DNA from: Streptomyces caeruleatus
GTDB lineage: Bacteria > Actinomycetota > Actinomycetes > Streptomycetales > Streptomycetaceae
Direction: 5' to 3'
Length of the DNA: 64,000 nucleotides
NCBI RefSeq assembly: GCF_001514235.1
Contig: NZ_KQ948930.1
Span: 342,522-406,521 of the forward strand
Part shown: positions 1-64,000 of the stretch, piece after piece
How the letters are laid out: each line of letters starts with the position of its first letter
Position numbering within the stretch: position 1 is the first letter of the stretch
Program-made: the position numbers and the translations under genes
Notes under the pieces: model-generated
The model's database searches: none
Told to the model about the DNA's origin: nothing
The model's input: only the letters and a program-made list of their open reading frames with translations

Positions 1-1140
1 ATCCTTCGCCTCAGCGATCGTTCCCTGCTTCTCGGCCTTCTCGCTGTCCGCGAGGCCAGGGGCGCCGGCACCCACCACAGCCTTGGCCCTCAGGAGCCGG
101 TCGTTCAGCGCACGAGCCGCCGAGACAGCCGAAGAGGCAGCCGGCACCGTAAGCCCCAGGCCGGGAATGACTACCCCGGCAGCTTCAGGAACCGACGAAC
201 CGGAAGCATCCGGGGCCGGAAGCATGTCGCCGAGCCCCTCCTTGAGGAAGTGCTCGTCGATGTGCCGCACATCCGTCTTGGAGAAGTCCAGGAGGATGGC
301 GGCCAGCCGCCATTCCTTGAGCACTTCAGCCTGGTCACGGTCAACCGACTCCAGCTTCATGTAGAGCCGCTGCAGTTCCTTCAGTCGCTCCTGGGCGCCT
401 TCCCAGTCGACCAGGCGCAGCTTGGAGCCCCCGCCGCTCGCACTGCGTTCGATCAGATCCCGGATCGTGGTCAGGATCCAGCGCTCCTGGTGGTACGTCT
501 TCACCTGAATCCGAAACGCCTTGGCGATCTGATCCGGGGTCCGCCCGAGGGCAGCCTGCTCCTCCATCGCGAGCAGACGGTTGACATACGAGTAGTCGCG
601 GCGGTGATCCTTGCGGAGCTGCAAGGACAGCTCGACGGCGTTGATGTCAGCCCACGTGAACGACTCGGGAAGCACCCCAACCCGCATCGACTGCACGCCA
701 AGTTCCCGCAGGGCGCAAGCCCTCGTGTTCCCGTTGACCAGGATGCCGTGATGGGTGACCAGCCCAGGATCGTTCTGACCGAACTGCTTCAGGCTCTCCT
801 TGAGGGTGTCGAAGTCGATGTCGCGGAGACTGGGGTCAGCCGGCGATGCCTGGAGGAGGAAACGAAGGTAGTCCTGGCTCTCCGCGCTCCACGGATCCTT
901 GTCCAGCCCTTCGTCACGGACGGGGTCGTGACTGCGCTGGGCCCGGATCCGATGTGTGCCGGGGTTGAGGTACAGGCCGCTGAGCGGGAGATCGATGACC
1001 TCGATATGAGCCTGCTGTTCGTTCCAGTCGACCGTCACGGTCTCGCGGGTGCCGCCGGCGTCGCGCACCTCCCGTACCTTCGTCTTGATCCGTTCACTGA
1101 ACTCGTCCGCCCGCGGCGGCGGGGCAAACTCGCGCACCAT
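1..1140 (-). CDS. ParB N-terminal-domain protein (3' end outside window)
   Basis: Open from ATG at 1140 to the window edge (380 codons seen, no stop). A GGAG ribosome site lies just upstream, between this start and the stop of the upstream HNH-type gene (stop codon 1157-1159), so the two are coupled. Residues about 45-160 resemble a ParB/Srx-type nuclease domain; the key motif VNGNTRACALRELG at about 135-148 corresponds to the family's G-x-R box (compare DGQHR/GERR motifs). The later part is helical, then Ala/Pro rich near residue 310-350. ParB-domain proteins of this kind occur in plasmid partition, in IbrB-like pairs and in DNA-modification/defence operons. Pairing with a zinc/HNH-type protein favours a DNA-related role, but the next gene to the left, which would decide it, is not in the window. 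Substrate unknown. Confidence 0.75.
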   Translation of the reverse strand, partial: MVREFAPPPRADEFSERIKTKVREVRDAGGTRETVTVDWNEQQAHIEVIDLPLSGLYLNPGTHRIRAQRSHDPVRDEGLDKDPWSAESQDYLRFLLQASPADPSLRDIDFDTLKESLKQFGQNDPGLVTHHGILVNGNTRACALRELGVQSMRVGVLPESFTWADINAVELSLQLRKDHRRDYSYVNRLLAMEEQAALGRTPDQIAKAFRIQVKTYHQERWILTTIRDLIERSASGGGSKLRLVDWEGAQERLKELQRLYMKLESVDRDQAEVLKEWRLAAILLDFSKTDVRHIDEHFLKEGLGDMLPAPDASGSSVPEAAGVVIPGLGLTVPAASSAVSAARALNDRLLRAKAVVGAGAPGLADSEKAEKQGTIAEAKD

Positions 1141-1156
1141 CGTCGTCTCCGCTCCG

Positions 1157-1864
1157 TCAGTCGTTGTCGTGGTCAAGCTCGGTGTCATCGGCCAGCTCTG
1201 CGGCCACGGCCTTACGCGAGTCCTCAGGGAGGCTCCGGTAGAGGCCCCACGCCTTTTCCAGCTGTCCGAGCGTGCGCTGATCAGCCTCGGTCCAGGCGGC
1301 AAGCGCCTGCCTCTCCATCGGAGAGAGCGCGCGCACCTGGGCCAACACCTGGGCCAGCTCGACAGTCCGCTCGCCGGTCCCCAGGCCGCACCGCTTGCAC
1401 TCCGTCACGGTCTGGAAGTCCGTGGAGCCGTCCGGCAACACCACCTTGCGCCGGGCCACGTTGAGCACCGCCGGGGTGACGGTGTCCTCGTAGAGCTCGC
1501 CGGCGCCGATTCCGCACGCACGGCACATGTAGTTGTCGGCCGCGAGGATCTTGGCCCTCTGCGCCGCGGTAATGCTCGCCTTGTGCTTGGGTGCCTTGGC
1601 CTGCCCGGGCAGCCACACCTCCGTGCCTGCGGCGACGAAGCGCTGCTCCTGCTGGGTCAGCGTCGGATCTTCACGGCTCGTGTCGATCTGCCAGCCGTGA
1701 TCCCGGAGGTCCCGCAACCGCCGGTCGATCTGCGCGACGTCGGGAAAAGCCTCCCGCAGCTCTACCTTCTTGAACGTCCCGCCTACCCCCACTACCTGCA
1801 GAAGCCACAGGGCCGTACGCACCTTGCTTCCCAGGTTCTCGCTCTGCCAAGACGGCAGCGTCAT
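1157..1864 (-). CDS. wHTH + HNH-type zinc-finger protein
   Basis: 235 aa. The start at ATG 1864 is chosen because GGAGG sits 8 nt upstream; an upstream in-frame extension to 2002 lacks such a site. Residues about 10-60 look like a winged helix (LWLLQVVG, then DRRLRDLRDHGWQI). Residues about 110-165 carry two CxxC pairs (YMCRACG and ECKRCG) in the layout of a McrA/HNH zinc module. The segment between them has no histidine where HNH nucleases carry the DH dyad, so either the active site is unusual or the domain binds without cutting. The gene is co-transcribed with, and 16 nt upstream of, the ParB-domain gene, and is divergent from the XRE gene at 2180. Function inferred only: DNA-binding or nuclease component of an accessory operon. 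Confidence 0.7.
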   Translation of the reverse strand: MTLPSWQSENLGSKVRTALWLLQVVGVGGTFKKVELREAFPDVAQIDRRLRDLRDHGWQIDTSREDPTLTQQEQRFVAAGTEVWLPGQAKAPKHKASITAAQRAKILAADNYMCRACGIGAGELYEDTVTPAVLNVARRKVVLPDGSTDFQTVTECKRCGLGTGERTVELAQVLAQVRALSPMERQALAAWTEADQRTLGQLEKAWGLYRSLPEDSRKAVAAELADDTELDHDND

Positions 1865-2179
1865 CTGCTGATCCTCCAGATCCGTGTGACGACGACAAAG
1901 GTGGACGTAAGCCGCCACCAAAAACAAGCCACACCCAAAGCGCACATAAAGCACCCCGTAGATGCAACAAGCCCCCCGCTGCGTGACCTGCGGTGACGCC
2001 ACGAGCGATTGCCTAGGAAAATTCTTGCACTGCCGGTCATCGAGAAGTCAATGACGTAACTCTTGCGACAAAAAGAGCAAGCGAACCTCTCATTCCTTGC
2101 GGCACAATCTGCAACGGCCGCAGCCTGAGCTTGACCGGCCACCGCCGCGCAGGAATCACGGAGAAAGGAAGACTGCGAC
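1865..2179. promoter_or_regulatory. divergent promoter region
   Basis: 315-nt gap between the leftward HNH-type gene and the rightward XRE gene; no coding sequence is convincing here. It is AT-richer than its surroundings around 2015-2100. Short half-sites CTTGC and GCAAG (about 2062-2083) face each other and could bind the XRE protein. The rightward gene has its own strong ribosome site (GGAGAAAGGAAG, about 2158-2169). Promoter boxes are not assigned. Confidence 0.35.
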
Positions 2180-3232
2180 ATGACGCACAGCCAGGCCAGC
2201 CACGCTTGGGCCACGAAGGGCATCAGCAGTGACGTTCCACCGGGGAAGCGGGCCCTGGCCCTGCGAATTCAGCAGCTGTGCCGTCACCTGACAGGGGAAA
2301 GCAGGACAAAGGGGGGCGTTCTGAAGCCAACCCAGGCACAAGCCGCGAAACGTATAGGAATTTCCGAGACGTCACTATCCCGGTTCCTGAGCGGAAATTC
2401 CGTCCCGGCGATGGAGCTGCTGGAGCGGATACACACGTTCGCCCGCAAGGACGCGGGCAGCGCCTTCCCCTCCGAGATCACTCTCACCAACCTGCGGGAC
2501 CTGAGGGAACGAGCGAACGCGGATCACTGCGACAGCTGCGTACACCTGCGCGCTGAGCTGGAGAAACTGAGGGCCGAGATGGGCGAGGAAGGCATCCGAA
2601 CCACAGGCATACCCTCAGTGGACACTCCCGCCGACAGCCCGACTCGGCAGACGCTTGAGAGTGCCGCACGGCGGACACTGACCGAGCAGCTCCGTGCCCT
2701 GGAGGCGCAACGCGACGAACTGGCAGCCCAAAGGGACGAGCTGGAGCAACACCGCGATCACTCTAAGACCGAGATTGACCGGCTCAGGAAGGAAAACACA
2801 CGGCTCGGCATCTTTGCTGCCTCACGGACGGCAAGGCGGGCCGGCCTTGGATTCCATCCGGCACCGACCAGAGCAACTGAACCAGGTCCGCTGCCGGTCC
2901 CCCGGCAAGACGGGTACCGGCAGCGGAGTAGCACTGATGAGCGTGCCGCACGGAACATCGCAAGCAAGGCGGACGCCCTCAGGAAGAGCAGCCGGCAAGG
3001 TGGCACCGTACCCCTCCTGCATCACATGGTGCGCACAGCTAGCCACGGAGAGCTAGCGGCACTCCTGTGCCTGTTGCGTCGCCAGCAGGAGAGGGCGCTC
3101 GCCGAGGACCTGATCCATATCTACGGGCGGGACCAAAGTCATCAGGACGTCGTCCTCGTAGCGGCGGAACTCCATGACCGTGGCGCCCCCGATGACGCCG
3201 GCGCCCTGCTTCGTGCCCGCGCCATGCTGTGA
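2180..3232 (+). CDS. XRE-type HTH regulator with coiled coil
   Basis: 350 aa, ATG preceded by GGAGAAAGGAAG. A helix-turn-helix of the XRE type lies at about residues 51-73 (TQAQAAKRIGISETSLSRFL). It is followed by a CxxC-containing linker (HCDSCVH) and a long heptad-like, Glu/Arg-rich coiled coil at about 105-215 (repeats of ALEAQRDELAAQRDELEQ type). The C-terminal part (270-350) is helical and ends in LLRARAML. No DUF5753 domain is seen, so it differs from the other XRE proteins in this window. Divergent from the HNH/ParB operon, which it may control. Many Streptomyces have such proteins, of unknown target. Confidence 0.8.
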   Translation: MTHSQASHAWATKGISSDVPPGKRALALRIQQLCRHLTGESRTKGGVLKPTQAQAAKRIGISETSLSRFLSGNSVPAMELLERIHTFARKDAGSAFPSEITLTNLRDLRERANADHCDSCVHLRAELEKLRAEMGEEGIRTTGIPSVDTPADSPTRQTLESAARRTLTEQLRALEAQRDELAAQRDELEQHRDHSKTEIDRLRKENTRLGIFAASRTARRAGLGFHPAPTRATEPGPLPVPRQDGYRQRSSTDERAARNIASKADALRKSSRQGGTVPLLHHMVRTASHGELAALLCLLRRQQERALAEDLIHIYGRDQSHQDVVLVAAELHDRGAPDDAGALLRARAML

Positions 3233-3259
3233 TCGGCTCACGCTTGGGGCTTACGGCAC

Positions 3260-3886
3260 TTACGCGGCGACCTCCCCTTCGTAGCGCACTTGAGCCTGAT
3301 CCAGGACGCCATCCGGGTCGCCGCCACAGGCCGCTGTCCAGTGCAGGAGATCGGCGATCAGCGCGACCGCGGCGTCCTCCAGACGCATGCGCGCATACCG
3401 GCCATGAGGCGGAGGCACCACCGCGCTCCCATACCGCTCCAGCGCTTCAGCGGCCCGTTCGATCCTTCGGCACATCCCCATGGAATCGACCGCGACCTCG
3501 CACCACACCGACTTGCCCGCCGCCGTGAGGGCAGTGCCCCAGGCCGCACTGAGCGCCGCGAGCAAGTGAAGGCCGCGTCCGCATTCATCTCCCCAGCTGC
3601 CTGGTGAGGCGGCGGGGAAGGCTTCGCTCCTGTCGTGCATCTCGACCCGCAGTCTCCCGTCGCGCCACTCCAGAACTAGAGTCGCGGCGACTCCTTCACC
3701 GACGTGTTTGATGACGTTGGTAGCCAGCTCCGTGACAAGCAACTCCGCTTCCTCGACTGCGGCAGGGATGCCCCACTGGCTCAGCTGTTTGGCGGCCGCT
3801 CTCCGGAGGAGGCCGACCTCCAGCGGCACCGCTTCAAAAGGCAGAACACAGCGGAGTCGGGGTTCGATGACTTCATGGCCGGACAT
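3260..3886 (-). CDS. Anti-sigma-type ATP-binding protein (HATPase_c)
   Basis: 208 aa. The start at ATG 3886 is set by the strong site GGGAGGAG just upstream; an open frame extends to 4441 but has no ribosome site. GHKL/RsbW-like ATPase fold: N box ELLVTELATNVIKH at about 48-61 and G2 box ECGRGLHLL at about 101-109; the G1 aspartate region is EMHDRSEAF. RsbW relatives bind or phosphorylate anti-anti-sigma factors. About 75 residues follow the ATPase domain, an extension with no recognised motif. Divergent from the XRE/DUF397 pair, a very common Streptomyces three-gene arrangement that recurs at 60.6-62.3 kb. Confidence 0.85.
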   Translation of the reverse strand: MSGHEVIEPRLRCVLPFEAVPLEVGLLRRAAAKQLSQWGIPAAVEEAELLVTELATNVIKHVGEGVAATLVLEWRDGRLRVEMHDRSEAFPAASPGSWGDECGRGLHLLAALSAAWGTALTAAGKSVWCEVAVDSMGMCRRIERAAEALERYGSAVVPPPHGRYARMRLEDAAVALIADLLHWTAACGGDPDGVLDQAQVRYEGEVAA

Positions 3887-4105
3887 GGCCGGCTCCTCCC
3901 TCACGGGCCACGCGCATGCTGCGCCTGCCGTGTCCGCACGGCTGCACGGCGTAGCGATTCCGTCACCGAGCATGACACAGAGAACTCTCACCGTGTAACT
4001 TCTCACGAGAATCCATCGAGTGAATCTGATGGTGGGCCCACCACCGCACTGTCTAGCCTGATGGGGATTTCCGCGCCGCAGCCCGGCGCATGGCGAAGGA
4101 GCCGC
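3887..4105. promoter_or_regulatory. divergent promoter region of ATPase/XRE set
   Basis: 219-nt gap between the ATPase gene (-) and the XRE gene (+). It contains an AT-richer stretch with several TCTCAC/GTGA-type short motifs (about 3978-4030). No defined operator could be assigned by eye. GAAGGAG at 4094-4100 serves the XRE gene. Confidence 0.3.
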
Positions 4106-4951
4106 ATGCCGGAACGGACCACAACCCGCCGCCGCCAACTGGGTGCAATGATGCGCAAGTTGCGTGCCCGCAAAGGGCTGACACTTGAGGAGGCCGGCCA
4201 GCTTGTCGGCGTATCCAAGGCAACGGTCAGCAGGTACGAGACCCAGGCCGGGCCGGTCAAGTGGATCGTTGTCGACGCGCTTTGCCGCGAGTACGGGGCA
4301 ACTGAGGCGGAGCGCACGGCCGTTGTCGGGCTCGCGAAGGATGCCAAGCAGCAAGGCTGGTGGAGCTCCTTCGCCGATTCCATCCCAGAGAGCATGAACC
4401 TGCTCCTGACCCTTGAGGACGACGCCGTTCGCGAGAGTCACTTCTCTTGCGTCTACGTGCCTGGCCTCCTGCAGACCCGGGCATACAGCACGGCGCTGCA
4501 GAAGGCGAACGAAGTCCCCCTGGAGTCAGCGGAGATCGAGCGGCTCGTCGACATCCGTATGAAGCGGCAGGAGATCCTCACCCGCCCGAAACCGCTACAT
4601 CTATGGGCAATCCTTGACGAGTCCGTGATCCGCCGGGTCGTCGGGTCACCCCAGATCATGAAAGAGCAGCTCGATCTACTACTCGAAGCGAACGAGTCCC
4701 CTCACATCACGCTTCAGGTACTGCCCTTCTCCAAGGGAGCGCACGCCGCGGCCCTTGGCAGCTTTGTCATCATCGGCGGCACCGAGCAGGCACTCGACGT
4801 GGTGTATGTCGACTTCCACACCGGCTCCCTCTTCCTGGAGAAGGATGAGGAACTGGAGCGATACAGACTTGCGTTCGAGTACCTCCGGGCACAAGCGTTG
4901 GACATGGAGGCATCCTCCGCTGTGATCCATCGTGCCCGTAAGGAGCTGTAA
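4106..4951 (+). CDS. XRE regulator with DUF5753 (Scr1-like)
   Basis: 281 aa. The start at ATG 4106 is chosen for the GAAGGAG just upstream. HTH at about residues 26-46 (LTLEEAGQLVGVSKATVSRYE). The rest is a DUF5753 ligand/sensor region, recognised by YVPGLLQTRAYSTALQ, the RQEIL helix, the ITLQVLPFSKG strand and the final FLEKDEELERYR motif. The stop codon directly abuts the DUF397 start (4951/4952), so the two are translationally coupled. In Streptomyces such regulator/DUF397 pairs influence development and antibiotic production, sometimes with toxin-antitoxin-like behaviour; the role here is unknown. Confidence 0.9.
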   Translation: MPERTTTRRRQLGAMMRKLRARKGLTLEEAGQLVGVSKATVSRYETQAGPVKWIVVDALCREYGATEAERTAVVGLAKDAKQQGWWSSFADSIPESMNLLLTLEDDAVRESHFSCVYVPGLLQTRAYSTALQKANEVPLESAEIERLVDIRMKRQEILTRPKPLHLWAILDESVIRRVVGSPQIMKEQLDLLLEANESPHITLQVLPFSKGAHAAALGSFVIIGGTEQALDVVYVDFHTGSLFLEKDEELERYRLAFEYLRAQALDMEASSAVIHRARKEL

Positions 4952-5155
4952 ATGTCCCTCGGCCCTCAGCCCACCCACGCCGATGAGGTCTGGTTCAAGT
5001 CGTCGTACAGCGGCGGCAACACGACTGAGTGCGTCGAGGCCGCCTTCGCCCCCTTCGGCGTGCTCGTGCGGGACTCCAAGCGGCCTGCACATCCGCACCT
5101 CGCGGTCTCGGCCAGGGCATGGGCCAGTTTCTTGGCTGCCGTTCACCTGGCCTGA
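4952..5155 (+). CDS. DUF397 small protein
   Basis: 67 aa, starting immediately after the XRE stop, with AAGGAG inside the upstream gene's end. Canonical DUF397 pattern: WFKSSYSGGNTTECVEAA, then VRDSK, then the closing SARAWASFLAAV. These small proteins pair with DUF5753 XRE regulators and are thought to interact with them. Complete and normal in length. Confidence 0.9.
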   Translation: MSLGPQPTHADEVWFKSSYSGGNTTECVEAAFAPFGVLVRDSKRPAHPHLAVSARAWASFLAAVHLA

Positions 5156-5189
5156 TGAGCTTCACACCCGTGCTGATGGCGTACGCAAG

Positions 5190-5321
5190 ATGGGCATGTC
5201 AGCAGCCGATGGCAGCCACCCTCCGCTGTGGTTGGAGACGGGGCCGATCATCGCTGTTGGTCGCGGCGCCTGGCATGCATTCCTGTGTGGCGGTCTGGAG
5301 CACGGACGCTTGACGCAGTGA
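5190..5321 (+). pseudogene. Possible DUF397 C-terminal remnant
   Basis: An in-frame stretch ending in a TGA at 5319-5321 reads TGPIIAVGRGAWHAFLCGG and then ends LEHGRLTQ. This matches the closing pattern of DUF397 proteins (G-P-x-hydrophobic, then W-x-x-F, then G-x-L). The N-terminal W-x-K-S-S-Y block is missing and there is no ribosome site. It lies 34 nt after an intact DUF397 gene, so it may be the tail of a decayed tandem copy. Confidence 0.4.
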
Positions 5322-5401
5322 AGAGGGAGTCTCCACAGCCGCGCTCGTTCCGCTGTAGGACACTCGTGCATAGGACAGCAGACAGCAAGGAGCAGACGAT
5401 C

Positions 5402-5449
5402 GTGAGCGCACAATACGCGGAGACGCCCGGGCCAGCGGCGCTGTCGTGA
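5402..5449 (+). other. 15-codon leader ORF overlapping next gene (or frameshifted 5' end)
   Basis: GTG at 5402 has a good AAGGAG site at 5387-5392. It encodes VSAQYAETPGPAALS and stops at TGA 5447-5449, overlapping the GTG of the next gene (GTGA). Either this is a translational-coupling leader, or it is the true N-terminus of the DUF6247-like protein separated by a one-base deletion; inserting one G near 5446 would join the frames. Confidence 0.45.
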
Positions 5450-5697
5450 AGACCATCGGCGACATTCGAGTAGCTCTTCGGTTCGGACACGGCTTTCCAG
5501 GAGACCTGGAGGCCTTCGAAGCAGATCTCCAGCGTGCACTGGAAGCCTCGTCAGAAACGGACCTAAATGCTGTCGCCACAGTCATCGTCGACTACCGGGG
5601 CAGGATTCGGCTCTACCAGGACCCTGACTTCGACATGGCAGTGCAGGAGGGTATCGACCTCGCGGCACGGCTGAAGCGGGAGGCACAGGGCCGGTGA
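5446..5697 (+). CDS. DUF6247-like small protein (antitoxin candidate)
   Basis: 83 aa from GTG 5446. Helical, acidic and basic mix: DLEAFEADLQRALEASSETDL at about 18-38, then VIVDYRGRIRLYQDPDF and a C-terminal helix IDLAARLKREAQGR. Resembles DUF6247-type Streptomyces proteins by memory of the FEADLxxAL pattern (not searched). It has no ribosome site of its own and relies on the overlapping leader. Its stop overlaps the next start by 4 nt (GTGA at 5694-5697). This tight coupling to a RelE-fold-like partner suggests an antitoxin role, by inference. Confidence 0.6.
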   Translation: MKTIGDIRVALRFGHGFPGDLEAFEADLQRALEASSETDLNAVATVIVDYRGRIRLYQDPDFDMAVQEGIDLAARLKREAQGR

Positions 5698-5981
5698 GTA
5701 GCGTGATCGCAGCCGTCACGGTTCGGGCGGTAGATCGGGCGAAAGCTCGCGGAGCAGAGCAAGCGCTGGAGGCACTCCGGCGGGAACTGGAACAGGTGCC
5801 CAGGCTTGGGGTCCTTCTCGGGCCAGCCCGCCAGGACGGCACCGAAGGCCGTAAGACGAAGATCGAGCCCCGGGGCGGAGTGCCAGGGTTGGCAGTGGCG
5901 TACGTGTATACACCGGCGCCACCGCCTCCCACCGTGGCCATCGTCGCGGTTACACCTGACGACGGTCTTCCCGCTGAGTAG
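5694..5981 (+). CDS. RelE/ParE-like small protein (toxin candidate)
   Basis: 95 aa, GTG overlapping the upstream stop. Helical first half (AVDRAKARGAEQALEALRREL), then basic KTKIEPRG and two predicted strands, GLAVAYVYTP and TVAIVAVTPDD. This alpha-then-beta-hairpin order fits the RelE/ParE/HigB superfamily. No specific catalytic residue can be assigned. The partner gene is directly upstream, in antitoxin-first order. The toxin assignment is structural guesswork; an unrelated small protein is possible. Confidence 0.5.
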   Translation: MSSVIAAVTVRAVDRAKARGAEQALEALRRELEQVPRLGVLLGPARQDGTEGRKTKIEPRGGVPGLAVAYVYTPAPPPPTVAIVAVTPDDGLPAE

Positions 5982-6311
5982 TTCCTCCCCTCGTCACTCA
6001 GCCCCAACGGCCTCCGCGTCAGCGCGACGACACCCGTAGACAACCATTACGCCAGCGCTGTCGCGTGCATGTTCATAATGACGGGGCTTGGGCCAGCCTG
6101 ACGATCATCGGGACGGTGTGGCAGCAGTGGCCGTGTACGGGCGGCTCGTCTGTCGCATGCAGCTCGCTTCGATCCGACCGGCACTTACCCCGCCCGAGAG
6201 ATCATTTATGCCAGATCGGGAATATTCCAGAGCCCCCGTGGACGAGGGACAACGCACTCCGTAGCGTCATCCGGGAGCCGCCCACGCAGGGCGGAACAAG
6301 AAGGGGGTTCC
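5982..6311 (+). promoter_or_regulatory. Intergenic promoter region with GGAATATTCC palindrome
   Basis: 330-nt gap with no convincing gene. A perfect 10-nt palindrome GGAATATTCC lies at 6219-6228, about 85 nt before the next start. A related GGAATAT sequence is part of the inverted repeat at 7857-7874, after the XRE gene of the same cluster, so both may be sites for that regulator. AAGAAGGGGG at about 6298-6307 is the ribosome site of the following gene. Confidence 0.35.
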
Positions 6312-6521
6312 ATGTCGCGCGAGGATCTGACTCGACTCACTGGGACTGTGAACGGGCCCAACTGCGATGACGACGACTGCCCGAACGTCTACCGCACGGC
6401 AACCGGCTCCATCGTGGTCCAGGGGAACGTGTCGGATGCCTTCCGGGCTCCGGAGGGTGAGGCCCTGGTGGAGATCCCTGAGTCGGTGCTCAAGGAGGCA
6501 GTCCGTGCTCTTGGATGGTGA
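6312..6521 (+). CDS. Small hypothetical protein upstream of DUF6879 gene
   Basis: 69 aa with a good purine-rich ribosome site (AAGAAGGGGG). Sequence features: a NCDDDDCPNVYRT cysteine pair at about 17-29, a predicted strand GSIVVQGN, and a C-terminal helix ending ALGW. Small acidic proteins like this regularly sit in front of DUF6879 genes in Streptomyces. The stop overlaps the next gene by 17 nt. Function unknown. Confidence 0.75.
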   Translation: MSREDLTRLTGTVNGPNCDDDDCPNVYRTATGSIVVQGNVSDAFRAPEGEALVEIPESVLKEAVRALGW

Positions 6522-7038
6522 TGAGTGGCGGAGGACGTTCGACGCGTACGAACGTGACGCGTGGCGGTTCGAGGCGCAACCCATCTACACCATGCCCAGG
6601 GAAGCCGAGCACATCGACCGCTTCCTGCGCGGTGAGCAAAAGCCTGCGGATCATAATGCTCGCTGGCATGAGCGGGTTCGCGGATACGTGACCTCAGGCC
6701 GCACCATTGGGCGAGTGCGGATCGTTCGGAAGCCGTTGACGGACTACCAGCGATACCAGTTCGCGTGGGGAATTCCCGGAAACATCGGGGCCGGCGAGGA
6801 CATCCGGATCCTGGACGTCACGCAGGAGGACTACGGACTCCCCCTAACAGGAACCGACTGGTGGATGTTCGACGCGACGCGAATAGTGCACCTGAATTTC
6901 CGATCGGACGGGACGCAGATCAGCCGCGAGATGTTCACGGGTGACATTGCTCCGTACTTGGAGTGGAAGCGCATTGCGCTGGCTCACTCGGTTCCGTTTT
7001 CCGTGTACGTGAAAGAACTAGGTGACCTTCGAACCTGA
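6505..7038 (+). CDS. DUF6879 family protein
   Basis: 177 aa. The start is GTG 6505 because AAGGAGG ends 6 nt upstream, inside the preceding gene. Characteristic sequence: FDAYERDAWRFEAQPIYTMPRE near the N-terminus (in parts), GRTIGRVRIVRKPLTDYQRYQ in the middle, then WWMFDATRIVHLNF. Proteins of this family are usually encoded beside XRE/DUF5753 regulators, as here: its end overlaps the XRE start by 17 nt. Biochemical role unknown. Confidence 0.8.
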   Translation: MLLDGDEWRRTFDAYERDAWRFEAQPIYTMPREAEHIDRFLRGEQKPADHNARWHERVRGYVTSGRTIGRVRIVRKPLTDYQRYQFAWGIPGNIGAGEDIRILDVTQEDYGLPLTGTDWWMFDATRIVHLNFRSDGTQISREMFTGDIAPYLEWKRIALAHSVPFSVYVKELGDLRT

Positions 7039-7852
7039 GCAACTCGGTCAGTCGAGATCCGACCTCGCACAAACACTCCGGGAGTTGCGCAAGCGAGCCG
7101 GTCTCACCGGCGACCGGCTCGCTCGGCGTTGCAACATGTCCCAGAGTCAGATCAGTAAGTTCGAGACCGGCAAGAAGACGCCCAATCTCATCGACGTCGA
7201 ACGTATCCTCCGCGCTCTCAACGCTCCCGCCGATATAGTGGCGGACGTTACGGCTCTCGCACGGATCGCGAACACCGAGTGGCAGGACAAACGCTCGTCC
7301 TGGCGCCGCGGAATGGAGAAGCGGCAGACCGAACTGGCTTCCCTTGAGCAGGAGTCAGCTAACCTGCGCTACTTCCTCCCTTCCATGATGACGGGCCTGC
7401 TGGCCACGCCTGAATACATCCGCGCCAGCCTTTCTCACACTCCAGGCGACCCGTCGAGGACTGTGGCACGCAAGCTAGAGCGCCAGGCTGTTCTCTACGA
7501 CACGTCAAAGGCCTTCACTTTTGTCCTGACGGAGCAGGCGGCTCGGTGGGCGATCGTGCCATCGTCCGCCATGGCGGTGCAGATTGACCGCCTGGTGTCG
7601 CTGTCCCACCTGCCAAACCTTCACATCGGCGTGATTCCAGCGGGAACCGTAATGGCACGTGGCCCGATGAACACGTTCACGGTCTACGACGACCGACTGG
7701 CCACGGTCGAGAACTTCACCGGCCGGATGGTCTTTCGAGACCCCCGCGATGTTTCAGAATATCTCGCCGTGTTCACCTCCTTCGAACAGCATGCTTGCTT
7801 CGGCGACGAGGCGCGAACTCTGTTAAATCAGTGGGCGAACGCCTGCCGGTGA
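7022..7852 (+). CDS. XRE regulator with DUF5753
   Basis: 276 aa from GTG 7022, overlapping the DUF6879 gene. HTH at about residues 28-50 (LTGDRLARRCNMSQSQISKFE). DUF5753 region: FLPSMMTGLLATPEYIRA, KLERQAVLYD, HIGVIPAG and the VYDDRLATVENF strand. Third gene of a coupled operon (69-aa protein, DUF6879, XRE). Probably autoregulatory through palindromic sites on either side of the operon. Confidence 0.9.
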   Translation: MTFEPEQLGQSRSDLAQTLRELRKRAGLTGDRLARRCNMSQSQISKFETGKKTPNLIDVERILRALNAPADIVADVTALARIANTEWQDKRSSWRRGMEKRQTELASLEQESANLRYFLPSMMTGLLATPEYIRASLSHTPGDPSRTVARKLERQAVLYDTSKAFTFVLTEQAARWAIVPSSAMAVQIDRLVSLSHLPNLHIGVIPAGTVMARGPMNTFTVYDDRLATVENFTGRMVFRDPRDVSEYLAVFTSFEQHACFGDEARTLLNQWANACR

Positions 7853-7856
7853 TCTT

Positions 7857-7874
7857 TATTCCGTAACCGGAATA
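7857..7874. promoter_or_regulatory. Inverted repeat TATTCCG/CGGAATA
   Basis: Two perfect 7-nt arms separated by 4 nt, starting 4 nt after the XRE stop. There is no T-run, so an operator for the following small gene (start 7936) is as likely as a terminator. It shares GGAAT with the palindrome at 6219. Confidence 0.35.
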
Positions 7875-7935
7875 TCGCTCGAATCCTCCGGAGTCCTGAT
7901 GAATCATGGACTCGCCATAGAGCCAGGGAGGATTG

Positions 7936-8130
7936 ATGGCCGGTCCACAGAAGCCCAAGGGACACGGACTTACGGAACTTCCTGCTGAGCCAGGAGCCGT
8001 ACCAGGATGTGGTGCATGCCTCAGCATGTGCGTTCGTAGGGAAAATGCCCGCTCCCGCGGCCACCACAGAGCAGAATCTGACGCAAATTGGGAGCTACGA
8101 AAGCATCAGACAGAAGCGCACGCATCATGA
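7936..8130 (+). CDS. Small CxxC protein
   Basis: 64 aa, ATG 7936 with GGGAGG at about 7926-7931. Layout: Gly/Pro-rich start, CGACLSMC cysteine cluster at about 27-34, then a charged helix (ARSRGHHRAESDANWELRKHQ) ending near a His. This matches a small Streptomyces family in which a C-x-x-C is followed by an ARxxGD/DxxxELRxH helix, usually encoded next to XRE regulators. Function unknown; metal or redox binding possible. Stop overlaps a 27-codon ORF (ATGA at 8127-8130). Confidence 0.7.
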   Translation: MAGPQKPKGHGLTELPAEPGAVPGCGACLSMCVRRENARSRGHHRAESDANWELRKHQTEAHAS

Positions 8131-8210
8131 GCAGTGTGCCGCTACCTGGATTCCAGATCAGGAAGTCCGAGCGGAAACTGCGCGCTCGGCGACGGGAGTT
8201 GCCGTGCTGA
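8127..8210 (+). CDS. 27-aa ORF coupled to the CxxC gene
   Basis: The ATG overlaps the upstream stop (ATGA). Encodes a very basic 27-residue peptide containing IRKSERKLRARRRELPC. It could be a real coupled peptide or the surviving 5' end of a decayed gene; the following 400 nt have no clean frame. Confidence 0.3.
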   Translation: MSSVPLPGFQIRKSERKLRARRRELPC

Positions 8211-8620
8211 CGACGGCAGGCATGGACAGACTGATCTCCGAGTGGATTGCTCGGAGTGGCACGCCGGCTTGGGTATGGGACTACCGCGAAACCGTCCGTA
8301 TCTGCACAGCGGCACGTATCCAGGCATCCCGCGCATGGATCCTCGGCAACTTGTGCAGGCCCAGGCCGTGCGCCAACTGCTCGACATCGGCCAACAGCGG
8401 CTCGTCCAGCACGCATCGGATTGAACTTCTGTCATTGGCCATTGCTGGAACGCACACTCGCTTGCCCCCAGCGGCTCTCAAGTTCCCTCTCCTCGAGCAC
8501 TCGACAGTGCATATAGGAACTCAGGGAGAGGGCGACCCGAAAATCATCCAAACAGTGAGGTGAATTAGTGTTCTACACAATCCCGTCAGCACTGGGAACG
8601 ATCAGGAAGGGAGCGACGCG
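8211..8620. other. Intergenic stretch, apparently decayed
   Basis: Open frames cross this stretch on both strands but none has a ribosome site, consistent codon bias or a motif I recognise. It may hold remnants of a gene that followed the CxxC gene. AAGGGAG near 8609 serves the next gene. Confidence 0.3.
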
Positions 8621-9058
8621 ATGACCACCGCCGTCACCACCGAATCGCGCGCGGGTCGCTCTCTCGTCACCCAACCCGAGTTCGACATGCTCGCTGCTTT
8701 CTGCGCCGATGAGTACGGCCTGGAACGCTGCGTGGCCGACCGTGTCGTAGACCAAGCCCTCGCCCTGGTCTACGTCATGGGCACCACCGGCAAGGGCGCC
8801 ATCATGGCACCGTCGCATCTGGTCGACCCCGGCTGGCACACGCTCATTCTGCACACCGACTGGTACGCCCAGTGGTGCGAGAAGCAGTTCGGCTACTTCC
8901 TGCACCACCAGCCGAACAGCAAGACCCGGACCCGCGGCCTGATGACCGACGTCGTGGCCAAGATCCGGACCGCCGGCTTCGCAGTGGACGACCGCCTGTG
9001 GGGCACCGCTGCCGACTGCAACGCGCCGACCTGCTGCGGCGACGGCCCCTGCTGCTGA
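8621..9058 (+). CDS. Glycine-rich-domain-like protein with Cys-rich tail
   Basis: 145 aa, ATG with AAGGGAG upstream. The core VDPGWHTLILHTDWYAQWCE (about 68-87) and FGYFLHHQP match actinobacterial proteins annotated as glycine-rich-domain-containing-like, which keep a W-H-x-F/L-I-L-H core. The last 14 residues, DCNAPTCCGDGPCC, contain five cysteines, a cluster expected to bind metal or to form disulfides or thioethers. First gene of a three-gene series with a 146-aa unknown and an HTH-less DUF5753 protein. Function unknown. Confidence 0.75.
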   Translation: MTTAVTTESRAGRSLVTQPEFDMLAAFCADEYGLERCVADRVVDQALALVYVMGTTGKGAIMAPSHLVDPGWHTLILHTDWYAQWCEKQFGYFLHHQPNSKTRTRGLMTDVVAKIRTAGFAVDDRLWGTAADCNAPTCCGDGPCC

Positions 9059-9071
9059 TCCGTTCTTCCAA

Positions 9072-9091
9072 CCACTCCCTGCAGGGAGTGG
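9072..9091. terminator. 20-nt perfect palindrome after Cys-rich gene
   Basis: CCACTCCCTGCAGGGAGTGG, fully self-complementary, 13 nt after the stop at 9058. A second, shorter CCCTGCAGGG core follows at about 9097-9106. It could be a terminator hairpin or a dimeric operator. Confidence 0.45.
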
Positions 9092-9118
9092 CCCGCCCCC
9101 TGCAGGGCTGCCCCCCTC

Positions 9119-9559
9119 GTGCGCCAGAACGGACTTCACCCATTGCCCCTGACCAAACTGACCGCGACGAGCCGCGTGACCGTCTTCCCGCTCGAAGCCC
9201 TCACCGTCGCGTACACCACGCAGTCCACCGACCAGCGCGCCATGGGTGACATCGGCCTCGTGACCGTCGTCGATGACCACAGCGACGGGGACGCGCTGTG
9301 GCGACTGGCTTCCGACCTCGGCAGCCGTACCGCCGACCAGGACCGGGCCCGCTGGATTCTCACTCAGGCGAGCCGCGCCCGCATGGTCAACGCACACACC
9401 GACCTGCCCAACGCAACGTGGACGGCGTATATCCGCCGTCGCCTTGATCTCGACGCACTCTTCGTCAACCACGACGTCCTCATGACCGGCCGGATTGCCC
9501 TGTTCGCCCCACGGGCAGTGTCGGCTGTGGAAAGTGACAGCCCGGAGGGGCAATCTTGA
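9119..9559 (+). CDS. Hypothetical protein, 146 aa
   Basis: Open from GTG 9119. There is no clear ribosome site there; in-frame GTG 9176 and ATG 9242 are alternatives. Contains alternating strand/helix text such as VTVFPLEALTVAY, GLVTVVDDHSDGDALW and an Arg-rich helix TAYIRRRLDLDALFVNHDVL. No family recognised. The stop overlaps the next gene's TTG start (TTGA), so the two are coupled; likely a functional partner of the DUF5753 protein. Confidence 0.6.
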   Translation: MRQNGLHPLPLTKLTATSRVTVFPLEALTVAYTTQSTDQRAMGDIGLVTVVDDHSDGDALWRLASDLGSRTADQDRARWILTQASRARMVNAHTDLPNATWTAYIRRRLDLDALFVNHDVLMTGRIALFAPRAVSAVESDSPEGQS

Positions 9560-10161
9560 GCAGTTTGATCCCGTGGCAGCAGCGGCTGGCCACCGGTACG
9601 GAAGACATCCAGAGCGAGGTCATCGACTGGTATCGCCGGTCCAGGCATGGCAAGGCGTACGTCCCCACCATGATCTGGGGGACGTTCCAGACCGAGGCGT
9701 ACGCGACGGCGATCCTGCGTCGGGTCGTCGACTTTCTCGGTGTTCCGGACGACGTGTCGGCGGGCGTTGCCAAACGGATGGAGCGTCAGCAGGTGCTGTA
9801 CGACGGTGAGCATCACTACGAGGTGGTCCTCGGCGAACAGGCCCTGTACACGAACATCGGCGGGGCGGTGGTGATGCGGGGCCAAATGGAGCGGCTTCTG
9901 CGCGACATCGACCTGCCTTCCCTCACCCTCGGCGTGCTTCCCACCGCCGCCGAAGTGAGCGTGGTCCCTATGCCCGGCTTCAATCTGCACGGGGACGACC
10001 GGGCCCACTACGAACTCGTCTCCTCCGGAGTGGACATCACCAATCCAGACGAACTCGCCCTCCACGAGAAGGCGTTCAGCGCCCTGACCGAGGCAGCAGC
10101 CTACGGAGACGCCGCCAAGGAACTGATCAGAAAGGCCCTGGCCTTCTGGAGCGACGCATGA
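9556..10161 (+). CDS. DUF5753 protein without HTH
   Basis: 201 aa from TTG 9556 (TTGA overlap with the preceding gene). It begins directly in the DUF5753 region: WQQRLATGTEDIQSEVIDWY, YVPTMIWGTFQTEAYA, RMERQQVLYDGEHHYEVVLGE, LTLGVLPTAAEV, ELVSSGVDITNPDE. DUF5753 normally follows an XRE HTH of about 70 residues; that domain is absent here and not encoded by the upstream gene. It may sense a ligand or partner and work with a separate DNA-binding protein. Lack of N-terminal truncation scars and the tight coupling argue that this form is functional. Confidence 0.8.
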   Translation: MSSLIPWQQRLATGTEDIQSEVIDWYRRSRHGKAYVPTMIWGTFQTEAYATAILRRVVDFLGVPDDVSAGVAKRMERQQVLYDGEHHYEVVLGEQALYTNIGGAVVMRGQMERLLRDIDLPSLTLGVLPTAAEVSVVPMPGFNLHGDDRAHYELVSSGVDITNPDELALHEKAFSALTEAAAYGDAAKELIRKALAFWSDA

Positions 10162-10402
10162 CGGATTCGTAGCCCTCCCGCCACGCTCTGGCAGAGCTGA
10201 TGCGCCCTCACCGGGCGGAGGGCGGACTCCGACCCCGGACCGATGCCGCCTTTCGGGGGATGGGGGGCAAGCTGATGGGGCCTCACGGGCGTGGCCCGTA
10301 TGGCAGCTTCGATGAGCGGTGTCGGGCATATCGGATTAGCCTCCGAAATGAGCGCAATATGGATCTTTAGGTGTGCGCTCTAACTCGACCCAAGGAGGAG
10401 AA

Positions 10403-10645
10403 ATGCGCAAGCTTCAGAAGGCCGCTGTTGCGGCCGCGATGGTCGGGACCCTGAGCCTCATAGCCACCGGCACTGCCTCAGCCCAGCCTGCATACGACGG
10501 TCACGGCTGTAAGTCGCACGACTTTGACCTCAGTCTTCTTGGTCAGGTCGGGGCGCTCAACGGCCTTGCGGGCAATGTGCTCAATGGTGAGGGCCACCCC
10601 GGCGCGCAGTACAACCACGTCGGTTCCAGTTGCGGCCACCACTGA
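10403..10645 (+). CDS. Small secreted protein
   Basis: 80 aa. The start at ATG 10403 follows an excellent AAGGAGGAG site (10392-10400). Clear Sec signal peptide: basic KLQK, hydrophobic AAVAAAMVGTLSLIATG, cleavage after TASA. The mature part of about 54 residues has two cysteines (HGCKSH and SSCGHH) that can form one disulfide, and a central hydrophobic stretch (LSLLGQVGALNGLAGNVLNG). It resembles chaplin-scale surface proteins in size but lacks the chaplin signature. A strong hairpin follows at 10678-10722. Function unknown. Confidence 0.75.
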   Translation: MRKLQKAAVAAAMVGTLSLIATGTASAQPAYDGHGCKSHDFDLSLLGQVGALNGLAGNVLNGEGHPGAQYNHVGSSCGHH

Positions 10646-10677
10646 GCGATCCGCGATCCGTCGCGTAGTTCGTCGAA

Positions 10678-10722
10678 AGGGGCCTCGGTGCCCGGGCGAC
10701 AGTGCCCGGCGCCGGGGCCCCT
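10678..10722 (+). terminator. Hairpin terminator after small secreted gene
   Basis: Arms AGGGGCCTCGGTGCC and GGCGCCGGGGCCCCT pair through two G-T wobbles around a loop of about 11-15 nt, 32 nt after the stop. GC-rich hairpins without a T-run are typical of Streptomyces. Confidence 0.6.
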
Positions 10723-10735
10723 GCATTTCGGTGGG

Positions 10736-10838
10736 CATCCATGCGTCCCTGCATCCGTGTGTTCATGCGTCCGTCCATCCATGCGGCCGTGTATCTATGC
10801 GGTCGTGCATCCGTGCGGTCGTGCATCCGTGCGGTCGA
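10736..10838. repeat. Degenerate tandem repeat (GTGCATCCGTGCGGTC-like)
   Basis: About 100 nt built from variants of a 16-nt unit of ATCCGTG/ATGCGTC text; the last two copies (about 10805-10836) are nearly identical. The surrounding 326-nt gap (10646-10971) otherwise holds only the terminator and the ribosome site of the next gene. Confidence 0.6.
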
Positions 10839-10971
10839 CCAAAGTCGTACGTCGTAGACCTTCGGCCGATGGTGGGGCGGCCGGCCCCTCGGCAGACTCG
10901 TTGGGGCACTGGGACGGGCGGACTGCGCCGTACAGGCTGTCGGGGACACGACGGGGAGAGTGGGGAGTGGT

Positions 10972-11709
10972 ATGGGCTCGGGGGACAGCGGTGGGACGGC
11001 GCGGGTGGAGGGCCTTTGGGGGGACGGCCGTTCGGGCGGGAAAGTGACCGTGCTCGCGGAGTCGGCCTGGTTTCTGGTTCTGTTCTGTGTCGCGTGCGGG
11101 GGCGGGATCGGATGGTTGGTCACCCTCCTTGCCGAGTGGCTGGTGACGTTGTCGTGGGCACCGTTGCAGGGGCCGGCCGAGTTGCTGACGTCCGTGCCGG
11201 AGCCCTGGCTCGGGATCGGTGGGGTTGGGGTGGGGGCGGGGTTGGGGCTGGTCGTCGGGTTCGTCGCCGTGCATGAGTCGCTGTCGGTGAGCGTGTCCGC
11301 CGGGCGCGTGGTCCTCGGTGTCAGGGACTCCTCGCAGGAGTTCGGGCGCGACGAGATCGATGTGGTCGTGCGGGACGGCAAGCAGCTTGTGCTGCTGGGG
11401 CCGGACGGTATGGAGCTCGCTCGGGAGGCCTGCGGTCTGTCCTGGGCACGGGTGGCCGAGGCTTTTGCCCAGCACGGGTATCGGTGGGCGGACGAGGATC
11501 CGCATCGGGAGGAGTTCCGGCGTTGGGTTCCGGGGATGCCCGGGCTGCCCGAGGGGGCCGATGCCTTGCTCCGGGCTCGGCAGGAGGCCCGGAAGAAGGA
11601 GGAGAACTCGGAGGACGCCCGGGAGCTGCGCGGGGAGCTGTTGCGGCTGGGTGTCGTCATACGTGATGAGAAGCATCGGCAGTACTGGCGGATGCCGCCG
11701 CGGTCCTGA
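10972..11709 (+). CDS. YqeB-like membrane protein
   Basis: 245 aa from ATG 10972 (GGGGAG upstream; GTG 10960 is an alternative). Two N-terminal membrane segments, about residues 35-55 (LVLFCVACGGGIGWLVTLL) and 80-100 (GIGGVGVGAGLGLVVGFVAV). These precede a soluble C-terminal region with VSAGRVVLGVRDSSQEFGRDEIDVVVRDG (in parts), typical of the YqeB family in Streptomyces, then a charged helix (ARQEARKKEENSEDARELRGE). Role unknown. Confidence 0.7.
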   Translation: MGSGDSGGTARVEGLWGDGRSGGKVTVLAESAWFLVLFCVACGGGIGWLVTLLAEWLVTLSWAPLQGPAELLTSVPEPWLGIGGVGVGAGLGLVVGFVAVHESLSVSVSAGRVVLGVRDSSQEFGRDEIDVVVRDGKQLVLLGPDGMELAREACGLSWARVAEAFAQHGYRWADEDPHREEFRRWVPGMPGLPEGADALLRARQEARKKEENSEDARELRGELLRLGVVIRDEKHRQYWRMPPRS

Positions 11710-11824
11710 GGTACGGGCTTCGGGGAGGGTTCGGGGAGGGTTCGGGGGAAGATGAGGCGCGATGGGGGCGGGGCCGTTGGGCTGAGAGGATTGCGCCGAC
11801 CGTAGTGGAAGAAGGGGGCTGAGC

Positions 11825-12025
11825 ATGATCGTGCTCTTGCTGGTCGGCGTTCTCGTGCTCGCCGTCGGCGGTTGCGTCTGTGTGGTGTGGGCTTCTCGGG
11901 GCGGGCCGCGCTGGGTGCGTGCGGTGGCCGCGGTGACCCTGGGCATGGGTGAGTTGGTGCGGGCGTCGCGGCGTTCTCGTCGCGGGTCGGGGTGGGGCTC
12001 GAACTCGGGGTCCAGCTCGGACTAG
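11825..12025 (+). CDS. Small membrane protein
   Basis: 66 aa, one hydrophobic N-terminal helix (MIVLLLVGVLVLAVGGCVCV) followed by a basic, Ser/Gly-rich tail (RRSRRGSGWGSNSGSSSD). GAAGAAGG lies upstream. The tail resembles simple-repeat expansion. No function assigned. Confidence 0.5.
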   Translation: MIVLLLVGVLVLAVGGCVCVVWASRGGPRWVRAVAAVTLGMGELVRASRRSRRGSGWGSNSGSSSD

Positions 12026-12049
12026 AGCTGATCGAGGTCGTACGGCCAC

Positions 12050-12132
<83 letters not shown>

Positions 12133-12153
12133 AGGCTGTCGGCCTTGATGCGG

Positions 12154-12195
12154 ACGCGGGCCGCGCCCCCGGAGGGCATCCGGCGCGGCCCGCGT
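12154..12195. terminator. Bidirectional hairpin between convergent genes
   Basis: Perfect 14-bp arms, ACGCGGGCCGCGCC at 12154-12167 and its complement at 12182-12195, loop 14 nt. It sits between a rightward gene ending at 12025 and the leftward hydrolase ending at 12330, so it may serve both. Confidence 0.7.
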
Positions 12196-12329
12196 GGACC
12201 AGCTTGCCGTTCGCCTCGGAGCGGCCGTGCTGGTCGCGGCCATCGCGTTGTGGCTGTGACCAGCACTCTCGCAACACACCCCGGGACTGCGGAGCCGTGC
12301 ACTTCAGGTTCGGTTTCCGGGCCGGAGCC

Positions 12330-13064
12330 TCAACAGTTGGACAGAGTGCGGCCGAGGAGGGGGAGCAGGCGGTCCCAGTGAAGCTGCAGTGCGGCGGGGT
12401 TGAAAGCGTCGGTGTCGGCCATGGTGAAGCCGTGGACGGTGTCGGGGTAGATCTCCGAGGTGTGGTCGACGCCCGCGGCGTCCAGGGCCTGGTTGAGTTC
12501 GGCGAGGGCTTCGGGCGTCAGGTCGGTTTCCGCGTGGCCGAAGTGGACCTGGGCGATGAGGCGGCGCAGGCTGTCGGGCCCGGCCGCGCCCACGGGGGCA
12601 TGGAACGCGGCGACGGCGGCCACCTGGCCGGGGTGGGCCACGGCGGTGCGCACCGCCAGGAGGCCGCCTATGCAGTAGCCGGTCACCGCGACGGGTCCGG
12701 CGCCGGCTTCGGGCTGGGTGGTGAGGAACCTGAGGTAGGCGTCGGCGTCACGCAGGGTCCGTTCGATGGTGTGCGCCTCGATCAGGGGCATCAGCCGGCC
12801 CATGACCGTCGTCCGGGCCTCTTCTCCGATGTGCTCGGGAAGTTCGACCACAGGTGCCGGGCCGTGCCGGTAGAAGACGTTGGGGACGAGAACGTAGTAA
12901 CCGTGGTCGGCCAGTTCGCGGGCCATCTCCCGCAGCACGGGCCGGATGCCGAAGCCGTCCGCGTACATCAGCACCCCGGGGTGCCGTTCGCCATCGTCGG
13001 GAAAGGCGGCGAAGGCATCGGCCTGGCCGTCCGCAGTGGGAATCTGCAGCATCTTGGTGGGCAT
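12330..13064 (-). CDS. Dienelactone hydrolase family protein
   Basis: 244 aa, AGGAGAG upstream of the ATG. Alpha/beta hydrolase of the DLH type: nucleophile Cys131 in GYCIGG, His211 in DTVHGF, and the N-terminal GVLMYADGFGIRP that forms the oxyanion side. Family members hydrolyse dienelactones or other small esters; the true substrate is not predictable. Cytoplasmic, no signal. Single gene; the 261-nt gap upstream (13065-13325) shows no gene. Confidence 0.88.
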   Translation of the reverse strand: MPTKMLQIPTADGQADAFAAFPDDGERHPGVLMYADGFGIRPVLREMARELADHGYYVLVPNVFYRHGPAPVVELPEHIGEEARTTVMGRLMPLIEAHTIERTLRDADAYLRFLTTQPEAGAGPVAVTGYCIGGLLAVRTAVAHPGQVAAVAAFHAPVGAAGPDSLRRLIAQVHFGHAETDLTPEALAELNQALDAAGVDHTSEIYPDTVHGFTMADTDAFNPAALQLHWDRLLPLLGRTLSNC

Positions 13065-13325
13065 GAACTCTCCTGTCGTGGTTGATGTGTCCTGTGATCA
13101 ACACGACGGAGGGGGCGCCCGCGCGGCAGCGCGAAATCCTCGGTCGAACAGCGGGCTCGCACTGGCCCGCACGGCGCTCAGAAGAACACCGGGTCACCGA
13201 TCCGTGTGTGGCGCGATGCCGTCCCGGTAGTCATCCCCGCAACCTAGTCGACCGAACTGAGCCGACGCCAGCACGCCCATTCCGTGGCGCGGTTTGCGGG
13301 AAGGGTGACTTGGCTGCCCGTCTGG

Positions 13326-15212
13326 TCAGTTCCCGCAGTCGTCGCCGGGGTTCTCGGGCGCGGGCTGCGGGGCAGGTACGGGGTCCGTCGGCGCCGGAGG
13401 GGTGGGGGTGTCCGGGGTCTCGGGAGGCTGCGGGGCTTCCGGAGGCTGCGGGGTCTCCGGAGACGGCGGGGCTTCCGAAGGCTGCGGGACCTCCGGCGGC
13501 TGCGGGACTTCCGGAAGCTCCTCAACAGGCGTTGATTCTACGGGAGTTGGAGTCACCGGCTCCGGTGAAGGTGGCGTGGGCGCCTCGGCCTCCGGGGCGT
13601 CCGGTGTGGTCGGCGCGTCCGGGACCACTGGCGTGGTCGGCGCGTCCGGGGCGTCCGGCCCTTCCGGGTACGGCACCTCCTCCCCCGGCGTCACCGGCAC
13701 CTCGGGCGTCACCGGCACCTCAGGCGCCTCTACCGGAGGCTCGGTCACCGGCTCGGCAGGGCTCGGCGCAGGCTCATCGACGGCCGGCGGCTCATCGACG
13801 GTCGGCGGCTCATCGACGGTCGGCGGCTGCTCGACAGCCGGCGGCTGCACGTCCCCGGGACCGGGCTCCACCTCAACCACCGTCCCAGTTCCAGTTCCAG
13901 TTCCAGTTCCAGTTCCAGCGCCGCCCCCACCCCCGGCCCCGGACCCCGCCTCAACCCCGGCCCCCGACTCGCCCGCAGCCCCATTCCCCGCCGTACCCGA
14001 ACCGCCGACCTCGGCACCCAGAACCCCGGCACGCAGAACCCCGGCACGCAGAACCTCAGCCCCACCACCCGCCCAGCGCTGCTCGGCCTGCTTCACCTCG
14101 GGCGCCCCGGCCGATCCAGCCGACCCCGGGCCCGGGCCCTCGCGCACTCCCGGCTCCCCCGCCCCGCCCCCCTCCGACGGCTGCGCCACCGGCGCCTCCG
14201 CCAGGGGCACCCGGGGCGGCGCAGGCGTCGGCGTGGAGCCGCCCGTGCCGAGGGCGAGGACCATCGCGAGGGCCATGCCGGTGACGGTCGCGCCGGCCGC
14301 GACGGCGGCAGGCACCTTCGCGGTACCCGCCCCACCTCCGGTCACCGCCTGGCGGACCCCGTGCAGCACGCTTCCGACCTGACCGCCGAGGGCAGCCGTC
14401 GCCCCCGCCGACCCGGCGGCCAGCGGCAGCAGGAACTTGCCCGCGGCGCCCAGGCCGAAGACCAGCAGGGCCGGGCCGACCAGCGCGGGCAGCCGGTCGT
14501 TGGCGCGCATGAGTACCGCGAGCCGGCCGCGGCAGTCGGCGCAGGCGTCCACGTGGGCGAGCAGGCGTTCCGACTGGCGCGGGGTCGCGTTGCCGCGGAC
14601 GTACGCCGGCATGCGCACCCAGTGGACCTCGCACGCGGGGTCGTCGGGGGCGGCCGTCTGGGAACGGAGGAAGGCCTGCCGCATGCCTTCGCGGGCGCGG
14701 TGCAGCAGTACGGCCGTCGCCCCCTCCTTGGCGCCGATGCGCCGCCCGACCGTCTCCAGCGGCTGACCCTCCGCCTCCGCGAGCCACAGGGCCTGCACCC
14801 AGCGCTCGGGCAGTTGGCCCAGCACCCGCACCAACAGGTCGACCGAGGAGACCTGTTCGGCCGGGTCCGTCATGCCCTCGGTGTGGGCGGCGGCCCCGTC
14901 CCGCTCGGCGACCTGCGGGTCGTGGTGCGGGGTCTCGCGCGTCTCGCCGCCGGCCGATGCCGCCAGGTGCCGCACGGTCGTCATCAGGTACGCCGGTACG
15001 TTCTCGATCTCGTGGCCCGCCGACAGCCGCCGCCAGACGCGGAAGTGCGCCTCAGCGACCAGGTCCTCGGCCGCCCAGGAGTTGTTGCGGGTGAGCGAGC
15101 GCGCGAACGCGACCAGGCGCGGCTGCTGTTCCTCGTAGATACGGGCGTACGAGGCGGTGGTGGACACGGGAGGTGTCGCCTGGGCGGGCACCTTGGCGGA
15201 ACCGTCGGACAT
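13326..15212 (-). CDS. ECF-type sigma factor fused to zinc finger, membrane anchor and Pro-rich tail
   Basis: 628 aa. N-terminal sigma region 2 at about 22-90 (YEEQQPRLVAFARSLTRN, then AAEDLVAEAHFRVWRRL). Region 4 at about 125-185 (LGQLPERWVQALWLAEAEGQ, ALWLAEAEG/VGRRIGAKEGATAVLLHRARE). A zf-HC2-like segment follows (LLAHVDACADCR, H-x3-C-x2-C), then hydrophobic stretches LVGPALLVFGLGAAGKFLLP and VTGMALAMVLALG. The remaining 300 residues are Pro/Glu/Thr/Val-rich, with repeats such as PPTVDE, PEVPVTP and PQPPE, ending GDDCGN. This joins sigma factor, anti-sigma-like zinc finger and an extracytoplasmic stalk in one chain, as in some actinobacterial ECF groups with C-terminal extensions. The tail could sense the envelope or reach the wall. 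Divergent from the SsgA-like gene. Confidence 0.82.
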   Translation of the reverse strand: MSDGSAKVPAQATPPVSTTASYARIYEEQQPRLVAFARSLTRNNSWAAEDLVAEAHFRVWRRLSAGHEIENVPAYLMTTVRHLAASAGGETRETPHHDPQVAERDGAAAHTEGMTDPAEQVSSVDLLVRVLGQLPERWVQALWLAEAEGQPLETVGRRIGAKEGATAVLLHRAREGMRQAFLRSQTAAPDDPACEVHWVRMPAYVRGNATPRQSERLLAHVDACADCRGRLAVLMRANDRLPALVGPALLVFGLGAAGKFLLPLAAGSAGATAALGGQVGSVLHGVRQAVTGGGAGTAKVPAAVAAGATVTGMALAMVLALGTGGSTPTPAPPRVPLAEAPVAQPSEGGGAGEPGVREGPGPGSAGSAGAPEVKQAEQRWAGGGAEVLRAGVLRAGVLGAEVGGSGTAGNGAAGESGAGVEAGSGAGGGGGAGTGTGTGTGTGTVVEVEPGPGDVQPPAVEQPPTVDEPPTVDEPPAVDEPAPSPAEPVTEPPVEAPEVPVTPEVPVTPGEEVPYPEGPDAPDAPTTPVVPDAPTTPDAPEAEAPTPPSPEPVTPTPVESTPVEELPEVPQPPEVPQPSEAPPSPETPQPPEAPQPPETPDTPTPPAPTDPVPAPQPAPENPGDDCGN

Positions 15213-15419
15213 GGCTGGAACGCTCCGGTTGCCTGCTGGGGCGGTGGGCTGAGGGGCGGACGAGTTTGTCAGCGTAGATGACTAAAATCTCAAGTAAATG
15301 GTTCGCGTGAGTTAGATCACAGGCACGGGCGGGTCGTTCCCCGTAATCAACAGGGCTGCCGCGTGGTCGAGAAAGCGCACAGAGACCGGCAGTAGACCCG
15401 ACCGTGGAGAAGAACGTCC

Positions 15420-15833
15420 ATGCGCCTCACCCTCGAACAGCCCGTTCGCGCCCGCCTCGTCACCCCCGGCTCCGCCCAGCTTCCGATCCGCCCCACGCTG
15501 CGCTACCTCGCCGCCGAACCCTTCGCCGTGCACGTCGACTTCCCGGCACACGTCTCGGCCGACGAGGGCGGGGTCACCTGGACGTTCGCCCGCTCGCTGC
15601 TGGAGGAGGGGCTGGACGCGGCGGCCGGGATCGGGGACGTACGAATACGGCCGTGCGGGCGGTCCCGGACAGTCGTCGAGTTCCACGCGCCGCACGGCAT
15701 GGCGGCGATCCGGTTCGGGACGGCTTCTCTCCGGCGGTTTCTGCAACGGTCGTACGCCGTCGTCGAGCCGGGGAGAGAGGAGCTGGGGCCGGAACTCGAC
15801 CACGGCCTCATGTCCCTCCTCGACGGCGTGTGA
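15420..15833 (+). CDS. SsgA-like sporulation/cell-division regulator
   Basis: 137 aa, GGAGAAG upstream. The SsgA family is restricted to sporulating actinomycetes. Typical pattern: PVRARLVTPGSAQLPIRPTLRY, DPFAVHVDF-like FAVHVDFPAHV, VTWTFARSLLEEGLDAAAGIGDVRIRP (in parts), then VVEFHAPHGMAAI. Members recruit FtsZ (SsgB) or control septation and wall remodelling. The exact paralogue is not assigned. Followed by short tandem repeats that fill the gap to the convergent Lrp gene. Confidence 0.9.
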   Translation: MRLTLEQPVRARLVTPGSAQLPIRPTLRYLAAEPFAVHVDFPAHVSADEGGVTWTFARSLLEEGLDAAAGIGDVRIRPCGRSRTVVEFHAPHGMAAIRFGTASLRRFLQRSYAVVEPGREELGPELDHGLMSLLDGV

Positions 15834-15837
15834 GGCC

Positions 15838-15897
15838 CCAGTCGGCCAGTCGGCCAGTCGGCCAGTCGGCCAGTCGGCCAGTCGGCCAGTCGGCCTT
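15838..15897. repeat. 8-nt tandem repeat (GGCCAGTC)n
   Basis: About seven perfect head-to-tail copies directly after the SsgA-like gene stop. The period of 8 means it cannot be a coding repeat. Confidence 0.9.
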
Positions 15898-15898
15898 C

Positions 15899-16000
15899 GT
15901 CAGGTCCCTCAGGTCCCTCAGGTCCCTTCCGTCAGGTCCCTCAGGTCCGTCAGGTCCGTCAGGTCCGTCAGGTCCGTCAGGTCCGTCAGGTCCGTCAGTC
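15899..16000. repeat. 9-nt tandem repeat (CAGGTCCGT)n
   Basis: About eleven copies of CAGGTCCCT/CAGGTCCGT running up to and over the stop codon of the leftward Lrp gene (stop at 15995-15997). Adjacent to a different 8-nt repeat, so two unrelated tandem arrays fill the convergent gap. Confidence 0.9.
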
Positions 16001-16456
16001 AGTCACGATCGGTTCCAGTACGCGCGTGCCCGTCTGTCGGTAGATCACCGAGCTGCGGAAGCTCACCACCTCGCGGCGGGCGCTGAAGCGGTCCATGAGG
16101 AAGGCGTGCAGATGCTCGATGTCCGGGACGGCCACCTGGACGAGGAAGTCGTCGTCGCCGGAGACCACGAAGACCGAGACGACCTCGGGGAGTTGGGTGA
16201 GGTAGCTCTCGAAGGCCTCGATCACCTCGCGGCTCAGCGGGCGCAGCCGGGCGAAGACCAGGGCCTGGAGCGAGCGGCCCAGCAGGCGTGGCTGTACGGC
16301 CGCGTGGTAGCCGGTGATCACTCCGCGGGCGCGCAGGGCGCGGACCCGTTCCAGGCAGGTGGAGGGTGCGATGCCGACCCTGCGGGCGAGTTCGCGGTTG
16401 GTGAGCCGTGCATCGCGCTGGAGATGGGTGAGGATCGCCGAATCAGTGTCGTCCAT
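15995..16456 (-). CDS. Lrp/AsnC family regulator
   Basis: 153 aa from ATG 16456 (GGGAAG ends 10 nt upstream; ATG 16465 is possible but too close to it). N-terminal HTH: ILTHLQRDARLTNRELARRVGIAPSTCLERV. C-terminal RAM/AsnC effector domain: ALVFARLRPLSREVIEAFE, EVVSVFVVSGDDDFLVQV, then HLHAFLMDRF. Binds an amino acid or similar ligand. Divergent from the methyltransferase gene, its likely target. The 3' end lies in the 9-nt repeat array. Confidence 0.93.
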   Translation of the reverse strand: MDDTDSAILTHLQRDARLTNRELARRVGIAPSTCLERVRALRARGVITGYHAAVQPRLLGRSLQALVFARLRPLSREVIEAFESYLTQLPEVVSVFVVSGDDDFLVQVAVPDIEHLHAFLMDRFSARREVVSFRSSVIYRQTGTRVLEPIVTD

Positions 16457-16608
16457 GGCCGTCATTCTTCCCGCGGTTCCGAATTTGGTTCGGCCGAGGC
16501 GCTCAACTCCCGTACCGCGCAATAGATTTCCCACGGCTTTGCGGGACTCCGCCTCGACCCCCTCGACCTCCTCCTCCCCCGCCGCCGGACCGAAGGGAGC
16601 CCTCGTCC

Positions 16609-17508
16609 ATGACGACCGCCGCCGCACGACCGGTCGGCCAAAGCATCGGCCAAGGAATCGGCCAAGGCCTCGACCGAGCCGTCACCCAGGCCGTCGACCA
16701 CTACGACCGGTTTCTCGCCGAGCACTACACCTGGATGCTCGGGGGCGATCTCGACGCGCTCGCCGCGGGGCAGGGGGCCGCTCTCTCGGGGTGGGGGGTC
16801 ACTCCCGGGGCGGCGATCGGACCGGCGGCCGGGGCGCTCGCCGTGGATCTGGGGTGCGGGCCGGGGCAGGCGAGCCTGGCGCTGGCCGGGCTGGGCTTCG
16901 ACTCCGTCCTCGCGGTCGATCTGAGCCGGCCGTTGCTGGACGAACTCGCCGCGCACGCCACCCGGGTACCGGCCGTGCGGGTGGTGCGGGCGGATGTGCG
17001 GACCGCGCTGCGGGAGTTCGTACGGCCGGGGTCGGCGCAGGCCGTCGTATGTCTGGGTGACACGCTGACCCATCTGCCGACCCGGGGGGATGTGGCCGCC
17101 CTCTTCGCCGACGTCGCCGCCGCGCTGGCGCCCGAGGGGACGGCCGTGTTCGCCTACCGTGATCTGACGGTCCCGCTCACGGGGACGGACCGGTTCCTGC
17201 CGGTCCGGGCCACCGAGGACCGGATCATGACGTGCTTCCTGGAGTATCCGGACGACTACGACGACTACACCGTCCTCGTCCACGACCTGATCCACACCCG
17301 CAACGCCGACGGCCCCGACGCCAACTGGACCCTCACGGCCCGGAGTTACCGCAAACTGCGGCTCTCCCACGCCTGGGTGCTGGACCAGCTCCGCACGGCC
17401 GGGCTGCGGGTGCGGCACGAGGAGAGCGGGGCCGGGGGGATGCGGACGGTCGTCCTCGAACGCGGGACCTCTCGGGGCTCAGGGCCGAGGCCCTCGACGG
17501 AGCCGTAG
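16609..17508 (+). CDS. SAM-dependent methyltransferase
   Basis: 299 aa, GAAGGGAG upstream. Class I fold: motif I VDLGCGPGQASLAL at about 82-95, acidic residue after strand 2 (AVDLSRPLLDEL), motif IV-like VVCLGDTLTHL, then a substrate domain rich in Asp/Tyr (YPDDYDDYTVLVHDLIH). The N-terminal 30 residues are a Gln/Gly-rich repeat (GQSIGQGIGQGLD). Substrate unknown; probably regulated by the divergent Lrp protein. Confidence 0.85.
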   Translation: MTTAAARPVGQSIGQGIGQGLDRAVTQAVDHYDRFLAEHYTWMLGGDLDALAAGQGAALSGWGVTPGAAIGPAAGALAVDLGCGPGQASLALAGLGFDSVLAVDLSRPLLDELAAHATRVPAVRVVRADVRTALREFVRPGSAQAVVCLGDTLTHLPTRGDVAALFADVAAALAPEGTAVFAYRDLTVPLTGTDRFLPVRATEDRIMTCFLEYPDDYDDYTVLVHDLIHTRNADGPDANWTLTARSYRKLRLSHAWVLDQLRTAGLRVRHEESGAGGMRTVVLERGTSRGSGPRPSTEP

Positions 17509-18009
17509 GCCTGCCCGCGCCAGGTGGCGGATCCGCTTCGTTCGGCCCTCGTCGGCGAGGAGGGTGAGGGCGGGGGCCGGTGTGCCCGGTGCCTCGGCGA
17601 GCAGCGCCCACTCACGGAGGCGGTCGGCCAGGAAGGCGTGACCGGCCGTCGCCGCGGCCATCGACTCGGCCCAGGCGGTGTACTCGGGGGTCGCGTGGCT
17701 CGCGGCGGCCCTGCGGTCCAGGTGACGGGTCACGGCGGACTCGGCCATCGTCCGGTCCGGGTCGGTGAGGATACGGCGGACCAGGGCCGCTTCCTCGTCG
17801 GGCGTGGGGTTCTCCAGGTGATCCAGCTCCAGGTGCTCCAGGTGCTCCAGGTGCTCTAGTTGCTCCAGTTGCTCCAGTTGCTCCAGTTGCTCCAGTTGCT
17901 CCAGTTGCTCCAGTTGCTCCAGCTGAAGGGTGTAAGCGGCGAACCGGGCGTGCTCGGGAGGTTCGTCGTCGGCTCGATGGGCGGGGCGCATCCGGCGATG
18001 GTGGCTCAT
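17479..18009 (-). CDS. Hypothetical protein with (LEQ)n tandem repeat
   Basis: 176 aa from ATG 18009 (GTG 18030 possible; ribosome sites weak for both). Residues about 30-62 are eight or more LEQ triplets grading into LEHLEH and LELDHLE, encoded by a 9-nt DNA repeat (about 17812-17930). The triplet puts Leu every third residue, not a heptad, and gives a highly acidic helix. The rest is a helical region (PTPDEEAALVRRILTDPDRT, TPEYTAWAESMAAATAGHAF) ending Arg-rich. No family recognised. Its end overlaps the methyltransferase 3' end by 30 nt. Confidence 0.65.
   Translation of the reverse strand: MSHHRRMRPAHRADDEPPEHARFAAYTLQLEQLEQLEQLEQLEQLEQLEQLEHLEHLEHLELDHLENPTPDEEAALVRRILTDPDRTMAESAVTRHLDRRAAASHATPEYTAWAESMAAATAGHAFLADRLREWALLAEAPGTPAPALTLLADEGRTKRIRHLARAGLRLRRGPRP
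17812..17930. repeat. 9-nt coding repeat (CTCCAGTTG)n
   Basis: Perfect CTCCAGTTG copies followed (toward 17812) by CTCCAGGTG variants. Read on the minus strand they give Leu-Glu-Gln and Leu-Glu-His. Copy number is likely to vary between strains. Confidence 0.9.
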
Positions 18010-18183
18010 CCGTGCCGTGTCCCGCCGCACAAATGGTTTGTCGCGCCGAAACGGGCCGTCCTACAGTGAGTTCACTTCGAAGAGACGTTCCCCGGAAGGA
18101 AGCCGCAGAGCGGGAGCGTCCCACCTCGTGGAGGTGCAGGAGGGGCGGCAGTCCTTGTCGACCCCTCATTCGGAGGCCCCTTC

Positions 18184-19041
18184 ATGAACGTCCGTACAGA
18201 CGTGGGCATCGGTCTGCCCATCGGCGACCCGGCCGCCCTTCTCACCTGGGCCCGGCGTGCCGACGCCGGTCCCTTCAGCACGCTCGGGCTGCTCGACCGG
18301 CTCGTCTACGACAACCCGGAGCCGCTGGTCGCCCTGGCCGTCCTCGCGGGCGCGACCTCACGCGTCCGCGTCCAGACCGAGGTGCTGCTCGCCCCGCTGC
18401 GGGACACCGCCCTGCTGGCCAAGCAGGCGGCCACGCTGGACCGGATGACCGGGGGGCGGTTCGTCCTCGGCCTGGGGATCGGCGGGCGGGACGACGACCA
18501 CGCGGCCACGGGCACCGCCCTGCGCACTCGCGGGCGGCGCCTCGACGAGCAGATGGCCGTCATGAGCCGCCTGTGGCACGGAGAGCCGTACGGCGACGGC
18601 GTCGGTCCCATCGGCCCGGTGCCCGCGCGTATCGGCGGCCCGGAGATCCTCTTCGGCGGCTTCCAGCCCGCCGCGCTCGAACGCGTCGCGCGCTGGGGCG
18701 ACGGCTTCCTCTGCGCGGCGGCGCCTTCCTGGGCGGGCGGTCTGTTCGACACCGTCCGCGGGTTCTGGAAGGAGTACGGCCGCGACGGGCGGCCCCGTCT
18801 CGTGGCCCAGGTGAACGTCGCGCTCGGCCCGCCGGACGTGGTCGACGACGCGCGTGCCCGGATGCACGCGTACTACGCCTTCACCGGCATGGCCGACCGC
18901 ATGGTCGCCGGCCTCCTCACCACCCCCGCCGAGATCCGCGCCGCGCTGGGCGCCTTCGCCGGCCTGGGCGCCGACGAGGTCGTTCTCTACTGCTACGGCG
19001 TCGACCCCGACCAGGTGGACCGCCTGGCCGACCTGCTGTGA
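18184..19041 (+). CDS. LLM-class (F420-type) oxidoreductase
   Basis: 285 aa, CGGAGG upstream of ATG. Luciferase-like TIM barrel: VGIGLPIGDP at the start, LDRLVYDNPEPLVALAVLA, VRVQTEVLLAPLRDTALLAKQAATLDRMTGGR (in parts), LGLGIGGRDDD, then EILFGGFQPAALERVARWGDG. Such enzymes use coenzyme F420 or FMN; substrate unknown. A 14-nt tandem repeat begins exactly at the stop codon. Confidence 0.88.
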   Translation: MNVRTDVGIGLPIGDPAALLTWARRADAGPFSTLGLLDRLVYDNPEPLVALAVLAGATSRVRVQTEVLLAPLRDTALLAKQAATLDRMTGGRFVLGLGIGGRDDDHAATGTALRTRGRRLDEQMAVMSRLWHGEPYGDGVGPIGPVPARIGGPEILFGGFQPAALERVARWGDGFLCAAAPSWAGGLFDTVRGFWKEYGRDGRPRLVAQVNVALGPPDVVDDARARMHAYYAFTGMADRMVAGLLTTPAEIRAALGAFAGLGADEVVLYCYGVDPDQVDRLADLL

Positions 19042-19137
19042 AGCCGTATCGGTGAAGCCGTATCCGTGAAGCCGTATCCGTGAAGCCGTACCCGTGCAGC
19101 CGTATCCGTGAAGCCGTACCCGTGAACCCGCTTCTGT
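19038..19137. repeat. 14-nt tandem repeat (GTGAAGCCGTATCC)n
   Basis: Seven copies with starts at 19038, 19052, 19066, 19080, 19094, 19108 and 19122. The first copy contains the TGA stop of the oxidoreductase gene. Variants TACCC and GCAGCC occur in later copies. No hairpin is obvious. Confidence 0.9.
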
Positions 19138-19238
19138 GACACCGCTGTTGCCGGAACTATGGCGTCCGCCACAGCCGGGTGTGTCGGGTCCTGTTGGACT
19201 CGGCGCACCCGTCGTCGTCCGCCCTGCCTGGAGGCCGC

Positions 19239-19736
19239 GTGTTCCTGCTGATCCTGCTGTTCGTCGTGGTCGCGGTGATCGTCGGCGTGGGGCTGTGCGG
19301 ATACGGCGGCCGCACGCTGGCCGACCACGGGCTGCGGCGCGCGCATGCTCCCGCCGTACTGCGCGGTCTCGCCGCCCTCGCGGGGGCGGGGGCGTGTGCT
19401 CTGTACGCGTGGGGGCTGCTCGCCGTGTGCGGCGCGGTCATGACGGCGGAGGACGGCGGCACCGACTCGTCGCCGGCCCGGTCCTGCCGTACGGCGGGCT
19501 GGCAGGAGCGGAGCCGGCAGGGCATCGAGATCGTCGACCACAAGGTGACGTACATCCCGCTCGGGTTCGTCTGCGAGACCAGCGACGGCGGGAGCTACGA
19601 CAACGGTGACGTGCCGGGGTACGTCAACCCGGCCGTCTTCGGGCTCGCCCTCGCCGGCGCCGGGGGTGTGATCGGCTCGGCGTACGTGTCAGAGCTGCGG
19701 GCCCGTGCCGAGTTCCGCGGGCAGCGGGCCGGTTAG
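19239..19736 (+). CDS. Membrane protein, hypothetical
   Basis: 165 aa from GTG 19239, chosen for GGAGG 5 nt upstream. Membrane segments at about 1-20 (FLLILLFVVVAVIVGVGL), 38-60 (VLRGLAALAGAGACALYAWG) and near 130-150 (AVFGLALAGAGGVIGSAYV). Between them is an external loop with two cysteines (ARSCRTAGW and GFVCETSDGG) that may form a disulfide. Function unknown. Confidence 0.7.
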   Translation: MFLLILLFVVVAVIVGVGLCGYGGRTLADHGLRRAHAPAVLRGLAALAGAGACALYAWGLLAVCGAVMTAEDGGTDSSPARSCRTAGWQERSRQGIEIVDHKVTYIPLGFVCETSDGGSYDNGDVPGYVNPAVFGLALAGAGGVIGSAYVSELRARAEFRGQRAG

Positions 19737-19790
19737 CCTCGGATGTCCAGGCTCGGCTGAAGCGGTCGGCCGTGGTGTTCGGAGGCAGAC

Positions 19791-20090
19791 ATGGCGAAGG
19801 TTCCCAGCGCGGTGGTCGCCGCCGGCGGGCTCGTGGGTGGGTACGGCGTGGCTCGCTGGACCAGGAAGCGGCAGCTCGGCGGGGCCGTGCTGGCCGTCGC
19901 GGGGGCCGCGGCCGCGCAGCAGTGGCGGCGGCAGGCGGGCGGGAAGGCGGCGGGGGCGTTGACCGCCGCGTATGTCGCCGCCTTCGCCGGGTCGCATCCG
20001 CTGGCGAAGAAGGTCGGCGCGTGGCCGGCGGTGTTCGGGGTGGCGGGGGTCGTGGCTCTGGCGTCCTGGGCTGTGGCGGACCGCCGGTAG
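19791..20090 (+). CDS. Small membrane protein, hypothetical
   Basis: 99 aa, GGAGG upstream of ATG. Ala/Gly-rich with two or three weak membrane segments (VVAAGGLVGGYGVA, GGAVLAVAGAAAA, VFGVAGVVALASWAV). Probably in the same transcript as the membrane protein 54 nt upstream. No family recognised. Confidence 0.65.
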   Translation: MAKVPSAVVAAGGLVGGYGVARWTRKRQLGGAVLAVAGAAAAQQWRRQAGGKAAGALTAAYVAAFAGSHPLAKKVGAWPAVFGVAGVVALASWAVADRR

Positions 20091-20111
20091 CGTCCGGTGG
20101 GGGCGCCGTGA

Positions 20112-20285
20112 ATCGCCGTCCGGCGGCTGCGGCACCATCGCGCATTGTGGGATGCCGCGGATCGCCGTCCGGCGGCTGCGGCACCATCGCGCATTGTGGG
20201 ATGCCGCGAATGGGTGTCCGGCGGCTGCGGCACCATCGCGCATTGTGGGATGCCGCGAATGGGTGTCCGGCGGCTGCGGCGCCAT
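20112..20285. repeat. 49-nt tandem repeat, 3.5 copies
   Basis: Unit starts at 20112, 20161, 20210 and 20259, exactly 49 nt apart. Copies are almost identical across GTCCGGCGGCTGCGGCACC and ATCGCGCATTGTGGGATGCC; copies 3 and 4 carry ATGGGTG where 1 and 2 carry ATCGCCG. There are no spacers, so this is a direct tandem duplication. Part of the 394-nt gene-free stretch 20091-20484. Confidence 0.9.
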
Positions 20286-20391
20286 CGTGGCTGGTCGCGC
20301 AGTTCCCCGCGCCCCTTTAGGGGCGTTGCCGTGCCGTCGGACGCCTGGCGGGGTGCCGCGAATGGGCTTCTGGCGGCTGCCTGCGCCATCG

Positions 20392-20459
20392 AGGCTGGTC
20401 GCGCCCGCGCGGCGGAGCCGCATATCGATACAGCCCCGCCCCCCCCTTTAGGGCGTTGC
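20392..20459. repeat. Interspersed repeat, copy 1
   Basis: About 50 nt, including GGCTGGTCGCGCCC and GCGGAGCCGCATATCGATAC, are repeated in inverted orientation at 35962-36017 with near identity. A half-related GGCTGGTCGCGCAGTTCCCC segment lies at about 20289-20330. Ends in a CCCTTTAGGG palindromic motif. Confidence 0.8.
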
Positions 20460-20484
20460 TGGGCAGCGTATCGATTCGTGCCGT

Positions 20485-20844
20485 CTAGGCGTGGTGGGTC
20501 AGTACGTTCACCACGTGGCCGGTCGGGGCGCGTACGAAGAAGCGGCGTACGCCCCACTCCTCGTCCTGGAGCTCGCGGACGATTTCGGCGCCCGAGGCCA
20601 CCACCTGGGCGTACACGGCGTCGACGTCGTCGACCTCGACGCTGAGGTCGGGGACGACGGGGGCGGTGCGTTCCTCGGTGAAGAAGCTGATCTGGGCGGT
20701 GGGGTTGGTGAGGGACGCCATGGTTGTCACCCAGCCCATGTCCATGACCTGTTCGAAGCCGAGCAGGGCGTAGAAGTCGCGGCTGGTCTCCAGCTGTTCC
20801 TCGGACGTGACCTGGTGGTTGGGGACGATTCTGCGGACGGTCAT
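20485..20844 (-). CDS. VOC/glyoxalase family protein
   Basis: 119 aa, GGAG 9 nt upstream. Vicinal-oxygen-chelate fold with two beta-alpha-beta-beta-beta modules: SEEQLETSRDFYALLGFEQV, then SVEVDDVDAVYAQVVASGAEI, ending RRFFVRAPTGHVVNVLTHH. Candidate metal ligands are a His near the first strand (NHQ), Glu residues in the second module and the terminal GHVVNV strand. Substrate unknown: resistance or isomerase activity both occur. Confidence 0.85.
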   Translation of the reverse strand: MTVRRIVPNHQVTSEEQLETSRDFYALLGFEQVMDMGWVTTMASLTNPTAQISFFTEERTAPVVPDLSVEVDDVDAVYAQVVASGAEIVRELQDEEWGVRRFFVRAPTGHVVNVLTHHA

Positions 20845-20954
20845 CGGATGCGGCTCCTGGTCTCTCCTGGTCGGTGGCGGACTTTTTGTTATCGCCCCCA
20901 GTCTTCCCCCGTCTCCTCACCGTCCCCAGCCGCAGGCACGCGAGGAATGACGAC

Positions 20955-22472
20955 GTGACACGACAGATCAGCCGCCGGAGCATGCTCAAGGCCGCGGGCG
21001 CGGCAGCCGGAGCCGTCGGGATCGGTACGGCCGTGCTGCCGAGCCCTGCCTTGGCGGCCGGCGCCTACGCCCACCCCGGCCTTCTGCACACCGGCGCCGA
21101 CCTCGGCCGTATGGCCGCCAAGGTGAAGGCGGGCGCCGCTCCCTACACCGCCGGGTTCGCCAAGCTGACCGCCAACCGGCACGCGCAGAGCGGCTGGGCG
21201 GCCAACCCGCAGGAGGTCGTGTACCGGGGCACGGGGTCGCCCGAGAACTACCGCACCCTCTACAACGACGTCCACGCCGCCTACCAGAACGCCCTGCGGC
21301 ACCACGTCAGCGGTGACAGCGCGCACGCCGACACGGCCGTCGCGATCCTCAACGCCTGGTCGGCGAAGCTGACGAGCGTGCAGGGCAGCGCCGACCGGTT
21401 CCTGGCCGCCGGGCTGTACGGCTACCAGATCGCCAACGCCGCCGAACTGGTCCGTGACCACCCCGACTTCGAGCTCGACCGGTTCAAGGAGATGCTGAGC
21501 AGCTGCTTCGCCTCGCTCAGCGACGACTTCCTGGTCCGGCACAACGGCGCCGTCGTCTCCAACTACTGGACCAACTGGGACCTCGCCGCCATGGCCTGCG
21601 TCCTGGCCTCCGGGATCTTCTGCGACGACCGGGCCCAGGTCGCCCGGGCCGTCGAGTACTTCAAGCACGGCGAGGGGCTCGGGTCGATCAGGCACGCCAT
21701 CCCCGTCGTGCAGGACGACGGACTCGCCGAGTGGCTGGAGGCGGGCCGCGACCAGGGGCACGCGCTGCTCGGGGTCGGCCTGATGGGCACCTTCTGCGAG
21801 ATGGCCTGGAACCAGGGCATCGACCTGTACGGCTACGACGACAGCCGGTTCCTCAAGGGCGCCCAGTACGTCGCCAAGTGGGCCCTGGGCGGTGACGTGC
21901 CGTTCACCGCGAACACCCGTAAGAAGGGCGCGATCAACGGCTGGTCGGGGTCGGAGACCGTCACCGAGGCCGCACCCGTGGACCCGGCGATGGTCCGCCC
22001 GATCTGGGCGATGATCGCCAACCACTACACCAAGCGCCGGGGCCTTTCGGCGACGTACCTCACGCGGATCGCCGCGAAGTCGGCGCCGGAGGGCGGCGGC
22101 GGGGACTACGGGCCCAACAGCGGCGGCTACGACCAACTGGGCTTCGGCACGCTGGCGTTCACGCGGGAGCGGGCCACGGGGACGGGCACGGGCACGGGCA
22201 CGGGCTCGGGCGGTTCGCAGAGTCCGGCGGCGTCCGCCTCGGCCGGTGCGTCGGCCGGTGCGGGGGCGGACGCCCGGCCGCAGGGCGGGGGCGCGGCATC
22301 GCCCTCGGCGTCCGCCTCCGCCGCCACGGGCGGTGACCTCGCCGCGACCGGCTCGAACGACGTCGTCGGCTGGACGGCCGCCGCGGGTGTCACCGCTCTC
22401 GCGGGTGGCCTGCTGCTGATGCGGCGTCGGGGCCGGGGCCAGCGCGAGGCCTCGTCCTCCCAGCCCCAGTAA
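20955..22472 (+). CDS. Alginate-lyase-like protein, TAT-exported and sortase-anchored
   Basis: 505 aa from GTG 20955 (GAGGAA 7 nt upstream). Twin-arginine signal SRRSMLKAAGAAAGAVGIG, then a PL5-type alginate_lyase helical domain (about 45-390) with HPGLLHTGADLGRM, NYWTNWDLAAMACVLASGIF, LAEWLEAGRDQGHALLGVG and MAWNQGIDLYGYDD. The R-D-Q-G-H motif and N-Y-W-x-N-W are the conserved active-site region. After a Thr/Gly and Ala/Ser-rich linker (GTGTGTG, ASASAGASAG) the protein ends with LAATGSN, a hydrophobic helix and RRRGRG: the LAxTG signal of class E sortase. Predicted to be linked to the cell wall and to degrade uronate-containing polysaccharide. Confidence 0.85.
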   Translation: MTRQISRRSMLKAAGAAAGAVGIGTAVLPSPALAAGAYAHPGLLHTGADLGRMAAKVKAGAAPYTAGFAKLTANRHAQSGWAANPQEVVYRGTGSPENYRTLYNDVHAAYQNALRHHVSGDSAHADTAVAILNAWSAKLTSVQGSADRFLAAGLYGYQIANAAELVRDHPDFELDRFKEMLSSCFASLSDDFLVRHNGAVVSNYWTNWDLAAMACVLASGIFCDDRAQVARAVEYFKHGEGLGSIRHAIPVVQDDGLAEWLEAGRDQGHALLGVGLMGTFCEMAWNQGIDLYGYDDSRFLKGAQYVAKWALGGDVPFTANTRKKGAINGWSGSETVTEAAPVDPAMVRPIWAMIANHYTKRRGLSATYLTRIAAKSAPEGGGGDYGPNSGGYDQLGFGTLAFTRERATGTGTGTGTGSGGSQSPAASASAGASAGAGADARPQGGGAASPSASASAATGGDLAATGSNDVVGWTAAAGVTALAGGLLLMRRRGRGQREASSSQPQ

Positions 22473-22538
22473 GGGGCACGCGAAGGGACGCGATCTCCGG
22501 TCCCGGTTCCCACCACGGGGGGCGCCGGGGCCGGTCCT

Positions 22539-24104
22539 TCACCCTCCGGTCGCGCCCGTCGCTCCCGTCGCCCCGGTCGCGCCCATCGCTCCCGTCGCGC
22601 CCGTCGCCCCCGTCGCCCCCGTCGCGCCCGTCGCCTTCGCCGCGGACGGCTTCGCCACCGCCGTCAGCGGGCGGGCGATGTCCTCCAGCGAGCGGCGTTC
22701 GGCGCGGACCGCGAGGAAGGCCGCGACCAGGCCCGCCAGGCACATCAGGGTGGCGCCGATCTGGAAGGCGAGCACGGTGTCGCCGACCTTGCCCGTCTCG
22801 GTGAGGTCGGCGAAGAGCAGGGGGCCGCTGATGCCGCCGGCCGCGGTGCCGAGGGCGTAGAAGAAGGCGATGGACATCGCGCGGGTCTCCATCGGGAAGA
22901 CCTCGGAGACCGTGAGGTAGGCGCTGGAGGCGCCGGCCGAGGCGAAGAACAGCACCGCGCACCAGCAGGCCGTCATCGTGGTCGCGCTGAGCGAGCCCCG
23001 GTCGAACAGCCAGGCCGTGCCGAACAGCAGCAGGCCCGAGAGCAGGTAGGTCGAGGAGATCATGACCCGGCGGCCGACCGTGTCGAACAGCTTGCCCAGC
23101 AGCAGCGGGCCGAGGAAGTTGCCGACGGCGATGACCGCGAAGTAGTAGCCGGTGTTGCCGCTCGGCACGTCGAAGAACGTGGTGAGGATGGCGCCGAAGC
23201 CGAAGGTGATGGCGTTGTAGAGGAACGCCTGGCCGATGAAGAGGGAGAACCCGAGGGTCGCCCGCCTGCGGTACTTCGAGAAGACCGTGCGGCCGATCTC
23301 CACGAAGGACACGCTCCGGCGCTGGCGGATGGTGATCTCGCCCTCGGCGCGCGGCAGCGGTTCGTTCCGCTCGGCCTCGACCTTGTGCTCGATGTCGGAC
23401 ACGATCCGTTCCGCCTCGTCGTCACGGCCGTGGATCAGCAGCCAGCGGGGGCTCTCCGGGACGTGCCGGCGGACCAGGAGGATCACCAGGGCGAGGACGG
23501 CGCCGAGCGCGAACGTCAGCCGCCAGCCGAGGTTCGCGGGCAGGACAGCGGTGTTCAGCGCGACGATCGACAGCAGCGAGCCGCCGACCGCGCCGAGCCA
23601 GAAGCTGCCGTTGATCATAAGGTCGACGCGGCCGCGGTACTGGGCCGGGATCAGTTCGTCGATCGCGGAGTTGATCGCCGCGTACTCGCCGCCGATGCCG
23701 AAGCCGGTCAGGAAGCGGAAGAGGAAGAACCACCAGGTCTCGAAGGAGAGGGCGGTCAGGGCCGTCGCCGCCAGATACACCGCGAGCGTGATCATGAAGA
23801 GCTGCTTGCGGCCCCATTTGTCGGTCAGGCGGCCCCAGAAGAGGGCGCCGAGGCAGGCGCCGGCCACGTACAGCGCGGCGGCCATACCGGTGACCTGGCC
23901 GGAGGTGATCGGCAGTCCGCTGCCGGGTTCGGAGAGGCGGGGCGCGATGTTGCCGACGACCGTGACTTCCAGTCCGTCGAGGATCCAGACGGTGCCGAGG
24001 CCGATCACGATCGTCCAGTGCCAGCGCGACCACGGGAGGCGGTCGAGGCGGGCGGGGATGTCGGTCGTGATGGTGCGGCCGGTCCCGGCATCTGCGGTGG
24101 TCAT
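22539..24104 (-). CDS. MFS transporter (sugar-porter-like)
   Basis: 521 aa from ATG 24104 (GAGGAGGG upstream). Twelve predicted membrane segments. Loop 2-3 motif GRLTDKWGRKQLF, the PESPRWLLIHGRDDEAERIV segment after helix 6 typical of sugar/metabolite porters, and FDTVGRRVM in the second half. The final 30 residues are a (GAT)n-type collagen-like repeat (ATGATGATGATG) encoded by a 9-nt DNA repeat at about 22545-22630. Substrate unknown; adjacency to the convergent polysaccharide lyase permits uptake of its sugar products, but this is not shown. Confidence 0.88.
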   Translation of the reverse strand: MTTADAGTGRTITTDIPARLDRLPWSRWHWTIVIGLGTVWILDGLEVTVVGNIAPRLSEPGSGLPITSGQVTGMAAALYVAGACLGALFWGRLTDKWGRKQLFMITLAVYLAATALTALSFETWWFFLFRFLTGFGIGGEYAAINSAIDELIPAQYRGRVDLMINGSFWLGAVGGSLLSIVALNTAVLPANLGWRLTFALGAVLALVILLVRRHVPESPRWLLIHGRDDEAERIVSDIEHKVEAERNEPLPRAEGEITIRQRRSVSFVEIGRTVFSKYRRRATLGFSLFIGQAFLYNAITFGFGAILTTFFDVPSGNTGYYFAVIAVGNFLGPLLLGKLFDTVGRRVMISSTYLLSGLLLFGTAWLFDRGSLSATTMTACWCAVLFFASAGASSAYLTVSEVFPMETRAMSIAFFYALGTAAGGISGPLLFADLTETGKVGDTVLAFQIGATLMCLAGLVAAFLAVRAERRSLEDIARPLTAVAKPSAAKATGATGATGATGATGAMGATGATGATGATGG

Positions 24105-24202
24105 GGGCCCCCTCCTCGGCACTCCCCCTCGGCGCTCCTCGTCGAGCGGAACCCGTGTCGAGTGCCCTGAGAACGCCGGTTCTACCCCCCGGCACGCTCC
24201 CG

Positions 24203-25570
24203 CTACGCGCCCAGCGCCCGCGACACCGTGTAGATCACGAGCCCGGCGAGCGAGCCGACCACCGTGCCGTTGATCCGGATGAACTGGAGGTCGCGGCCGA
24301 TGTGCGCCTCGATCTTGCGCGTCGTGTGCTCGGCGTCCCAGCCGGCCACGGTGTCGGTGATCAGGGAGGTGATCTCCTTGCGGTAGGTGGTGACGACGTA
24401 CACCGCCGCGCCCTCCACCCAGCTGTCGACCTTGGCCTGGAGCCGCGGCTCGACCGCCATCCGCGCGCCCAGCGACAGCAGCGAGGCACGCACGCGCAGC
24501 CGCAGCTCGCTGCGCTCGTCCTCGGCCGCCGAGACGATCATCGAGCGTACGGCGGTCCACGCGGACGCGATCAGGTCCTGGACCTCGCCGCGCCCCAGCA
24601 CCTCGCCCTTGAGCCGCTCGACCCGCGCGCGGGTGTCGGTGTCGGACTGGAGGTCGGAGGCGAAGTCGGTGAGGAAGCGGTCGAGGGCGCCACGGGCCGG
24701 GTGGGAGGGCATGTCGCGCATCTCGGTGACGAAGCGGAGCAGCTCCTTGTAGACCCGCTCACCGACCCTCTTGTCGACGAACTTCGGGGTCCAGCCGGGG
24801 GCGCCGCCCTGCACCGCGTGCATGATCTCGTCGTCGTGCAGGATCAGCCAGTTCTGCGCGCGGGCGACGATCAGGTCGACGGCCCGCTTGTGGCCGCCGT
24901 CGGCGACGATCTTCTCCAGCATCTTCCCTATGCCGGGCGCGATCTCCTGGGCGTCGGCGCGCCGGGTGATCGCCTCGCCCACGACCGCCTGGACGTCCGA
25001 GTCCCGCATGACCGTCAGGGCGCCCCGGAGCGCCGCCGACAGCTCGGCGGTCACCCGGTCGGCGTGCTCGGGGTCGGCCAGCCAGGCGCCGAGGCGACTG
25101 CCGATGCCGACGGCGCGCAGGCGTTGTCGTACGACGTCCTCGGAGAGGAAGTTCTCGCCGACGAACTCGCCCAGGGAGATGCCCAGCTGGTCCTTCTTGT
25201 TGGGGATGATCGCGGTGTGCGGGATGGGCAGGCCGAGGGGGTGGCGGAACAGGGCCGTGACCGCGAACCAGTCGGCGAGCGCGCCGACCATGCCGGCCTC
25301 GGCGGCCGCCGCGACGTAGTGCGCCCAGTCGCCGGCGCCCTGGTTCGAGGCGACCTTGGCGAGGACGTACACGAGTGCCACGAAGAGCAGCAGCCCGGTC
25401 GCGGTGATCTTCATGCGCCGTACGCCGCGCTGCTTCTCCTCGTCGGCGGCGGTGAACGTGTTCATCGCACGAACGGCCGAGGCGGGGACGCGCCGGTTAT
25501 CGGCGGCATCCGACCGGGCATGCATCTCTACGCCAGGCGTTCCCGTTTCATCCGGATCTGTACGTTCCAT
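24203..25570 (-). CDS. DUF445 membrane protein
   Basis: 455 aa from ATG 25570 (GGAG upstream; ATG 25462 is an alternative closer to the conserved start). N-terminal membrane helix (GLLLFVALVYVLAKV) followed by the family signature AAAEAGMVGALADWFAVTALFRHPLGLPIPHTAIIPNKK (in parts) and LGEFVGENFL. The middle is a long helical region and the C-terminus has another membrane helix (GTVVGSLAGLVIYTVSRAL). DUF445 proteins are widespread envelope proteins of unknown mechanism. Upstream, 25571-25804 carries only the promoter area of the divergent SGNH gene. Confidence 0.88.
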   Translation of the reverse strand: MERTDPDETGTPGVEMHARSDAADNRRVPASAVRAMNTFTAADEEKQRGVRRMKITATGLLLFVALVYVLAKVASNQGAGDWAHYVAAAAEAGMVGALADWFAVTALFRHPLGLPIPHTAIIPNKKDQLGISLGEFVGENFLSEDVVRQRLRAVGIGSRLGAWLADPEHADRVTAELSAALRGALTVMRDSDVQAVVGEAITRRADAQEIAPGIGKMLEKIVADGGHKRAVDLIVARAQNWLILHDDEIMHAVQGGAPGWTPKFVDKRVGERVYKELLRFVTEMRDMPSHPARGALDRFLTDFASDLQSDTDTRARVERLKGEVLGRGEVQDLIASAWTAVRSMIVSAAEDERSELRLRVRASLLSLGARMAVEPRLQAKVDSWVEGAAVYVVTTYRKEITSLITDTVAGWDAEHTTRKIEAHIGRDLQFIRINGTVVGSLAGLVIYTVSRALGA

Positions 25571-25804
25571 TCCGCTCCACCCGTCCAGGATCCCCCGCAA
25601 CACATTGTCCCTTCCTGACCGACTCCTGGAACGAACCAAGAGTTCCCGGCGTCTGTTCCGGTGGGGGGAGGTCGATGGCGAAGTCCGGGTGAACTCCGGC
25701 GGCCCAATGGGGGGTCTGTGCAACTCCTCTCTGCCTTATGACGCATCATGAGGTGATCACATCGGAGCCTCGGGCTCCCATCCGCCCGAGGAGATACGCA
25801 CCGC

Positions 25805-27142
25805 ATGACCAGGCATTACGGTTATGCCCTGCTTTCGGAGGTAATCGCCCTGATCGTGGCGGTCTCGACCGCCATATATGTCGGAGTCGCCTCCGACGAG
25901 GGCAGCGCCACCCACAGGACCGCTCCCGTCCGTGAAGGCGCGCCGCGCGACCCCGCCGCACCCGCCTCCACCGGCATCTGGGTCGGCGCCTGGTCCGCCT
26001 CGCCGGTCGGCGCCGAGCCCGGCACCGAGGTCGAGGGCCTGGCGGGCCGTTCGGTGCGCAACGTCGTCCACACGAGTGTCGGCGGCACGAGCGTGCGGAT
26101 CACGCTGTCCAACCTCTACGGCCAGTCCGCGCTGACCCTCACGCACGCGTCGATCGCGGTCGCCGCGGGCACCGGGACCGCGGCGGCCGTCGCGGACACC
26201 ATGCGGCGGCTGACCTTCGGCGGCGGCGCCAGTGTCGTCATCCCGCCCGGGCGGCAGGTGCTGAGCGACGCCGTGCGCCTCGCGATCCCCGCGGACACCG
26301 ACATCCTCGTCACCACCTTCTCGCCCACCCCGTCCGGCCCGGTGACCTTCCACCCGCACGCCCGCCAGACCAGTTACGTCGCGGAGGGCGACCTCACCGA
26401 GGACACGACCGGAGTGGCGTACACCGGGAAGGTCGGCTCCTGGCGCTACCTGACCGCGCTGGACGTCCTCAGCCACGAGTCCGACGGCACCGTCGTGGTC
26501 TTCGGCGACTCCCTGACCGACGGCATCACGTCCACCGAGAACGCCAACCGCCGCTGGACGGACGTCCTCTCGCGCCGGCTGCGCGCGGCGGTCGCGGCCG
26601 GCCAGGACGTGCCGCGCTACAGCGTCGTCAACCAGGGCATCAGCGGCAACCAGATCCTCGCCAGCGGCGCCGGGCGCCCGGCCGACAACCAGGCGGGCGT
26701 CGGCCGCTTCCACCGCGACGTCCTCTCCCGGACGAACGTCAAGGTCGTCGTCATCGACCTCGGCGTCAACGACATCCTGCGCACCCCGAAGCTCGCCGAC
26801 CCGAGCCGCATCCTGAACGGCCTGCGCACCCTGGTCCGCCAGGCCCACGCCCGCGGCCTGAAGGTCATCGGCGCCACCCTGATGCCGTTCCAGGGCCACC
26901 GCGGCTACACCGACGCCCGCGAGAACGTACGCCAGCGGATCAACGCCCAGATCCGCACCGGCAAGGTATTCGACGCGGTCGTCGACTTCGACCAGGCCCT
27001 GCGGGACCCGTACAACCCCCGCAAGTTCCGCCCCGACTACGACTCGGGGGACCATCTCCACCCGAGCGACAGGGGCTACGAGCGGATGGCGGAGACCTTC
27101 GACCTCAAGGACCTGAAGGGCGCGGCCCCAGCGGAGCTGTAG
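25805..27142 (+). CDS. SGNH/GDSL hydrolase, secreted
   Basis: 445 aa, GAGGAG upstream. N-terminal hydrophobic anchor or signal (ALLSEVIALIVAVSTAIYV). Catalytic blocks: GDSLTDG (Ser nucleophile), NQGISGNQ (oxyanion Gly/Asn), GVNDILR, and DHLHPSDRGY (Asp/His). The region before block I (about 55-220) is a beta-rich domain often present in Streptomyces GDSL esterases (VGAWSASPVG). Likely an extracellular esterase or lipase-like enzyme. Confidence 0.9.
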   Translation: MTRHYGYALLSEVIALIVAVSTAIYVGVASDEGSATHRTAPVREGAPRDPAAPASTGIWVGAWSASPVGAEPGTEVEGLAGRSVRNVVHTSVGGTSVRITLSNLYGQSALTLTHASIAVAAGTGTAAAVADTMRRLTFGGGASVVIPPGRQVLSDAVRLAIPADTDILVTTFSPTPSGPVTFHPHARQTSYVAEGDLTEDTTGVAYTGKVGSWRYLTALDVLSHESDGTVVVFGDSLTDGITSTENANRRWTDVLSRRLRAAVAAGQDVPRYSVVNQGISGNQILASGAGRPADNQAGVGRFHRDVLSRTNVKVVVIDLGVNDILRTPKLADPSRILNGLRTLVRQAHARGLKVIGATLMPFQGHRGYTDARENVRQRINAQIRTGKVFDAVVDFDQALRDPYNPRKFRPDYDSGDHLHPSDRGYERMAETFDLKDLKGAAPAEL

Positions 27143-27185
27143 CGGCCACGGGGAGCTGTGCGGACATCCGGCCCCGGCTGCCGGC

Positions 27186-27980
27186 TCAGTCCTCGCCCCG
27201 CTCCCGGGCCCCCCGCTTCCCGTGCCGCCACAGGTCCCGGTGCTCCTCCAGCATCTCCCGGTGCGTCTCGTACCGCCCGTCCCGGACCGACTCCCGCAGG
27301 TCCCGTCGCTCCTCGCGTCGCGCGAGCCTTTCCCGGCGGCGCTCCTCGCGGAGCTCCTGACGCTGTTCCCGCGTGCGCTTGCGCTCGACGCCGACGCCGC
27401 CCCAGAAGGCGAACCCGGTCACGATCACCCGGGGCGCGCCGGGATCCCCGGCGACCCCTTGCTCACGGTGGTCGAAACTGCCCATGATCCCGATCCCGCG
27501 CACCACGACCTCGACCCCGGGCGGCACCACGATCTGCACGCCGCCCATGATCGCGACGCAGTTGATCACGATCTCCCGGTCCGCGAAGTCCGCCTCCCGC
27601 AGATCGATCGTCCCGCCGCCCCAGAAGGCGACACAGTCGAACCGCTTCGGTGCCGTCCACCGCCCCTTGCGCTGGAACTCCGACATCACGGCGACGCCCC
27701 ACGCCGACGACCCCTCGCCGCCGACGACCCGCTCGGCCCAACTCGCGTCCGAGCCGGCCGACTTCTTCACCATGTCGACCTTCGGAACGGCCACGACGCC
27801 GACGGGCAGGTCACGGGTCAGCGGGGCCAGTTCGCCGTACGTGCGAGCCTTGTACGTGGCGTCCAGGCGTTCCTCGAACTCCTCCATGTCGAGACGCCCC
27901 TCCGCGAGGGCGTCCTGCAGGACCTCAACGACTCGTTCACGATCTGCGTCGGAGGCGCGAAGCTCGGCATCGTCGGTCAT
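27186..27980 (-). CDS. DUF1707 protein with LiaF-like C-terminal domain
   Basis: 264 aa. DUF1707 (SHOCT-like) at 7-60: RASDADRERVVEVLQDALAEGRL, EEFEERLDATYKARTYGEL, LTRDLP. The second domain has repeated glycine strands (FDCVAFWGGGTIDLREADF, CVAIMGGVQIVVPPGVEVV, GIGIMGSFDH, GFAFWGGVGV) as in the LiaF/DUF2154 beta-solenoid. The C-terminal 60 residues are an Arg/Glu-rich charged helix. Possible envelope-stress partner. Confidence 0.88.
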   Translation of the reverse strand: MTDDAELRASDADRERVVEVLQDALAEGRLDMEEFEERLDATYKARTYGELAPLTRDLPVGVVAVPKVDMVKKSAGSDASWAERVVGGEGSSAWGVAVMSEFQRKGRWTAPKRFDCVAFWGGGTIDLREADFADREIVINCVAIMGGVQIVVPPGVEVVVRGIGIMGSFDHREQGVAGDPGAPRVIVTGFAFWGGVGVERKRTREQRQELREERRRERLARREERRDLRESVRDGRYETHREMLEEHRDLWRHGKRGARERGED

Positions 27981-28013
27981 GTACAGCAGCCTACGAGCTA
28001 CCCCGCCCCGGGG

Positions 28014-29030
28014 CTACGAGATCGCCCGCTCCGCCTGCTCCGCGTACATCTTGGCGATCACGGTCTCGATGTCCGGCTCCCGCACCGACAGGTCCACCAG
28101 CGGATACTCCGCCGCCACCCGCGCCACCAGCACCGCCGCCGACTCGGCCGCCGGGAACGCCAGCCACTGCCGCGGCCCCTCCACCTTCACCACGCGCGCG
28201 GGCGGCACCTCGATCGGCGGCAGCTCCCGCTCCAGGTCGACGACCAGGACGCGCTCGCTGTCCCCCACCTCGTGCAGGCCGGCCAGCGGACCGTCGTACA
28301 TCAGCCGCCCGTGGTCGATGACCATCACCCGTGAGCACAGCTGCTCGATGTCCTGGAGGTCGTGCGTGGTCAGCAGCACCGTCGTGCCCCGCTCGGCGTT
28401 CAACTCCCGCAGGAACTCCCGGACCCTGGCCTTCGAGATGACGTCCAGGCCGATCGTCGGCTCGTCCAGGTACAGCACCTCCGGATCGTGCAGCAGCGCC
28501 GCCGCGATGTCGCCGCGCATCCGCTGCCCGAGGGAGAGCTGGCGCACCGGGACGTCCAACAGGGCGGACAGGTCGAGGAGTTCGACCAGACGGTCCAGGT
28601 TCTCCCGGTAACGGGCGTCCGGGATGCGGTACATGCGGTGCATCAGCTTGTACGAGTCGAGCAGCGGGAGGTCCCACCACAGGGTGGTGCGCTGGCCGAA
28701 GACGACGCCGATGCGGTGCGCGAGCCGGGTGCGCTCGCGGGACGGGTCGATGCCGGCCACGCGCAGCCGGCCGCCGCTCGGGGTCAGGATGCCGGTCAGC
28801 ATCTTGATCGTCGTCGACTTCCCGGCGCCGTTCGGCCCGATGTAGCCGACCATCTCGCCGCGCGGCACGGTGAAGGAGATCGAGTCGACGGCCCGCACCT
28901 GCCGCCGCTCCCGCTTCAGGAAACCGGTCTTCTTGCGTACGTCGAAGACCTTCTCGACACCGTCGAGTTCGATGAACGCGTCCGTGTCCGCCCCGGCTTG
29001 CGTGCTCGGGTCCGTGTTCGTGTCCGCCAT
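28014..29030 (-). CDS. ABC-2 exporter ATPase
   Basis: 338 aa. Walker A GPNGAGKST at about 65-73, Q-loop VVFGQRTTLWWD, signature LSLGQ, Walker B VLYLDEPTIGLD, H-loop TTHD. The WWDLPLLDSYKLMHRMY segment after the Q-loop is typical of the subfamily paired with DUF1.. ABC2_membrane_6-type permeases (compare natA/NodI). Third gene of an export operon with two permeases upstream (29040-30711). Substrate unknown. Confidence 0.92.
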   Translation of the reverse strand: MADTNTDPSTQAGADTDAFIELDGVEKVFDVRKKTGFLKRERRQVRAVDSISFTVPRGEMVGYIGPNGAGKSTTIKMLTGILTPSGGRLRVAGIDPSRERTRLAHRIGVVFGQRTTLWWDLPLLDSYKLMHRMYRIPDARYRENLDRLVELLDLSALLDVPVRQLSLGQRMRGDIAAALLHDPEVLYLDEPTIGLDVISKARVREFLRELNAERGTTVLLTTHDLQDIEQLCSRVMVIDHGRLMYDGPLAGLHEVGDSERVLVVDLERELPPIEVPPARVVKVEGPRQWLAFPAAESAAVLVARVAAEYPLVDLSVREPDIETVIAKMYAEQAERAIS

Positions 29031-29039
29031 GGTCCGCCC

Positions 29040-29918
29040 CTAACTTCCCGTACTCCGATACGACCGCAGCCCGGCCCGCCACGCCAGACCGGCCAGCGCA
29101 CAGCACACCGCCGCCACCAGCGGCGACAAGAAGGCCGCCCAGTGCGGCAGGTCGAGCGGATACGGCCGCTCCAGCACATAGGCGGCCGGCACCCAGTTGA
29201 CGAAGGCGAGCGGCAGCAGGAACGTCACCCCGCGCACGAAGTCCTTGCCGAACACGGTCGGCGGGTACTGCAGCAGCGTGGTGCCGCCGTACGTGAACGC
29301 GTTCTGCACCTCGGCCGCGTCCTGCGCCAGGAACTGGAACGCCGCGCCCGCCACGAACAGCGCGCAGAAGATCACCCCGCCGCTGACCAGCATCATCGGC
29401 ACCAGCAGCACCTTCGCCGCGGTCCAGTCGACGTCGACGGTCAACAGCGCCCAGACCAGCACCAGCACGCCCTGGGTGATCCGGCCCAGCCGGCGCAGCG
29501 CGAAGTGGTCGGCCGCGACCTGGGCGAGCACCGGGGCGGGCCGCACCAGCAGGATGTCGAAGGAGCCGTCGCGCATCCGGCCGCCCAGGACGTCCATCGA
29601 GCCGAACGTCAGATCGGCGAGCCCGAACGCGGTCGCCGACAGCCCGTACAGGAAGGCGACCTCGGGCAGCGACCAGCCGCCCAGCGAGTCGACCTGCGAG
29701 AACATCAGCAGGATCGCCACGAAGTCCAGGCCGGTCACCAGCAGGTTGCCGAGGACCGTGATGACGAAGGACGTCCGGTAGGTCATGGAGGACCGGATCC
29801 ACATCCCGGCGATCAGCCGGTAGGCCCGCAGCGCCTCACCCGCCCTGGATCCCCCGAAGGGCTCGCCCGCCCCGGTTCCGGCGGTCCGGGCCGTTCCGCT
29901 CGCGGAGGTCTCAACCAC
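29040..29918 (-). CDS. ABC-2 exporter permease 2
   Basis: 292 aa, about six membrane helices (TSFVITVLGNLLVTGLDFVAI, VAFLYGLSATAFGLADL, GVLVLVWALLTVDV, VPMMLVSGGVIFCALFVAGA, FLLPLAFVNWVPAAYVLE and the C-terminal one). Contains GRMRDGSFDILLVRPAPVL, the conserved cytoplasmic loop of ABC2_membrane_6 permeases. Start overlaps the stop of permease 1 by 8 nt; the ATPase follows 9 nt downstream. N-terminal 35 residues are Gly/Ala/Thr-rich. Confidence 0.88.
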   Translation of the reverse strand: MVETSASGTARTAGTGAGEPFGGSRAGEALRAYRLIAGMWIRSSMTYRTSFVITVLGNLLVTGLDFVAILLMFSQVDSLGGWSLPEVAFLYGLSATAFGLADLTFGSMDVLGGRMRDGSFDILLVRPAPVLAQVAADHFALRRLGRITQGVLVLVWALLTVDVDWTAAKVLLVPMMLVSGGVIFCALFVAGAAFQFLAQDAAEVQNAFTYGGTTLLQYPPTVFGKDFVRGVTFLLPLAFVNWVPAAYVLERPYPLDLPHWAAFLSPLVAAVCCALAGLAWRAGLRSYRSTGS

Positions 29919-30711
29919 CCTGCACCACCACCCGCCGCGTCGCCGCCGACTGCACGAGCCGTCCGGCCGCGAGCAGCACCACCGCCCACGCCGCCTGGAA
30001 GGCGTACGCCCGCCAGGGGTCGGTCTCCCCCATCAGCACGTCCGCCGGCATCTGGAGCTGCGCCGCCCACGGCAGTACCCGCACGATCTCGCCGAAGGCG
30101 CCCGGGAAGGCGTTCAGGGGCAGCACCATGCCGGAGAAGAAGATCCCGGTGATCATCAACGCCTGGTTGACGCCCATGCCGTCCATGAGCCAGAACACGC
30201 TCAGGGCCGCCAGATAGCGGATCGCGAAGCTGACGACCGTCGCGAGCAGCAGGGTCACCACGAAGGCCAGCCACGGAGTGATCTCCGTCGGCAGCGCCAT
30301 CGGGAAGAACACGGCGCCGAACAGGAACGGGAGCACACCGCGTCCCAGCATCTGGAACAGCGCCCGCCCCACGTCGCCCGCCAGCCACCAGAGTTGGAGA
30401 TCGGCCGGCCGGTACAGGTCGACGGCGATCTCACCCGTGCGGATGCGCTCCATCAGGTCCTTCTCGGCGCCGCCGCCCTGGATGGCCAGGGTCGCGTAGA
30501 GGCACTGCCCGAGCCACACATAGGTGACGGCCTGCGCCTGGCCGTAGCCGCCGAGATGCGGCTTCTCGTCCCACAGCGCCAGGTAGGTGTAGACGAGGAT
30601 CACGCCGAAGACGGTGTTGGTGAACACCCCGGCCGCCGTCGCCGCCCGATAGGTCGCGTATCTTCTGAATCCGCCCACAGCGACGGCTAAGTACAACCGC
30701 CCCGATCCCAC
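29911..30711 (-). CDS. ABC-2 exporter permease 1
   Basis: 266 aa from GTG 30711, chosen because AGGAGG lies 9 nt upstream (GTG 30717 and 30741 are alternatives). Six membrane segments: AGVFTNTVFGVILVYTYLAL, VTYVWLGQCLYATLAI, FQMLGRGVLPFLFGAVFF, LAFVVTLLLATVVSFAI, ALMITGIFFSGMVLPLNAF and the C-terminal helix. The loop ERIRTGEIAVDLYRPADLQ matches the GSFDILLVRP loop of its partner. First gene of the exporter operon. Confidence 0.88.
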   Translation of the reverse strand: MGSGRLYLAVAVGGFRRYATYRAATAAGVFTNTVFGVILVYTYLALWDEKPHLGGYGQAQAVTYVWLGQCLYATLAIQGGGAEKDLMERIRTGEIAVDLYRPADLQLWWLAGDVGRALFQMLGRGVLPFLFGAVFFPMALPTEITPWLAFVVTLLLATVVSFAIRYLAALSVFWLMDGMGVNQALMITGIFFSGMVLPLNAFPGAFGEIVRVLPWAAQLQMPADVLMGETDPWRAYAFQAAWAVVLLAAGRLVQSAATRRVVVQGG

Positions 30712-30937
30712 ATCCACAGCCCTCCTCGCCCGCGCCGGCACCGAAGCGCAGGAGCCTAGTGCGCGCGAGGCACGGGCTGCCAGGCAATTTCCGGGCGGCG
30801 CGGCACGAGAGTCTGCTCACTTTCCGCAGACACGCTCCCGATTCCGGGAACGGAACGCCCGGTGCGAGAGTCTTCAGCAATGGGGGCGCAGTAGGCGTAC
30901 GAGGCGTACGGGAACGTACGACGCGAAACAGGAGTCC

Positions 30938-33355
30938 GTGCACGAGATGAGCGACGAGCCGCAGCCGCAGCCGCAGGCGCAGCAGCCGAACGTGAAGCCC
31001 AAGCGGCCGAAGAGGACGGGCTGGCGGCGGATCATCCCGACCTGGCGGATGGTGCTGGGCACCTTCGTCATCGGCACGCTCCTGCTCGCCGGCCTGTTCT
31101 TCCTCGGCTACTCCATGGTCAAGATCCCGCCGGCCAACGCCCTCGCGACCAAGCAGGCCAACGTCTATCTGTACGCGGACGGGTCGGTGATCGCCCGCGA
31201 CGGCGAGGTCAACCGGGAGAACGTGACGCTCGCGCAGATCTCCAAGGACGCCCAGCACGCGATCCTGGCCGCCGAGGACCGCGACTTCTACACCGAGTCC
31301 GCGATCGACCCCAAGGCGATGCTGCGCGCCGGGTGGAACACCGTCACCGGCAAGGGCAAGCAGTCGGGCTCCACGATCACCCAGCAGTACGTGAAGAACT
31401 ACTACCTGCGTCAGGAGCAGACCGTCACCCGCAAGGTGAAGGAGTTCTTCATCTCGATCAAGCTGGACCGCGAGAAGAGCAAGGACGAGATCCTCGAGGG
31501 TTACCTCAACACCAGCTTCTTCGGCCGTAACGCCTACGGCATCCAGGCCGCCGCCCAGGCCTACTACGGCATGGACGCGGGGGATCTCGACCCGGCCCGT
31601 GCCGCCTATCTGGCCGCGCTGGTCAACGCGCCCAGCGAGTACGACGTCATCGCCCACCCGGAGAACAAGTCCGCGGCGGTGGCCCGCTGGAACTACGTGC
31701 TGGACGGCATGGTCACCAAGGGCTGGCTGAAGGAGTCCGAGCGCGCGGGCATGAAGTTCCCGATGCCGAAGGAGGCCTCGACCTCCACCAACCTCTCCGG
31801 TCAGCGCGGTTACATCGTGCAGATCGTGAAGGACTATCTGACCCAGAACAGGATCGTCGACAAGGACTCCCTGGAGGCCGGCGGCTACCGCATCACCACC
31901 ACGCTCCAGAAGGACAAGCAGAACGCCTTCGTCGACGCCGTGAACGACCAGCTGATGTCCAAGCTGGACAAGAAGAACAACAAGGTCGACAACTACGTCC
32001 GCGCGGGCGGTGCCTCCGTCGACCCGAAGACCGGCAAGGTCGTCGCGATGTACAACGGCATCGACTACGTGAAGCAGTACACCCCGAACGCGACCCGCCG
32101 GGACTTCCAGGTCGGCTCCACCTTCAAGCCGTTCGTGTTCACCTCCGCCGTGGAGAACGAGTCGACCACGCAGGACGGCCGCCAGATCACCCCGAACACG
32201 ATCTATGACGGCACCAACAAGCGCCCCGTGCAGGGCTGGACCGACAGGACCTACGACCCCGAGAACGAGGACCAGCACTCCTACGGCGACATCACCGTCC
32301 GCTCGGCCACCAACAGCTCCGTCAACGCGGTGTACGCGCAGATGGCCGTCGATGTGGGCCCGGAGAAGGTGAAGGACACCGCGGTCGAGCTCGGCCTGCC
32401 CACCAGCACCCCGGAGCTGTACCCGTCCCCGTCCATCGCGCTGGGCGTGGCCACCGCCAGCGTCCTCGACATGGCGGAGGCCTACGCGACGCTCGCCAAC
32501 CACGGCAAGCACGGCACGTACACCATGATCGACCGGGTCACCAAGGACGGCGCCGACGTCATCGAGCTGCCGGAGCGCAAGACCTCCCAGGTCATCAGCC
32601 GCGAGGCCGCCGACACCACGACGTCCGTGCTCCAGAGCGTCGTCGACAGCGGCACCGCCACCGCGGCCCTCGCCGCAGGCCGTCCGGCCGCGGGCAAGAC
32701 CGGTACGGCGGAGGAGGACACCGCCGCCTGGTTCGCCGGCTACACCCCCGACCTGGCCACCGTCGTCTCCGTCATGGGCCAGGACCCGGACACGGCGAAG
32801 CACAAGTCGCTGTACGGCGTGATGGGCCTGGACCGCATCAACGGCGGTGGCGCGCCCACCGACATCTGGGCGCAGTACACGAAGACGGCGCTGAAGGACA
32901 AGCCGGTCCGCGACTTCGACCTGGAGCTCCAGGAGGGCGCCGACCAGCCGCAGTACCCGACGACGGACCCGACGCAGGGCGACCAGAGCACCGGCGGCCA
33001 GAACGACGGCGGCACCACCGGGGACCCGACGACCGGCGGCCAGGACACCGAGGGCCAGACCGGTGGCGGTGAGACGCCGGGCCAGACGGACGGCGGCACC
33101 ACGGGCGACACGACGACCGGCGGCACCGACAACGGCGGCACGACCACCGACGGTGGTACGACGGGCGACACGACGACCGGCGGGACCGACACCGGCGGCA
33201 GCACCGACGGCGGCACCACGGGCGACACGTCCACCGGCGGGACCGACACCGGGGGCAGCACGGGCGGCGACACCTCCACCGGCGGCACGGACACCGGCGG
33301 CGGAGGGACGACGGGAACCACCGTCGGACCGCAGGGCACCACCCGCAGACAGTGA
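30938..33355 (+). CDS. Bifunctional penicillin-binding protein (class A)
   Basis: 805 aa from GTG 30938 (AGGAG 3 nt upstream; ATG 30947 is equally plausible). Basic cytoplasmic tail, membrane helix at about 38-60 (MVLGTFVIGTLLLAGLFFLGY). GT51 glycosyltransferase: AAEDRDFYTE, GSTITQQYVKNYYL, KDEILEGYLNTSFFGRNAYG. Transpeptidase: STFKPF (S-x-x-K), SSVN (S-x-N), GKTGTAEED (KTG). The C-terminal 140 residues are a Gly/Thr/Asp-rich repeat (GGTTGDTTTGGTD type). Builds and cross-links peptidoglycan at the outer membrane face. The operon-free location and promoter gap 30712-30937 suggest separate control. Confidence 0.93.
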   Translation: MHEMSDEPQPQPQAQQPNVKPKRPKRTGWRRIIPTWRMVLGTFVIGTLLLAGLFFLGYSMVKIPPANALATKQANVYLYADGSVIARDGEVNRENVTLAQISKDAQHAILAAEDRDFYTESAIDPKAMLRAGWNTVTGKGKQSGSTITQQYVKNYYLRQEQTVTRKVKEFFISIKLDREKSKDEILEGYLNTSFFGRNAYGIQAAAQAYYGMDAGDLDPARAAYLAALVNAPSEYDVIAHPENKSAAVARWNYVLDGMVTKGWLKESERAGMKFPMPKEASTSTNLSGQRGYIVQIVKDYLTQNRIVDKDSLEAGGYRITTTLQKDKQNAFVDAVNDQLMSKLDKKNNKVDNYVRAGGASVDPKTGKVVAMYNGIDYVKQYTPNATRRDFQVGSTFKPFVFTSAVENESTTQDGRQITPNTIYDGTNKRPVQGWTDRTYDPENEDQHSYGDITVRSATNSSVNAVYAQMAVDVGPEKVKDTAVELGLPTSTPELYPSPSIALGVATASVLDMAEAYATLANHGKHGTYTMIDRVTKDGADVIELPERKTSQVISREAADTTTSVLQSVVDSGTATAALAAGRPAAGKTGTAEEDTAAWFAGYTPDLATVVSVMGQDPDTAKHKSLYGVMGLDRINGGGAPTDIWAQYTKTALKDKPVRDFDLELQEGADQPQYPTTDPTQGDQSTGGQNDGGTTGDPTTGGQDTEGQTGGGETPGQTDGGTTGDTTTGGTDNGGTTTDGGTTGDTTTGGTDTGGSTDGGTTGDTSTGGTDTGGSTGGDTSTGGTDTGGGGTTGTTVGPQGTTRRQ

Positions 33356-33361
33356 GGTCCG

Positions 33362-33390
33362 GGCGACCGGCTCAGTGACCGCTGGTCGCC
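33362..33390. terminator. Hairpin between convergent PBP and sugE genes
   Basis: GGCGACC at 33362-33368 pairs with GGTCGCC at 33384-33390. It overlaps the last codons of the leftward sugE remnant, so it may end the PBP transcript. Confidence 0.4.
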
Positions 33391-33723
33391 TTCAGCCCCA
33401 CGACGGCGACCAGCAGCAGGCAGACGAAGAAGATCCGCGCGGCGGTGACCGGCTCCCCCAGCACCACCATGCCGACCACCGCCGCACCGGCCGCGCCGAT
33501 GCCCACCCACACGCCGTAGGCGGTGCCGATGGGCAGGGACTTCGCGGCGTACGACAGCAGCACCATGCTGGCGACGATGCCGGCGCCGGTGAACACACTG
33601 GGGACGAGGCGGGTGAAACCGTCGGTGTACGGGGGTCTGGGGGTGTCCCCCAGATAAGCACAGCATGCCGACCGACCAGCCGACTTCCAGCAGACCGGCG
33701 ACGACGAGCAGGACCCAGGCCAT
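33372..33723 (-). pseudogene. sugE: SugE/Gdx-type SMR guanidinium exporter, disrupted
   Basis: The 5' part reads MAWVLLVVAGLLEVGWSVGM from ATG 33723 with a good ribosome site (GAGAGG). The 3' part, in another frame, reads PSVFTGAGIVASMVLLSYAA, then SLPIGTAYGVWVGIGAAGAA and VVGMVVLGEP, ending LKATSGH, a perfect SugE end. Between them, where one codon (Lys) is expected, stand 34 nt (about 33630-33663) containing CTGGGGGACACCCCCAG, a 7-bp palindrome. The net +31 shifts the frame, so the 4-helix transporter cannot be made. SugE/Gdx proteins export guanidinium; a guanidine-III-like riboswitch lies upstream. Confidence 0.8.
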
Positions 33724-33757
33724 GACGAGCACCTCTCACAAAGACGGAAACCTGGCG

Positions 33758-33806
33758 GTGCGTCGTCTTTGCCTTCACCCGGTACGGCGCGTCTCGTCGG
33801 GGGCCT
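33758..33806 (-). promoter_or_regulatory. Guanidine-III (mini ykkC-III) riboswitch
   Basis: On the minus strand, 35 nt upstream of sugE, the RNA reads CCCGACGAG, then GCGCCGUACCGGG, then AAAGACGACGC. This matches the guanidine-III aptamer layout from memory (P1 with ACGAG loop, GCGCCGUACC block, AAGACGGCGC 3' strand of the pseudoknot). P1 is preserved with different bases (CCCG/CGGG). The pseudoknot helix has one mismatch (ACGACGC where ACGGCGC is expected). The position in front of a guanidinium exporter gene is the canonical one. Confidence 0.75.
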
Positions 33807-33827
33807 TCAAAGCTAGTAAAGAAACGA

Positions 33828-33863
33828 GGAAGGGGCTGGTGACAAAAGCCACCAGCCCCTTCC
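33828..33863 (-). terminator. Terminator after GroES-like gene
   Basis: Perfect 14-bp stem: GGAAGGGGCTGGTG at 33828-33841 and its complement at 33850-33863, 8-nt loop rich in A. It starts 22 nt past the GroES-like stop and just before the sugE leader, separating the two transcripts. Confidence 0.85.
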
Positions 33864-33884
33864 GACCGTCGATCCAGAGGTAGC

Positions 33885-34241
33885 TCAGAGATAGAGCCCC
33901 GTCGAGTCCTCGGACCCCTCGAACCGGTCCGCGGCCACGGCGTGCAGGTCGCGCTCGCGCATGAGCACGTACGCGACGCCGCGCACCTCGACCTCGGCGC
34001 GGTCCTCCGGGTCGTACAGGACCCGGTCGCCGGTCTCCACGGTCCGTACGTTCTGCCCCACCGCGACGACCTCGGCCCAGGCCAGCCGGCGGCCCACGGC
34101 CGCGGTGGCGGGGATGAGGATGCCGCCACCGGAACGCCGCTCACCCTCGCTGGTGTCCTGCCGCACGAGTACACGGTCGTGCAGCATCCGGATGGGCAGC
34201 TTGTCGTGCTGGCTGCTGTGCTCGTTTCTGTTGGCGCTCAC
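33885..34241 (-). CDS. GroES-like co-chaperone protein
   Basis: 118 aa from GTG 34241 (AGGTAGG about 10 nt upstream). GroES/Cpn10 beta-barrel pattern: PIRMLHDRVLVRQDTSEGERRSGGGILIP (in parts), AWAEVVAVGQNV, TVETGDRVLYDPEDRAEVEV and YVLMRERDLHAV. It is longer at both ends than the canonical 102-aa GroES and the mobile loop differs (ERRSGGGILIP), so it is a GroES paralogue and probably not the main groES. Terminated at 33828-33863. Confidence 0.85.
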   Translation of the reverse strand: MSANRNEHSSQHDKLPIRMLHDRVLVRQDTSEGERRSGGGILIPATAAVGRRLAWAEVVAVGQNVRTVETGDRVLYDPEDRAEVEVRGVAYVLMRERDLHAVAADRFEGSEDSTGLYL

Positions 34242-34296
34242 GCCTTTGAACCTACCTGCCTTTGCCGCCCGGGTCCGCCGCCGGGTCCGCCGTCGT

Positions 34297-34626
34297 TCAG
34301 CCCCTGCGGCGCCGGGTGCCGAGGGCCAGCAGGCCCACGAGACCGACGGCGACGAGGGCCACGGGCACGATCCGCTCCAGCCGGGGCGCGCCCTCCTCGT
34401 CGGTGAACTTGGCCCGCACATCGCTCACGGCCCGGTTGACCCCGACGTAGGCCCGTCCGAGCGTGTGGTCGATGTTCGAGACGACCTTGGCCTTGGCGTC
34501 GCCGACGATCGTCTTCGGGTGCACACGCACCCCGATCTCGTCGAGCGTCTCGGCCAGCGTTGCGCGACGGGCCTTGATGTCCGCCTCGATCTGCGCCGGG
34601 GTTCTGGTGTCCGACGTGTCCGCCAC
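34297..34626 (-). CDS. DUF3618 membrane protein
   Basis: 109 aa. DUF3618 signature at the N-terminus: RTPAQIEADIKARRATLAET, LDEIGVRVHPKTIVGDAKAK. One C-terminal membrane helix (IVPVALVAVGLVGLLALG) followed by RRRRG. Member of a small actinobacterial family of unknown role. Divergent from bcp. Confidence 0.9.
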   Translation of the reverse strand: MADTSDTRTPAQIEADIKARRATLAETLDEIGVRVHPKTIVGDAKAKVVSNIDHTLGRAYVGVNRAVSDVRAKFTDEEGAPRLERIVPVALVAVGLVGLLALGTRRRRG

Positions 34627-34721
34627 GGTTCGGCCTCCGAAGTGAAGCTGATGCTGTTTCCGGACAGTCTGTCAGCTCCACGCCGGACCGCACTGTCAGG
34701 CTCCCCGGTTACGCTGGTTCG

Positions 34722-35189
34722 ATGAGCGAGCGACTCCAGCCGGGGGACGTGGCCCCCGCCTTCACCCTGCCCGACGCCGACGGCAACGTGGTGTCCCTGT
34801 CGGACCACAAGGGCCGCAAGGTCATCGTGTACTTCTACCCGGCGGCCCTGACGCCCGGCTGCACCAAGCAGGCCTGCGACTTCACGGACAACCTGGAGCT
34901 GCTGGCCGGCGCGGGGTACGACGTCATCGGCGTCTCCCCCGACAAGCCGGAGAAGCTCGCCAAGTTCCGCGAGCAGGAGTCCCTGAAGGTCACACTGCTC
35001 GCCGACCCGGAGAAGACGGTCACCGAGGCCTACGGCGCCTACGGCGAGAAGAAGAACTACGGCAAGACCTACCTGGGCGTCATCCGCTCCACGATCGTCG
35101 TGGACGAGGAGGGCAAGGTCGAGCGGGCGCTGTACAACGTGCGGGCGACCGGCCACGTGGCGAAGATCATCAAGGATCTGGGCATCTGA
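34722..35189 (+). CDS. bcp: Thioredoxin-dependent peroxiredoxin (Bcp type)
   Basis: 155 aa. Peroxidatic Cys47 in TPGCTKQ and resolving Cys52 in ACDF, the Bcp/PrxQ spacing. Also VIVYFYPAALTPG and SPDKPEKLAKFREQ. Reduces H2O2 and organic peroxides in the cytoplasm. Length normal. Followed by a hairpin terminator and then a tRNA gene. Confidence 0.95.
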   Translation: MSERLQPGDVAPAFTLPDADGNVVSLSDHKGRKVIVYFYPAALTPGCTKQACDFTDNLELLAGAGYDVIGVSPDKPEKLAKFREQESLKVTLLADPEKTVTEAYGAYGEKKNYGKTYLGVIRSTIVVDEEGKVERALYNVRATGHVAKIIKDLGI

Positions 35190-35196
35190 CCACCCG

Positions 35197-35220
35197 GCCC
35201 GGCCAGTAGCATGGCCGGGC
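35197..35220 (+). terminator. Terminator after bcp
   Basis: Perfect 8-bp stem GCCCGGCC/GGCCGGGC with an 8-nt loop, 8 nt after the stop and 8 nt before tRNA-Leu. Confidence 0.7.
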
Positions 35221-35228
35221 AAGGTCAC

Positions 35229-35315
35229 GCGGCCGTGGTGGAATTGGCAGTCACGCTGGGTTTAGGTCCCAGTGGGGTAACACCCGTGAGGGTTCGAGTC
35301 CCTCCGGCCGCACCA
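35229..35315 (+). tRNA. tRNA-Leu (anticodon UAG)
   Basis: 87 nt with encoded CCA. Acceptor arms GCGGCCG and CGGCCGC; anticodon stem CTGGG/CCCAG around loop TTTAGGT, giving anticodon TAG; long class II variable arm (GGGGTAACACCCGTG region); T arm GGTTCGAGTCC. Reads CUA and, by wobble, other CUN codons. No integrated element is visible at its 3' end. Confidence 0.95.
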
Positions 35316-35323
35316 CTTACTGC

Positions 35324-35929
35324 TCACTGAGCGAGCAGTTCCCGTACGACCGGCACGAGCGCCCGGAACGCCTTGCCCCGGTGGCTGATGGCGTTCTTCT
35401 CCTCGGCGCTCAGCTCGGCACAGGTCCGGCTCTCCCCCTCCGGCTGCAGGATCGGGTCGTACCCGAACCCGTTGGTACCGACGGGCGCATGCCGCAAGGT
35501 GCCCTTGAGCTGCCCCTCGACCACCCGCTCCGTACCGTCCGGCAGGGCCAGCGCGGCGGCGCACGCGAAGTGGGCGCCACGGTGGACGTCATCGATGTCG
35601 CCCAGCTGGGCGAGCAGCAGCTCCAGGTTCGCCTTGTCGTCCCCGTGCCGCCCGGCCCAGCGGGCGGAGAAGATCCCGGGGGCGCCGTTCAGCACGTCGA
35701 CGCACAGCCCCGAGTCGTCGGCGACGGCGGGCAGCCCGGTCGCCTGTGCCAGGGCGTGCGCCTTGAGCAACGCGTTCTCGGCGAAGGTGACGCCGGTTTC
35801 CTTGACGTCGGGGATCTCCGGGTAGGCGTCCGTGCCGACGAGGTCGTGATCGAGACCAGCGTCGGCGAGGATCGCGCGGAGCTCGGTGATCTTCCCGGCG
35901 TTACGGGTGGCGAGGATGAGACGAGTCAT
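35324..35929 (-). CDS. rdgB: RdgB/HAM1 non-canonical purine NTP pyrophosphatase
   Basis: 201 aa from ATG 35929. Conserved blocks: LILATRNAGKITELRAIL, PEIPDVKETGVTFAENALLKA, VADDSGLCVDVLNGAPGIFS and SARWAG, then GTNGFGYDPI and the final SHRGKAFRAL. Hydrolyses ITP, dITP and XTP to monophosphates, keeping them out of nucleic acids. The nearby rph and rdgB order is common in bacteria. Confidence 0.95.
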   Translation of the reverse strand: MTRLILATRNAGKITELRAILADAGLDHDLVGTDAYPEIPDVKETGVTFAENALLKAHALAQATGLPAVADDSGLCVDVLNGAPGIFSARWAGRHGDDKANLELLLAQLGDIDDVHRGAHFACAAALALPDGTERVVEGQLKGTLRHAPVGTNGFGYDPILQPEGESRTCAELSAEEKNAISHRGKAFRALVPVVRELLAQ

Positions 35930-35961
35930 GGCCCCAGTATCCCGGGGCGCCGAAGGCGCCC

Positions 35962-36017
35962 CCCAGGGGCGCGGGGCTGTATCGATATGCGGCTCCGCCG
36001 CGGGGCGCGACCAGCCA
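35962..36017. repeat. Interspersed repeat, copy 2 (inverted)
   Basis: Reverse complement of the element at 20392-20459: GTATCGATATGCGGCTCCGC and GGGCGCGACCAGCC are shared. On its left is a GGCGCCGAAGGCGCC hairpin (about 35945-35959). The element lies between the lipoprotein gene (-) and rdgB (-). Confidence 0.8.
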
Positions 36018-36058
36018 CAACGAACCCGCAGCCGCCCGTCCACCCAGCCACGCAGACG

Positions 36059-36463
36059 CTACGGCGTACAAACCTTGGTCAGCTCACCCGCCGCATCCGT
36101 AACAGGGCTGATGTCCGGCGTCTCGTCACCGTTCTTCACCGCGTCACGGACATTGGTGACGGCCGTCTGCAGATCGTCCACGGCCTTGTTGACGTCCGCG
36201 TCGTCCGTCTTGTCGCCGATCTTGTCGAGGTTCTTGTCGATGGAGGTCAACGACTCCTCCAACTGCGTCGGATCGTTCGCGGCGCTCTCCACGGCCTGCT
36301 GGAGTTCCGTGACGCTGTCGGCGATGGCGTCGGCGGTCTGGACGCAGTCCATCGCCTTGCTGACGGCGTCACAGCCGGTGGTCAGCCCGGCCGTCAGTCC
36401 GACCGCCGCAATGGCTGCGGCGACTGTGGCGATACGGCTCCGGCGGCGTCGGCTCGTGGCCAT
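36059..36463 (-). CDS. Putative lipoprotein
   Basis: 134 aa, GGGAGGGAA upstream. Very basic N-terminus (RRRRSR), hydrophobic IATVAAAIAAVGLTAGL and lipobox LTTGC (Cys31). The mature part is acidic and helical (SVTELQQAVESAA, LTSIDKNLDKIGDKTDDADV) and ends LTKVCTP. No family recognised. Surface-exposed, function unknown. Confidence 0.75.
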   Translation of the reverse strand: MATSRRRRSRIATVAAAIAAVGLTAGLTTGCDAVSKAMDCVQTADAIADSVTELQQAVESAANDPTQLEESLTSIDKNLDKIGDKTDDADVNKAVDDLQTAVTNVRDAVKNGDETPDISPVTDAAGELTKVCTP

Positions 36464-36614
36464 GGTTGACGTTCCCTCCCTGCTCCCAGGCCTCGCAGGG
36501 CCCCCGTTTGGTCACTGGCCGGGCGTACAGCGGTGTGCCGTACGCCCGTACCCGTAATGACGCCACGCGGGGCCGCTCGGTTGCCCGGAGCTGCGGCTCT
36601 TCTTGGTGCGCCCT

Positions 36615-37367
36615 TTACTTTTCGAGGACGGTATCAAGTGCCTTGCGCTGGAGTTCCGCCAGCTCCCCGCAGCCGGAAACGGCAAGGTCCAGCAGGGCGT
36701 TGAGCTCCTCGCGGGCGAAGGGCTCGGCCTCGGCGGTGCCCTGGACCTCGACGAAGCGGCCGTCGCCGGTGCAGACGACGTTCATGTCGGTGTCGGCCCT
36801 CACGTCCTCCTCGTAGCAGAGGTCGAGGAGCGGGACGCCGCCGACGATGCCGACCGAGACGGCGCTTACGGTGCCGGTGAGCGGCTTGCGGCCGGCCTTG
36901 ATCAGCTTCTTGCCCTGCGCCCAGGCGACGGCGTCCGCCAACGCCACGTACGCGCCGGTGATGGCCGCCGTACGCGTGCCGCCGTCGGCCTGGAGGACGT
37001 CGCAGTCGAGGACGATCATGTTCTCGCCGAGCGCCTTGTAGTCGATGACCGCGCGCAGGGAGCGGCCGATGAGGCGGCTGATCTCGTGCGTACGGCCGCC
37101 GATCTTGCCGCGTACGGACTCGCGGTCGCCGCGGGTGTTGGTGGCGCGGGGCAGCATGGCGTACTCCGCGGTGACCCAGCCCTCGCCGCTGCCCTTGCGC
37201 CAGCGCGGGACGCCTTCAGTGAACGATGCGGTGCACAGGACCTTCGTGTCGCCGAAGGAGACGAGGACGGAGCCCTCCGCGTGCTTGCTCCAGGCGCGTT
37301 CGATGGTGACCGGGCGGAGCTGTCCGGGGGTGCGGCCGTCGATTCGGGGGACTGAGGTAGCTGCCAT
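36615..37367 (-). CDS. rph: RNase PH
   Basis: 250 aa. Blocks: [29 protein letters not shown] (in parts), [67 protein letters not shown] and [19 protein letters not shown]. Phosphorolytic 3' trimming of tRNA precursors. Ribosome site weak. Length normal. Confidence 0.96.
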
Positions 37368-37394
37368 GGCGCTGAGCCTAGCCCCCCACGGGGA

Positions 37395-37424
37395 AGGGCC
37401 CCTCCCGTGGTGGGAAGGGGCCCT
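37395..37424 (-). terminator. Terminator after nagF
   Basis: AGGGCCCCT and AGGGGCCCT arms around a short loop with an extra CCC/GGG extension, between the nagF stop (37480) and the rph start. Confidence 0.65.
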
Positions 37425-37479
37425 CAGGTGTGCGGCCGGGAGTCCCTCAGGGGCTGAACCCCGGGACGATGCCCGCGCT

Positions 37480-37713
37480 TCACATCATGTCTTCGATCTC
37501 CGCCGCGATCGGGTCGGCGTCGGTGCCGATGACGACCTGGATGGCGGTGCCCATCTTCACGACGCCGTGGGCGCCGGCGGCCTTGAGGGCGGTCTCGTTG
37601 ACCAGGGCGGGGTCGCTGACCTCGGTGCGGAGCCGGGTGATGCAGCCCTCGATCTCCTCGATGTTGTCGATGCCGCCGAGCCCGGCGACGATCTTCTCAG
37701 CCTTGCTGGCCAT
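37480..37713 (-). CDS. nagF: GlcNAc PTS EIIB component
   Basis: 77 aa from ATG 37713 with GAGG upstream. A single EIIB domain with the phosphorylated Cys24 in [10 protein letters not shown], preceded by [16 protein letters not shown] and followed by [17 protein letters not shown]. Streptomyces splits the GlcNAc EIIB (NagF) from EIIC (NagE), as here. Accepts phosphate from EIIA and passes it to sugar entering through NagE2. Shares a dre-containing intergenic region with the divergent nagE1 remnant. Confidence 0.93.
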
Positions 37714-37804
37714 TTCGGTCTCCTCACGCACTGTTGGCTCAACTGTACGAGCGGTTGCGTGGTGCGTACCGAAGGATGACGTCACAGCAACCCAATCGTC
37801 GGTA

Positions 37805-37820
37805 ACTGGTCTACACCACC
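37805..37820. promoter_or_regulatory. dre site (DasR operator) between nagF and nagE1
   Basis: ACTGGTCTACACCACC, 15 of 16 positions matching the DasR-responsive element ACTGGTCTAcACCAcT type. It is 92 nt upstream of nagF and 21 nt before the nagE1 start. DasR represses GlcNAc uptake genes until GlcN-6-P accumulates. Confidence 0.85.
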
Positions 37821-37840
37821 TGACAGGCGGTCGCCAACCC

Positions 37841-39128
37841 ATGAGTGCCGAGACCGAGACCTCCCCCGCCCGCCGGCGGTGGCAGGCCGCGTTCCAGGGG
37901 CTGCAGAAGATGGGCCGCAGCCTCCAGCTCCCGATCGCCGTCCTGCCGGCCGCGGGCATCCTCAACCGCCTCGGCCAGCCGGACGTGTTCGGGGCGGACG
38001 GCCTGGCTGGGACAACGTCTCGAAGGTGATGGACGGCGCGGGCGGCGGACTCCTCGACAGCTCGCTCGGACTGCCGTTGCTGTTCTGCGTAGGCGTGGCC
38101 ATCGGCATGGCGAAGAAGGCGGACGGCTCGACGGCGCTGGCGGCGGTGACGGGGTTTCTCGTCTACTACAGCGTGCTTCAGGAGTTCCCGGAGGACTGCC
38201 CGCCCGGGACGAGGGAGATCGTTCCCCTAGGGTGCGCCGCGACCGACGTGACAGGGGTGGAGTACGAGTACCAGAACCCGGGCGTCTTCGGCGGCATCGT
38301 CATCGGTCTGCTGGCGGCCTTCTTCTGGCAGCGCTACCACCGCACGAAGCTGGTGGACTGGCTCGGCTTCTTCAACGGGCGGCGGCTCGTCCCGATCATC
38401 ATGGCGTTCGTGGCGATCGTGTTCGCGGTGCTGTGCCTGTGGGTCTGGCCGCCGATCGGTGACGCGCTGGAGAGCTTCAGCGACTGGATGCGGGACCTGG
38501 GCGCCTGGGGCGCGGGCGTGTTGGGGTCGCGAACCGCGCGCTGCTGGTGATCGGGCTGCACCAGTTCCTGAACGTGCCCATCTGGTTCCAGTTCGGCAGC
38601 TACACCACACCCGACGGCGAGGTCGTGCACGGCGACATCAACATGTTCCTCCAGGGCGACCCGAACGCCGGCCTGTTCACCACGGGCTTCTTCCCGATCA
38701 TGATGTTCGCGCTGCCGGCCGCGGCCCTCGCCATCACGCACTGCGCCAAGCCGCACCGCCGCAAGGAGATCGCCGGTCTGATGACGTCGGTGGCGCTGAC
38801 GTCGTTCGTCACGGGCATCACGGAACCGATCGAGTACTCGTTCATGTTCATCGCCCCGCTGCTGTACGTGGTGCACGCCCTGCTGACGGGTGTGTCCATG
38901 GCGGTGACCTGGGGGCTGGGGGTCCACGACGGGTTCAGCTTCTCGGCCGGCCTGATCGACTACATCATCAACTGGCAGCTGGCCACGAGACCCTGGGCGA
39001 TCATTCCGATCGGCCTCTGCTTCGCCGTCGTGTACTACGCGATCTTCCGTTTCGCGATCACGAAGTTCGATCTCAGAACTCCGGGCAGGGAACCGGAGGA
39101 AGAGGTCGAGGACGTCACGAAGAGCTGA
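37841..39128 (+). pseudogene. nagE1: GlcNAc PTS EIIC (NagE1-like), two frameshifts
   Basis: Starts ATG 37841 (SAETETSPARRRWQAAFQGL). Frame 1 reads to GADGL at about 38004, where one G is missing; frame 2 continues WDNVSKVMDGAGGGLLDSS to WGAGV at about 38520, where one base is missing again; frame 3 continues NRALLVIGLHQFLNVPIWF to DVTKS at 39128. Restoring one base at each point gives a full EIIC of about 430 aa with the ITEPIEYSF motif. All other conserved residues look intact, so either the decay is very recent or these are two assembly errors. In S. coelicolor NagE1 is dispensable beside NagE2. Confidence 0.8.
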
Positions 39129-39223
39129 CCAGAGGTCCACGGATCAGGCACGGATCAGGCACTGCGCGTAGCACTCCGGTTGCGGGTTTCACGGGTTCCT
39201 TATATCGCCCCCACCGTGCTACA

Positions 39224-39256
39224 ACAGGTCTACACCACTCAGTGGTGTAGACCAGA
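39224..39256. promoter_or_regulatory. Paired dre sites upstream of nagE2
   Basis: ACAGGTCTACACCACT at 39224-39239 and AGTGGTGTAGACCAGA at 39241-39256, the second being the same site in reverse. Each has one mismatch to ACTGGTCTACACCACT. They are separated by one base and together form a large inverted repeat 82 nt before the nagE2 start, on the DNA just after a TATATC stretch. Confidence 0.88.
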
Positions 39257-39337
39257 CGCCGCCGTCTCCTTCTGTCCCCGGGCGGCGCCATGCCCTCTTC
39301 CCCAGCCTAAGGCCGGGGGGACCCCCTGGAGGAAGTT

Positions 39338-40603
<1,266 letters not shown>

Positions 40604-40625
40604 GCCGGGCGGCCCACGAACAACG

Positions 40626-40664
40626 GCGAAGGCCCCGGAACCGGGAAGGTTCCGGGGCCTTCGC
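40626..40664 (+). terminator. Terminator after nagE2
   Basis: Perfect 17-bp stem starting GCGAAGGCCCCGGAACC, 5-nt loop GGGAA, 22 nt after the stop. Confidence 0.92.
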
Positions 40665-40737
40665 GCACATACGGGCCTGAACCCCGTACGGGCTGTTCCA
40701 CCACGGTCCGGCTCTCGACCGGACTGATCCCGACCGG

Positions 40738-41490
40738 CTAGATCTCGTACGTCTGCCTGGGCGCAGCCAGCGCCACCGGGCCGTCGTAGACCTCGCGCGC
40801 GTCGGCCAGGTTGACCTCGGGGTCGGTCCACGGCGGGATGTGGGTGAGGACCATGCGCCGGGCGCCCGCGCGGGCCGCGGTCTGACCTGCCTCACGGCCG
40901 TTGAGGTGCAGGTCGGGGATGTTCTCCTTGCCGTGCGTGAAGGCGGCCTCGCACAGGAACAGGTCGGCGTCACGGGCGAGTTCGTCCAGGGCCGTGCTGA
41001 TGCCCGTGTCACCGGAGTAGGTCAGGATCTTCCCGGCGTGCTCGATCCGGATGCCGTACGCCTCCACCGGGTGGGCCACGCGTTCCGTGTGCACCGTGAA
41101 CGGGCCGATCTCGAAGGTGGACGGCTTGACCGTGTGGAAGTCGAAGACCTCGCTCATGGACGAGGCGGTGGGGGTGTCGGCGTAGGCGGTGGTCAGGCGC
41201 TGTTCCGTGCCCTCGGGTCCGTAGACCGGGATCGGGTCGCAGCGGCCGCCGTCGTGCCGGTAGTAGCGCGCGACGAAATACGCGCACATGTCGATGCAGT
41301 GGTCGGCGTGCAGATGGCTGAGGAAGATCGCGTCAAGGTCGTAGAGACCGCAGTGGCGCTGCAGCTCGCCCAGGGCGCCGTTGCCCATGTCGAGAAGCAG
41401 CCGGAAGCCGTCGGCCTCGACGAGGTAGCTCGAGCAGGCCGATTCCGCGGACGGGAACGACCCCGAGCAGCCGACGACGGTGAGCTTCAT
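40738..41490 (-). CDS. MBL-fold metallo-hydrolase
   Basis: 250 aa from ATG 41490 (GGAGG upstream). Metallo-beta-lactamase fold with HLHADHCID (ligands His and Asp), a further His near VAHPVEAYGI, an acidic ligand in YSGDTGISTALDELA and a final His in VLTHIPPWTDP. The SHLHADH and SGDT-P order is that of RNase Z-like phosphodiesterases. Substrate could be cyclic nucleotides or RNA; not determined. Confidence 0.9.
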   Translation of the reverse strand: MKLTVVGCSGSFPSAESACSSYLVEADGFRLLLDMGNGALGELQRHCGLYDLDAIFLSHLHADHCIDMCAYFVARYYRHDGGRCDPIPVYGPEGTEQRLTTAYADTPTASSMSEVFDFHTVKPSTFEIGPFTVHTERVAHPVEAYGIRIEHAGKILTYSGDTGISTALDELARDADLFLCEAAFTHGKENIPDLHLNGREAGQTAARAGARRMVLTHIPPWTDPEVNLADAREVYDGPVALAAPRQTYEI

Positions 41491-41645
41491 GAAACAGAAA
41501 CCTCCGCTGGCGGGAAATCCAGAAGATCGGGGACAGGGGCGTCGGGGGTCGTGCGGTTCGTCGAGCGTAAGGCGCAAAACCTCCGGTCGCTCCTCCGCCA
41601 AGGGCTGTTGTGGGCGAACTCACCTGTGCGGCGCTGCCATACGGG

Positions 41646-41880
41646 TTACCTGGGGTTCAGGTGTTCGGCCATGATCCGAGGGCGCATCGCCATTGCTGCG
41701 GCCACGGTGCCGCCCAGCCGGGCCGCCACGGTCCTGGAGCCCTTGGCGTGCCTGATCAGGGCGCTTGTACACGTGTGCTTCAGAGCGTGGAGCCGAGTGC
41801 CCGTCCTGCTTCGCCGGGTACGCCTTCAGGTGAGCGGCAACGACGGGACGTGGGCAAGCTTGCCCTTCTGCTGGGCCTTC
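41646..41880 (-). pseudogene. Tyrosine-recombinase (integrase) C-terminal remnant
   Basis: On the minus strand one frame (41795 to TAA at 41646) reads RLHALKHTCTSALIRHAKGS and then RTVAARLGGTVAAAMA, matching the integrase H-x-L-R-H...LGH box with the catalytic R as K and the LGH His as Gly. A second frame just upstream (about 41880-41810) reads RPVVAAHLKAYPAKQDG, the segment that normally precedes it. So the gene is frameshifted and truncated. The 513-nt gap 41491-42003 holds no other gene that I can see. Confidence 0.6.
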
Positions 41881-42003
41881 CTGGCGCCACGGGGCCAGAC
41901 CGTTCACCCTGTCCAGTCCCGAACGTCGATCTTCACTCAGGGAGTGGCGGCGACGCTCGTGCGCTCAGCGGCGTTGCAGCGACCATTACTCCCGGTACCG
42001 CAG

Positions 42004-45000
42004 TCACTCCACTCCGATGAGCCCTGTCTGCACCAACAGGTTGCCCCGCCGTCGCGAGACGAAGATCCCCCGCCCCGTCGGCATCGTGCGCGGGCGTACG
42101 TTCCCGAGGATGTCGCCCTCGTTCGGGTCGCCGGAGAGCACCACGCCCTGCGCGCCCAGCTCCTTGATCCGCTGCATGAAGGGCTCGTACGAGGACCGGC
42201 CGGCACCCGCGGTGTTGCGGGCGACGATGAAGCGGATGCCGACGTCGCGGGCGAACGGGAGGAGGTCCGTGAGCGGGGCGAGAGGGTTGCCACTGGACGT
42301 CGAAACCAGGTCGTAGTCGTCGACCACCACGTAGATCGTCGGGCCGCTCCACCAGCTGCGTGCCCGCAGCTGGTCGGCCGTGACCTCGGGCGAGGGCGTG
42401 CGTCGGCGCATGAGGTCGGCCAGGGCCTCCACGTGGTGGTCCATGGCGTTGGACATGGGCACGTACTCGGCCAGGTGGGTTGCCGGGGTGGCGTCCAGGA
42501 GCGAGCGACGGTTGTCGATGACGAAGAGTTTGCAGGAGTCCCCGTTGTGCAGGCCGGTGATCTGCTTGATGAGCAGGCGCAGGAGATTGGATTTGCCGGA
42601 CTCGCTCTCGCCGAAGACGAGGAAGAAGGGGTCCTGGTCGAAATTGACGTGGACGGGTTCGAGGTTGTTCTCGTCGAGGGCGAAGGCGACGCCGCGGTCC
42701 GGCTCCGCAAGGGCTGCGGGCAGGTCGGCGAAGGGGAGGTGGCGTGGCAGGAGACGGACGGCCGGCGCGCCGGGTGCTGTCCAGTGGCGGTCCACGTCGC
42801 GGCTCATGGCGGCGGTCGCCTCGGACAGGTTGTCGTCGGAGTGGATGCCGTCGATGCGGGGAACCGCTGCCATGAAGTGCAGTGCTTCGGGTGTGACGCC
42901 TCGGCCGGGCACGCCGGCCGGGACGTTTCCGGCTGCCTTGCGGTCCAGTTCGGAGTCCATGGGGTCGCCGAGCCGCAGTTCGAGGCGGTTCATCAGCAGG
43001 TCCTTGAGGTTGGCGCGGACCTCCATGGCGCGGGAGGCGGTGAGGATCAGGTGGATGCCGTAGCCAAGGCCGCGCGCGGCGATGTCGAGTACGGCTGATT
43101 CCAGGGCCTCGTACTCCGTGCGGAAGTTCCCCCAGCCGTCGATGACCAGGAAGACATCACCCCACGGCTGGTCCGCCACCGGAATGTCACCGCGCGCCCG
43201 CATCCTGCGGAACGTGGCGATGGAGTCGATACCGGCGCTGCGGAAGTACTCCTCGCGGCGCGTCATGATGCCGTACACCTCGGCGACCGCGCGGCGCACC
43301 CGCTCGGGGTCCAGGCGTGAGGCGACCCCGCCGACGTGCGGCAGTCCGGAGACGGCGGACATGCCGCCACCGCCGAAGTCCAGCCCGTAGAACTGGACCT
43401 CGTGCGGAGTGTGGGTCAGCGCGAACGCGGCGATGATCGTCCGCAGCAGCGTCGACTTGCCCGACTGCGGGCCGCCGACGATCTGCATATGGCCGCCGGC
43501 CCCGGAGAAGTCCCGGTACAGCGCGTCGCGCCGTTGCTCGAAGGGCTTGTCGACGACACCGAGCGGCACGATGAGACGACCCGCGCCCTCGTAGCCGGGC
43601 TGGGTCAGGCCTCGGTCCTGCTGCCCGGCGAGTCCAGGGAGGAGGGCGTCCAGCGGCGGAGGGTTGTCCAGCGGCGGGAGCCACACCTGGTGCGCGGCCG
43701 GGCCCTGCCCGGTCAGTCGGCGGACGATGACGTCGAGCACGGTGTCGGCCAGGGCGTCGTCCCCGCCCGCTCGCGGGTCCGGCACCTGGGCCCGGGGGTC
43801 GGCCTGGACGTACTGCACCGGCACGGGGGCCGCGGTGAAGGGCACGGGACGGCGGTCCACCGGCAGCTGACCGTCCCCTGCGGTGGCCCGGGCCGAAGAG
43901 GGCCGGTGCGCGCCCGAGACGTAGGCGGCCTTGAAGCGGGCCATCTCGTCGGTGCCGTACTTCAGATAGCCCGAGCCGGGGACGTTCGGCAGGTGGTACG
44001 CGTCCGGCACACCGAGGGCGGCGCGGGACTCGGACTCGGAGAACGTCCGCAGTCCGATGCGGTACGACAGGTAGGTCTCCAGACCGCGCAGGCGGCCTTC
44101 CTCCAGGCGCTGCGAGGCGAGCAGCAGGTGGACGCCCAGGGAGCGGCCGATGCGGCCGATCTGGACGAACATGTCGATGAAGTCGGGCTTGGCGGTGAGG
44201 AGTTCGCTGAACTCGTCGATGACCAGGACGAGGGACGGGATCGGATCCAGCGCGGCGCCGGCCGAGCGGGCCTTCTCGTAGTCGTGGATGTTGGCGTGGT
44301 TGCCCGCCCGGCGCAGCAGTTCCTGGCGGCGGTTGAGCTCTCCGCGGATGGAGTCGCCCATGCGGTCCACGAGGGTCAGGTCGTCGGCGAGGTTGGTGAT
44401 CACCGCGGCGACATGCGGCAGGTCAGCCATCCCTGCGAAGGTGGCACCGCCCTTGAAGTCCGCGAGGACGAAGTTCAGCGTCTCCGAGGAGTGGGTCACC
44501 GCCAGGCCGAGCACGAGGGTGCGCAGCAGCTCGGACTTCCCGGATCCGGTGGCGCCGACGCACAGGCCGTGCGGGCCCATGCCGTCCTGCGCGGCTTCCT
44601 TCAGGTCCAGCATCACCGGGGTGCCGTCCTCGCCGACCCCGATCGGGACCCGCAGGCGTTCGGCACGGGAGCGCGGGCGCCACGTACGGCCGACGTCCAC
44701 GGATTCCGCGTCGTCCAGGTCGAGGAGGTCGGTGAACTCCAGGTTGGCGAGCAGCGGCTCGTCCGCGTCGCCGCCGGACGCCATGTACAGGGGCGCGAGC
44801 TGCAGTGCGAGCGCCTCGGCCGCCTCGTGACTGAGACGGTCGGGCGTCCCTTCGTAGACGAGGCCGTCGCCGGACTCCAGGCGCAAGGAATGCGGATGCA
44901 CCACGACCGAGAGACCGCCGCGTGCACCGGTGAGCCTGCCCGGCACGACCTCGACGATCGTGACCCCCTGCAGTCCCTCGGCCGCCGCCAGCGCCGACAA

Positions 45001-45969
45001 CGGCGACAGCGTCTCTCCGTCGAGTACGACGACGACATGCGGCTGTTCCAGGAGGGGCTGGCCGCCGGCCTGGAACCGGGGACGCCCTTCGAGCTCCTCC
45101 TTGAGCAGCAGCTCCAGATCCTGGGCGGTGGACGTGATCAGACGGCGGCTGCCCGCTCCGTCACTTCCCTCGGTCCGGACGTGCGGCAGCCACTTCGCCC
45201 ACTCCCAGTGCGAGGCCGCGTCCTGCCCGGCGGCGATGGCGACGACCAGGTCGTCAGGAGAGTGCAGAGAGGCCAGGGATGCCACCATCGCGCGCGCCGA
45301 TGCCCTGACGTGAGTCTCGTCCCCGCTGAGGGTGAGGTGGTAGAAGGCCCGCAACGAGATCGCCATGGGCAGGCCCTCGATGGTGCTGTGGGCGGTGAGG
45401 AACTGCTTCATGGCCCCGGCGGTGAGCGGCTCCAGCTCGTCCACCGGAGCGGTCTCGGGCGCGACCAAGGGGGTGGCGAGCTGCTGGCCACCCAGACCGA
45501 TCCGGACCTGCCCGAAGTCGTCGTCGCTGATACGCCGCTCCCAGACGCGGCTGCCCTCGGCGACCAGGGCCCACAACTGTTCGGGAGCCGGATGCAGATA
45601 GAACTGGGCGTCGCGCTGAAGCCGGGCCGTACGCAGCACCGTGCGACGGGTTTTGGCCAGGTACTTCAGGTAGTCCCGTCGCATATCGGCGAGTTGGCCC
45701 TGGGTGCCGCGCCGGTAGCGGACGAGCATGGCGATGGCCATGGCGATCGTCGATGCGATCATGACCATGCCCATGATGCGCATCACCGGGTTCGGCGTCA
45801 TGAAGAAGAAGACGACGGACCCACCCATGCCCAGCATGGGGAGCAGCTGCATCAGCGCGCCCTCCTGCTGCCCTCTGGGCAGCTCGGGCGGGGATTGCAA
45901 CTGCACTGGATCGGCGGGCACCTCGGTCGGCAAAGTCCTTGGTGGCCGTTTGACGACGATCTGGCTCAA
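42004..45969 (-). CDS. eccC: Type VII secretion ATPase EccC
   Basis: 1321 aa from TTG 45969 (AGGGGGA upstream; the first residues SQIVVKRPPR are the usual Streptomyces EccC start). Two membrane helices at about 40-80 (MLGMGGSVVFFFMTPNP, MGMVMIASTIAMAIAMLV). Then three FtsK/SpoIIIE ATPase domains: Walker A GATGSGKSE near 470, GGPQSGKST near 830, GESESGKSN near 1120; Walker B LVIDEFSELL, FLVIDGWGNF, YVVVDDYDLV. EccCa and EccCb are fused in one chain. The motor of the ESX channel, recognising WXG100 substrate signals. Divergent from eccD. Confidence 0.95.
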   Translation of the reverse strand: MSQIVVKRPPRTLPTEVPADPVQLQSPPELPRGQQEGALMQLLPMLGMGGSVVFFFMTPNPVMRIMGMVMIASTIAMAIAMLVRYRRGTQGQLADMRRDYLKYLAKTRRTVLRTARLQRDAQFYLHPAPEQLWALVAEGSRVWERRISDDDFGQVRIGLGGQQLATPLVAPETAPVDELEPLTAGAMKQFLTAHSTIEGLPMAISLRAFYHLTLSGDETHVRASARAMVASLASLHSPDDLVVAIAAGQDAASHWEWAKWLPHVRTEGSDGAGSRRLITSTAQDLELLLKEELEGRPRFQAGGQPLLEQPHVVVVLDGETLSPLSALAAAEGLQGVTIVEVVPGRLTGARGGLSVVVHPHSLRLESGDGLVYEGTPDRLSHEAAEALALQLAPLYMASGGDADEPLLANLEFTDLLDLDDAESVDVGRTWRPRSRAERLRVPIGVGEDGTPVMLDLKEAAQDGMGPHGLCVGATGSGKSELLRTLVLGLAVTHSSETLNFVLADFKGGATFAGMADLPHVAAVITNLADDLTLVDRMGDSIRGELNRRQELLRRAGNHANIHDYEKARSAGAALDPIPSLVLVIDEFSELLTAKPDFIDMFVQIGRIGRSLGVHLLLASQRLEEGRLRGLETYLSYRIGLRTFSESESRAALGVPDAYHLPNVPGSGYLKYGTDEMARFKAAYVSGAHRPSSARATAGDGQLPVDRRPVPFTAAPVPVQYVQADPRAQVPDPRAGGDDALADTVLDVIVRRLTGQGPAAHQVWLPPLDNPPPLDALLPGLAGQQDRGLTQPGYEGAGRLIVPLGVVDKPFEQRRDALYRDFSGAGGHMQIVGGPQSGKSTLLRTIIAAFALTHTPHEVQFYGLDFGGGGMSAVSGLPHVGGVASRLDPERVRRAVAEVYGIMTRREEYFRSAGIDSIATFRRMRARGDIPVADQPWGDVFLVIDGWGNFRTEYEALESAVLDIAARGLGYGIHLILTASRAMEVRANLKDLLMNRLELRLGDPMDSELDRKAAGNVPAGVPGRGVTPEALHFMAAVPRIDGIHSDDNLSEATAAMSRDVDRHWTAPGAPAVRLLPRHLPFADLPAALAEPDRGVAFALDENNLEPVHVNFDQDPFFLVFGESESGKSNLLRLLIKQITGLHNGDSCKLFVIDNRRSLLDATPATHLAEYVPMSNAMDHHVEALADLMRRRTPSPEVTADQLRARSWWSGPTIYVVVDDYDLVSTSSGNPLAPLTDLLPFARDVGIRFIVARNTAGAGRSSYEPFMQRIKELGAQGVVLSGDPNEGDILGNVRPRTMPTGRGIFVSRRRGNLLVQTGLIGVE

Positions 45970-46236
45970 AGCTGACCCGTCCCCCTCGCGGACTTCAAGA
46001 GCCCTTGTCCGCACCCCCGTGGCGCCGACTCCATCCGGGTCGGATCCTACTGGCGGGCACTGACATTGCGGACGGTAGGGTGACGGCCACGCGTGTGCGC
46101 ACCCGCGAACAACCAACGAATTCGGGGTCATTCACGGAAATTCGGAACCCGAATGGGAGCGGGCGCGGGAACGGACACACGAACGGGACAGGGGCGGGGC
46201 CCGCGAGTTGAGAAGCACCGCGAGGGGGAGAAGTAC

Positions 46237-47811
46237 GTGCCTGCGACAGTTCGAGCGGCAGGAAACACCGGCGGTCACCCGGGACCAGGGGGCCATCCGG
46301 GGGCGGGGGCTCATCCGGGACCGGGGCAGCACTGGGGACCAGGGATGCCGACCGTTCGCAGCACCGGCTTCCGCCGGATCATCGTGGCCGCACCCGACAG
46401 TCGGATCGATGTGGCACTGCCCGACGACATTCCCCTCGCGCACCTCTTCCCGGAGATCCTGCGCCTGTCCGGACAGACGCCGGCGCCCGGGGCCCCGGTC
46501 GGCTATCACCTGGTACGCCGGGACGGCACGGTGCTCGACGAGGCACGCTCGCTCGCCGCACAGCGCATCGCCGACGGCGACTTCCTCCTGCTGCGTCCCT
46601 TCGCCGACTCCCTCCCGCCCGCGGTGTTCGACGACGTCTCGCACGCCACGGCCAGCGCCGTCACCCGCGACCGCACGCTGTGGAACGACGAACTCCTGCG
46701 CACCGCAGGCCTCTTCGGTAGCTGTGTGCTGCTGATGCTGCTCGCCTTCGTGGCCTGGAGTTCCGACGTCCGGCACGACATGAACGGGCTTCCGGGCATC
46801 GTGGCCGCGGTCTCGGGCCTGGTCCTGCTGGCGATCGCCACGGTCCGCGCCCGGGTGTACGACGACCGCGGCTCGTCGGTGGCCTTCGGTGTCGGCGCCC
46901 TCGCGAACCTGGGAGTCGCGGGCAGCGGTCTGCTCGCGCTGCCGGCCGGGGAGGGCATCGGCAGGCTGCAGTTCCTGCTCGCCTGCGCCGCCGTGCTGGT
47001 GGGATCCGTGGTACTGGTCTTCCTCACACCGAGCGGCGACGGCCCCTTCGTCGCCTTTGCGTTCGCTTCGGCTATCGGCATGCTGCTGACGTTCGTCGCG
47101 ATCCTCGCCGAAATGCGGCCGGCGGAGATCGCGGCGGTCTGCTCCCCGCTCGCCCTGGGCGCTCTCGCCTTCCTGCCGGGCCTGGCCACCCGCTTCGCCC
47201 GCCTTCCCATCGGCTTCGACCCGCCGCGCACCGCCATCGGCAGCGACTACGACGACACCGATGATGAAGCCGCTGAGGTGTCGGCCGTCATCGACGCCGA
47301 GCGCATCGCCGCGCAAGCGCGGCGCGGCCACGAGCTGCTGCTCGGCCTGGTGGGCGGATGTGCGTTGATCGCAGCGGCTGCAGCCGCGGTACTCGGGTTC
47401 TCCGACGATGTCTGGGCCCAGCTCCTCGCGTTCGCCACGGGTTTGGCCCTGCTGATGCGCGCCCACCTGTTCCGGCACACGGTTCAGGTGGGTTGCACGC
47501 TCGCGGCGGGCCTTGCCTCGCTGGTGCTCCTGGGGCTCGGGCTCTCCCTCAACCCGCCCGGCCGAATGGTCCTGGAGGCTCTACGGGGTGACGGCACGGC
47601 CATGGCGGTCAGGCTGGTGTGGCTGTCGGTCGCGGTCGCCGTCGTCGCCGGGGCGATCGCCTCGATCGCGCTGATCGTTCCCCGCAAGGGGGTCACCCCG
47701 TTCTGGGGCCGATTCCTGGAGATCGCCGAGAGTTTCGTGCTGCTGACGCTGCTGCCGCTGTGTCTTGCGGTTTTCGGCGCCTACCAGCAGATGCGCTCGC
47801 TCTCATCGTGA
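46237..47811 (+). CDS. eccD: Type VII secretion membrane protein EccD
   Basis: 524 aa from GTG 46237 (GGGGGAG upstream). Begins with a His/Pro/Gly repeat (GGHPGPGGHPGAGAHPGPGQ), then a ubiquitin-like YukD domain at about 35-120 (RIIVAAPDSRIDVALPDDIP, LLLRPFAD). About eleven membrane helices follow (GLFGSCVLLMLLAFVAW to FVLLTLLPLCLAVFGAYQQ). Forms the large inner-membrane ring of the ESX pore. Operon with eccB and mycP. Confidence 0.92.
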   Translation: MPATVRAAGNTGGHPGPGGHPGAGAHPGPGQHWGPGMPTVRSTGFRRIIVAAPDSRIDVALPDDIPLAHLFPEILRLSGQTPAPGAPVGYHLVRRDGTVLDEARSLAAQRIADGDFLLLRPFADSLPPAVFDDVSHATASAVTRDRTLWNDELLRTAGLFGSCVLLMLLAFVAWSSDVRHDMNGLPGIVAAVSGLVLLAIATVRARVYDDRGSSVAFGVGALANLGVAGSGLLALPAGEGIGRLQFLLACAAVLVGSVVLVFLTPSGDGPFVAFAFASAIGMLLTFVAILAEMRPAEIAAVCSPLALGALAFLPGLATRFARLPIGFDPPRTAIGSDYDDTDDEAAEVSAVIDAERIAAQARRGHELLLGLVGGCALIAAAAAAVLGFSDDVWAQLLAFATGLALLMRAHLFRHTVQVGCTLAAGLASLVLLGLGLSLNPPGRMVLEALRGDGTAMAVRLVWLSVAVAVVAGAIASIALIVPRKGVTPFWGRFLEIAESFVLLTLLPLCLAVFGAYQQMRSLSS

Positions 47812-47871
47812 GTTCCTCGTACGGGACCAGAACAACCAGAACAACCAGCGGGGGAAAGAGGCAGCAGAACG

Positions 47872-49416
47872 ATGGCATCACGGCGGGATGAGCTCAACGC
47901 CTACACCTTCGCGCGGCGGCGCCTGGTCGGCCAGTTCCTGCAGCCGAATCCGAACGGCACGGAAGAGGGCTGGCCCCGCCCCCTGCGCGCGGTCGTGCCG
48001 GGCGCGATCGTCGCGACGGTCGTCCTCGCGGCCTTCGGGGCCTGGGGCATGTTCAAGCCCGCCGCACCGCAGGGCTGGGACAAGCCCGAAGAGAACATCA
48101 TCATCTCCAGCAAGTCGACCACCCGGTACGTGATCCTGACGACCGACGACAAGACGCAGTTGCACCCGGTGCTCAACATGTCCTCGGCGAAGCTGCTGCT
48201 GGCGCCCGACAAGGGCAAGGTCATCAACGTCGACGAATCGGTCCTCGACAACGGCAAGATCCCGCACGGCCCCACCCTCGGTATCCCCTATGCCCCCGAC
48301 CGTCTGCCCGATGCCGGCGAAGCCGGGTCGAAGAAGCGCTGGGTGGTCTGCGAGCGCCCTGGCGAAGGCGGCCGTGCCATCCAGAAGGCGGCCTTCGTCC
48401 TCGCCGCTCGCGACATGGACCGGACCGAGGGCGCGGAGCGGCTGCGCGGCGGCGAGCTGATGTACGTGGAAGGCCCGGGCCCGGAGCGCACCCGCTACGT
48501 CGTCGACGCCAAGGGGACGGCGTACCCCGTCCAGAACGAGGAACTGCTGCTGCGCACAGTCGTCGGCGAAGGCCTGGAGCCCCAGCGGGTGTCAGCCGGC
48601 TGGCTGGCAACCCTGCACAAGGGCGACCCCATCACCTTCCCGGAGATCCCGGGCCGGCCCGGCGCCGACGCCGGGATCCAGGGCCAGCTGCCGACGGCGG
48701 CCAACAAGGTGGGCATGGTCCTCCAGGCCCCCTCCGGCACCAGGATCCAGCAGTACGTCGTCCTGCGGGGACGGGTCGCCCCGGTCTCCGACTTCACAGC
48801 GAAGCTCCTGCTCAGCAGCAAAGCCCTGACCGACCTCGGACAGGCGAGCCGTGCGACGCCCGTCAGCGCCGGCAGCTTCACACCCGGGGCACCCTTCGGC
48901 GCCGAGAAGACCTGGCCCCAGCAGAAGCCTGAGCCGGTCAACTCGGCGAGCACCGACGAGGGCAGCCGCAACACCGTGTGCAACATTCTGCGCGACGTGG
49001 ACCAGGACAATGGCGCCACGACCCTCAGCACCTGGGCGGGCAAGGACTTCCCGGCCACCCTCCCCACCGGTTCGAGCAGCGCGTACGTCACTCCCGGCTC
49101 GGGCCAGTTCTTCCGCCAGTTCACGGGCTCGTCGACCCGTTCCGGCTTCTTCTTCCTGGTCACCGACACCGGTCTGCGCTATGCGATGCAGTCCAACGGC
49201 GACAGCGAGTCGGACGACGCCGGCATCGGCTCCTCCGGCTCGGCCACAGAGCGACGGGAACAGCGCGAGGCGGCACTGCAGGAGGCGCAGCAGGCACAGA
49301 ACCGCCTCGGCTACAAAGACGTCACACCGGCCCCGATCCCGGCCGCCTGGTCGGCGTTCCTGCCCACGGGGCCGCGGCTGTCGACGGGCGCGGCACGACA
49401 GCCGCAGGGCTCGTGA
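47872..49416 (+). CDS. eccB: Type VII secretion protein EccB
   Basis: 514 aa. Starts SRRDELNAYTFARRRLVGQF, the invariant EccB beginning, with one membrane helix at about 41-61 (VVPGAIVATVVLAAFGAWGMF). The extracytoplasmic R-domains contain STTRYVILTTDDKTQLHPVL, NMSSAKLLLAPDKG and CNILRD. C-terminal tail Gln/Glu-rich, ending PQGS. Structural core component. 60 nt after eccD, 15 nt before mycP. Confidence 0.94.
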   Translation: MASRRDELNAYTFARRRLVGQFLQPNPNGTEEGWPRPLRAVVPGAIVATVVLAAFGAWGMFKPAAPQGWDKPEENIIISSKSTTRYVILTTDDKTQLHPVLNMSSAKLLLAPDKGKVINVDESVLDNGKIPHGPTLGIPYAPDRLPDAGEAGSKKRWVVCERPGEGGRAIQKAAFVLAARDMDRTEGAERLRGGELMYVEGPGPERTRYVVDAKGTAYPVQNEELLLRTVVGEGLEPQRVSAGWLATLHKGDPITFPEIPGRPGADAGIQGQLPTAANKVGMVLQAPSGTRIQQYVVLRGRVAPVSDFTAKLLLSSKALTDLGQASRATPVSAGSFTPGAPFGAEKTWPQQKPEPVNSASTDEGSRNTVCNILRDVDQDNGATTLSTWAGKDFPATLPTGSSSAYVTPGSGQFFRQFTGSSTRSGFFFLVTDTGLRYAMQSNGDSESDDAGIGSSGSATERREQREAALQEAQQAQNRLGYKDVTPAPIPAAWSAFLPTGPRLSTGAARQPQGS

Positions 49417-49431
49417 GAGGCGGACCGAGCA

Positions 49432-50694
49432 ATGCGTAGGCATCCCCGCGTGCGCCGGATCGTCGGAACGGCCGCCGCCGCTCTCGCCTTCGCGGCGGCG
49501 TCCCCGGCGCCCATCGCCACCGCCGCCGGCACGGCCGGTCAGTGCACCTTCCCGGGCAAGACATACGAGGGCCGCCCCTGGGCGCTGCAACGGGTCATGC
49601 TGGACGAGCTGTGGAAGCAGTCCACGGGCGAGGGTGTCCGTGTCGCGGTCATCGACACCGGTGTGGACGTCAAGAACCGCCAGCTCGCCCCGGCGGTGGA
49701 CGTCAAGAGCGGCCGCAATTATCTGCCGCCGAACCTCAAGGACGACAACGGCAACAAAATCGAGCGCGGCAGCGACAACGGCACCACCGACACCGTGGGT
49801 CACGGCACGAAGGTCGCCGGAATCATCGCCGCCAGGCCGGCGAAGGGCACAGGCTTCGTCGGCCTCGCCCCCGAGGCGACGATCATCCCGATCCAGCAGA
49901 ACGACGCCGAGGGCCACGGCGACACCGACAGCCTGGCCAGGGCCATCAATCACGCCGCCAACGAGGCCAAGGCCGACGTCATCAACATCTCCCAGGACAC
50001 GGTCAACCCGATCACAGCCACCTCCACGCTGAAAGGCGCGGTGGACAACGCCCTGGCCAAGAACATCGTCATCGTGGCCTCGGCGGGCAACGACGGCCTC
50101 GACGGCAACGTGAAGAAGACCTACCCGGCCTCATACGACGGCGTCCTGGCCGTGGCCGCCTCCGACCGCAACAACGAACGCGCCGCCTTCTCCCAGTCCG
50201 GCGACTTCGTCGACGTCGCCGCCCCCGGCGTCGACATGGTCTCCACCGTCCCCGGCGGGGGACACTGCGCCGACAACGGCACCAGCTTCTCCGCGCCCTA
50301 CGTCGCCGGAGTCGCCGCCCTCATCAAAGCCAAGCACCCGGACTGGACTCAGAAGCAGATCGCCGCCCAGATCATGCAGACCGCGGAACGCTCCATCCCC
50401 GGCCATGACCGTCTGGTCGGCTGGGGTGTGGTCGACCCCGTACGCGCCCTGACCGAGGACGACAAACCGATCGACCACCCGGTACCGAGCAACGAGGGTG
50501 CCGGGCGCGCCGAGGCCCCCACGGTGGCTCAACTCCCGCTCGGAGAAACCCCGCAGGAACGGGCGGTACGGCTCGGGACCTATGTGGTGGTGGGCAGCTT
50601 GCTACTGGTGGCAGTCATCGCGGGCGGGTCTGTGGCGATGCGGGACGGCCGGAGGAGGGCCGAGGGCTCGTCGCAGGTCAAAGGGCTGAAGTGA
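49432..50694 (+). CDS. mycP: Mycosin (MycP) subtilisin-like protease, T7SS core
   Basis: 420 aa. Signal peptide (RRIVGTAAAALAFAAASPAP), S8 catalytic triad Asp75 (VIDTGVD), His124 (GHGTKVAG) and Ser285 (GTSFSAPYVAG), then a Pro-rich linker and C-terminal membrane anchor (TYVVVGSLLLVAVIAGGSVAM) with basic tail. Membrane-bound, facing outside; needed for stability of the ESX complex in mycobacteria. Last gene of the eccD operon. Confidence 0.94.
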   Translation: MRRHPRVRRIVGTAAAALAFAAASPAPIATAAGTAGQCTFPGKTYEGRPWALQRVMLDELWKQSTGEGVRVAVIDTGVDVKNRQLAPAVDVKSGRNYLPPNLKDDNGNKIERGSDNGTTDTVGHGTKVAGIIAARPAKGTGFVGLAPEATIIPIQQNDAEGHGDTDSLARAINHAANEAKADVINISQDTVNPITATSTLKGAVDNALAKNIVIVASAGNDGLDGNVKKTYPASYDGVLAVAASDRNNERAAFSQSGDFVDVAAPGVDMVSTVPGGGHCADNGTSFSAPYVAGVAALIKAKHPDWTQKQIAAQIMQTAERSIPGHDRLVGWGVVDPVRALTEDDKPIDHPVPSNEGAGRAEAPTVAQLPLGETPQERAVRLGTYVVVGSLLLVAVIAGGSVAMRDGRRRAEGSSQVKGLK

Positions 50695-50819
50695 CGGTTT
50701 TCATGGCAGTGCTGCACCACCAGGGGCCAACGGGTGCCTACGTGAACATGAGGGCTCTGCCGCGGTCATGTACGGGGCGTGGTGAACTGGCCACTGATCA
50801 CCGCTGAACGGGGAGAGAG

Positions 50820-51104
50820 ATGACAGTCGACATGGAAAAGTTCCGCCGGGACGCGCATCGGATCGAGAAGTGGTCGATCGGGTGGATGCTGCTGTCGCTG
50901 GCGATGTGGGGGTGGTTCGGCTATCGGTGGCTGATGGACGACGACCGGGGATATGGCATGTTCGGCAGATACGCCGAAGACAGCCACACACTGGTGGGCA
51001 TACTCGCGCTCGCGGTCATCCCGACGATCACCGGGGCAACGACCATCGTGTACTCCCAGGTCCTGTTCCGCCTGGCCCGCCAAACCAAGCCAGAGGCCAA
51101 GTGA
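50820..51104 (+). CDS. Small membrane protein
   Basis: 94 aa, GGGAGAGAG just upstream. Two membrane helices (SIGWMLLSLAMWGWFGYRWL and TLVGILALAVIPTITGATTIV), amphipathic acidic/basic start (MEKFRRDAHRIEKW) and a basic C-terminus. No family recognised. 125 nt after mycP, so possibly an accessory protein of the T7SS operon. The following 51105-51362 has no gene I can support. Confidence 0.6.
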   Translation: MTVDMEKFRRDAHRIEKWSIGWMLLSLAMWGWFGYRWLMDDDRGYGMFGRYAEDSHTLVGILALAVIPTITGATTIVYSQVLFRLARQTKPEAK

Positions 51105-51362
51105 GGGGAATCCTGGACGCGTACGTCACGAACCCCGCCCTTGGTCCTGCTCGGCCATCAGCGCGACCGTACTCGAATCCCTGTCGACGTCGCTGCGACG
51201 CTTGACACGGCGTGCAGCTGGTGCAACTCCCAGCCGACGGGATCGTCGTTGTCGCCCCGTAGCGCCTCCAGGCGTCCTGCCAGCGACGATGAGACCGCGC
51301 CGGGCTCGCGGCCACAATGCTCGGGGAGGTCGTGCGCCCGGGGCAGTCGCCCTGGTGCGCCG

Positions 51363-51734
51363 TCAGCCGGTCTGAGTCCAGGTCAGGATCGCGAGGCAGG
51401 TGGGTACCGGACATGCCAGGGCGCCCAGGAAGAGCAGACGGGTCGCCGGCGCGAGACGGCGAATGCCGGGCGCGAAGGCGAGGGCGATCAGCGTGGCGGC
51501 AGCGGCGGCGACGGTCAGGAAGAACGGTCGCAGGAGGTCTCCGATCGGTTGCCCTGCCGCCGCTCCCCAGACCGCCACCATGCCCACGAGAAACGTCAAC
51601 CAGGCAAGTGACCCGAGGGTGAGCGCCCACAGTCCGCCGGCCAGCAGGGCGACGACGGTCTCGCCCCGGCTGGGTTGGTGTGTCGGCCGATAGGGGCTGT
51701 ACAGGGCGGCGTGGGCCTTGGGGCTCAGATTCAC
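51363..51734 (-). CDS. Membrane protein, hypothetical
   Basis: 123 aa, AAGGAAGG upstream. Three membrane helices: ALLAGGLWALTLGSLAWLTF, LVGMVAVWGAAAG, PFFLTVAAAAATLIALAFA with LLFLGALACPVPTCLAIL. Last gene in the leftward series of the T7SS locus. Function unknown. Confidence 0.6.
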   Translation of the reverse strand: MNLSPKAHAALYSPYRPTHQPSRGETVVALLAGGLWALTLGSLAWLTFLVGMVAVWGAAAGQPIGDLLRPFFLTVAAAAATLIALAFAPGIRRLAPATRLLFLGALACPVPTCLAILTWTQTG

Positions 51735-51873
51735 CGTCGGTTCCTTCCTTGTGAGGTGTGCGCGATCTTCGTCGCGAAGACAGCGCCACGGAATGGGGGC
51801 CGGATACTCACCTCAAGCGGACTCGTACTCAACTGGACATGTCACCCACGGAATCCTGGAACGGGGTTCCGCC

Positions 51874-52566
51874 CTACTGCCCGGGCCCGAGGACGGGTGG
51901 CGTCTGGCGGTCGTCGGACGGGTCGGTGTCGCCGGTCTCCCATCCGGGATCGTAGGCGCAAGGCATGGTGGCGCCGCCGGTGAAGTACTCCCGGTCCGGG
52001 TACCAGGTGAAGGACATCCGCTCGTCCTCGTTATCCCGCTGCACGTACAGGTTCCAGGACTTGGCTTGCCCGCCCTCACGGTAGGCCGTGACCTCCCAGC
52101 CGTCGTCCTTCAAGTGCTGGTCCAGTCGGCGGAGGCCGGAGACGGCCTGGCTCGCGGGCACGTGGTCCAGCGCCCAGTCGTGGCTCATCTCGTAGGCGCC
52201 GTCGACGGTCTTGTCCTCCAGCCCCAGCGAACCGCTTGTCCAGCAAAGGTCGGAGCTGAGCGTGTTCTCCGTGCTGACGCCGATGTCCTCGACTCCCGGT
52301 TCCACCGTGCGCTTGAACCCCATGACGTCGTACGCCTCCTGGGAGCGCTTGAAAACGCGGCTCGCCATGTCCTCGGGAGCGACGCGGGGGAAGTCGGACG
52401 ATCCCCGGTTGTCCCAGGCGAGCGTGCCGATAAGAACGAGTACGGCCACCAGGGGTATGCCGATGAGCGCGGCGCAACCGCATCCGAGGGCAGTGAGGCC
52501 GGTAGAGGGGGAGCTGGACCCAGTCGATGCGGTGGTGGTGCTGGTCGGTACGGTCTGCTCGGGCAT
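51874..52566 (-). CDS. Membrane-anchored exported protein (T7SS-associated)
   Basis: 230 aa from ATG 52566. Ser/Thr-rich start, one membrane helix at about 25-50 (ALGCGCAALIGIPLVAVLVL) and an external domain. The pattern C...MSHDWALDHVPASQAVSGLR...LKDDGWEVTAY...MPCAYD parallels the lipoprotein at 53728 (C...RHSWSVYQVPVADMEKAMN...LPKKGWKIVKD...ESACYRSK), so the two share a fold with an apparent disulfide. Separated from the WXG pair by a terminator. Function unknown. Confidence 0.7.
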   Translation of the reverse strand: MPEQTVPTSTTTASTGSSSPSTGLTALGCGCAALIGIPLVAVLVLIGTLAWDNRGSSDFPRVAPEDMASRVFKRSQEAYDVMGFKRTVEPGVEDIGVSTENTLSSDLCWTSGSLGLEDKTVDGAYEMSHDWALDHVPASQAVSGLRRLDQHLKDDGWEVTAYREGGQAKSWNLYVQRDNEDERMSFTWYPDREYFTGGATMPCAYDPGWETGDTDPSDDRQTPPVLGPGQ

Positions 52567-52651
52567 AGGGGGACGGTATGCCTGCGAGGAGCGCGCTGGA
52601 TGGGCGCGGATACCCAGCGGGAGTCGGTGCACGTACTCAGCCGAAGCCACT

Positions 52652-52684
52652 CAGGGTGGGTACCTCCCGTGCGTACCCACCCTG
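52652..52684 (-). terminator. Terminator after the WXG100 pair
   Basis: Perfect 12-bp stem CAGGGTGGGTAC with its complement, 9-nt loop, 28 nt past the stop of the small ESX protein at 52712. Confidence 0.85.
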
Positions 52685-52711
52685 AAGCAAGCTCCGCTGA
52701 GTCGCTGACCG

Positions 52712-53008
52712 TCAGTAGTTGGCGGCAGCCTTCCTGTCCGCAGCGCTGTACGCCGCGCTCGCCTCGCGTACCGCGTTCGCGATGGCGTTCAGGGCCTGGT
52801 GGATCTCCCTGGCCTTGATGTCCCACTCACGGTGGAGACCGTCCGCTGCGGTCTTGGCCTCGCCCTCGAAGAAGGCGGAGAGGTCCTTCATCCGCTGCTG
52901 GAGGGCTTCCAGGTCCGTGTCCAGCTTCTTGGCCTGGCTGGTGATGTCCCCGGCGGCCCTCTCAAGTTCCGCGTAGGTGACGAGCATTGTGCCGTTGTCT
53001 ACTGCCAT
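52712..53008 (-). CDS. WXG100-family ESX protein (FxG variant)
   Basis: 98 aa. Helix-turn-helix hairpin of the EsxA/EsxB type: YAELERAAGDITSQAKKLDT, LEALQQRMKDLS, turn FFEGEAKTAADG, helix HREWDIKAREIHQALNAIAN. The turn has Phe-Glu-Gly (47-49) instead of Trp-x-Gly. The C-terminus holds YSAAD, a Y-x-x-x-D export signal, so this would be the signal-bearing (EsxB-like) partner of the next gene. Secreted as a heterodimer through EccC. Confidence 0.88.
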   Translation of the reverse strand: MAVDNGTMLVTYAELERAAGDITSQAKKLDTDLEALQQRMKDLSAFFEGEAKTAADGLHREWDIKAREIHQALNAIANAVREASAAYSAADRKAAANY

Positions 53009-53091
53009 GGCTCCTCCAACTGCTTTTCATGGCTGATGTGTTGAGGTGCTGATGCGACCGCCGGTTGGGGCGCCGCCCGGCCGTGCGCGAG

Positions 53092-53460
53092 TTACATGCC
53101 GGAGAAGGCCGAGGTCTTGCTGGCCGGGGCGGTGCCCCCGGCTGAGCCGGAAGCGGAGCCGGTGTCGATGCCTGCCAGGGCCTGGAAGATCTCTTCGTCG
53201 GTGCTGCCGGCGATGCGGCGGTTGTCGTTGACCGCGCTCTGGAAGCGGACGAGCAGGTTGCCGATGTAGGCCATGCGCTCGTTGATTTCAGTCTGCTTGC
53301 GGTCGAAGGACACGGCGCCCTGGCCCTGCCACTTGCCTTCCACGCCGTCGATCACGGCGTGCAGCTGCTGCAGTTGCTGCTTCACCGATCCGAAGCGTTC
53401 GTTGAGTTCCTGCTCGAACTTCCGCAGTACGTCATCTGTGACCTTCTGGGTTCCTGCCAT
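53092..53460 (-). CDS. WXG100-family ESX protein
   Basis: 122 aa. WXG motif Trp44-Gln-Gly46 in GKWQGQGAVSFD between helices LRKFEQELNERFGSVKQQLQ and RKQTEINERMAYIGNLLVRF. An extra Gly/Ser/Ala tail of 25 residues makes it longer than typical EsxA. Ribosome site AGGGAA. Pairs with the FxG protein 83 nt downstream. Confidence 0.92.
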   Translation of the reverse strand: MAGTQKVTDDVLRKFEQELNERFGSVKQQLQQLHAVIDGVEGKWQGQGAVSFDRKQTEINERMAYIGNLLVRFQSAVNDNRRIAGSTDEEIFQALAGIDTGSASGSAGGTAPASKTSAFSGM

Positions 53461-53643
53461 TTATTTTTCCCTTCTGGTGCTTTCCGGTGTTGTGGTGGGC
53501 TCGACGGCTTGGAGAGGCCGCAGGGGCTTCGTAGCAGCCTCGTCACGCTTCGCCGCGTAGTGGTTCCGTAGTTGAGCCCCACCCCTCAGAACATCGCCCG
53601 TCGGAGGAATGAAGATCGACTTCGATGCTGGCAGCGTCTCCAC
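53461..53643 (-). CDS. Possible small ORF just upstream of the WXG100 gene
   Basis: 60 codons from GTG 53643, stop TAA directly touching the WXG100 ATG. Reads METLPASKSIFIPPTGDVLR, then GGAQLRNHYAAKRDEAATKP. Codon use is coding-like but the start has no ribosome site; the frame continues open upstream. A second frame ends AFVKTWPKHY at about 53655. This may be the remnant of a longer gene between the lipoprotein and the ESX pair (gap 53461-53727). Confidence 0.35.
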   Translation of the reverse strand: METLPASKSIFIPPTGDVLRGGAQLRNHYAAKRDEAATKPLRPLQAVEPTTTPESTRREK

Positions 53644-53727
53644 CCCGCGGTGTCCTAGTAATGCTTGGGCCAGGTCTTGACAAAGGCATCATCGGCTTGC
53701 GCCACGCCGGAGAGGCGGGAGTCGAAA

Positions 53728-54234
53728 TCACTTGGACCGATAGCAGGCTGATTCCACTGCTACCTTGATGAGTGAAGGATTGTCGCTGTACTTTCGCTCA
53801 TCGTAAAGCCGAACATCCACCGCGAATTCCTTCCCCTTGGACTCGGCGATGATCTGCGGACTCTTGGCTGGGCTGTCGTCCACGCCGTCCTTTACGATCT
53901 TCCAGCCCTTCTTGGGCAGGCCGTCGCGAACGCGGTTCATGGCCTTCTCCATGTCCGCGACAGGAACCTGATAGACGCTCCAGGAATGGCGGGCGCGGTA
54001 GACTTCCTCGTCCGAGTCGTCGTCTGTGCACCCCATGGCCATGGCCCCAGTGTCGGTCACCTTACCCTTGAGGGCCATCATCTCCAGGATCTGACTGGAT
54101 GCCTGCTCGGTCTCCGCCTTGACCGTATCCCCATCGCGCACTTTCATTCCGGATGCCTCACTTCCCTGCGCGCATGCAGCCAGCAGAGCACAGGCCGCAG
54201 CAGCGTGTGCAAATCCCCAAATTCGCCTATTCAA
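53728..54234 (-). CDS. Lipoprotein overlapping the DUF1023 hydrolase gene
   Basis: 168 aa from TTG 54234 (AGGG 6 nt upstream; TTG 54240 possible). Signal NRRIWGFAHAAAACALLAAC with the lipobox Cys in LLAAC. The mature domain has MGCTDDD and a final SACYRSK that could pair, with a central RHSWSVYQVPVADMEKAMN helix and GWKIVKDG strand. It overlaps the end of the hydrolase gene by 8 nt. Outer-membrane-face lipoproteins coded right after secreted lipases often act as immunity or chaperones; here that is an inference. Paralogue-like to 51874-52566. Confidence 0.8.
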   Translation of the reverse strand: MNRRIWGFAHAAAACALLAACAQGSEASGMKVRDGDTVKAETEQASSQILEMMALKGKVTDTGAMAMGCTDDDSDEEVYRARHSWSVYQVPVADMEKAMNRVRDGLPKKGWKIVKDGVDDSPAKSPQIIAESKGKEFAVDVRLYDERKYSDNPSLIKVAVESACYRSK

Positions 54235-56035
54235 GTTCAACCCTATGGTAATTGCCGGTGATCACAGCGGCCTGATTACTGAGGCTCACGGATTCCTGAT
54301 TCCAGAATCCGCTGTGCCCGTCCGAGTCGCTCTTCATGACGTTTCCACCAAACGATTTATCGGTGGGAATGGTCAAGTTGTCGCCGAGCCCCATCAGACG
54401 ACCGCCTTGCCGGACAACCTGGTCATCTCCAGGACCGCCCATCGCCCAAACATGATCCGCACCCGCCCCTAGATCTGCTGCGTGGTCCGCTTGGACGCCC
54501 GGGCTCCCGGCGAAGATGTAGTCGTTGACCGCCACCGAGTCGTTCCAACTCCCGGACTGTGCCGAAACACCCACAACCGTGCTGCCATAGCTGTGCCCGA
54601 TGACCGTCGTATGGGCAGTGCTACCAGTGACGTTCTCGTGGGCTGCCCTGTTCCCCTGCAGGAAGTCGTACAGACGCGGACCGCCCTCCTCCGCGTACTT
54701 GCCGCTACTTGCTTGTGGAACGATACTGTCCGGGGCGTTGTAGTCGAGCCAGGTGATCGTAGAGATTTTCTGGGTCGGAGAGAACGTGTTGCTCTCCGAC
54801 CATAGCCGCTCCCCTCGACCGATGTCTCCGTGGTTATCTCCTTCCCCAATCTTATCGAGACCGGAGAACGTACCGGGGACATAAACAGCCGTATGGTCCG
54901 CCTGGTCTGGATTACCGTTGGCGATGATGACCTTTCCATCACCCAGTCCAGTTGGATCAAAGCCGAGCAGGTACGCCTCGGGCAGGCCTCCTTCACCGGT
55001 TCGATCGAATCGATCCTGGATGTACTGCATTCCCTTGAGGGTCGTGTTCAGCTGCTGTTGGCGGTCGCCGTACTGTCGATACCACTCCATCCATTCGTCG
55101 GTGTGCACTTTGGACGGGTACGGACCCGATGTGATCCACGTCCACTCATTGGTCGGCGACTTCGGGATGGAGTCCAGTTCCATCTGGAGGCGTGCGCGCG
55201 TCTCGCTGAAAACGATGCGGTTGGCTTCGTCCCGGACCTCTGACGGCAGTCCGTTGAGCTTTCCGACAGTCTCCGGGTTGGTGGATATCCACGCAGCCTG
55301 TTCCTCGGGGCTGAGTTTCTTCCACCACTCCGCATTGTCCTCGGGACTGCCGTCCTTGGGAGGCTGCGGCAGCGAGTCGAGGTACTCCTTGCCTGCCGTC
55401 TGCACACCCTTCGTGTCCGAGGACGCATCGGCCCAGTCCCGGTCGCTAACGGTCAGGTCGTCATCGGCCTTCAACGCCTGCAGCTTCGGCGCCCACTTCT
55501 CGTCGGCCTCCGTGGCCTCCTCGATAGCGGTGGCGATCTGGTCGGCGTAGTCCCGTGCCAGAAGGTGGTTGGGATTGGGGTCGACGTTGGCCGCCTGACG
55601 GCCCACGGCGGAGGCCACCGAGTCCGTCAGACCGGTCACCGTGCCGCCGACGGAGAGCTTGCCGTCAGCCTTCTCCCCGCCTGGCGGATAGCTGATCGAG
55701 CCATCAGAGTGCACGGTGAGCCTCTGGGCCTGCGCGCCCTCGACCGCCGCCTCCAACTTCTTCTTGGCCGCCTCCAACTCGTATGCGAACCCGTCGAGCG
55801 CCGTGGCGACCAGACCGCACTCCACCTGCACGTAGTGGAGGTTCCCTCCCAGCTCACGCAGTTGCTTGAGCGCTGAGTCCAGTGCTTCGCCCTCGTTGTC
55901 CTTCTGCAGGGCCGCGGCGATCTGGTTCTCGATGCGGTCCTTGGCCGCGCTGGCCATGTCGCTGGTTCTGCGATATCCGTCCGCCGCGTCCGAGTACTCG
56001 GAGGGCCTGAGGGCCTTGAGTGTCGTGTAGTCCAT
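54227..56035 (-). CDS. DUF1023 alpha/beta-hydrolase, likely T7SS substrate
   Basis: 602 aa, GGAG upstream. No Sec signal. Residues 1-110 form an all-helical WXG-like hairpin (LKALRPSEYSDAADGYRRTS, AFELEAAKKKLEAAVEGA type). A family marker WWKKLSPEEQAAWISTNPET plus GKLNGLPSEVRDEANR lies at about 235-275. The C-terminal DUF1023 domain contains nucleophile elbow IGHSYGSTVVG (Ser near 481), AVYVPGTFSGLDK, IFAGSPGVQADHAADL and the terminal HSGFWN histidine. Predicted exported lipase/esterase-type enzyme; target could be other bacteria or the own envelope. Preceded by a helical partner and followed by an overlapping lipoprotein. Confidence 0.88.
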   Translation of the reverse strand: MDYTTLKALRPSEYSDAADGYRRTSDMASAAKDRIENQIAAALQKDNEGEALDSALKQLRELGGNLHYVQVECGLVATALDGFAYELEAAKKKLEAAVEGAQAQRLTVHSDGSISYPPGGEKADGKLSVGGTVTGLTDSVASAVGRQAANVDPNPNHLLARDYADQIATAIEEATEADEKWAPKLQALKADDDLTVSDRDWADASSDTKGVQTAGKEYLDSLPQPPKDGSPEDNAEWWKKLSPEEQAAWISTNPETVGKLNGLPSEVRDEANRIVFSETRARLQMELDSIPKSPTNEWTWITSGPYPSKVHTDEWMEWYRQYGDRQQQLNTTLKGMQYIQDRFDRTGEGGLPEAYLLGFDPTGLGDGKVIIANGNPDQADHTAVYVPGTFSGLDKIGEGDNHGDIGRGERLWSESNTFSPTQKISTITWLDYNAPDSIVPQASSGKYAEEGGPRLYDFLQGNRAAHENVTGSTAHTTVIGHSYGSTVVGVSAQSGSWNDSVAVNDYIFAGSPGVQADHAADLGAGADHVWAMGGPGDDQVVRQGGRLMGLGDNLTIPTDKSFGGNVMKSDSDGHSGFWNQESVSLSNQAAVITGNYHRVELE

Positions 56036-56044
56036 GGTCTCCGA

Positions 56045-56515
56045 TCACCGGCCCCCGGCCTGGCCGCCGACGCCAGGCGTGTCCTTGTACTGGACCTCCA
56101 CCCGAGCAATCTCACCCTTGATCGCCTCGTCGGTCCTCAACAGATCGTTGCCCACCTTCTCGAACAGCTCCGCCAGCGTCTCGCACCGCCCGCTCACATC
56201 TTTGATGTAGCGCTCCCAGGAGCCGTACACGTCCCGCTGGGCGGCAGCAGTCAGACACCCGGAGTCACCACCGAAACCCTTCTGCCCGTCCTCAAGCTTC
56301 GTCAGCGCCGTGCTGATGTTCCCCCGCAGCGCGCCGACGCCCTGCCCCGCCTTGGACCACGCGTCCCTGTCCGACCGCATCCTGCCGGAAGGAGGACCGT
56401 AGACACCGCTCGTGCCGCTGCTCCCCTGGTCGGCCGGCAACTGGTTGAGCTGCACCTGCGCGGTGTGCCGCTCGGCCACCGCAGCCTTGAGCTGCTCCCA
56501 TTCGTCCCACGCCAT
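56045..56515 (-). CDS. WXG-like helical partner of the hydrolase
   Basis: 156 aa. Helical throughout: WDEWEQLKAAVAERHTAQVQ, SDRDAWSKAGQGVGALRGNI, STALTKLEDGQKGFGG, YGSWERYIKDVSGRCETLAE and LEKVGNDLLR-type helix. Lacks the WXG turn but has the size and periodicity of ESX/Lap-like partners. Ends 9 nt before the hydrolase start, so the two are made together; probable chaperone or co-secretion partner. A palindrome lies upstream at 56647-56666. Confidence 0.75.
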   Translation of the reverse strand: MAWDEWEQLKAAVAERHTAQVQLNQLPADQGSSGTSGVYGPPSGRMRSDRDAWSKAGQGVGALRGNISTALTKLEDGQKGFGGDSGCLTAAAQRDVYGSWERYIKDVSGRCETLAELFEKVGNDLLRTDEAIKGEIARVEVQYKDTPGVGGQAGGR

Positions 56516-56646
56516 GCGTGGCCCCTCCCCGTGTCTTGTTCAATGCCGTCGAACGGTTGTGAACGTGCGACCGCGACGCTGCGGTGGTCGCGAAATACGG
56601 TAGTGCCGCTGCATCACGTGCCCCATCCGCATCTGCCACCAGCGCG

Positions 56647-56666
56647 ACTGAGTATCCGTACTCAGT
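56647..56666. promoter_or_regulatory. Inverted repeat ACTGAGTA-TCCG-TACTCAGT
   Basis: Perfect 8-nt arms, 4-nt spacer, overlapping the mycosin-2 stop and lying in the 146-nt gap ahead of the helper/hydrolase/lipoprotein genes. It could be an operator for an internal promoter or a terminator of the upstream part; no T-run. Confidence 0.4.
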
Positions 56667-57876
56667 GAACGTTGGACGTCGTGTTGCGGCGTCGGGCGCG
56701 CACTAGAGGGATGGCGGTTGCAGCGCCCAGTAGGGCGGCAGCGCCCACGCCCAGACTGATCCAGAGCGCCGTGTCGCTGTCGTCGTCGCGTGCGGGGACG
56801 GCGGCGGACTGCTTGTCTTCCTCGTTCTTGTTTCCAGCGGGCTCAGAGGCCTGTGGGGACGGGGACTTGGCGTCTGCAGCGGCAAGGTCTGGGAGAGGGT
56901 ACTCGTCGGCTGGGCCGGGATCGCCGGGAGTCGTCAGGGCGATCCGTGGACGCACGATTCCGTAGCCGATGGAGTCGTTCCGCTTCGCGCCGCTCGTTGG
57001 TCCGCCAGCGGTGTTGAGCATCACCCTGAGGACCTGGTTGTTGGTCCAACCTGGGTGCTTCGACCAGATCAGAGCCGCGCTTGCCGAGACAAGGGCGGTG
57101 GCGCCACTCGTGCCATGGGAGTTGCACAGGCCCGTCTTGTAACGGCAAGCGTGGACCAAATCGGTGCCCGGCGCGGTCAGGTCTACCTGGGGACCGTACT
57201 GTGACTCGGCGGTCTTGCGGAGGTCTTGGCCGATCGCCCCTACTCCGACGACTCCTGGAGTGGCGGCAGGGTAAGCGAGAGAAGAGTCTCCGTCGTTGCC
57301 AACGCCTGCGAAGATCAAAGCTCCCTTACTCAAGGCATACTTCACAGCCTCGCTCTCTGGTTTCCATACGGCGGTTCCTCCTCCCGCCATGGAAATATTG
57401 ATGACCTTGGCTCCTGCATCGACGGCATACCTGATCGCTTTGGCGAATACGGTGGCGTTCAGTGGTACCCGAATGGGCAGGATCTTCGCCCCTGGGGCGA
57501 GGCCGAAAGCTCCATCCCCGGCCCCGCTCTCGCCGGTTCCGGCGATCAATCCAGCTATACCTGTCCCGTGGCTGCGGTAGTCAGTGTGCTGATCGCCCGG
57601 CGCTTCTGGCGCGAAGTCCTTTCCCTCCAGCACCCGCCCGGGGAGATCGGGGTTCTTGTCGTCGACCCCGCTGTCGATGACTGCGACCGTGACGCCCTCC
57701 CCCTTGGTGATCTTCCACATCTCTTCCGCCTTCATGGCGGTCAGATGCCACTGCTTGGAACGGATGGACTCCGCATGGGACGGCGCGGCGGCGATACCCA
57801 CCAGCAGGGTTGCCAGTACTCCCGGGATCAGGGTCCTCTGAGTGAGACGCTGCGTGTTGCTGGTGGGCATCGGCAT
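56662..57876 (-). CDS. Second mycosin (MycP-like subtilase)
   Basis: 404 aa from ATG 57876 (57870 also possible). Signal peptide LIPGVLATLLVGIAAAPSHA, triad Asp68 (VIDSGVD), His103 (SHGTGIAG) and Ser257 (HGTSGATALVS), two extra cysteines (HACRYKTGLCNSHG), Pro-rich linker and C-terminal membrane helix (ALWISLGVGAAALLGAATAI) with RARRR tail. Diverged from the mycosin at 49432 and placed among substrate genes, so it probably acts on substrates and is less likely to be the core MycP. Confidence 0.92.
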   Translation of the reverse strand: MPMPTSNTQRLTQRTLIPGVLATLLVGIAAAPSHAESIRSKQWHLTAMKAEEMWKITKGEGVTVAVIDSGVDDKNPDLPGRVLEGKDFAPEAPGDQHTDYRSHGTGIAGLIAGTGESGAGDGAFGLAPGAKILPIRVPLNATVFAKAIRYAVDAGAKVINISMAGGGTAVWKPESEAVKYALSKGALIFAGVGNDGDSSLAYPAATPGVVGVGAIGQDLRKTAESQYGPQVDLTAPGTDLVHACRYKTGLCNSHGTSGATALVSASAALIWSKHPGWTNNQVLRVMLNTAGGPTSGAKRNDSIGYGIVRPRIALTTPGDPGPADEYPLPDLAAADAKSPSPQASEPAGNKNEEDKQSAAVPARDDDSDTALWISLGVGAAALLGAATAIPLVRARRRNTTSNVH

Positions 57877-57898
57877 TCTTCTTGCGATCCTTATGAGT

Positions 57899-59668
57899 TC
57901 AGTCAATGACGGGCGGTGTCGCGCGACGAGCGCCCTGCTGCCAGGTCTCTTCGTCTTCGGTGAGGTAGTCGGGGCGCTCGCCTCTGCGATCCTCACGACG
58001 GGACTCGGCGGGGCGAGAGCCCGGCGGCACCGCATGTCCGCCACGGCCAACCGGTCCGGCCCCCTGCTGTGGCTCGCCTGGCCGGCGTGCCGCGCCTGAA
58101 GCTGCCCGTTCGCCGCGCGTTCCGCCCTGAGCTGCAGGGTTTGCAGGACGCCTGCTGTCTCCGGGAGCACCGTGTACCGCTCCAGAGCCGCCTGGGGTGA
58201 AGGGGCGTGTACTCCCCGTCCCAGCCTGCTGCGGACGGCCGCCGACGATGCCTCCAGTTTCCGGGGAGAAGCGGCGACCAGCCGTCCCGCCGCCTGGCGT
58301 GGCGGGAGTCGTGCCCCGTGCCGTGGTGGAGCCGCCGGCACTGATGGGGCGGGCGTTCACGCCGCCCGGCCCCTGAGGGCGACCACCAACAATGCCTTCG
58401 GGCTGTCCTGCGATGCGACGGCCACTCCCCGATCCGCCCTGGACGGTCCCAGGCCTTCCTGTACCGACGGGCTGGCCCGCGGGGCCACGGCCATGCACAC
58501 CCTCACCGCCGATCACCGTGCCCCGAGGGATGCCGCCATTGGCCCGTCCCGGAGACGGGGGCACTGGCCGCCCGCCCGTGATGCCTCCTCCTGCTGTGGG
58601 GCGCTGGACGGAAGGCCCGGTGCCCATCGGACGTTGCCCAGGGGGCACCGGCGGCCGGACTCCAGGAGTGGGGCGGCCTGCCCCAGCTGAAGGGCTGGTC
58701 GGCTTTTGCGTACCTCCGACCACCGGAGGTACCACTCCAGGAGGCATGGTCGTCGGTCCATCCGGTCGTCCTCCTGCGAGTGGCGGGCCACTCGGCGGCC
58801 CCGACGGCGCAACTGGCGCCTCGGGCAAGGTAGCGACGCTGTCGATCTCCACTCCCGTGGGGGAATGCGGGCGCAGGGTTCCCCCGGCAGGGGTTCCGGG
58901 AGCATGGCCGGAGTTCTCGGGAGCGCCAACCGACCCACCAGCTCCATTACCTGGGCTTACCGAGCCATAGGCACGTTCGCCAGTAGCCGATCCGGTAGTG
59001 CCGGTTCCATCTGTGCCAGCGGCACCACCAGAACGCGCGAGACCTTCACTTGTGATGATGTCCTTCGGCGGCAGCACAGCCTTGGGCGGCGGTGGAAAAC
59101 GCGGCTTCTCCAACGCGTCCATCTGCTGCGCGGACAACGTGTACGACTCGCCGAGCTTCCTCATATGCTGGGCAGCCTCTTGCCGGTCCGCCTCCCGCTG
59201 GCCCATGACCGCCTGAATGTCCCGGGTGGAGTCACGGGCAGCGGACGCCGCATCGGGGTCCTTCGGCGCGGCCTTCGCCGCTTCGAGGTTGGCCTGCGCC
59301 GTGTTCAGGAGGGACTGACCGTACTTCGTGTTCCGGGGAATCGACGCCTGGACATTCGCGATCGTGCTGGCTGCCTGGTCCAGCCACTTCGCCGCGCCCG
59401 CGCTGTACTCCGCCAGCCTCAACGTCGCGTTCGCCAGATCCCCGCTCCAACTGCGGAACTCATCAGCGCCCTTGCCCTTCCAGGCCACCCACTGCGGGCG
59501 CGTCTTCAGCTCCTCGCCCGCCTTCTCGATCTCTGCGGCGACCTTCTTGAGCTTGGCCGCGGCGGCGACGACCGCGCCCGCGTCGGCCTGATCCAGCCAG
59601 GCCAGCATCTCCTCGTGGCTCATGCCCTCGAACGACGTCCGGCCGCTGCCCCTGCCCGCCTTGCCCAT
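57899..59668 (-). CDS. WXG100-domain large T7SS substrate, Pro/Gly-rich
   Basis: 589 aa. Residues 1-170: helical domain with the WXG turn Trp63-Lys-Gly65 (WVAWKGKGADEFRSWSGDLA). Residues 170-560: long Pro/Gly/Arg/Thr-rich, apparently disordered region with repeats such as IVGGRPQ, TGGRPVPP and RRFSPETGGIVGGRP. C-terminus: DYLTEDEETWQQG and TPPVID, where YLTED fits the general Y-x-x-x-D/E ESX signal. PPE-like architecture for a Gram-positive envelope. Ends 22 nt before mycosin 2. Confidence 0.87.
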   Translation of the reverse strand: MGKAGRGSGRTSFEGMSHEEMLAWLDQADAGAVVAAAAKLKKVAAEIEKAGEELKTRPQWVAWKGKGADEFRSWSGDLANATLRLAEYSAGAAKWLDQAASTIANVQASIPRNTKYGQSLLNTAQANLEAAKAAPKDPDAASAARDSTRDIQAVMGQREADRQEAAQHMRKLGESYTLSAQQMDALEKPRFPPPPKAVLPPKDIITSEGLARSGGAAGTDGTGTTGSATGERAYGSVSPGNGAGGSVGAPENSGHAPGTPAGGTLRPHSPTGVEIDSVATLPEAPVAPSGPPSGPPLAGGRPDGPTTMPPGVVPPVVGGTQKPTSPSAGAGRPTPGVRPPVPPGQRPMGTGPSVQRPTAGGGITGGRPVPPSPGRANGGIPRGTVIGGEGVHGRGPAGQPVGTGRPGTVQGGSGSGRRIAGQPEGIVGGRPQGPGGVNARPISAGGSTTARGTTPATPGGGTAGRRFSPETGGIVGGRPQQAGTGSTRPFTPGGSGAVHGAPGDSRRPANPAAQGGTRGERAASGAARRPGEPQQGAGPVGRGGHAVPPGSRPAESRREDRRGERPDYLTEDEETWQQGARRATPPVID

Positions 59669-59730
59669 CTCGTCTCCCCGCGTGTCCCCGTAGTCCCCGT
59701 GTGTCCCCGTACTGCGTGAGCGGCCGTCAG

Positions 59731-60318
59731 TCAGAAGCCCGATGCTCCGGACGTGTCGCCGCTTCCCAAGGTGCCGCCTGGCTTCGTGGTCTCCCCACCT
59801 GTCCCAGCCGGAACCTGCGGCTCGTAGCTACCGCCGTATTGCTTCGTCGTGCCCGTGCTGATCGCCAGCATGCGTTGGCGGACGTCCGCATCCACGTTCT
59901 CGTAGCCCTTGTGCGAGGCCAAGACCGCGATGCTCATGCCCTCGATGGAGTCCGTGAGCAGCTTGGACAGCTTCTCCAACTCCGAGATCACCGTCTCGTA
60001 CGAGGTGAACACGCCGGCCGCCTCGCCCCAGCCACCGGCTCCGCCACCGAAACTGGCCCGCGCCATCGCATCCTGCCCCACCTGCTTCGGACCCGCCGGG
60101 CCCTCCTGCAGCTCCCGCAGCAGCGCATCGATACGGTCCCGGAACTTCGTGAACGACTGCAGCTCGGTGATGACATCACCAACAGCCGAGACGGCTGTCT
60201 GGAGGCCTGACTCGACGCCGAACACATCTGCGGCCGCCGACGCAGCCGGTCCCCAAAAGCCCTCCGCGTATGCGGCCGGGTCCGCCACCGGTACGTCGAT
60301 CGCCCCGTCGTCCGCCAC
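59731..60318 (-). CDS. Helical T7SS-associated protein
   Basis: 195 aa from GTG 60318, where GGGGAGGG gives a ribosome site; the longer frame to 60384 has none. Helical: ADPAAYAEGFWGPAASAAAD, LQTAVSAVGDVITELQSFTK, FRDRIDALLRELQEGP, YETVISELEKLSKLL. GYENVD provides a Y-x-x-x-D motif near 155, followed by a Gly/Thr/Ser tail. Likely secreted partner of the 589-aa substrate 62 nt downstream. First gene of the leftward series; 60319-60604 contains its promoter area and no gene. Confidence 0.75.
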   Translation of the reverse strand: MADDGAIDVPVADPAAYAEGFWGPAASAAADVFGVESGLQTAVSAVGDVITELQSFTKFRDRIDALLRELQEGPAGPKQVGQDAMARASFGGGAGGWGEAAGVFTSYETVISELEKLSKLLTDSIEGMSIAVLASHKGYENVDADVRQRMLAISTGTTKQYGGSYEPQVPAGTGGETTKPGGTLGSGDTSGASGF

Positions 60319-60604
60319 AGCACCCTCCCCGTTAGCCAAAGCGTCAGCTGTCACTTTAGCTACGGGCACTGACAATTCGTACACTCACTTCGCGCATGCA
60401 AGTGGGCTTACATGAGGGCAAGTTGGGCACAGCCGGTCACGTCCGAACGTCACGAATCAGTGACAGGTAATGCGGTCAATGGCACCGTCGATGGCTGAAA
60501 ATCATGCCCACCAGCCGATGCCCTCTCGCGATGTCGCATACCGCTCAGCACTTGGGTTTTCGTGATGCGAACACCTGAGGCCCTCACGGCGGCGGCACGG
60601 CGCC

Positions 60605-60796
60605 TCAGAGGAGGTGGTCCACCTTGCCCGCCTTGATGTCGAGGATCAGCGTCCGGAGGGCTTCGCGGGTGTCGGTGAGGTAGGTGTCCTCGGCGCCGGC
60701 TATGGCCACGTAGGCATTGCCGTCACCGTCCACGCCAAGGCGGAAGCAGGCCGAACCCTCGGCACAGAACGGCTCTTCCCACGTGATGTCGGCCAT
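60605..60796 (-). CDS. Small protein paired with XRE regulator (DUF397-like role)
   Basis: 63 aa from ATG 60796. Reads DITWEEPFCAEGSACFRLGV, DGDGNAYVAIAGAEDTYLTD, then REALRTLILDIKAGKVDHLL. It has the position (directly after an XRE/DUF5753 gene, 10 nt) and size of DUF397 proteins but lacks the KSSYS block. Other Streptomyces carry this variant. Likely partner of the regulator. Confidence 0.75.
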   Translation of the reverse strand: MADITWEEPFCAEGSACFRLGVDGDGNAYVAIAGAEDTYLTDTREALRTLILDIKAGKVDHLL

Positions 60797-60806
60797 GGTC
60801 GTCTCC

Positions 60807-61658
60807 TCAGAGGTGGCTGGCGATGTCCTGGATGAAGTCATGCGACTCCTGGTGCGACAGCGCGCGCTCTTCCATCCAGTCCAGTTGTGCTCGGTACTTG
60901 GACAACTGGGCCTCCTGGTAAAGAAATTCCGGGCCGTGGGCACTGTCGATCTGAACCGTGTCGAGTTTCGGCACGGGCCCTTCCATGTAGATCACGGTCT
61001 GCCCCGCGCCCGGGAAGGAGCCCGCTTCGAAAGGGATGACGCTCAGTGACACGTTGGCCCGCTCCGACATGGCGAGCAAGTACTCCAGCTGCGCTCGGGC
61101 GACCTTGCGCCCACCGAACTGCATACGCAGCGCCGCCTCGTGCAGTATCCCGACGTATTCGATGGGGTTCTCGCCTTCGAGGACCCGTTGGCGCTCAAGT
61201 CGGTGAGCAAGACGCAGGGCGATCTCATGCTCGGGCAGCGGCGGCATCGCGGCCCTGAAGACGGCCTGAGCGTGATCACTGGACTGCAGCAGGCCAGGCA
61301 TGTGGATCAGGTGCACGCTGCGCAACCGCACCGCATGGTGCTCCAACTCGGCAATATCGAGGAGCCCGGCCGGAAGACTGCCGCGGTACCTCTCCCACCA
61401 GCCACGCTCGGCGGGCTGCGCCAGCTCCATCAGGGCGTTGATGTACGCCTCGTCGTCACAGTCACAGTTGCAGGCCAACGTGCGCAGCCGCTCGGGGCTG
61501 ATGGGGCGCGCACCCAACTCGATGTTGGAGATCTTGCCCCGGTCCACGCCGAGGAGGCCTGCGGCGTACTCCCCGGTCACGCCGGCAGCGGTGCGGATCC
61601 TACGCACCTCCGCCCCGAGCCTCTTCTGGCGCTCCGTCGGCGACGTCCTCGCTGCCAT
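60807..61658 (-). CDS. XRE regulator with DUF5753
   Basis: 283 aa from ATG 61658 (AAAGGAA upstream). HTH at about 27-50 (VTGEYAAGLLGVDRGKISNIE). DUF5753 region: HLIHMPGLLQSSDHAQAVFR, RLERQRVLEGENPIEYVGIL, VSLSVIPFEAGSFPGAGQTV and EFLYQEAQLSKYRAQLD. Contains a CNCDCDD cysteine cluster in the linker. Divergent from an anti-sigma-type ATPase gene, duplicating the layout at 3.3-5.2 kb. Confidence 0.92.
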   Translation of the reverse strand: MAARTSPTERQKRLGAEVRRIRTAAGVTGEYAAGLLGVDRGKISNIELGARPISPERLRTLACNCDCDDEAYINALMELAQPAERGWWERYRGSLPAGLLDIAELEHHAVRLRSVHLIHMPGLLQSSDHAQAVFRAAMPPLPEHEIALRLAHRLERQRVLEGENPIEYVGILHEAALRMQFGGRKVARAQLEYLLAMSERANVSLSVIPFEAGSFPGAGQTVIYMEGPVPKLDTVQIDSAHGPEFLYQEAQLSKYRAQLDWMEERALSHQESHDFIQDIASHL

Positions 61659-61888
61659 GCCGTTCCTTTCTCGTGGCGTGCGGCACCCCACATAGGGGCT
61701 TCAGTTTCCCCGACGTGAGGGCAACATAGCCCCCCATGCCCTACAGTCAGTAACGCACAAGCTACACACGGCAGTTGGCAGTGCGTCGCGCGCCCCTGCC
61801 CGCGCCCTCCTTCCCTGGGAGGGGCAGGCCGCGCCAGGGAGACGAGCCACCGACTGCCCCCCTCCCCCGAACAGCGAGGACAGACCCC
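61659..61888. promoter_or_regulatory. Divergent promoter region of second ATPase/XRE set
   Basis: 230-nt gap. The part from 61725 to 61775 (CAGTCAGTAACGCACAAGC area) is AT-richer and could hold both promoters. No operator was clearly defined. Confidence 0.3.
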
Positions 61889-62326
61889 ATGCCCGAACCC
61901 GCCACCTGGCAATGCCACCTCCACCTCACCAACGACCAGCGAGCCCCCCACATCGCCCGCCACACCATCCGCACCGCACTCCTCGGCCACGCCCACACAC
62001 CCGAACTCACCGACACCGCCGAGCTGTTGACCTCCGAGCTCGTCTCCAACGGCGTCAAGCACTCCGACGGCCCGCTCACCGTCAGACTCCGCTCCCGCCC
62101 CGGCGCCGTACGCGCGGTACCCGTCGTACGCATCGGAGTCATGGACAACCATCCGGAACTCCCCGACCCCCTACCCTGCACCCCCGACCAGGACTTCGGC
62201 CGCGGCCTCTACCTGGTGCAAGCGCTGGCGGACGCATGGGGCCGCTACCCGGTGATCGACCGCTCCCCCACGCCCGGCTGGAAGGTCGTGTGGTTCGAGT
62301 TGTCCGACGCCGCCGGGCGGGAGTGA
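61889..62326 (+). CDS. Anti-sigma-type ATP-binding protein (HATPase_c)
   Basis: 145 aa, GAGGA upstream. GHKL ATPase: N box ELLTSELVSNGVKHSDG at about 45-61, G1 VMDNHPELPDP, G2 DFGRGLYLVQALADAWG. Compact version of the 208-aa protein at 3260. Probably a kinase/anti-sigma partner; the sigma factor or anti-anti-sigma target is not nearby. Confidence 0.9.
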   Translation: MPEPATWQCHLHLTNDQRAPHIARHTIRTALLGHAHTPELTDTAELLTSELVSNGVKHSDGPLTVRLRSRPGAVRAVPVVRIGVMDNHPELPDPLPCTPDQDFGRGLYLVQALADAWGRYPVIDRSPTPGWKVVWFELSDAAGRE

Positions 62327-62402
62327 GGTCATGCGGGGTCGGAGCGAGCCTGCTCCCGACTGACGACGGGGATAAAATCCTGCGCCGAAGGGGGATCACG
62401 GG

Positions 62403-63542
62403 GTGAGTGAGACAGACGAGGCGTCCGCGGTGCCTGGTCGGCTGCGGCGGGCGCTGCCGGACGGCAGGCGTGGACGGTTGTTGCTGATATCCGCGCTGGT
62501 GCTCGCGCTTGCGGGCACCGGTCTCGGGACATGGGCGGCGGACACCTGGCCGTGGCCGAAGGAGCGTTACTGCTGGGGTGCGTGGGAGGAGGACAGCGGT
62601 CCGGGCTTCCTCGGCGACGAGGCCTTCGGCGAGGATGACGACGGGGCACGCACAAGCGAGGAGACCGCGCCCACCCGCCAGCGTCCGACCGGCAGCTGCG
62701 AGCTCACCATCGCCGGCGACTACAAGAGCCGCCACGACGGTGACGAGGTCTCCATCCGCCAGCAGGTGTCCGTCACGTACGGCCCGGTCCCCAAGGCCGC
62801 GGAGGACCGGCTGGCGATGGTCCAGGACGGATTCCTGGGCGGTGACATGGTTCCGCTCCCGGACGGCCTGCCGGGCACGGTGAACGGGGGTGGCGGTCTG
62901 CTGGTGCTCCCCAAGTCCTGCGACACGCCTGATGGCCGGCCGACCGTCGTCACCATGGACGCGTCCGGCACTTACGCCAGCGGCCCCTCGTACAGCCAGA
63001 ACGATCCGGCGGATCTGGGCGGCGCCCAACAGGCGGCGGTGCTGCTCGTCGCGGCGGCCAACCGTGGGATGGCGGCGGCCGGTTGCGAGCCGGACGAGCC
63101 GCTGAGGGTCAGCTCGCCCGTCTACGACCTGCCGGGCAATCCGGAGGACATCTACGGCGCCTCTGAAGACGTCTGCGGCATCCGCGGCCTGAGCCTCGGC
63201 ACGGAGGACATCACGGACCAGACCGGCGCGGTCACCCGCGACCTGCAGACGTGCAGCGTCCGTGGCGACGGTGTGCCGTACCTGCAGCTGGCGATGGTCG
63301 CGCAGCCCCGGCTGGTCGCGGTGTTCGACGGCATCGCGGGTGAACGCCCCGTGGCCCGCGGCTGGCGCGGCACGGGCTCCCTCGGCGAGGACCACGCGAT
63401 CGTACGAGCCGACTGTGCCGGCCGGCCCACCACCTTCCTGATGGGCGCCTCCACCGACCCCGACCACCTCGCCGCCTTCGCCAACGCGGCCGCCGCCCGC
63501 CTGGGCTGCGCCCCCATCGCCCCCGAGGGAGCCGCCCGGTGA
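62403..63542 (+). CDS. Membrane-anchored exported protein, paralogue 1
   Basis: 379 aa from GTG 62403 (GGGGGATCACGGG upstream). Basic cytoplasmic start, one membrane helix at about 26-46 (LLLISALVLALAGTGLGTWA), then an external region with ERYCWGAWEED, TGSCELTIAG, several further cysteines and AAANRGMAAAGCEPDEP. No enzyme motif recognised. The stop overlaps the next gene's GTG (GTGA at 63539-63542), whose product has the same layout, so they are a tandem pair. Confidence 0.75.
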   Translation: MSETDEASAVPGRLRRALPDGRRGRLLLISALVLALAGTGLGTWAADTWPWPKERYCWGAWEEDSGPGFLGDEAFGEDDDGARTSEETAPTRQRPTGSCELTIAGDYKSRHDGDEVSIRQQVSVTYGPVPKAAEDRLAMVQDGFLGGDMVPLPDGLPGTVNGGGGLLVLPKSCDTPDGRPTVVTMDASGTYASGPSYSQNDPADLGGAQQAAVLLVAAANRGMAAAGCEPDEPLRVSSPVYDLPGNPEDIYGASEDVCGIRGLSLGTEDITDQTGAVTRDLQTCSVRGDGVPYLQLAMVAQPRLVAVFDGIAGERPVARGWRGTGSLGEDHAIVRADCAGRPTTFLMGASTDPDHLAAFANAAAARLGCAPIAPEGAAR

Positions 63543-64000
63543 GCAGCACCGCGGACCAGCCGAACCGCTACGACCAGCCCGTGCCCGCCGACCGGGAGTC
63601 GCTCAGCGAGCGGTATCGGCGCCTGCGCCGGGAGCGGTGGCGCCGACGCCGTCAGCGTTGGCACTGGCGCAGGCTGCTGCGCGGCCGGGTCCGGCCACTG
63701 CTGGCCGCAGGGCTCGCCGGGGTGCTGCTCGGTGCCGGCGGCATGGCCTGGCAGGCGCAGGCCGGGCCGTTCGCGCCGGACGAGGTGTGCTGGGGCGCGT
63801 TGTCCCGCGATGACCTTGCCACGACGTTCCGGGAGCCGGAGAACGTCAAGGCGGTCGAGGCGCCCGTGTTGCACGGTGCGCGCTCCATGGACGGCCCCAT
63901 CGGCAGCTGCCAGTTGACGAACAGCGACGGCGATGAATGGGCGCTCACCGCCCGGGTGCACCGGCTGGACGACCGGGCCGGCGACGACGGCAAGTGGGCC
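63539..64000 (+). CDS. Membrane-anchored exported protein, paralogue 2 (partial)
   Basis: 154 codons to the right edge. Very basic N-terminus (ERYRRLRRERWRRRRQRW), membrane helix (LLAAGLAGVLLGAGGMAW), then DEVCWGALSRDD and GPIGSCQLTNSDGDEW, matching CWGAWEED and PTGSCELTIAGD in the preceding protein. Overlaps that gene by 4 nt. Confidence 0.75.
   Translation, partial: MSSTADQPNRYDQPVPADRESLSERYRRLRRERWRRRRQRWHWRRLLRGRVRPLLAAGLAGVLLGAGGMAWQAQAGPFAPDEVCWGALSRDDLATTFREPENVKAVEAPVLHGARSMDGPIGSCQLTNSDGDEWALTARVHRLDDRAGDDGKWA

Follow-up and report, generated by a model that had tools for sequence, protein, structure and literature searches.

The window (the whole 64,000-nucleotide stretch of DNA that was analysed) carries on its minus strand a guanidine-III riboswitch aptamer, which is separated from cpn10 by a probable terminator and followed by a guanidine exporter gene (gdx) of the SMR family that is interrupted by a 33-nt hairpin (Table 1). 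The covariance-model search proposed as a check in the first-pass annotation gave a gathering-level match to the whole Guanidine-III model (positions 1-67, E 6.5e-7), wider than the 33758-33806 given there, and this is the sole such match of the 10.3-Mb genome when the whole assembly is searched. Among 199 Streptomyces genomes, 168 have a match at E <= 0.001, 163 of them above the cut-off. As the match is at gathering level and so many genomes of the genus are matched, it is not due to chance, and the class match confirms the element upstream of the exporter as a genuine guanidine-III riboswitch of the ordinary Streptomyces type. The three motifs quoted in the first-pass annotation (CCCGACGAG, GCGCCGUACC and AAAGACGACGC) are all found in the window sequence. 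Its P1 helix, CCCG/CGGG, is likewise borne out, with four of four pairs between 33801-33798 and 33781-33778, and the one mismatched pair that it had noticed in the pseudoknot is a C·A beside six Watson-Crick pairs.

Table 1. Features of the riboswitch and exporter locus, in window positions
Feature	Position	Strand	Basis
Inverted repeat between cpn10 and aptamer, probable terminator	33830..33861	.	seen in sequence
Guanidine-III riboswitch aptamer	33757..33826	-	Rfam RF01763, 48.1 bits, gathering score 36
Pseudoknot helix P2, 5' strand GCGCCGU	33784..33790	-	sequence and alignment to model
Pseudoknot helix P2, 3' strand ACGACGC, A 33763 opposite C 33787	33760..33766	-	sequence; C·A is the genus form by comparison
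CUCGUC before start codon, predicted partner of GACGAG 33798-33793 without ligand	33724..33729	-	minimum-energy fold, z -1.16; inferred
First 20 codons of guanidine exporter (gdx, SMR), ending in ATG	33664..33723	-	match to intact relatives
33-nt hairpin element in place of AA of TGAAG	33631..33663	-	alignments; model match 33630-33666, 63.8 bits; DNA fold z -3.35
Rest of exporter, other frame	33372..33629	-	PF00893 53.5 bits for 33596-33372; 99% identical to S. muensis over 74 aa

PMC2864571 describes ACGA as perfectly conserved in guanidine-III (ykkC-III) and names emrE-type genes among the targets of the class. The window aptamer contains GACGAG and has an SMR gene downstream, and it is like the class in its above-gathering whole-model score, its ACGA core and its pseudoknot. 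It differs in the C·A pair, the usual form in Streptomyces, and in that the gene it controls is broken.

Alignments to relatives place the 33 nt of the insert where these carry the AA of ATGAAGTAC. After the insert the exporter is out of frame, so the single open frame of a functional Gdx/SMR exporter is not found, and the first-pass annotation was right that the riboswitch is retained upstream of a broken exporter. The Pfam match on the C-terminal part covers profile positions 38-93, and the 31-aa N-terminal piece alone has no Pfam match. The function of such genes, Gdx guanidinium exporters of the SMR family, is taken from PMC12186494. The window gene resembles these exporters in its family match (PF00893) and its riboswitch-controlled place, whereas its frame is broken by the hairpin. 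On the strand of the gene, the shifted frame runs for 330 codons without a stop (33732-32740), across the 3' end of a penicillin-binding-protein gene on the other strand. The closest allele belongs to S. muensis (L034, the same locus as L063), with six differences over 315 nt; among the C-terminal codons four differ silently and none is changed. Because there are only six differences, the break is, judged by divergence, young, and the switch is probably still kept for that reason, with no need for a new role. The window genome has two further SMR genes with full-length matches; guanidine export may have been lost in this strain.

According to PMC12186494, guanidine-III is an ON switch: once the ligand is bound, the pseudoknot forms, the Shine-Dalgarno sequence becomes accessible and the transcript is shielded from RNase E. 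In the minimum-energy fold of the window leader without ligand, GACGAG pairs with CUCGUC just before the start codon at 33723. This predicted OFF pairing would fit the ON-switch mechanism, and we give it as a suggestion because the energy of the leader fold has a z of just -1.16 against shuffles, 25 of 200 of which fold equally well. By analogy with the family literature, guanidine would fold the pseudoknot, which would free the ribosome-binding site and allow the exporter to be made, a translational control that the window switch would now exert on a dead gene.

The C·A pair of the pseudoknot across the genus

The first-pass annotation had taken the pseudoknot mismatch as an early sign of decay. 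Had decay of the aptamer begun after the loss of the transporter, the C·A pair, being non-standard, could be its first sign. Among 104 distinct exporter loci, the exporter is intact in 96, and the aptamer expression matched 94 of these (no match at the other two); C·A is the sole mismatch in all 94. The nearest relative, S. muensis, has an intact exporter and the same C·A as its only pseudoknot mismatch. A wider scan with one expression covered 141 exporter or riboswitch loci, some genomes being represented twice, and gave 138 matches at 137 loci. The exact window strands, that is the C·A form, account for 124 of the 138; four matches have U-A and two C-G at this position, six have a form mismatched elsewhere (GTGCCGU/ACGGCCC) and one looks like a chance match. 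A pattern allowing both letters on either side of the C·A position found matches in 157 of 199 genomes, and among the matches listed there are aptamer-like U-A forms in G135, G113 and G168, C-G forms in G120, G186 and G043, and six that look like chance, all those remaining being C·A.

By these comparisons C·A is the form typical of the genus; found as it is in the matched intact loci, it is uninformative on decay. In four of the five other genomes that carry the insert (see below), the pseudoknot strands are identical to those of the window. The fifth, G262 (L062), has the C·A pair and a second broken pseudoknot pair (ACGACTC), a form seen once among the 138 matches; its aptamer is the sole candidate for real riboswitch decay among these five. 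Although this second mismatch in an inserted genome would suit a decay begun with the loss of the transporter, the identical C·A in every matched intact locus and its predominance in the wider set make it highly improbable that the pair of the window has this origin. What stands of the earlier reading is the switch kept above a broken exporter; the mismatch as a mark of decay does not. The non-standard pair 33763/33787 is itself conserved, being nearly fixed across the genus with the U-A and C-G forms rare, and offers a testable variant of the guanidine-III aptamer.

The insert recurs at one nucleotide on separate branches

A pattern spanning the hairpin and the gene, with three mismatches allowed, was found in 5 of 392 genomes (that of the window, G068, G275, G262 and G369), and a sixth inserted genome, G193, was found by alignment; as the pattern had missed it, the number of inserted genomes is a lower bound, at least 6 of 392. 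In all six the insert stands at the same nucleotide and has nearly the same letters. Its length is 33 nt in the window, G068 and G262, 32 nt in G275, and 34 nt in G369 and G193, and it keeps the frame in G275 and breaks it in the other five. Of 111 exporter rows read in frame (seven of them repeats of a genome, hence the 104 distinct loci), 103 are intact, one is lengthened in frame and seven are broken; the rows having been selected for their resemblance to the window, the proportion of intact genes is no measure of the genus as a whole. The site itself reads TGAAG in 100 of the 103 intact rows. Five of the seven breaks are due to the full insert, one (L129) to a deletion ending at the hairpin, and one (L058) has another cause. 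S. fulvoviolaceus (L129) lacks both the aptamer and the start of the gene, the missing stretch reaching from the cpn10 terminator to the hairpin. The exporter of L058 (G020) is broken without a hairpin, apparently by a one-base length difference relative to its neighbour L053.

It is exceedingly improbable that the insert is an assembly or sequencing artefact: the window assembly is a draft of 63 contigs, and GC-rich hairpins are hard to read, but the same insert is present in six assemblies, in three of which (G068, G193 and G262) the contig with the locus is longer than 10 Mb.

A tree of 100 rows based on four flanking genes, which leaves out L057, L086, L093 and L133 (too few columns) and includes L146 (G369) with 48% of the columns, gives each of the six inserted rows a branch of its own with intact rows as neighbours, corresponding to six changes when L129 is left out of the count. 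Support is 90 for the grouping of G262 with S. bobili and 98 to 100 for the other inserted pairings, and a single clade for five inserted rows (L146 left out) was rejected (p-AU 6.14e-5). When the gene itself was compared with the insert excluded (leaving out L129, L058, L057 and L086), the nearest row to each inserted row was an intact one. The window exporter has its six differences to the intact L034, against 27 to the closest allele with the insert; G369 shows a narrow margin, with 46 differences to the nearest intact versus 52 to the nearest inserted allele. In the window and in G068, the alleles on either side of the insert match those of the host's own sister right up to it. The shared nucleotide and nearly identical letters could also be expected from one old insertion that was inherited or passed around with the gene, and species could have exchanged a segment a few tens of bases long. 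We consider this unlikely in view of the six separate branches, the rejection of a single clade and the intact nearest allele in every case, and the six inserts look like separate insertions as the simplest reading. As five further genomes carry this element at that very nucleotide, in seemingly separate events, recurrent site-specific insertion, and not random decay, would have broken the gene of the window.

The gene would still work if the ribosome shifted frame in the hairpin or bypassed it. The hairpin is strong and contains C runs, the C-terminal part shows only silent differences from S. muensis, and the insert of G275 is in frame, all of which would be compatible with a rescue of this kind. 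However, the three insert lengths give three frames and the insert of G262 opens CTG TGT TGA, an in-frame stop; an insert length or landing position that would bring every copy back into frame, as with byp-like elements, was not found. Residues kept in other inserted copies have been lost in G193 (Y replaced by C after the insert and by H in SYAAK) and in G262 (D replaced by H and Y by Q). Relative to the tree sister, changed and silent codons number 36 and 88 in the inserted pairs, against 29 and 118 in 14 intact control pairs, sums that give a weak hint of relaxation in the inserted exporters. A rescue by the ribosome is thus very unlikely.

The hairpin family, its target sites and its possible movers

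A covariance model of the hairpin (R1) was built from 14 copies, and 150 candidates per genome were scored. In 10 genomes it gave 9 to 32 matches per genome at E <= 0.1 (21 in the window's own genome), those near E 0.1 including chance matches. Within the window, only the exporter copy scores convincingly, the next match having 12.6 bits. The preference of R1 for TG before the hairpin is partly built in, because the model was made with three target letters in front, and the evidence for AAG at the target comes from empty sites only. Such sites were sought for eight other copies, using 30 matched loci and 13 of 16 further stretches; L295-L297, which read as recO arrays, were not used. With gene names read from translations, TGAAG stands at the empty site in relatives for four of the eight copies, in amino-acid-permease-like and DUF1275-like genes (on the non-coding strand), at a hisC-like end and at the end of a macB-like ABC gene. 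Exactly AA is exchanged for the hairpin at the permease-like and DUF1275-like sites, as in the exporter, while the hisC-like copy reads CTA versus CTG in relatives and the macB-like copy has lost one base more. The four sites lacking TGAAG are in a gntT-like gene (ATGATC or ATGCTC), an ABC gene (ATGTAC or hairpin remnants), recO and a poorly aligned gene end. Given the TGAAG rate of 1.8% after TG in the window, the chance of four in eight is about 8e-6, and that of five in nine, when the exporter is included as the discovery locus, about 2.5e-7. Comparison of filled and empty sites revealed no target-site duplication at the exporter, permease-like and DUF1275-like sites, with AA alone lost. 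A second TGAAG at the end of the S. muensis exporter was not seen filled, and so more than these letters must matter.

The hisC-like end is a second recurrent site, filled in the window genome (L184, G000:C4:376969-377004), in L298 (G067) and in L299 (G252), and reading CTGAAG in six of the eight unfilled relatives compared. Several copies have a more elaborate setting. In L190 (G193), L295 (G387), L296 (G314) and L297 (G183) the start of recO is present two or three times, and a hairpin of this family separates the copies; the L295 array consists of 3.6 copies of 128-bp units. In G193, the recO copy joined to the gene body codes for the same 22 residues with six silent differences, which looks as though a replacement start of the gene had arrived in a cassette. 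Family hairpins are also arranged in tandem, at periods of 85 to 147 bp (L202, L203, L207, L211, L212, L213 and L214) or follow a stretch resembling the 3' half of a tRNA (L203, L204, L189, L206 and L199), and in L217 (G068) a murA-like gene piece is found on both sides of the hairpin, the second copy reading through ATGAAG.

A tentative reading, which in our judgement falls a little short of probable, is that Streptomyces harbours an undescribed family of mobile hairpins of about 33 nt that an enzyme places at NTGAAG in exchange for AA and without target duplication, that have hit the exporter in at least six lineages, and whose relatives sit in 85-147-bp tandem cassettes bringing substitute gene ends (recO, tRNA-like). 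If this is true, a single hairpin element would account for much of the guanidine-export loss seen across the genus. At the level of titles and abstract openings, the family was not noticed in the literature, which does not show that it is unpublished.

Among known systems, REP elements with RAYT (Y1) transposases are short dispersed DNA hairpins like the Streptomyces element, and MITEs share with it a small size, the lack of coding capacity and many copies. Rickettsia palindromic elements and mitochondrial byp elements are hairpin-bearing inserts inside coding sequence, as here, and either leave the frame intact and are tolerated or are passed over by the ribosome. The Streptomyces element differs from the last two in that it breaks the frame in five of six genomes, from MITEs in its length of about 33 nt and in the two bases lost and absent target duplication at the exporter, permease and DUF1275-like sites, and from REP elements in lacking a consistent Y1 partner and in entering genes at TGAAG with loss of AA. 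We infer that some agent places the hairpin. A Y1 transposase of the RAYT type moving a REP-like element would be a candidate, as the hairpin is short and dispersed and folds as a single strand, and Y1 genes are present in the window genome, G193 and G369. Against this, a Y1 match was obtained in five of eight genomes tested and in none of the other three, which include the inserted G262; the inserted G068 has only a weak 30-position Y1 piece, and no Y1 gene has a hairpin match of more than 12 bits nearby. In the eight genomes there is no Y1 gene convincingly flanked by the hairpin, and such a transposase is unlikely to be the mover.

Searches of phage, plasmid and viral-contig collections found no near-full-length match to the hairpin: the phage collection gave one record, a Sulfolobus virus, covering 59% of the query, the plasmid collection five records covering 62-70%, and the viral contigs no exact match. 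The best plasmid record, from Calothrix (L302, 26 of 26 letters), and one from Nostoc (L303, 25 of 26 letters) are very similar hairpins between genes, by kinship or by chance, and the Calothrix plasmid has a second, shorter hairpin close by.

In summary, the locus very probably consists of a normal riboswitch above a gdx exporter that was recently broken when a 33-nt hairpin came to replace the AA of TGAAG just after codon 20, shifting the frame, as one instance of a recurrent site-specific insertion, the switch being kept because the break is young. The riboswitch is routine, and the surprise is the recurrent and precise insertion in the exporter. The Streptomyces loci form a natural series, running from intact loci to recently broken ones that still have the switch and on to S. 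fulvoviolaceus, where the switch is gone, and along it riboswitch decay can be timed. That the exporter has repeatedly suffered one and the same break at one base points to a very small site-specific insertion process, the machinery of which could be caught by strain comparison.
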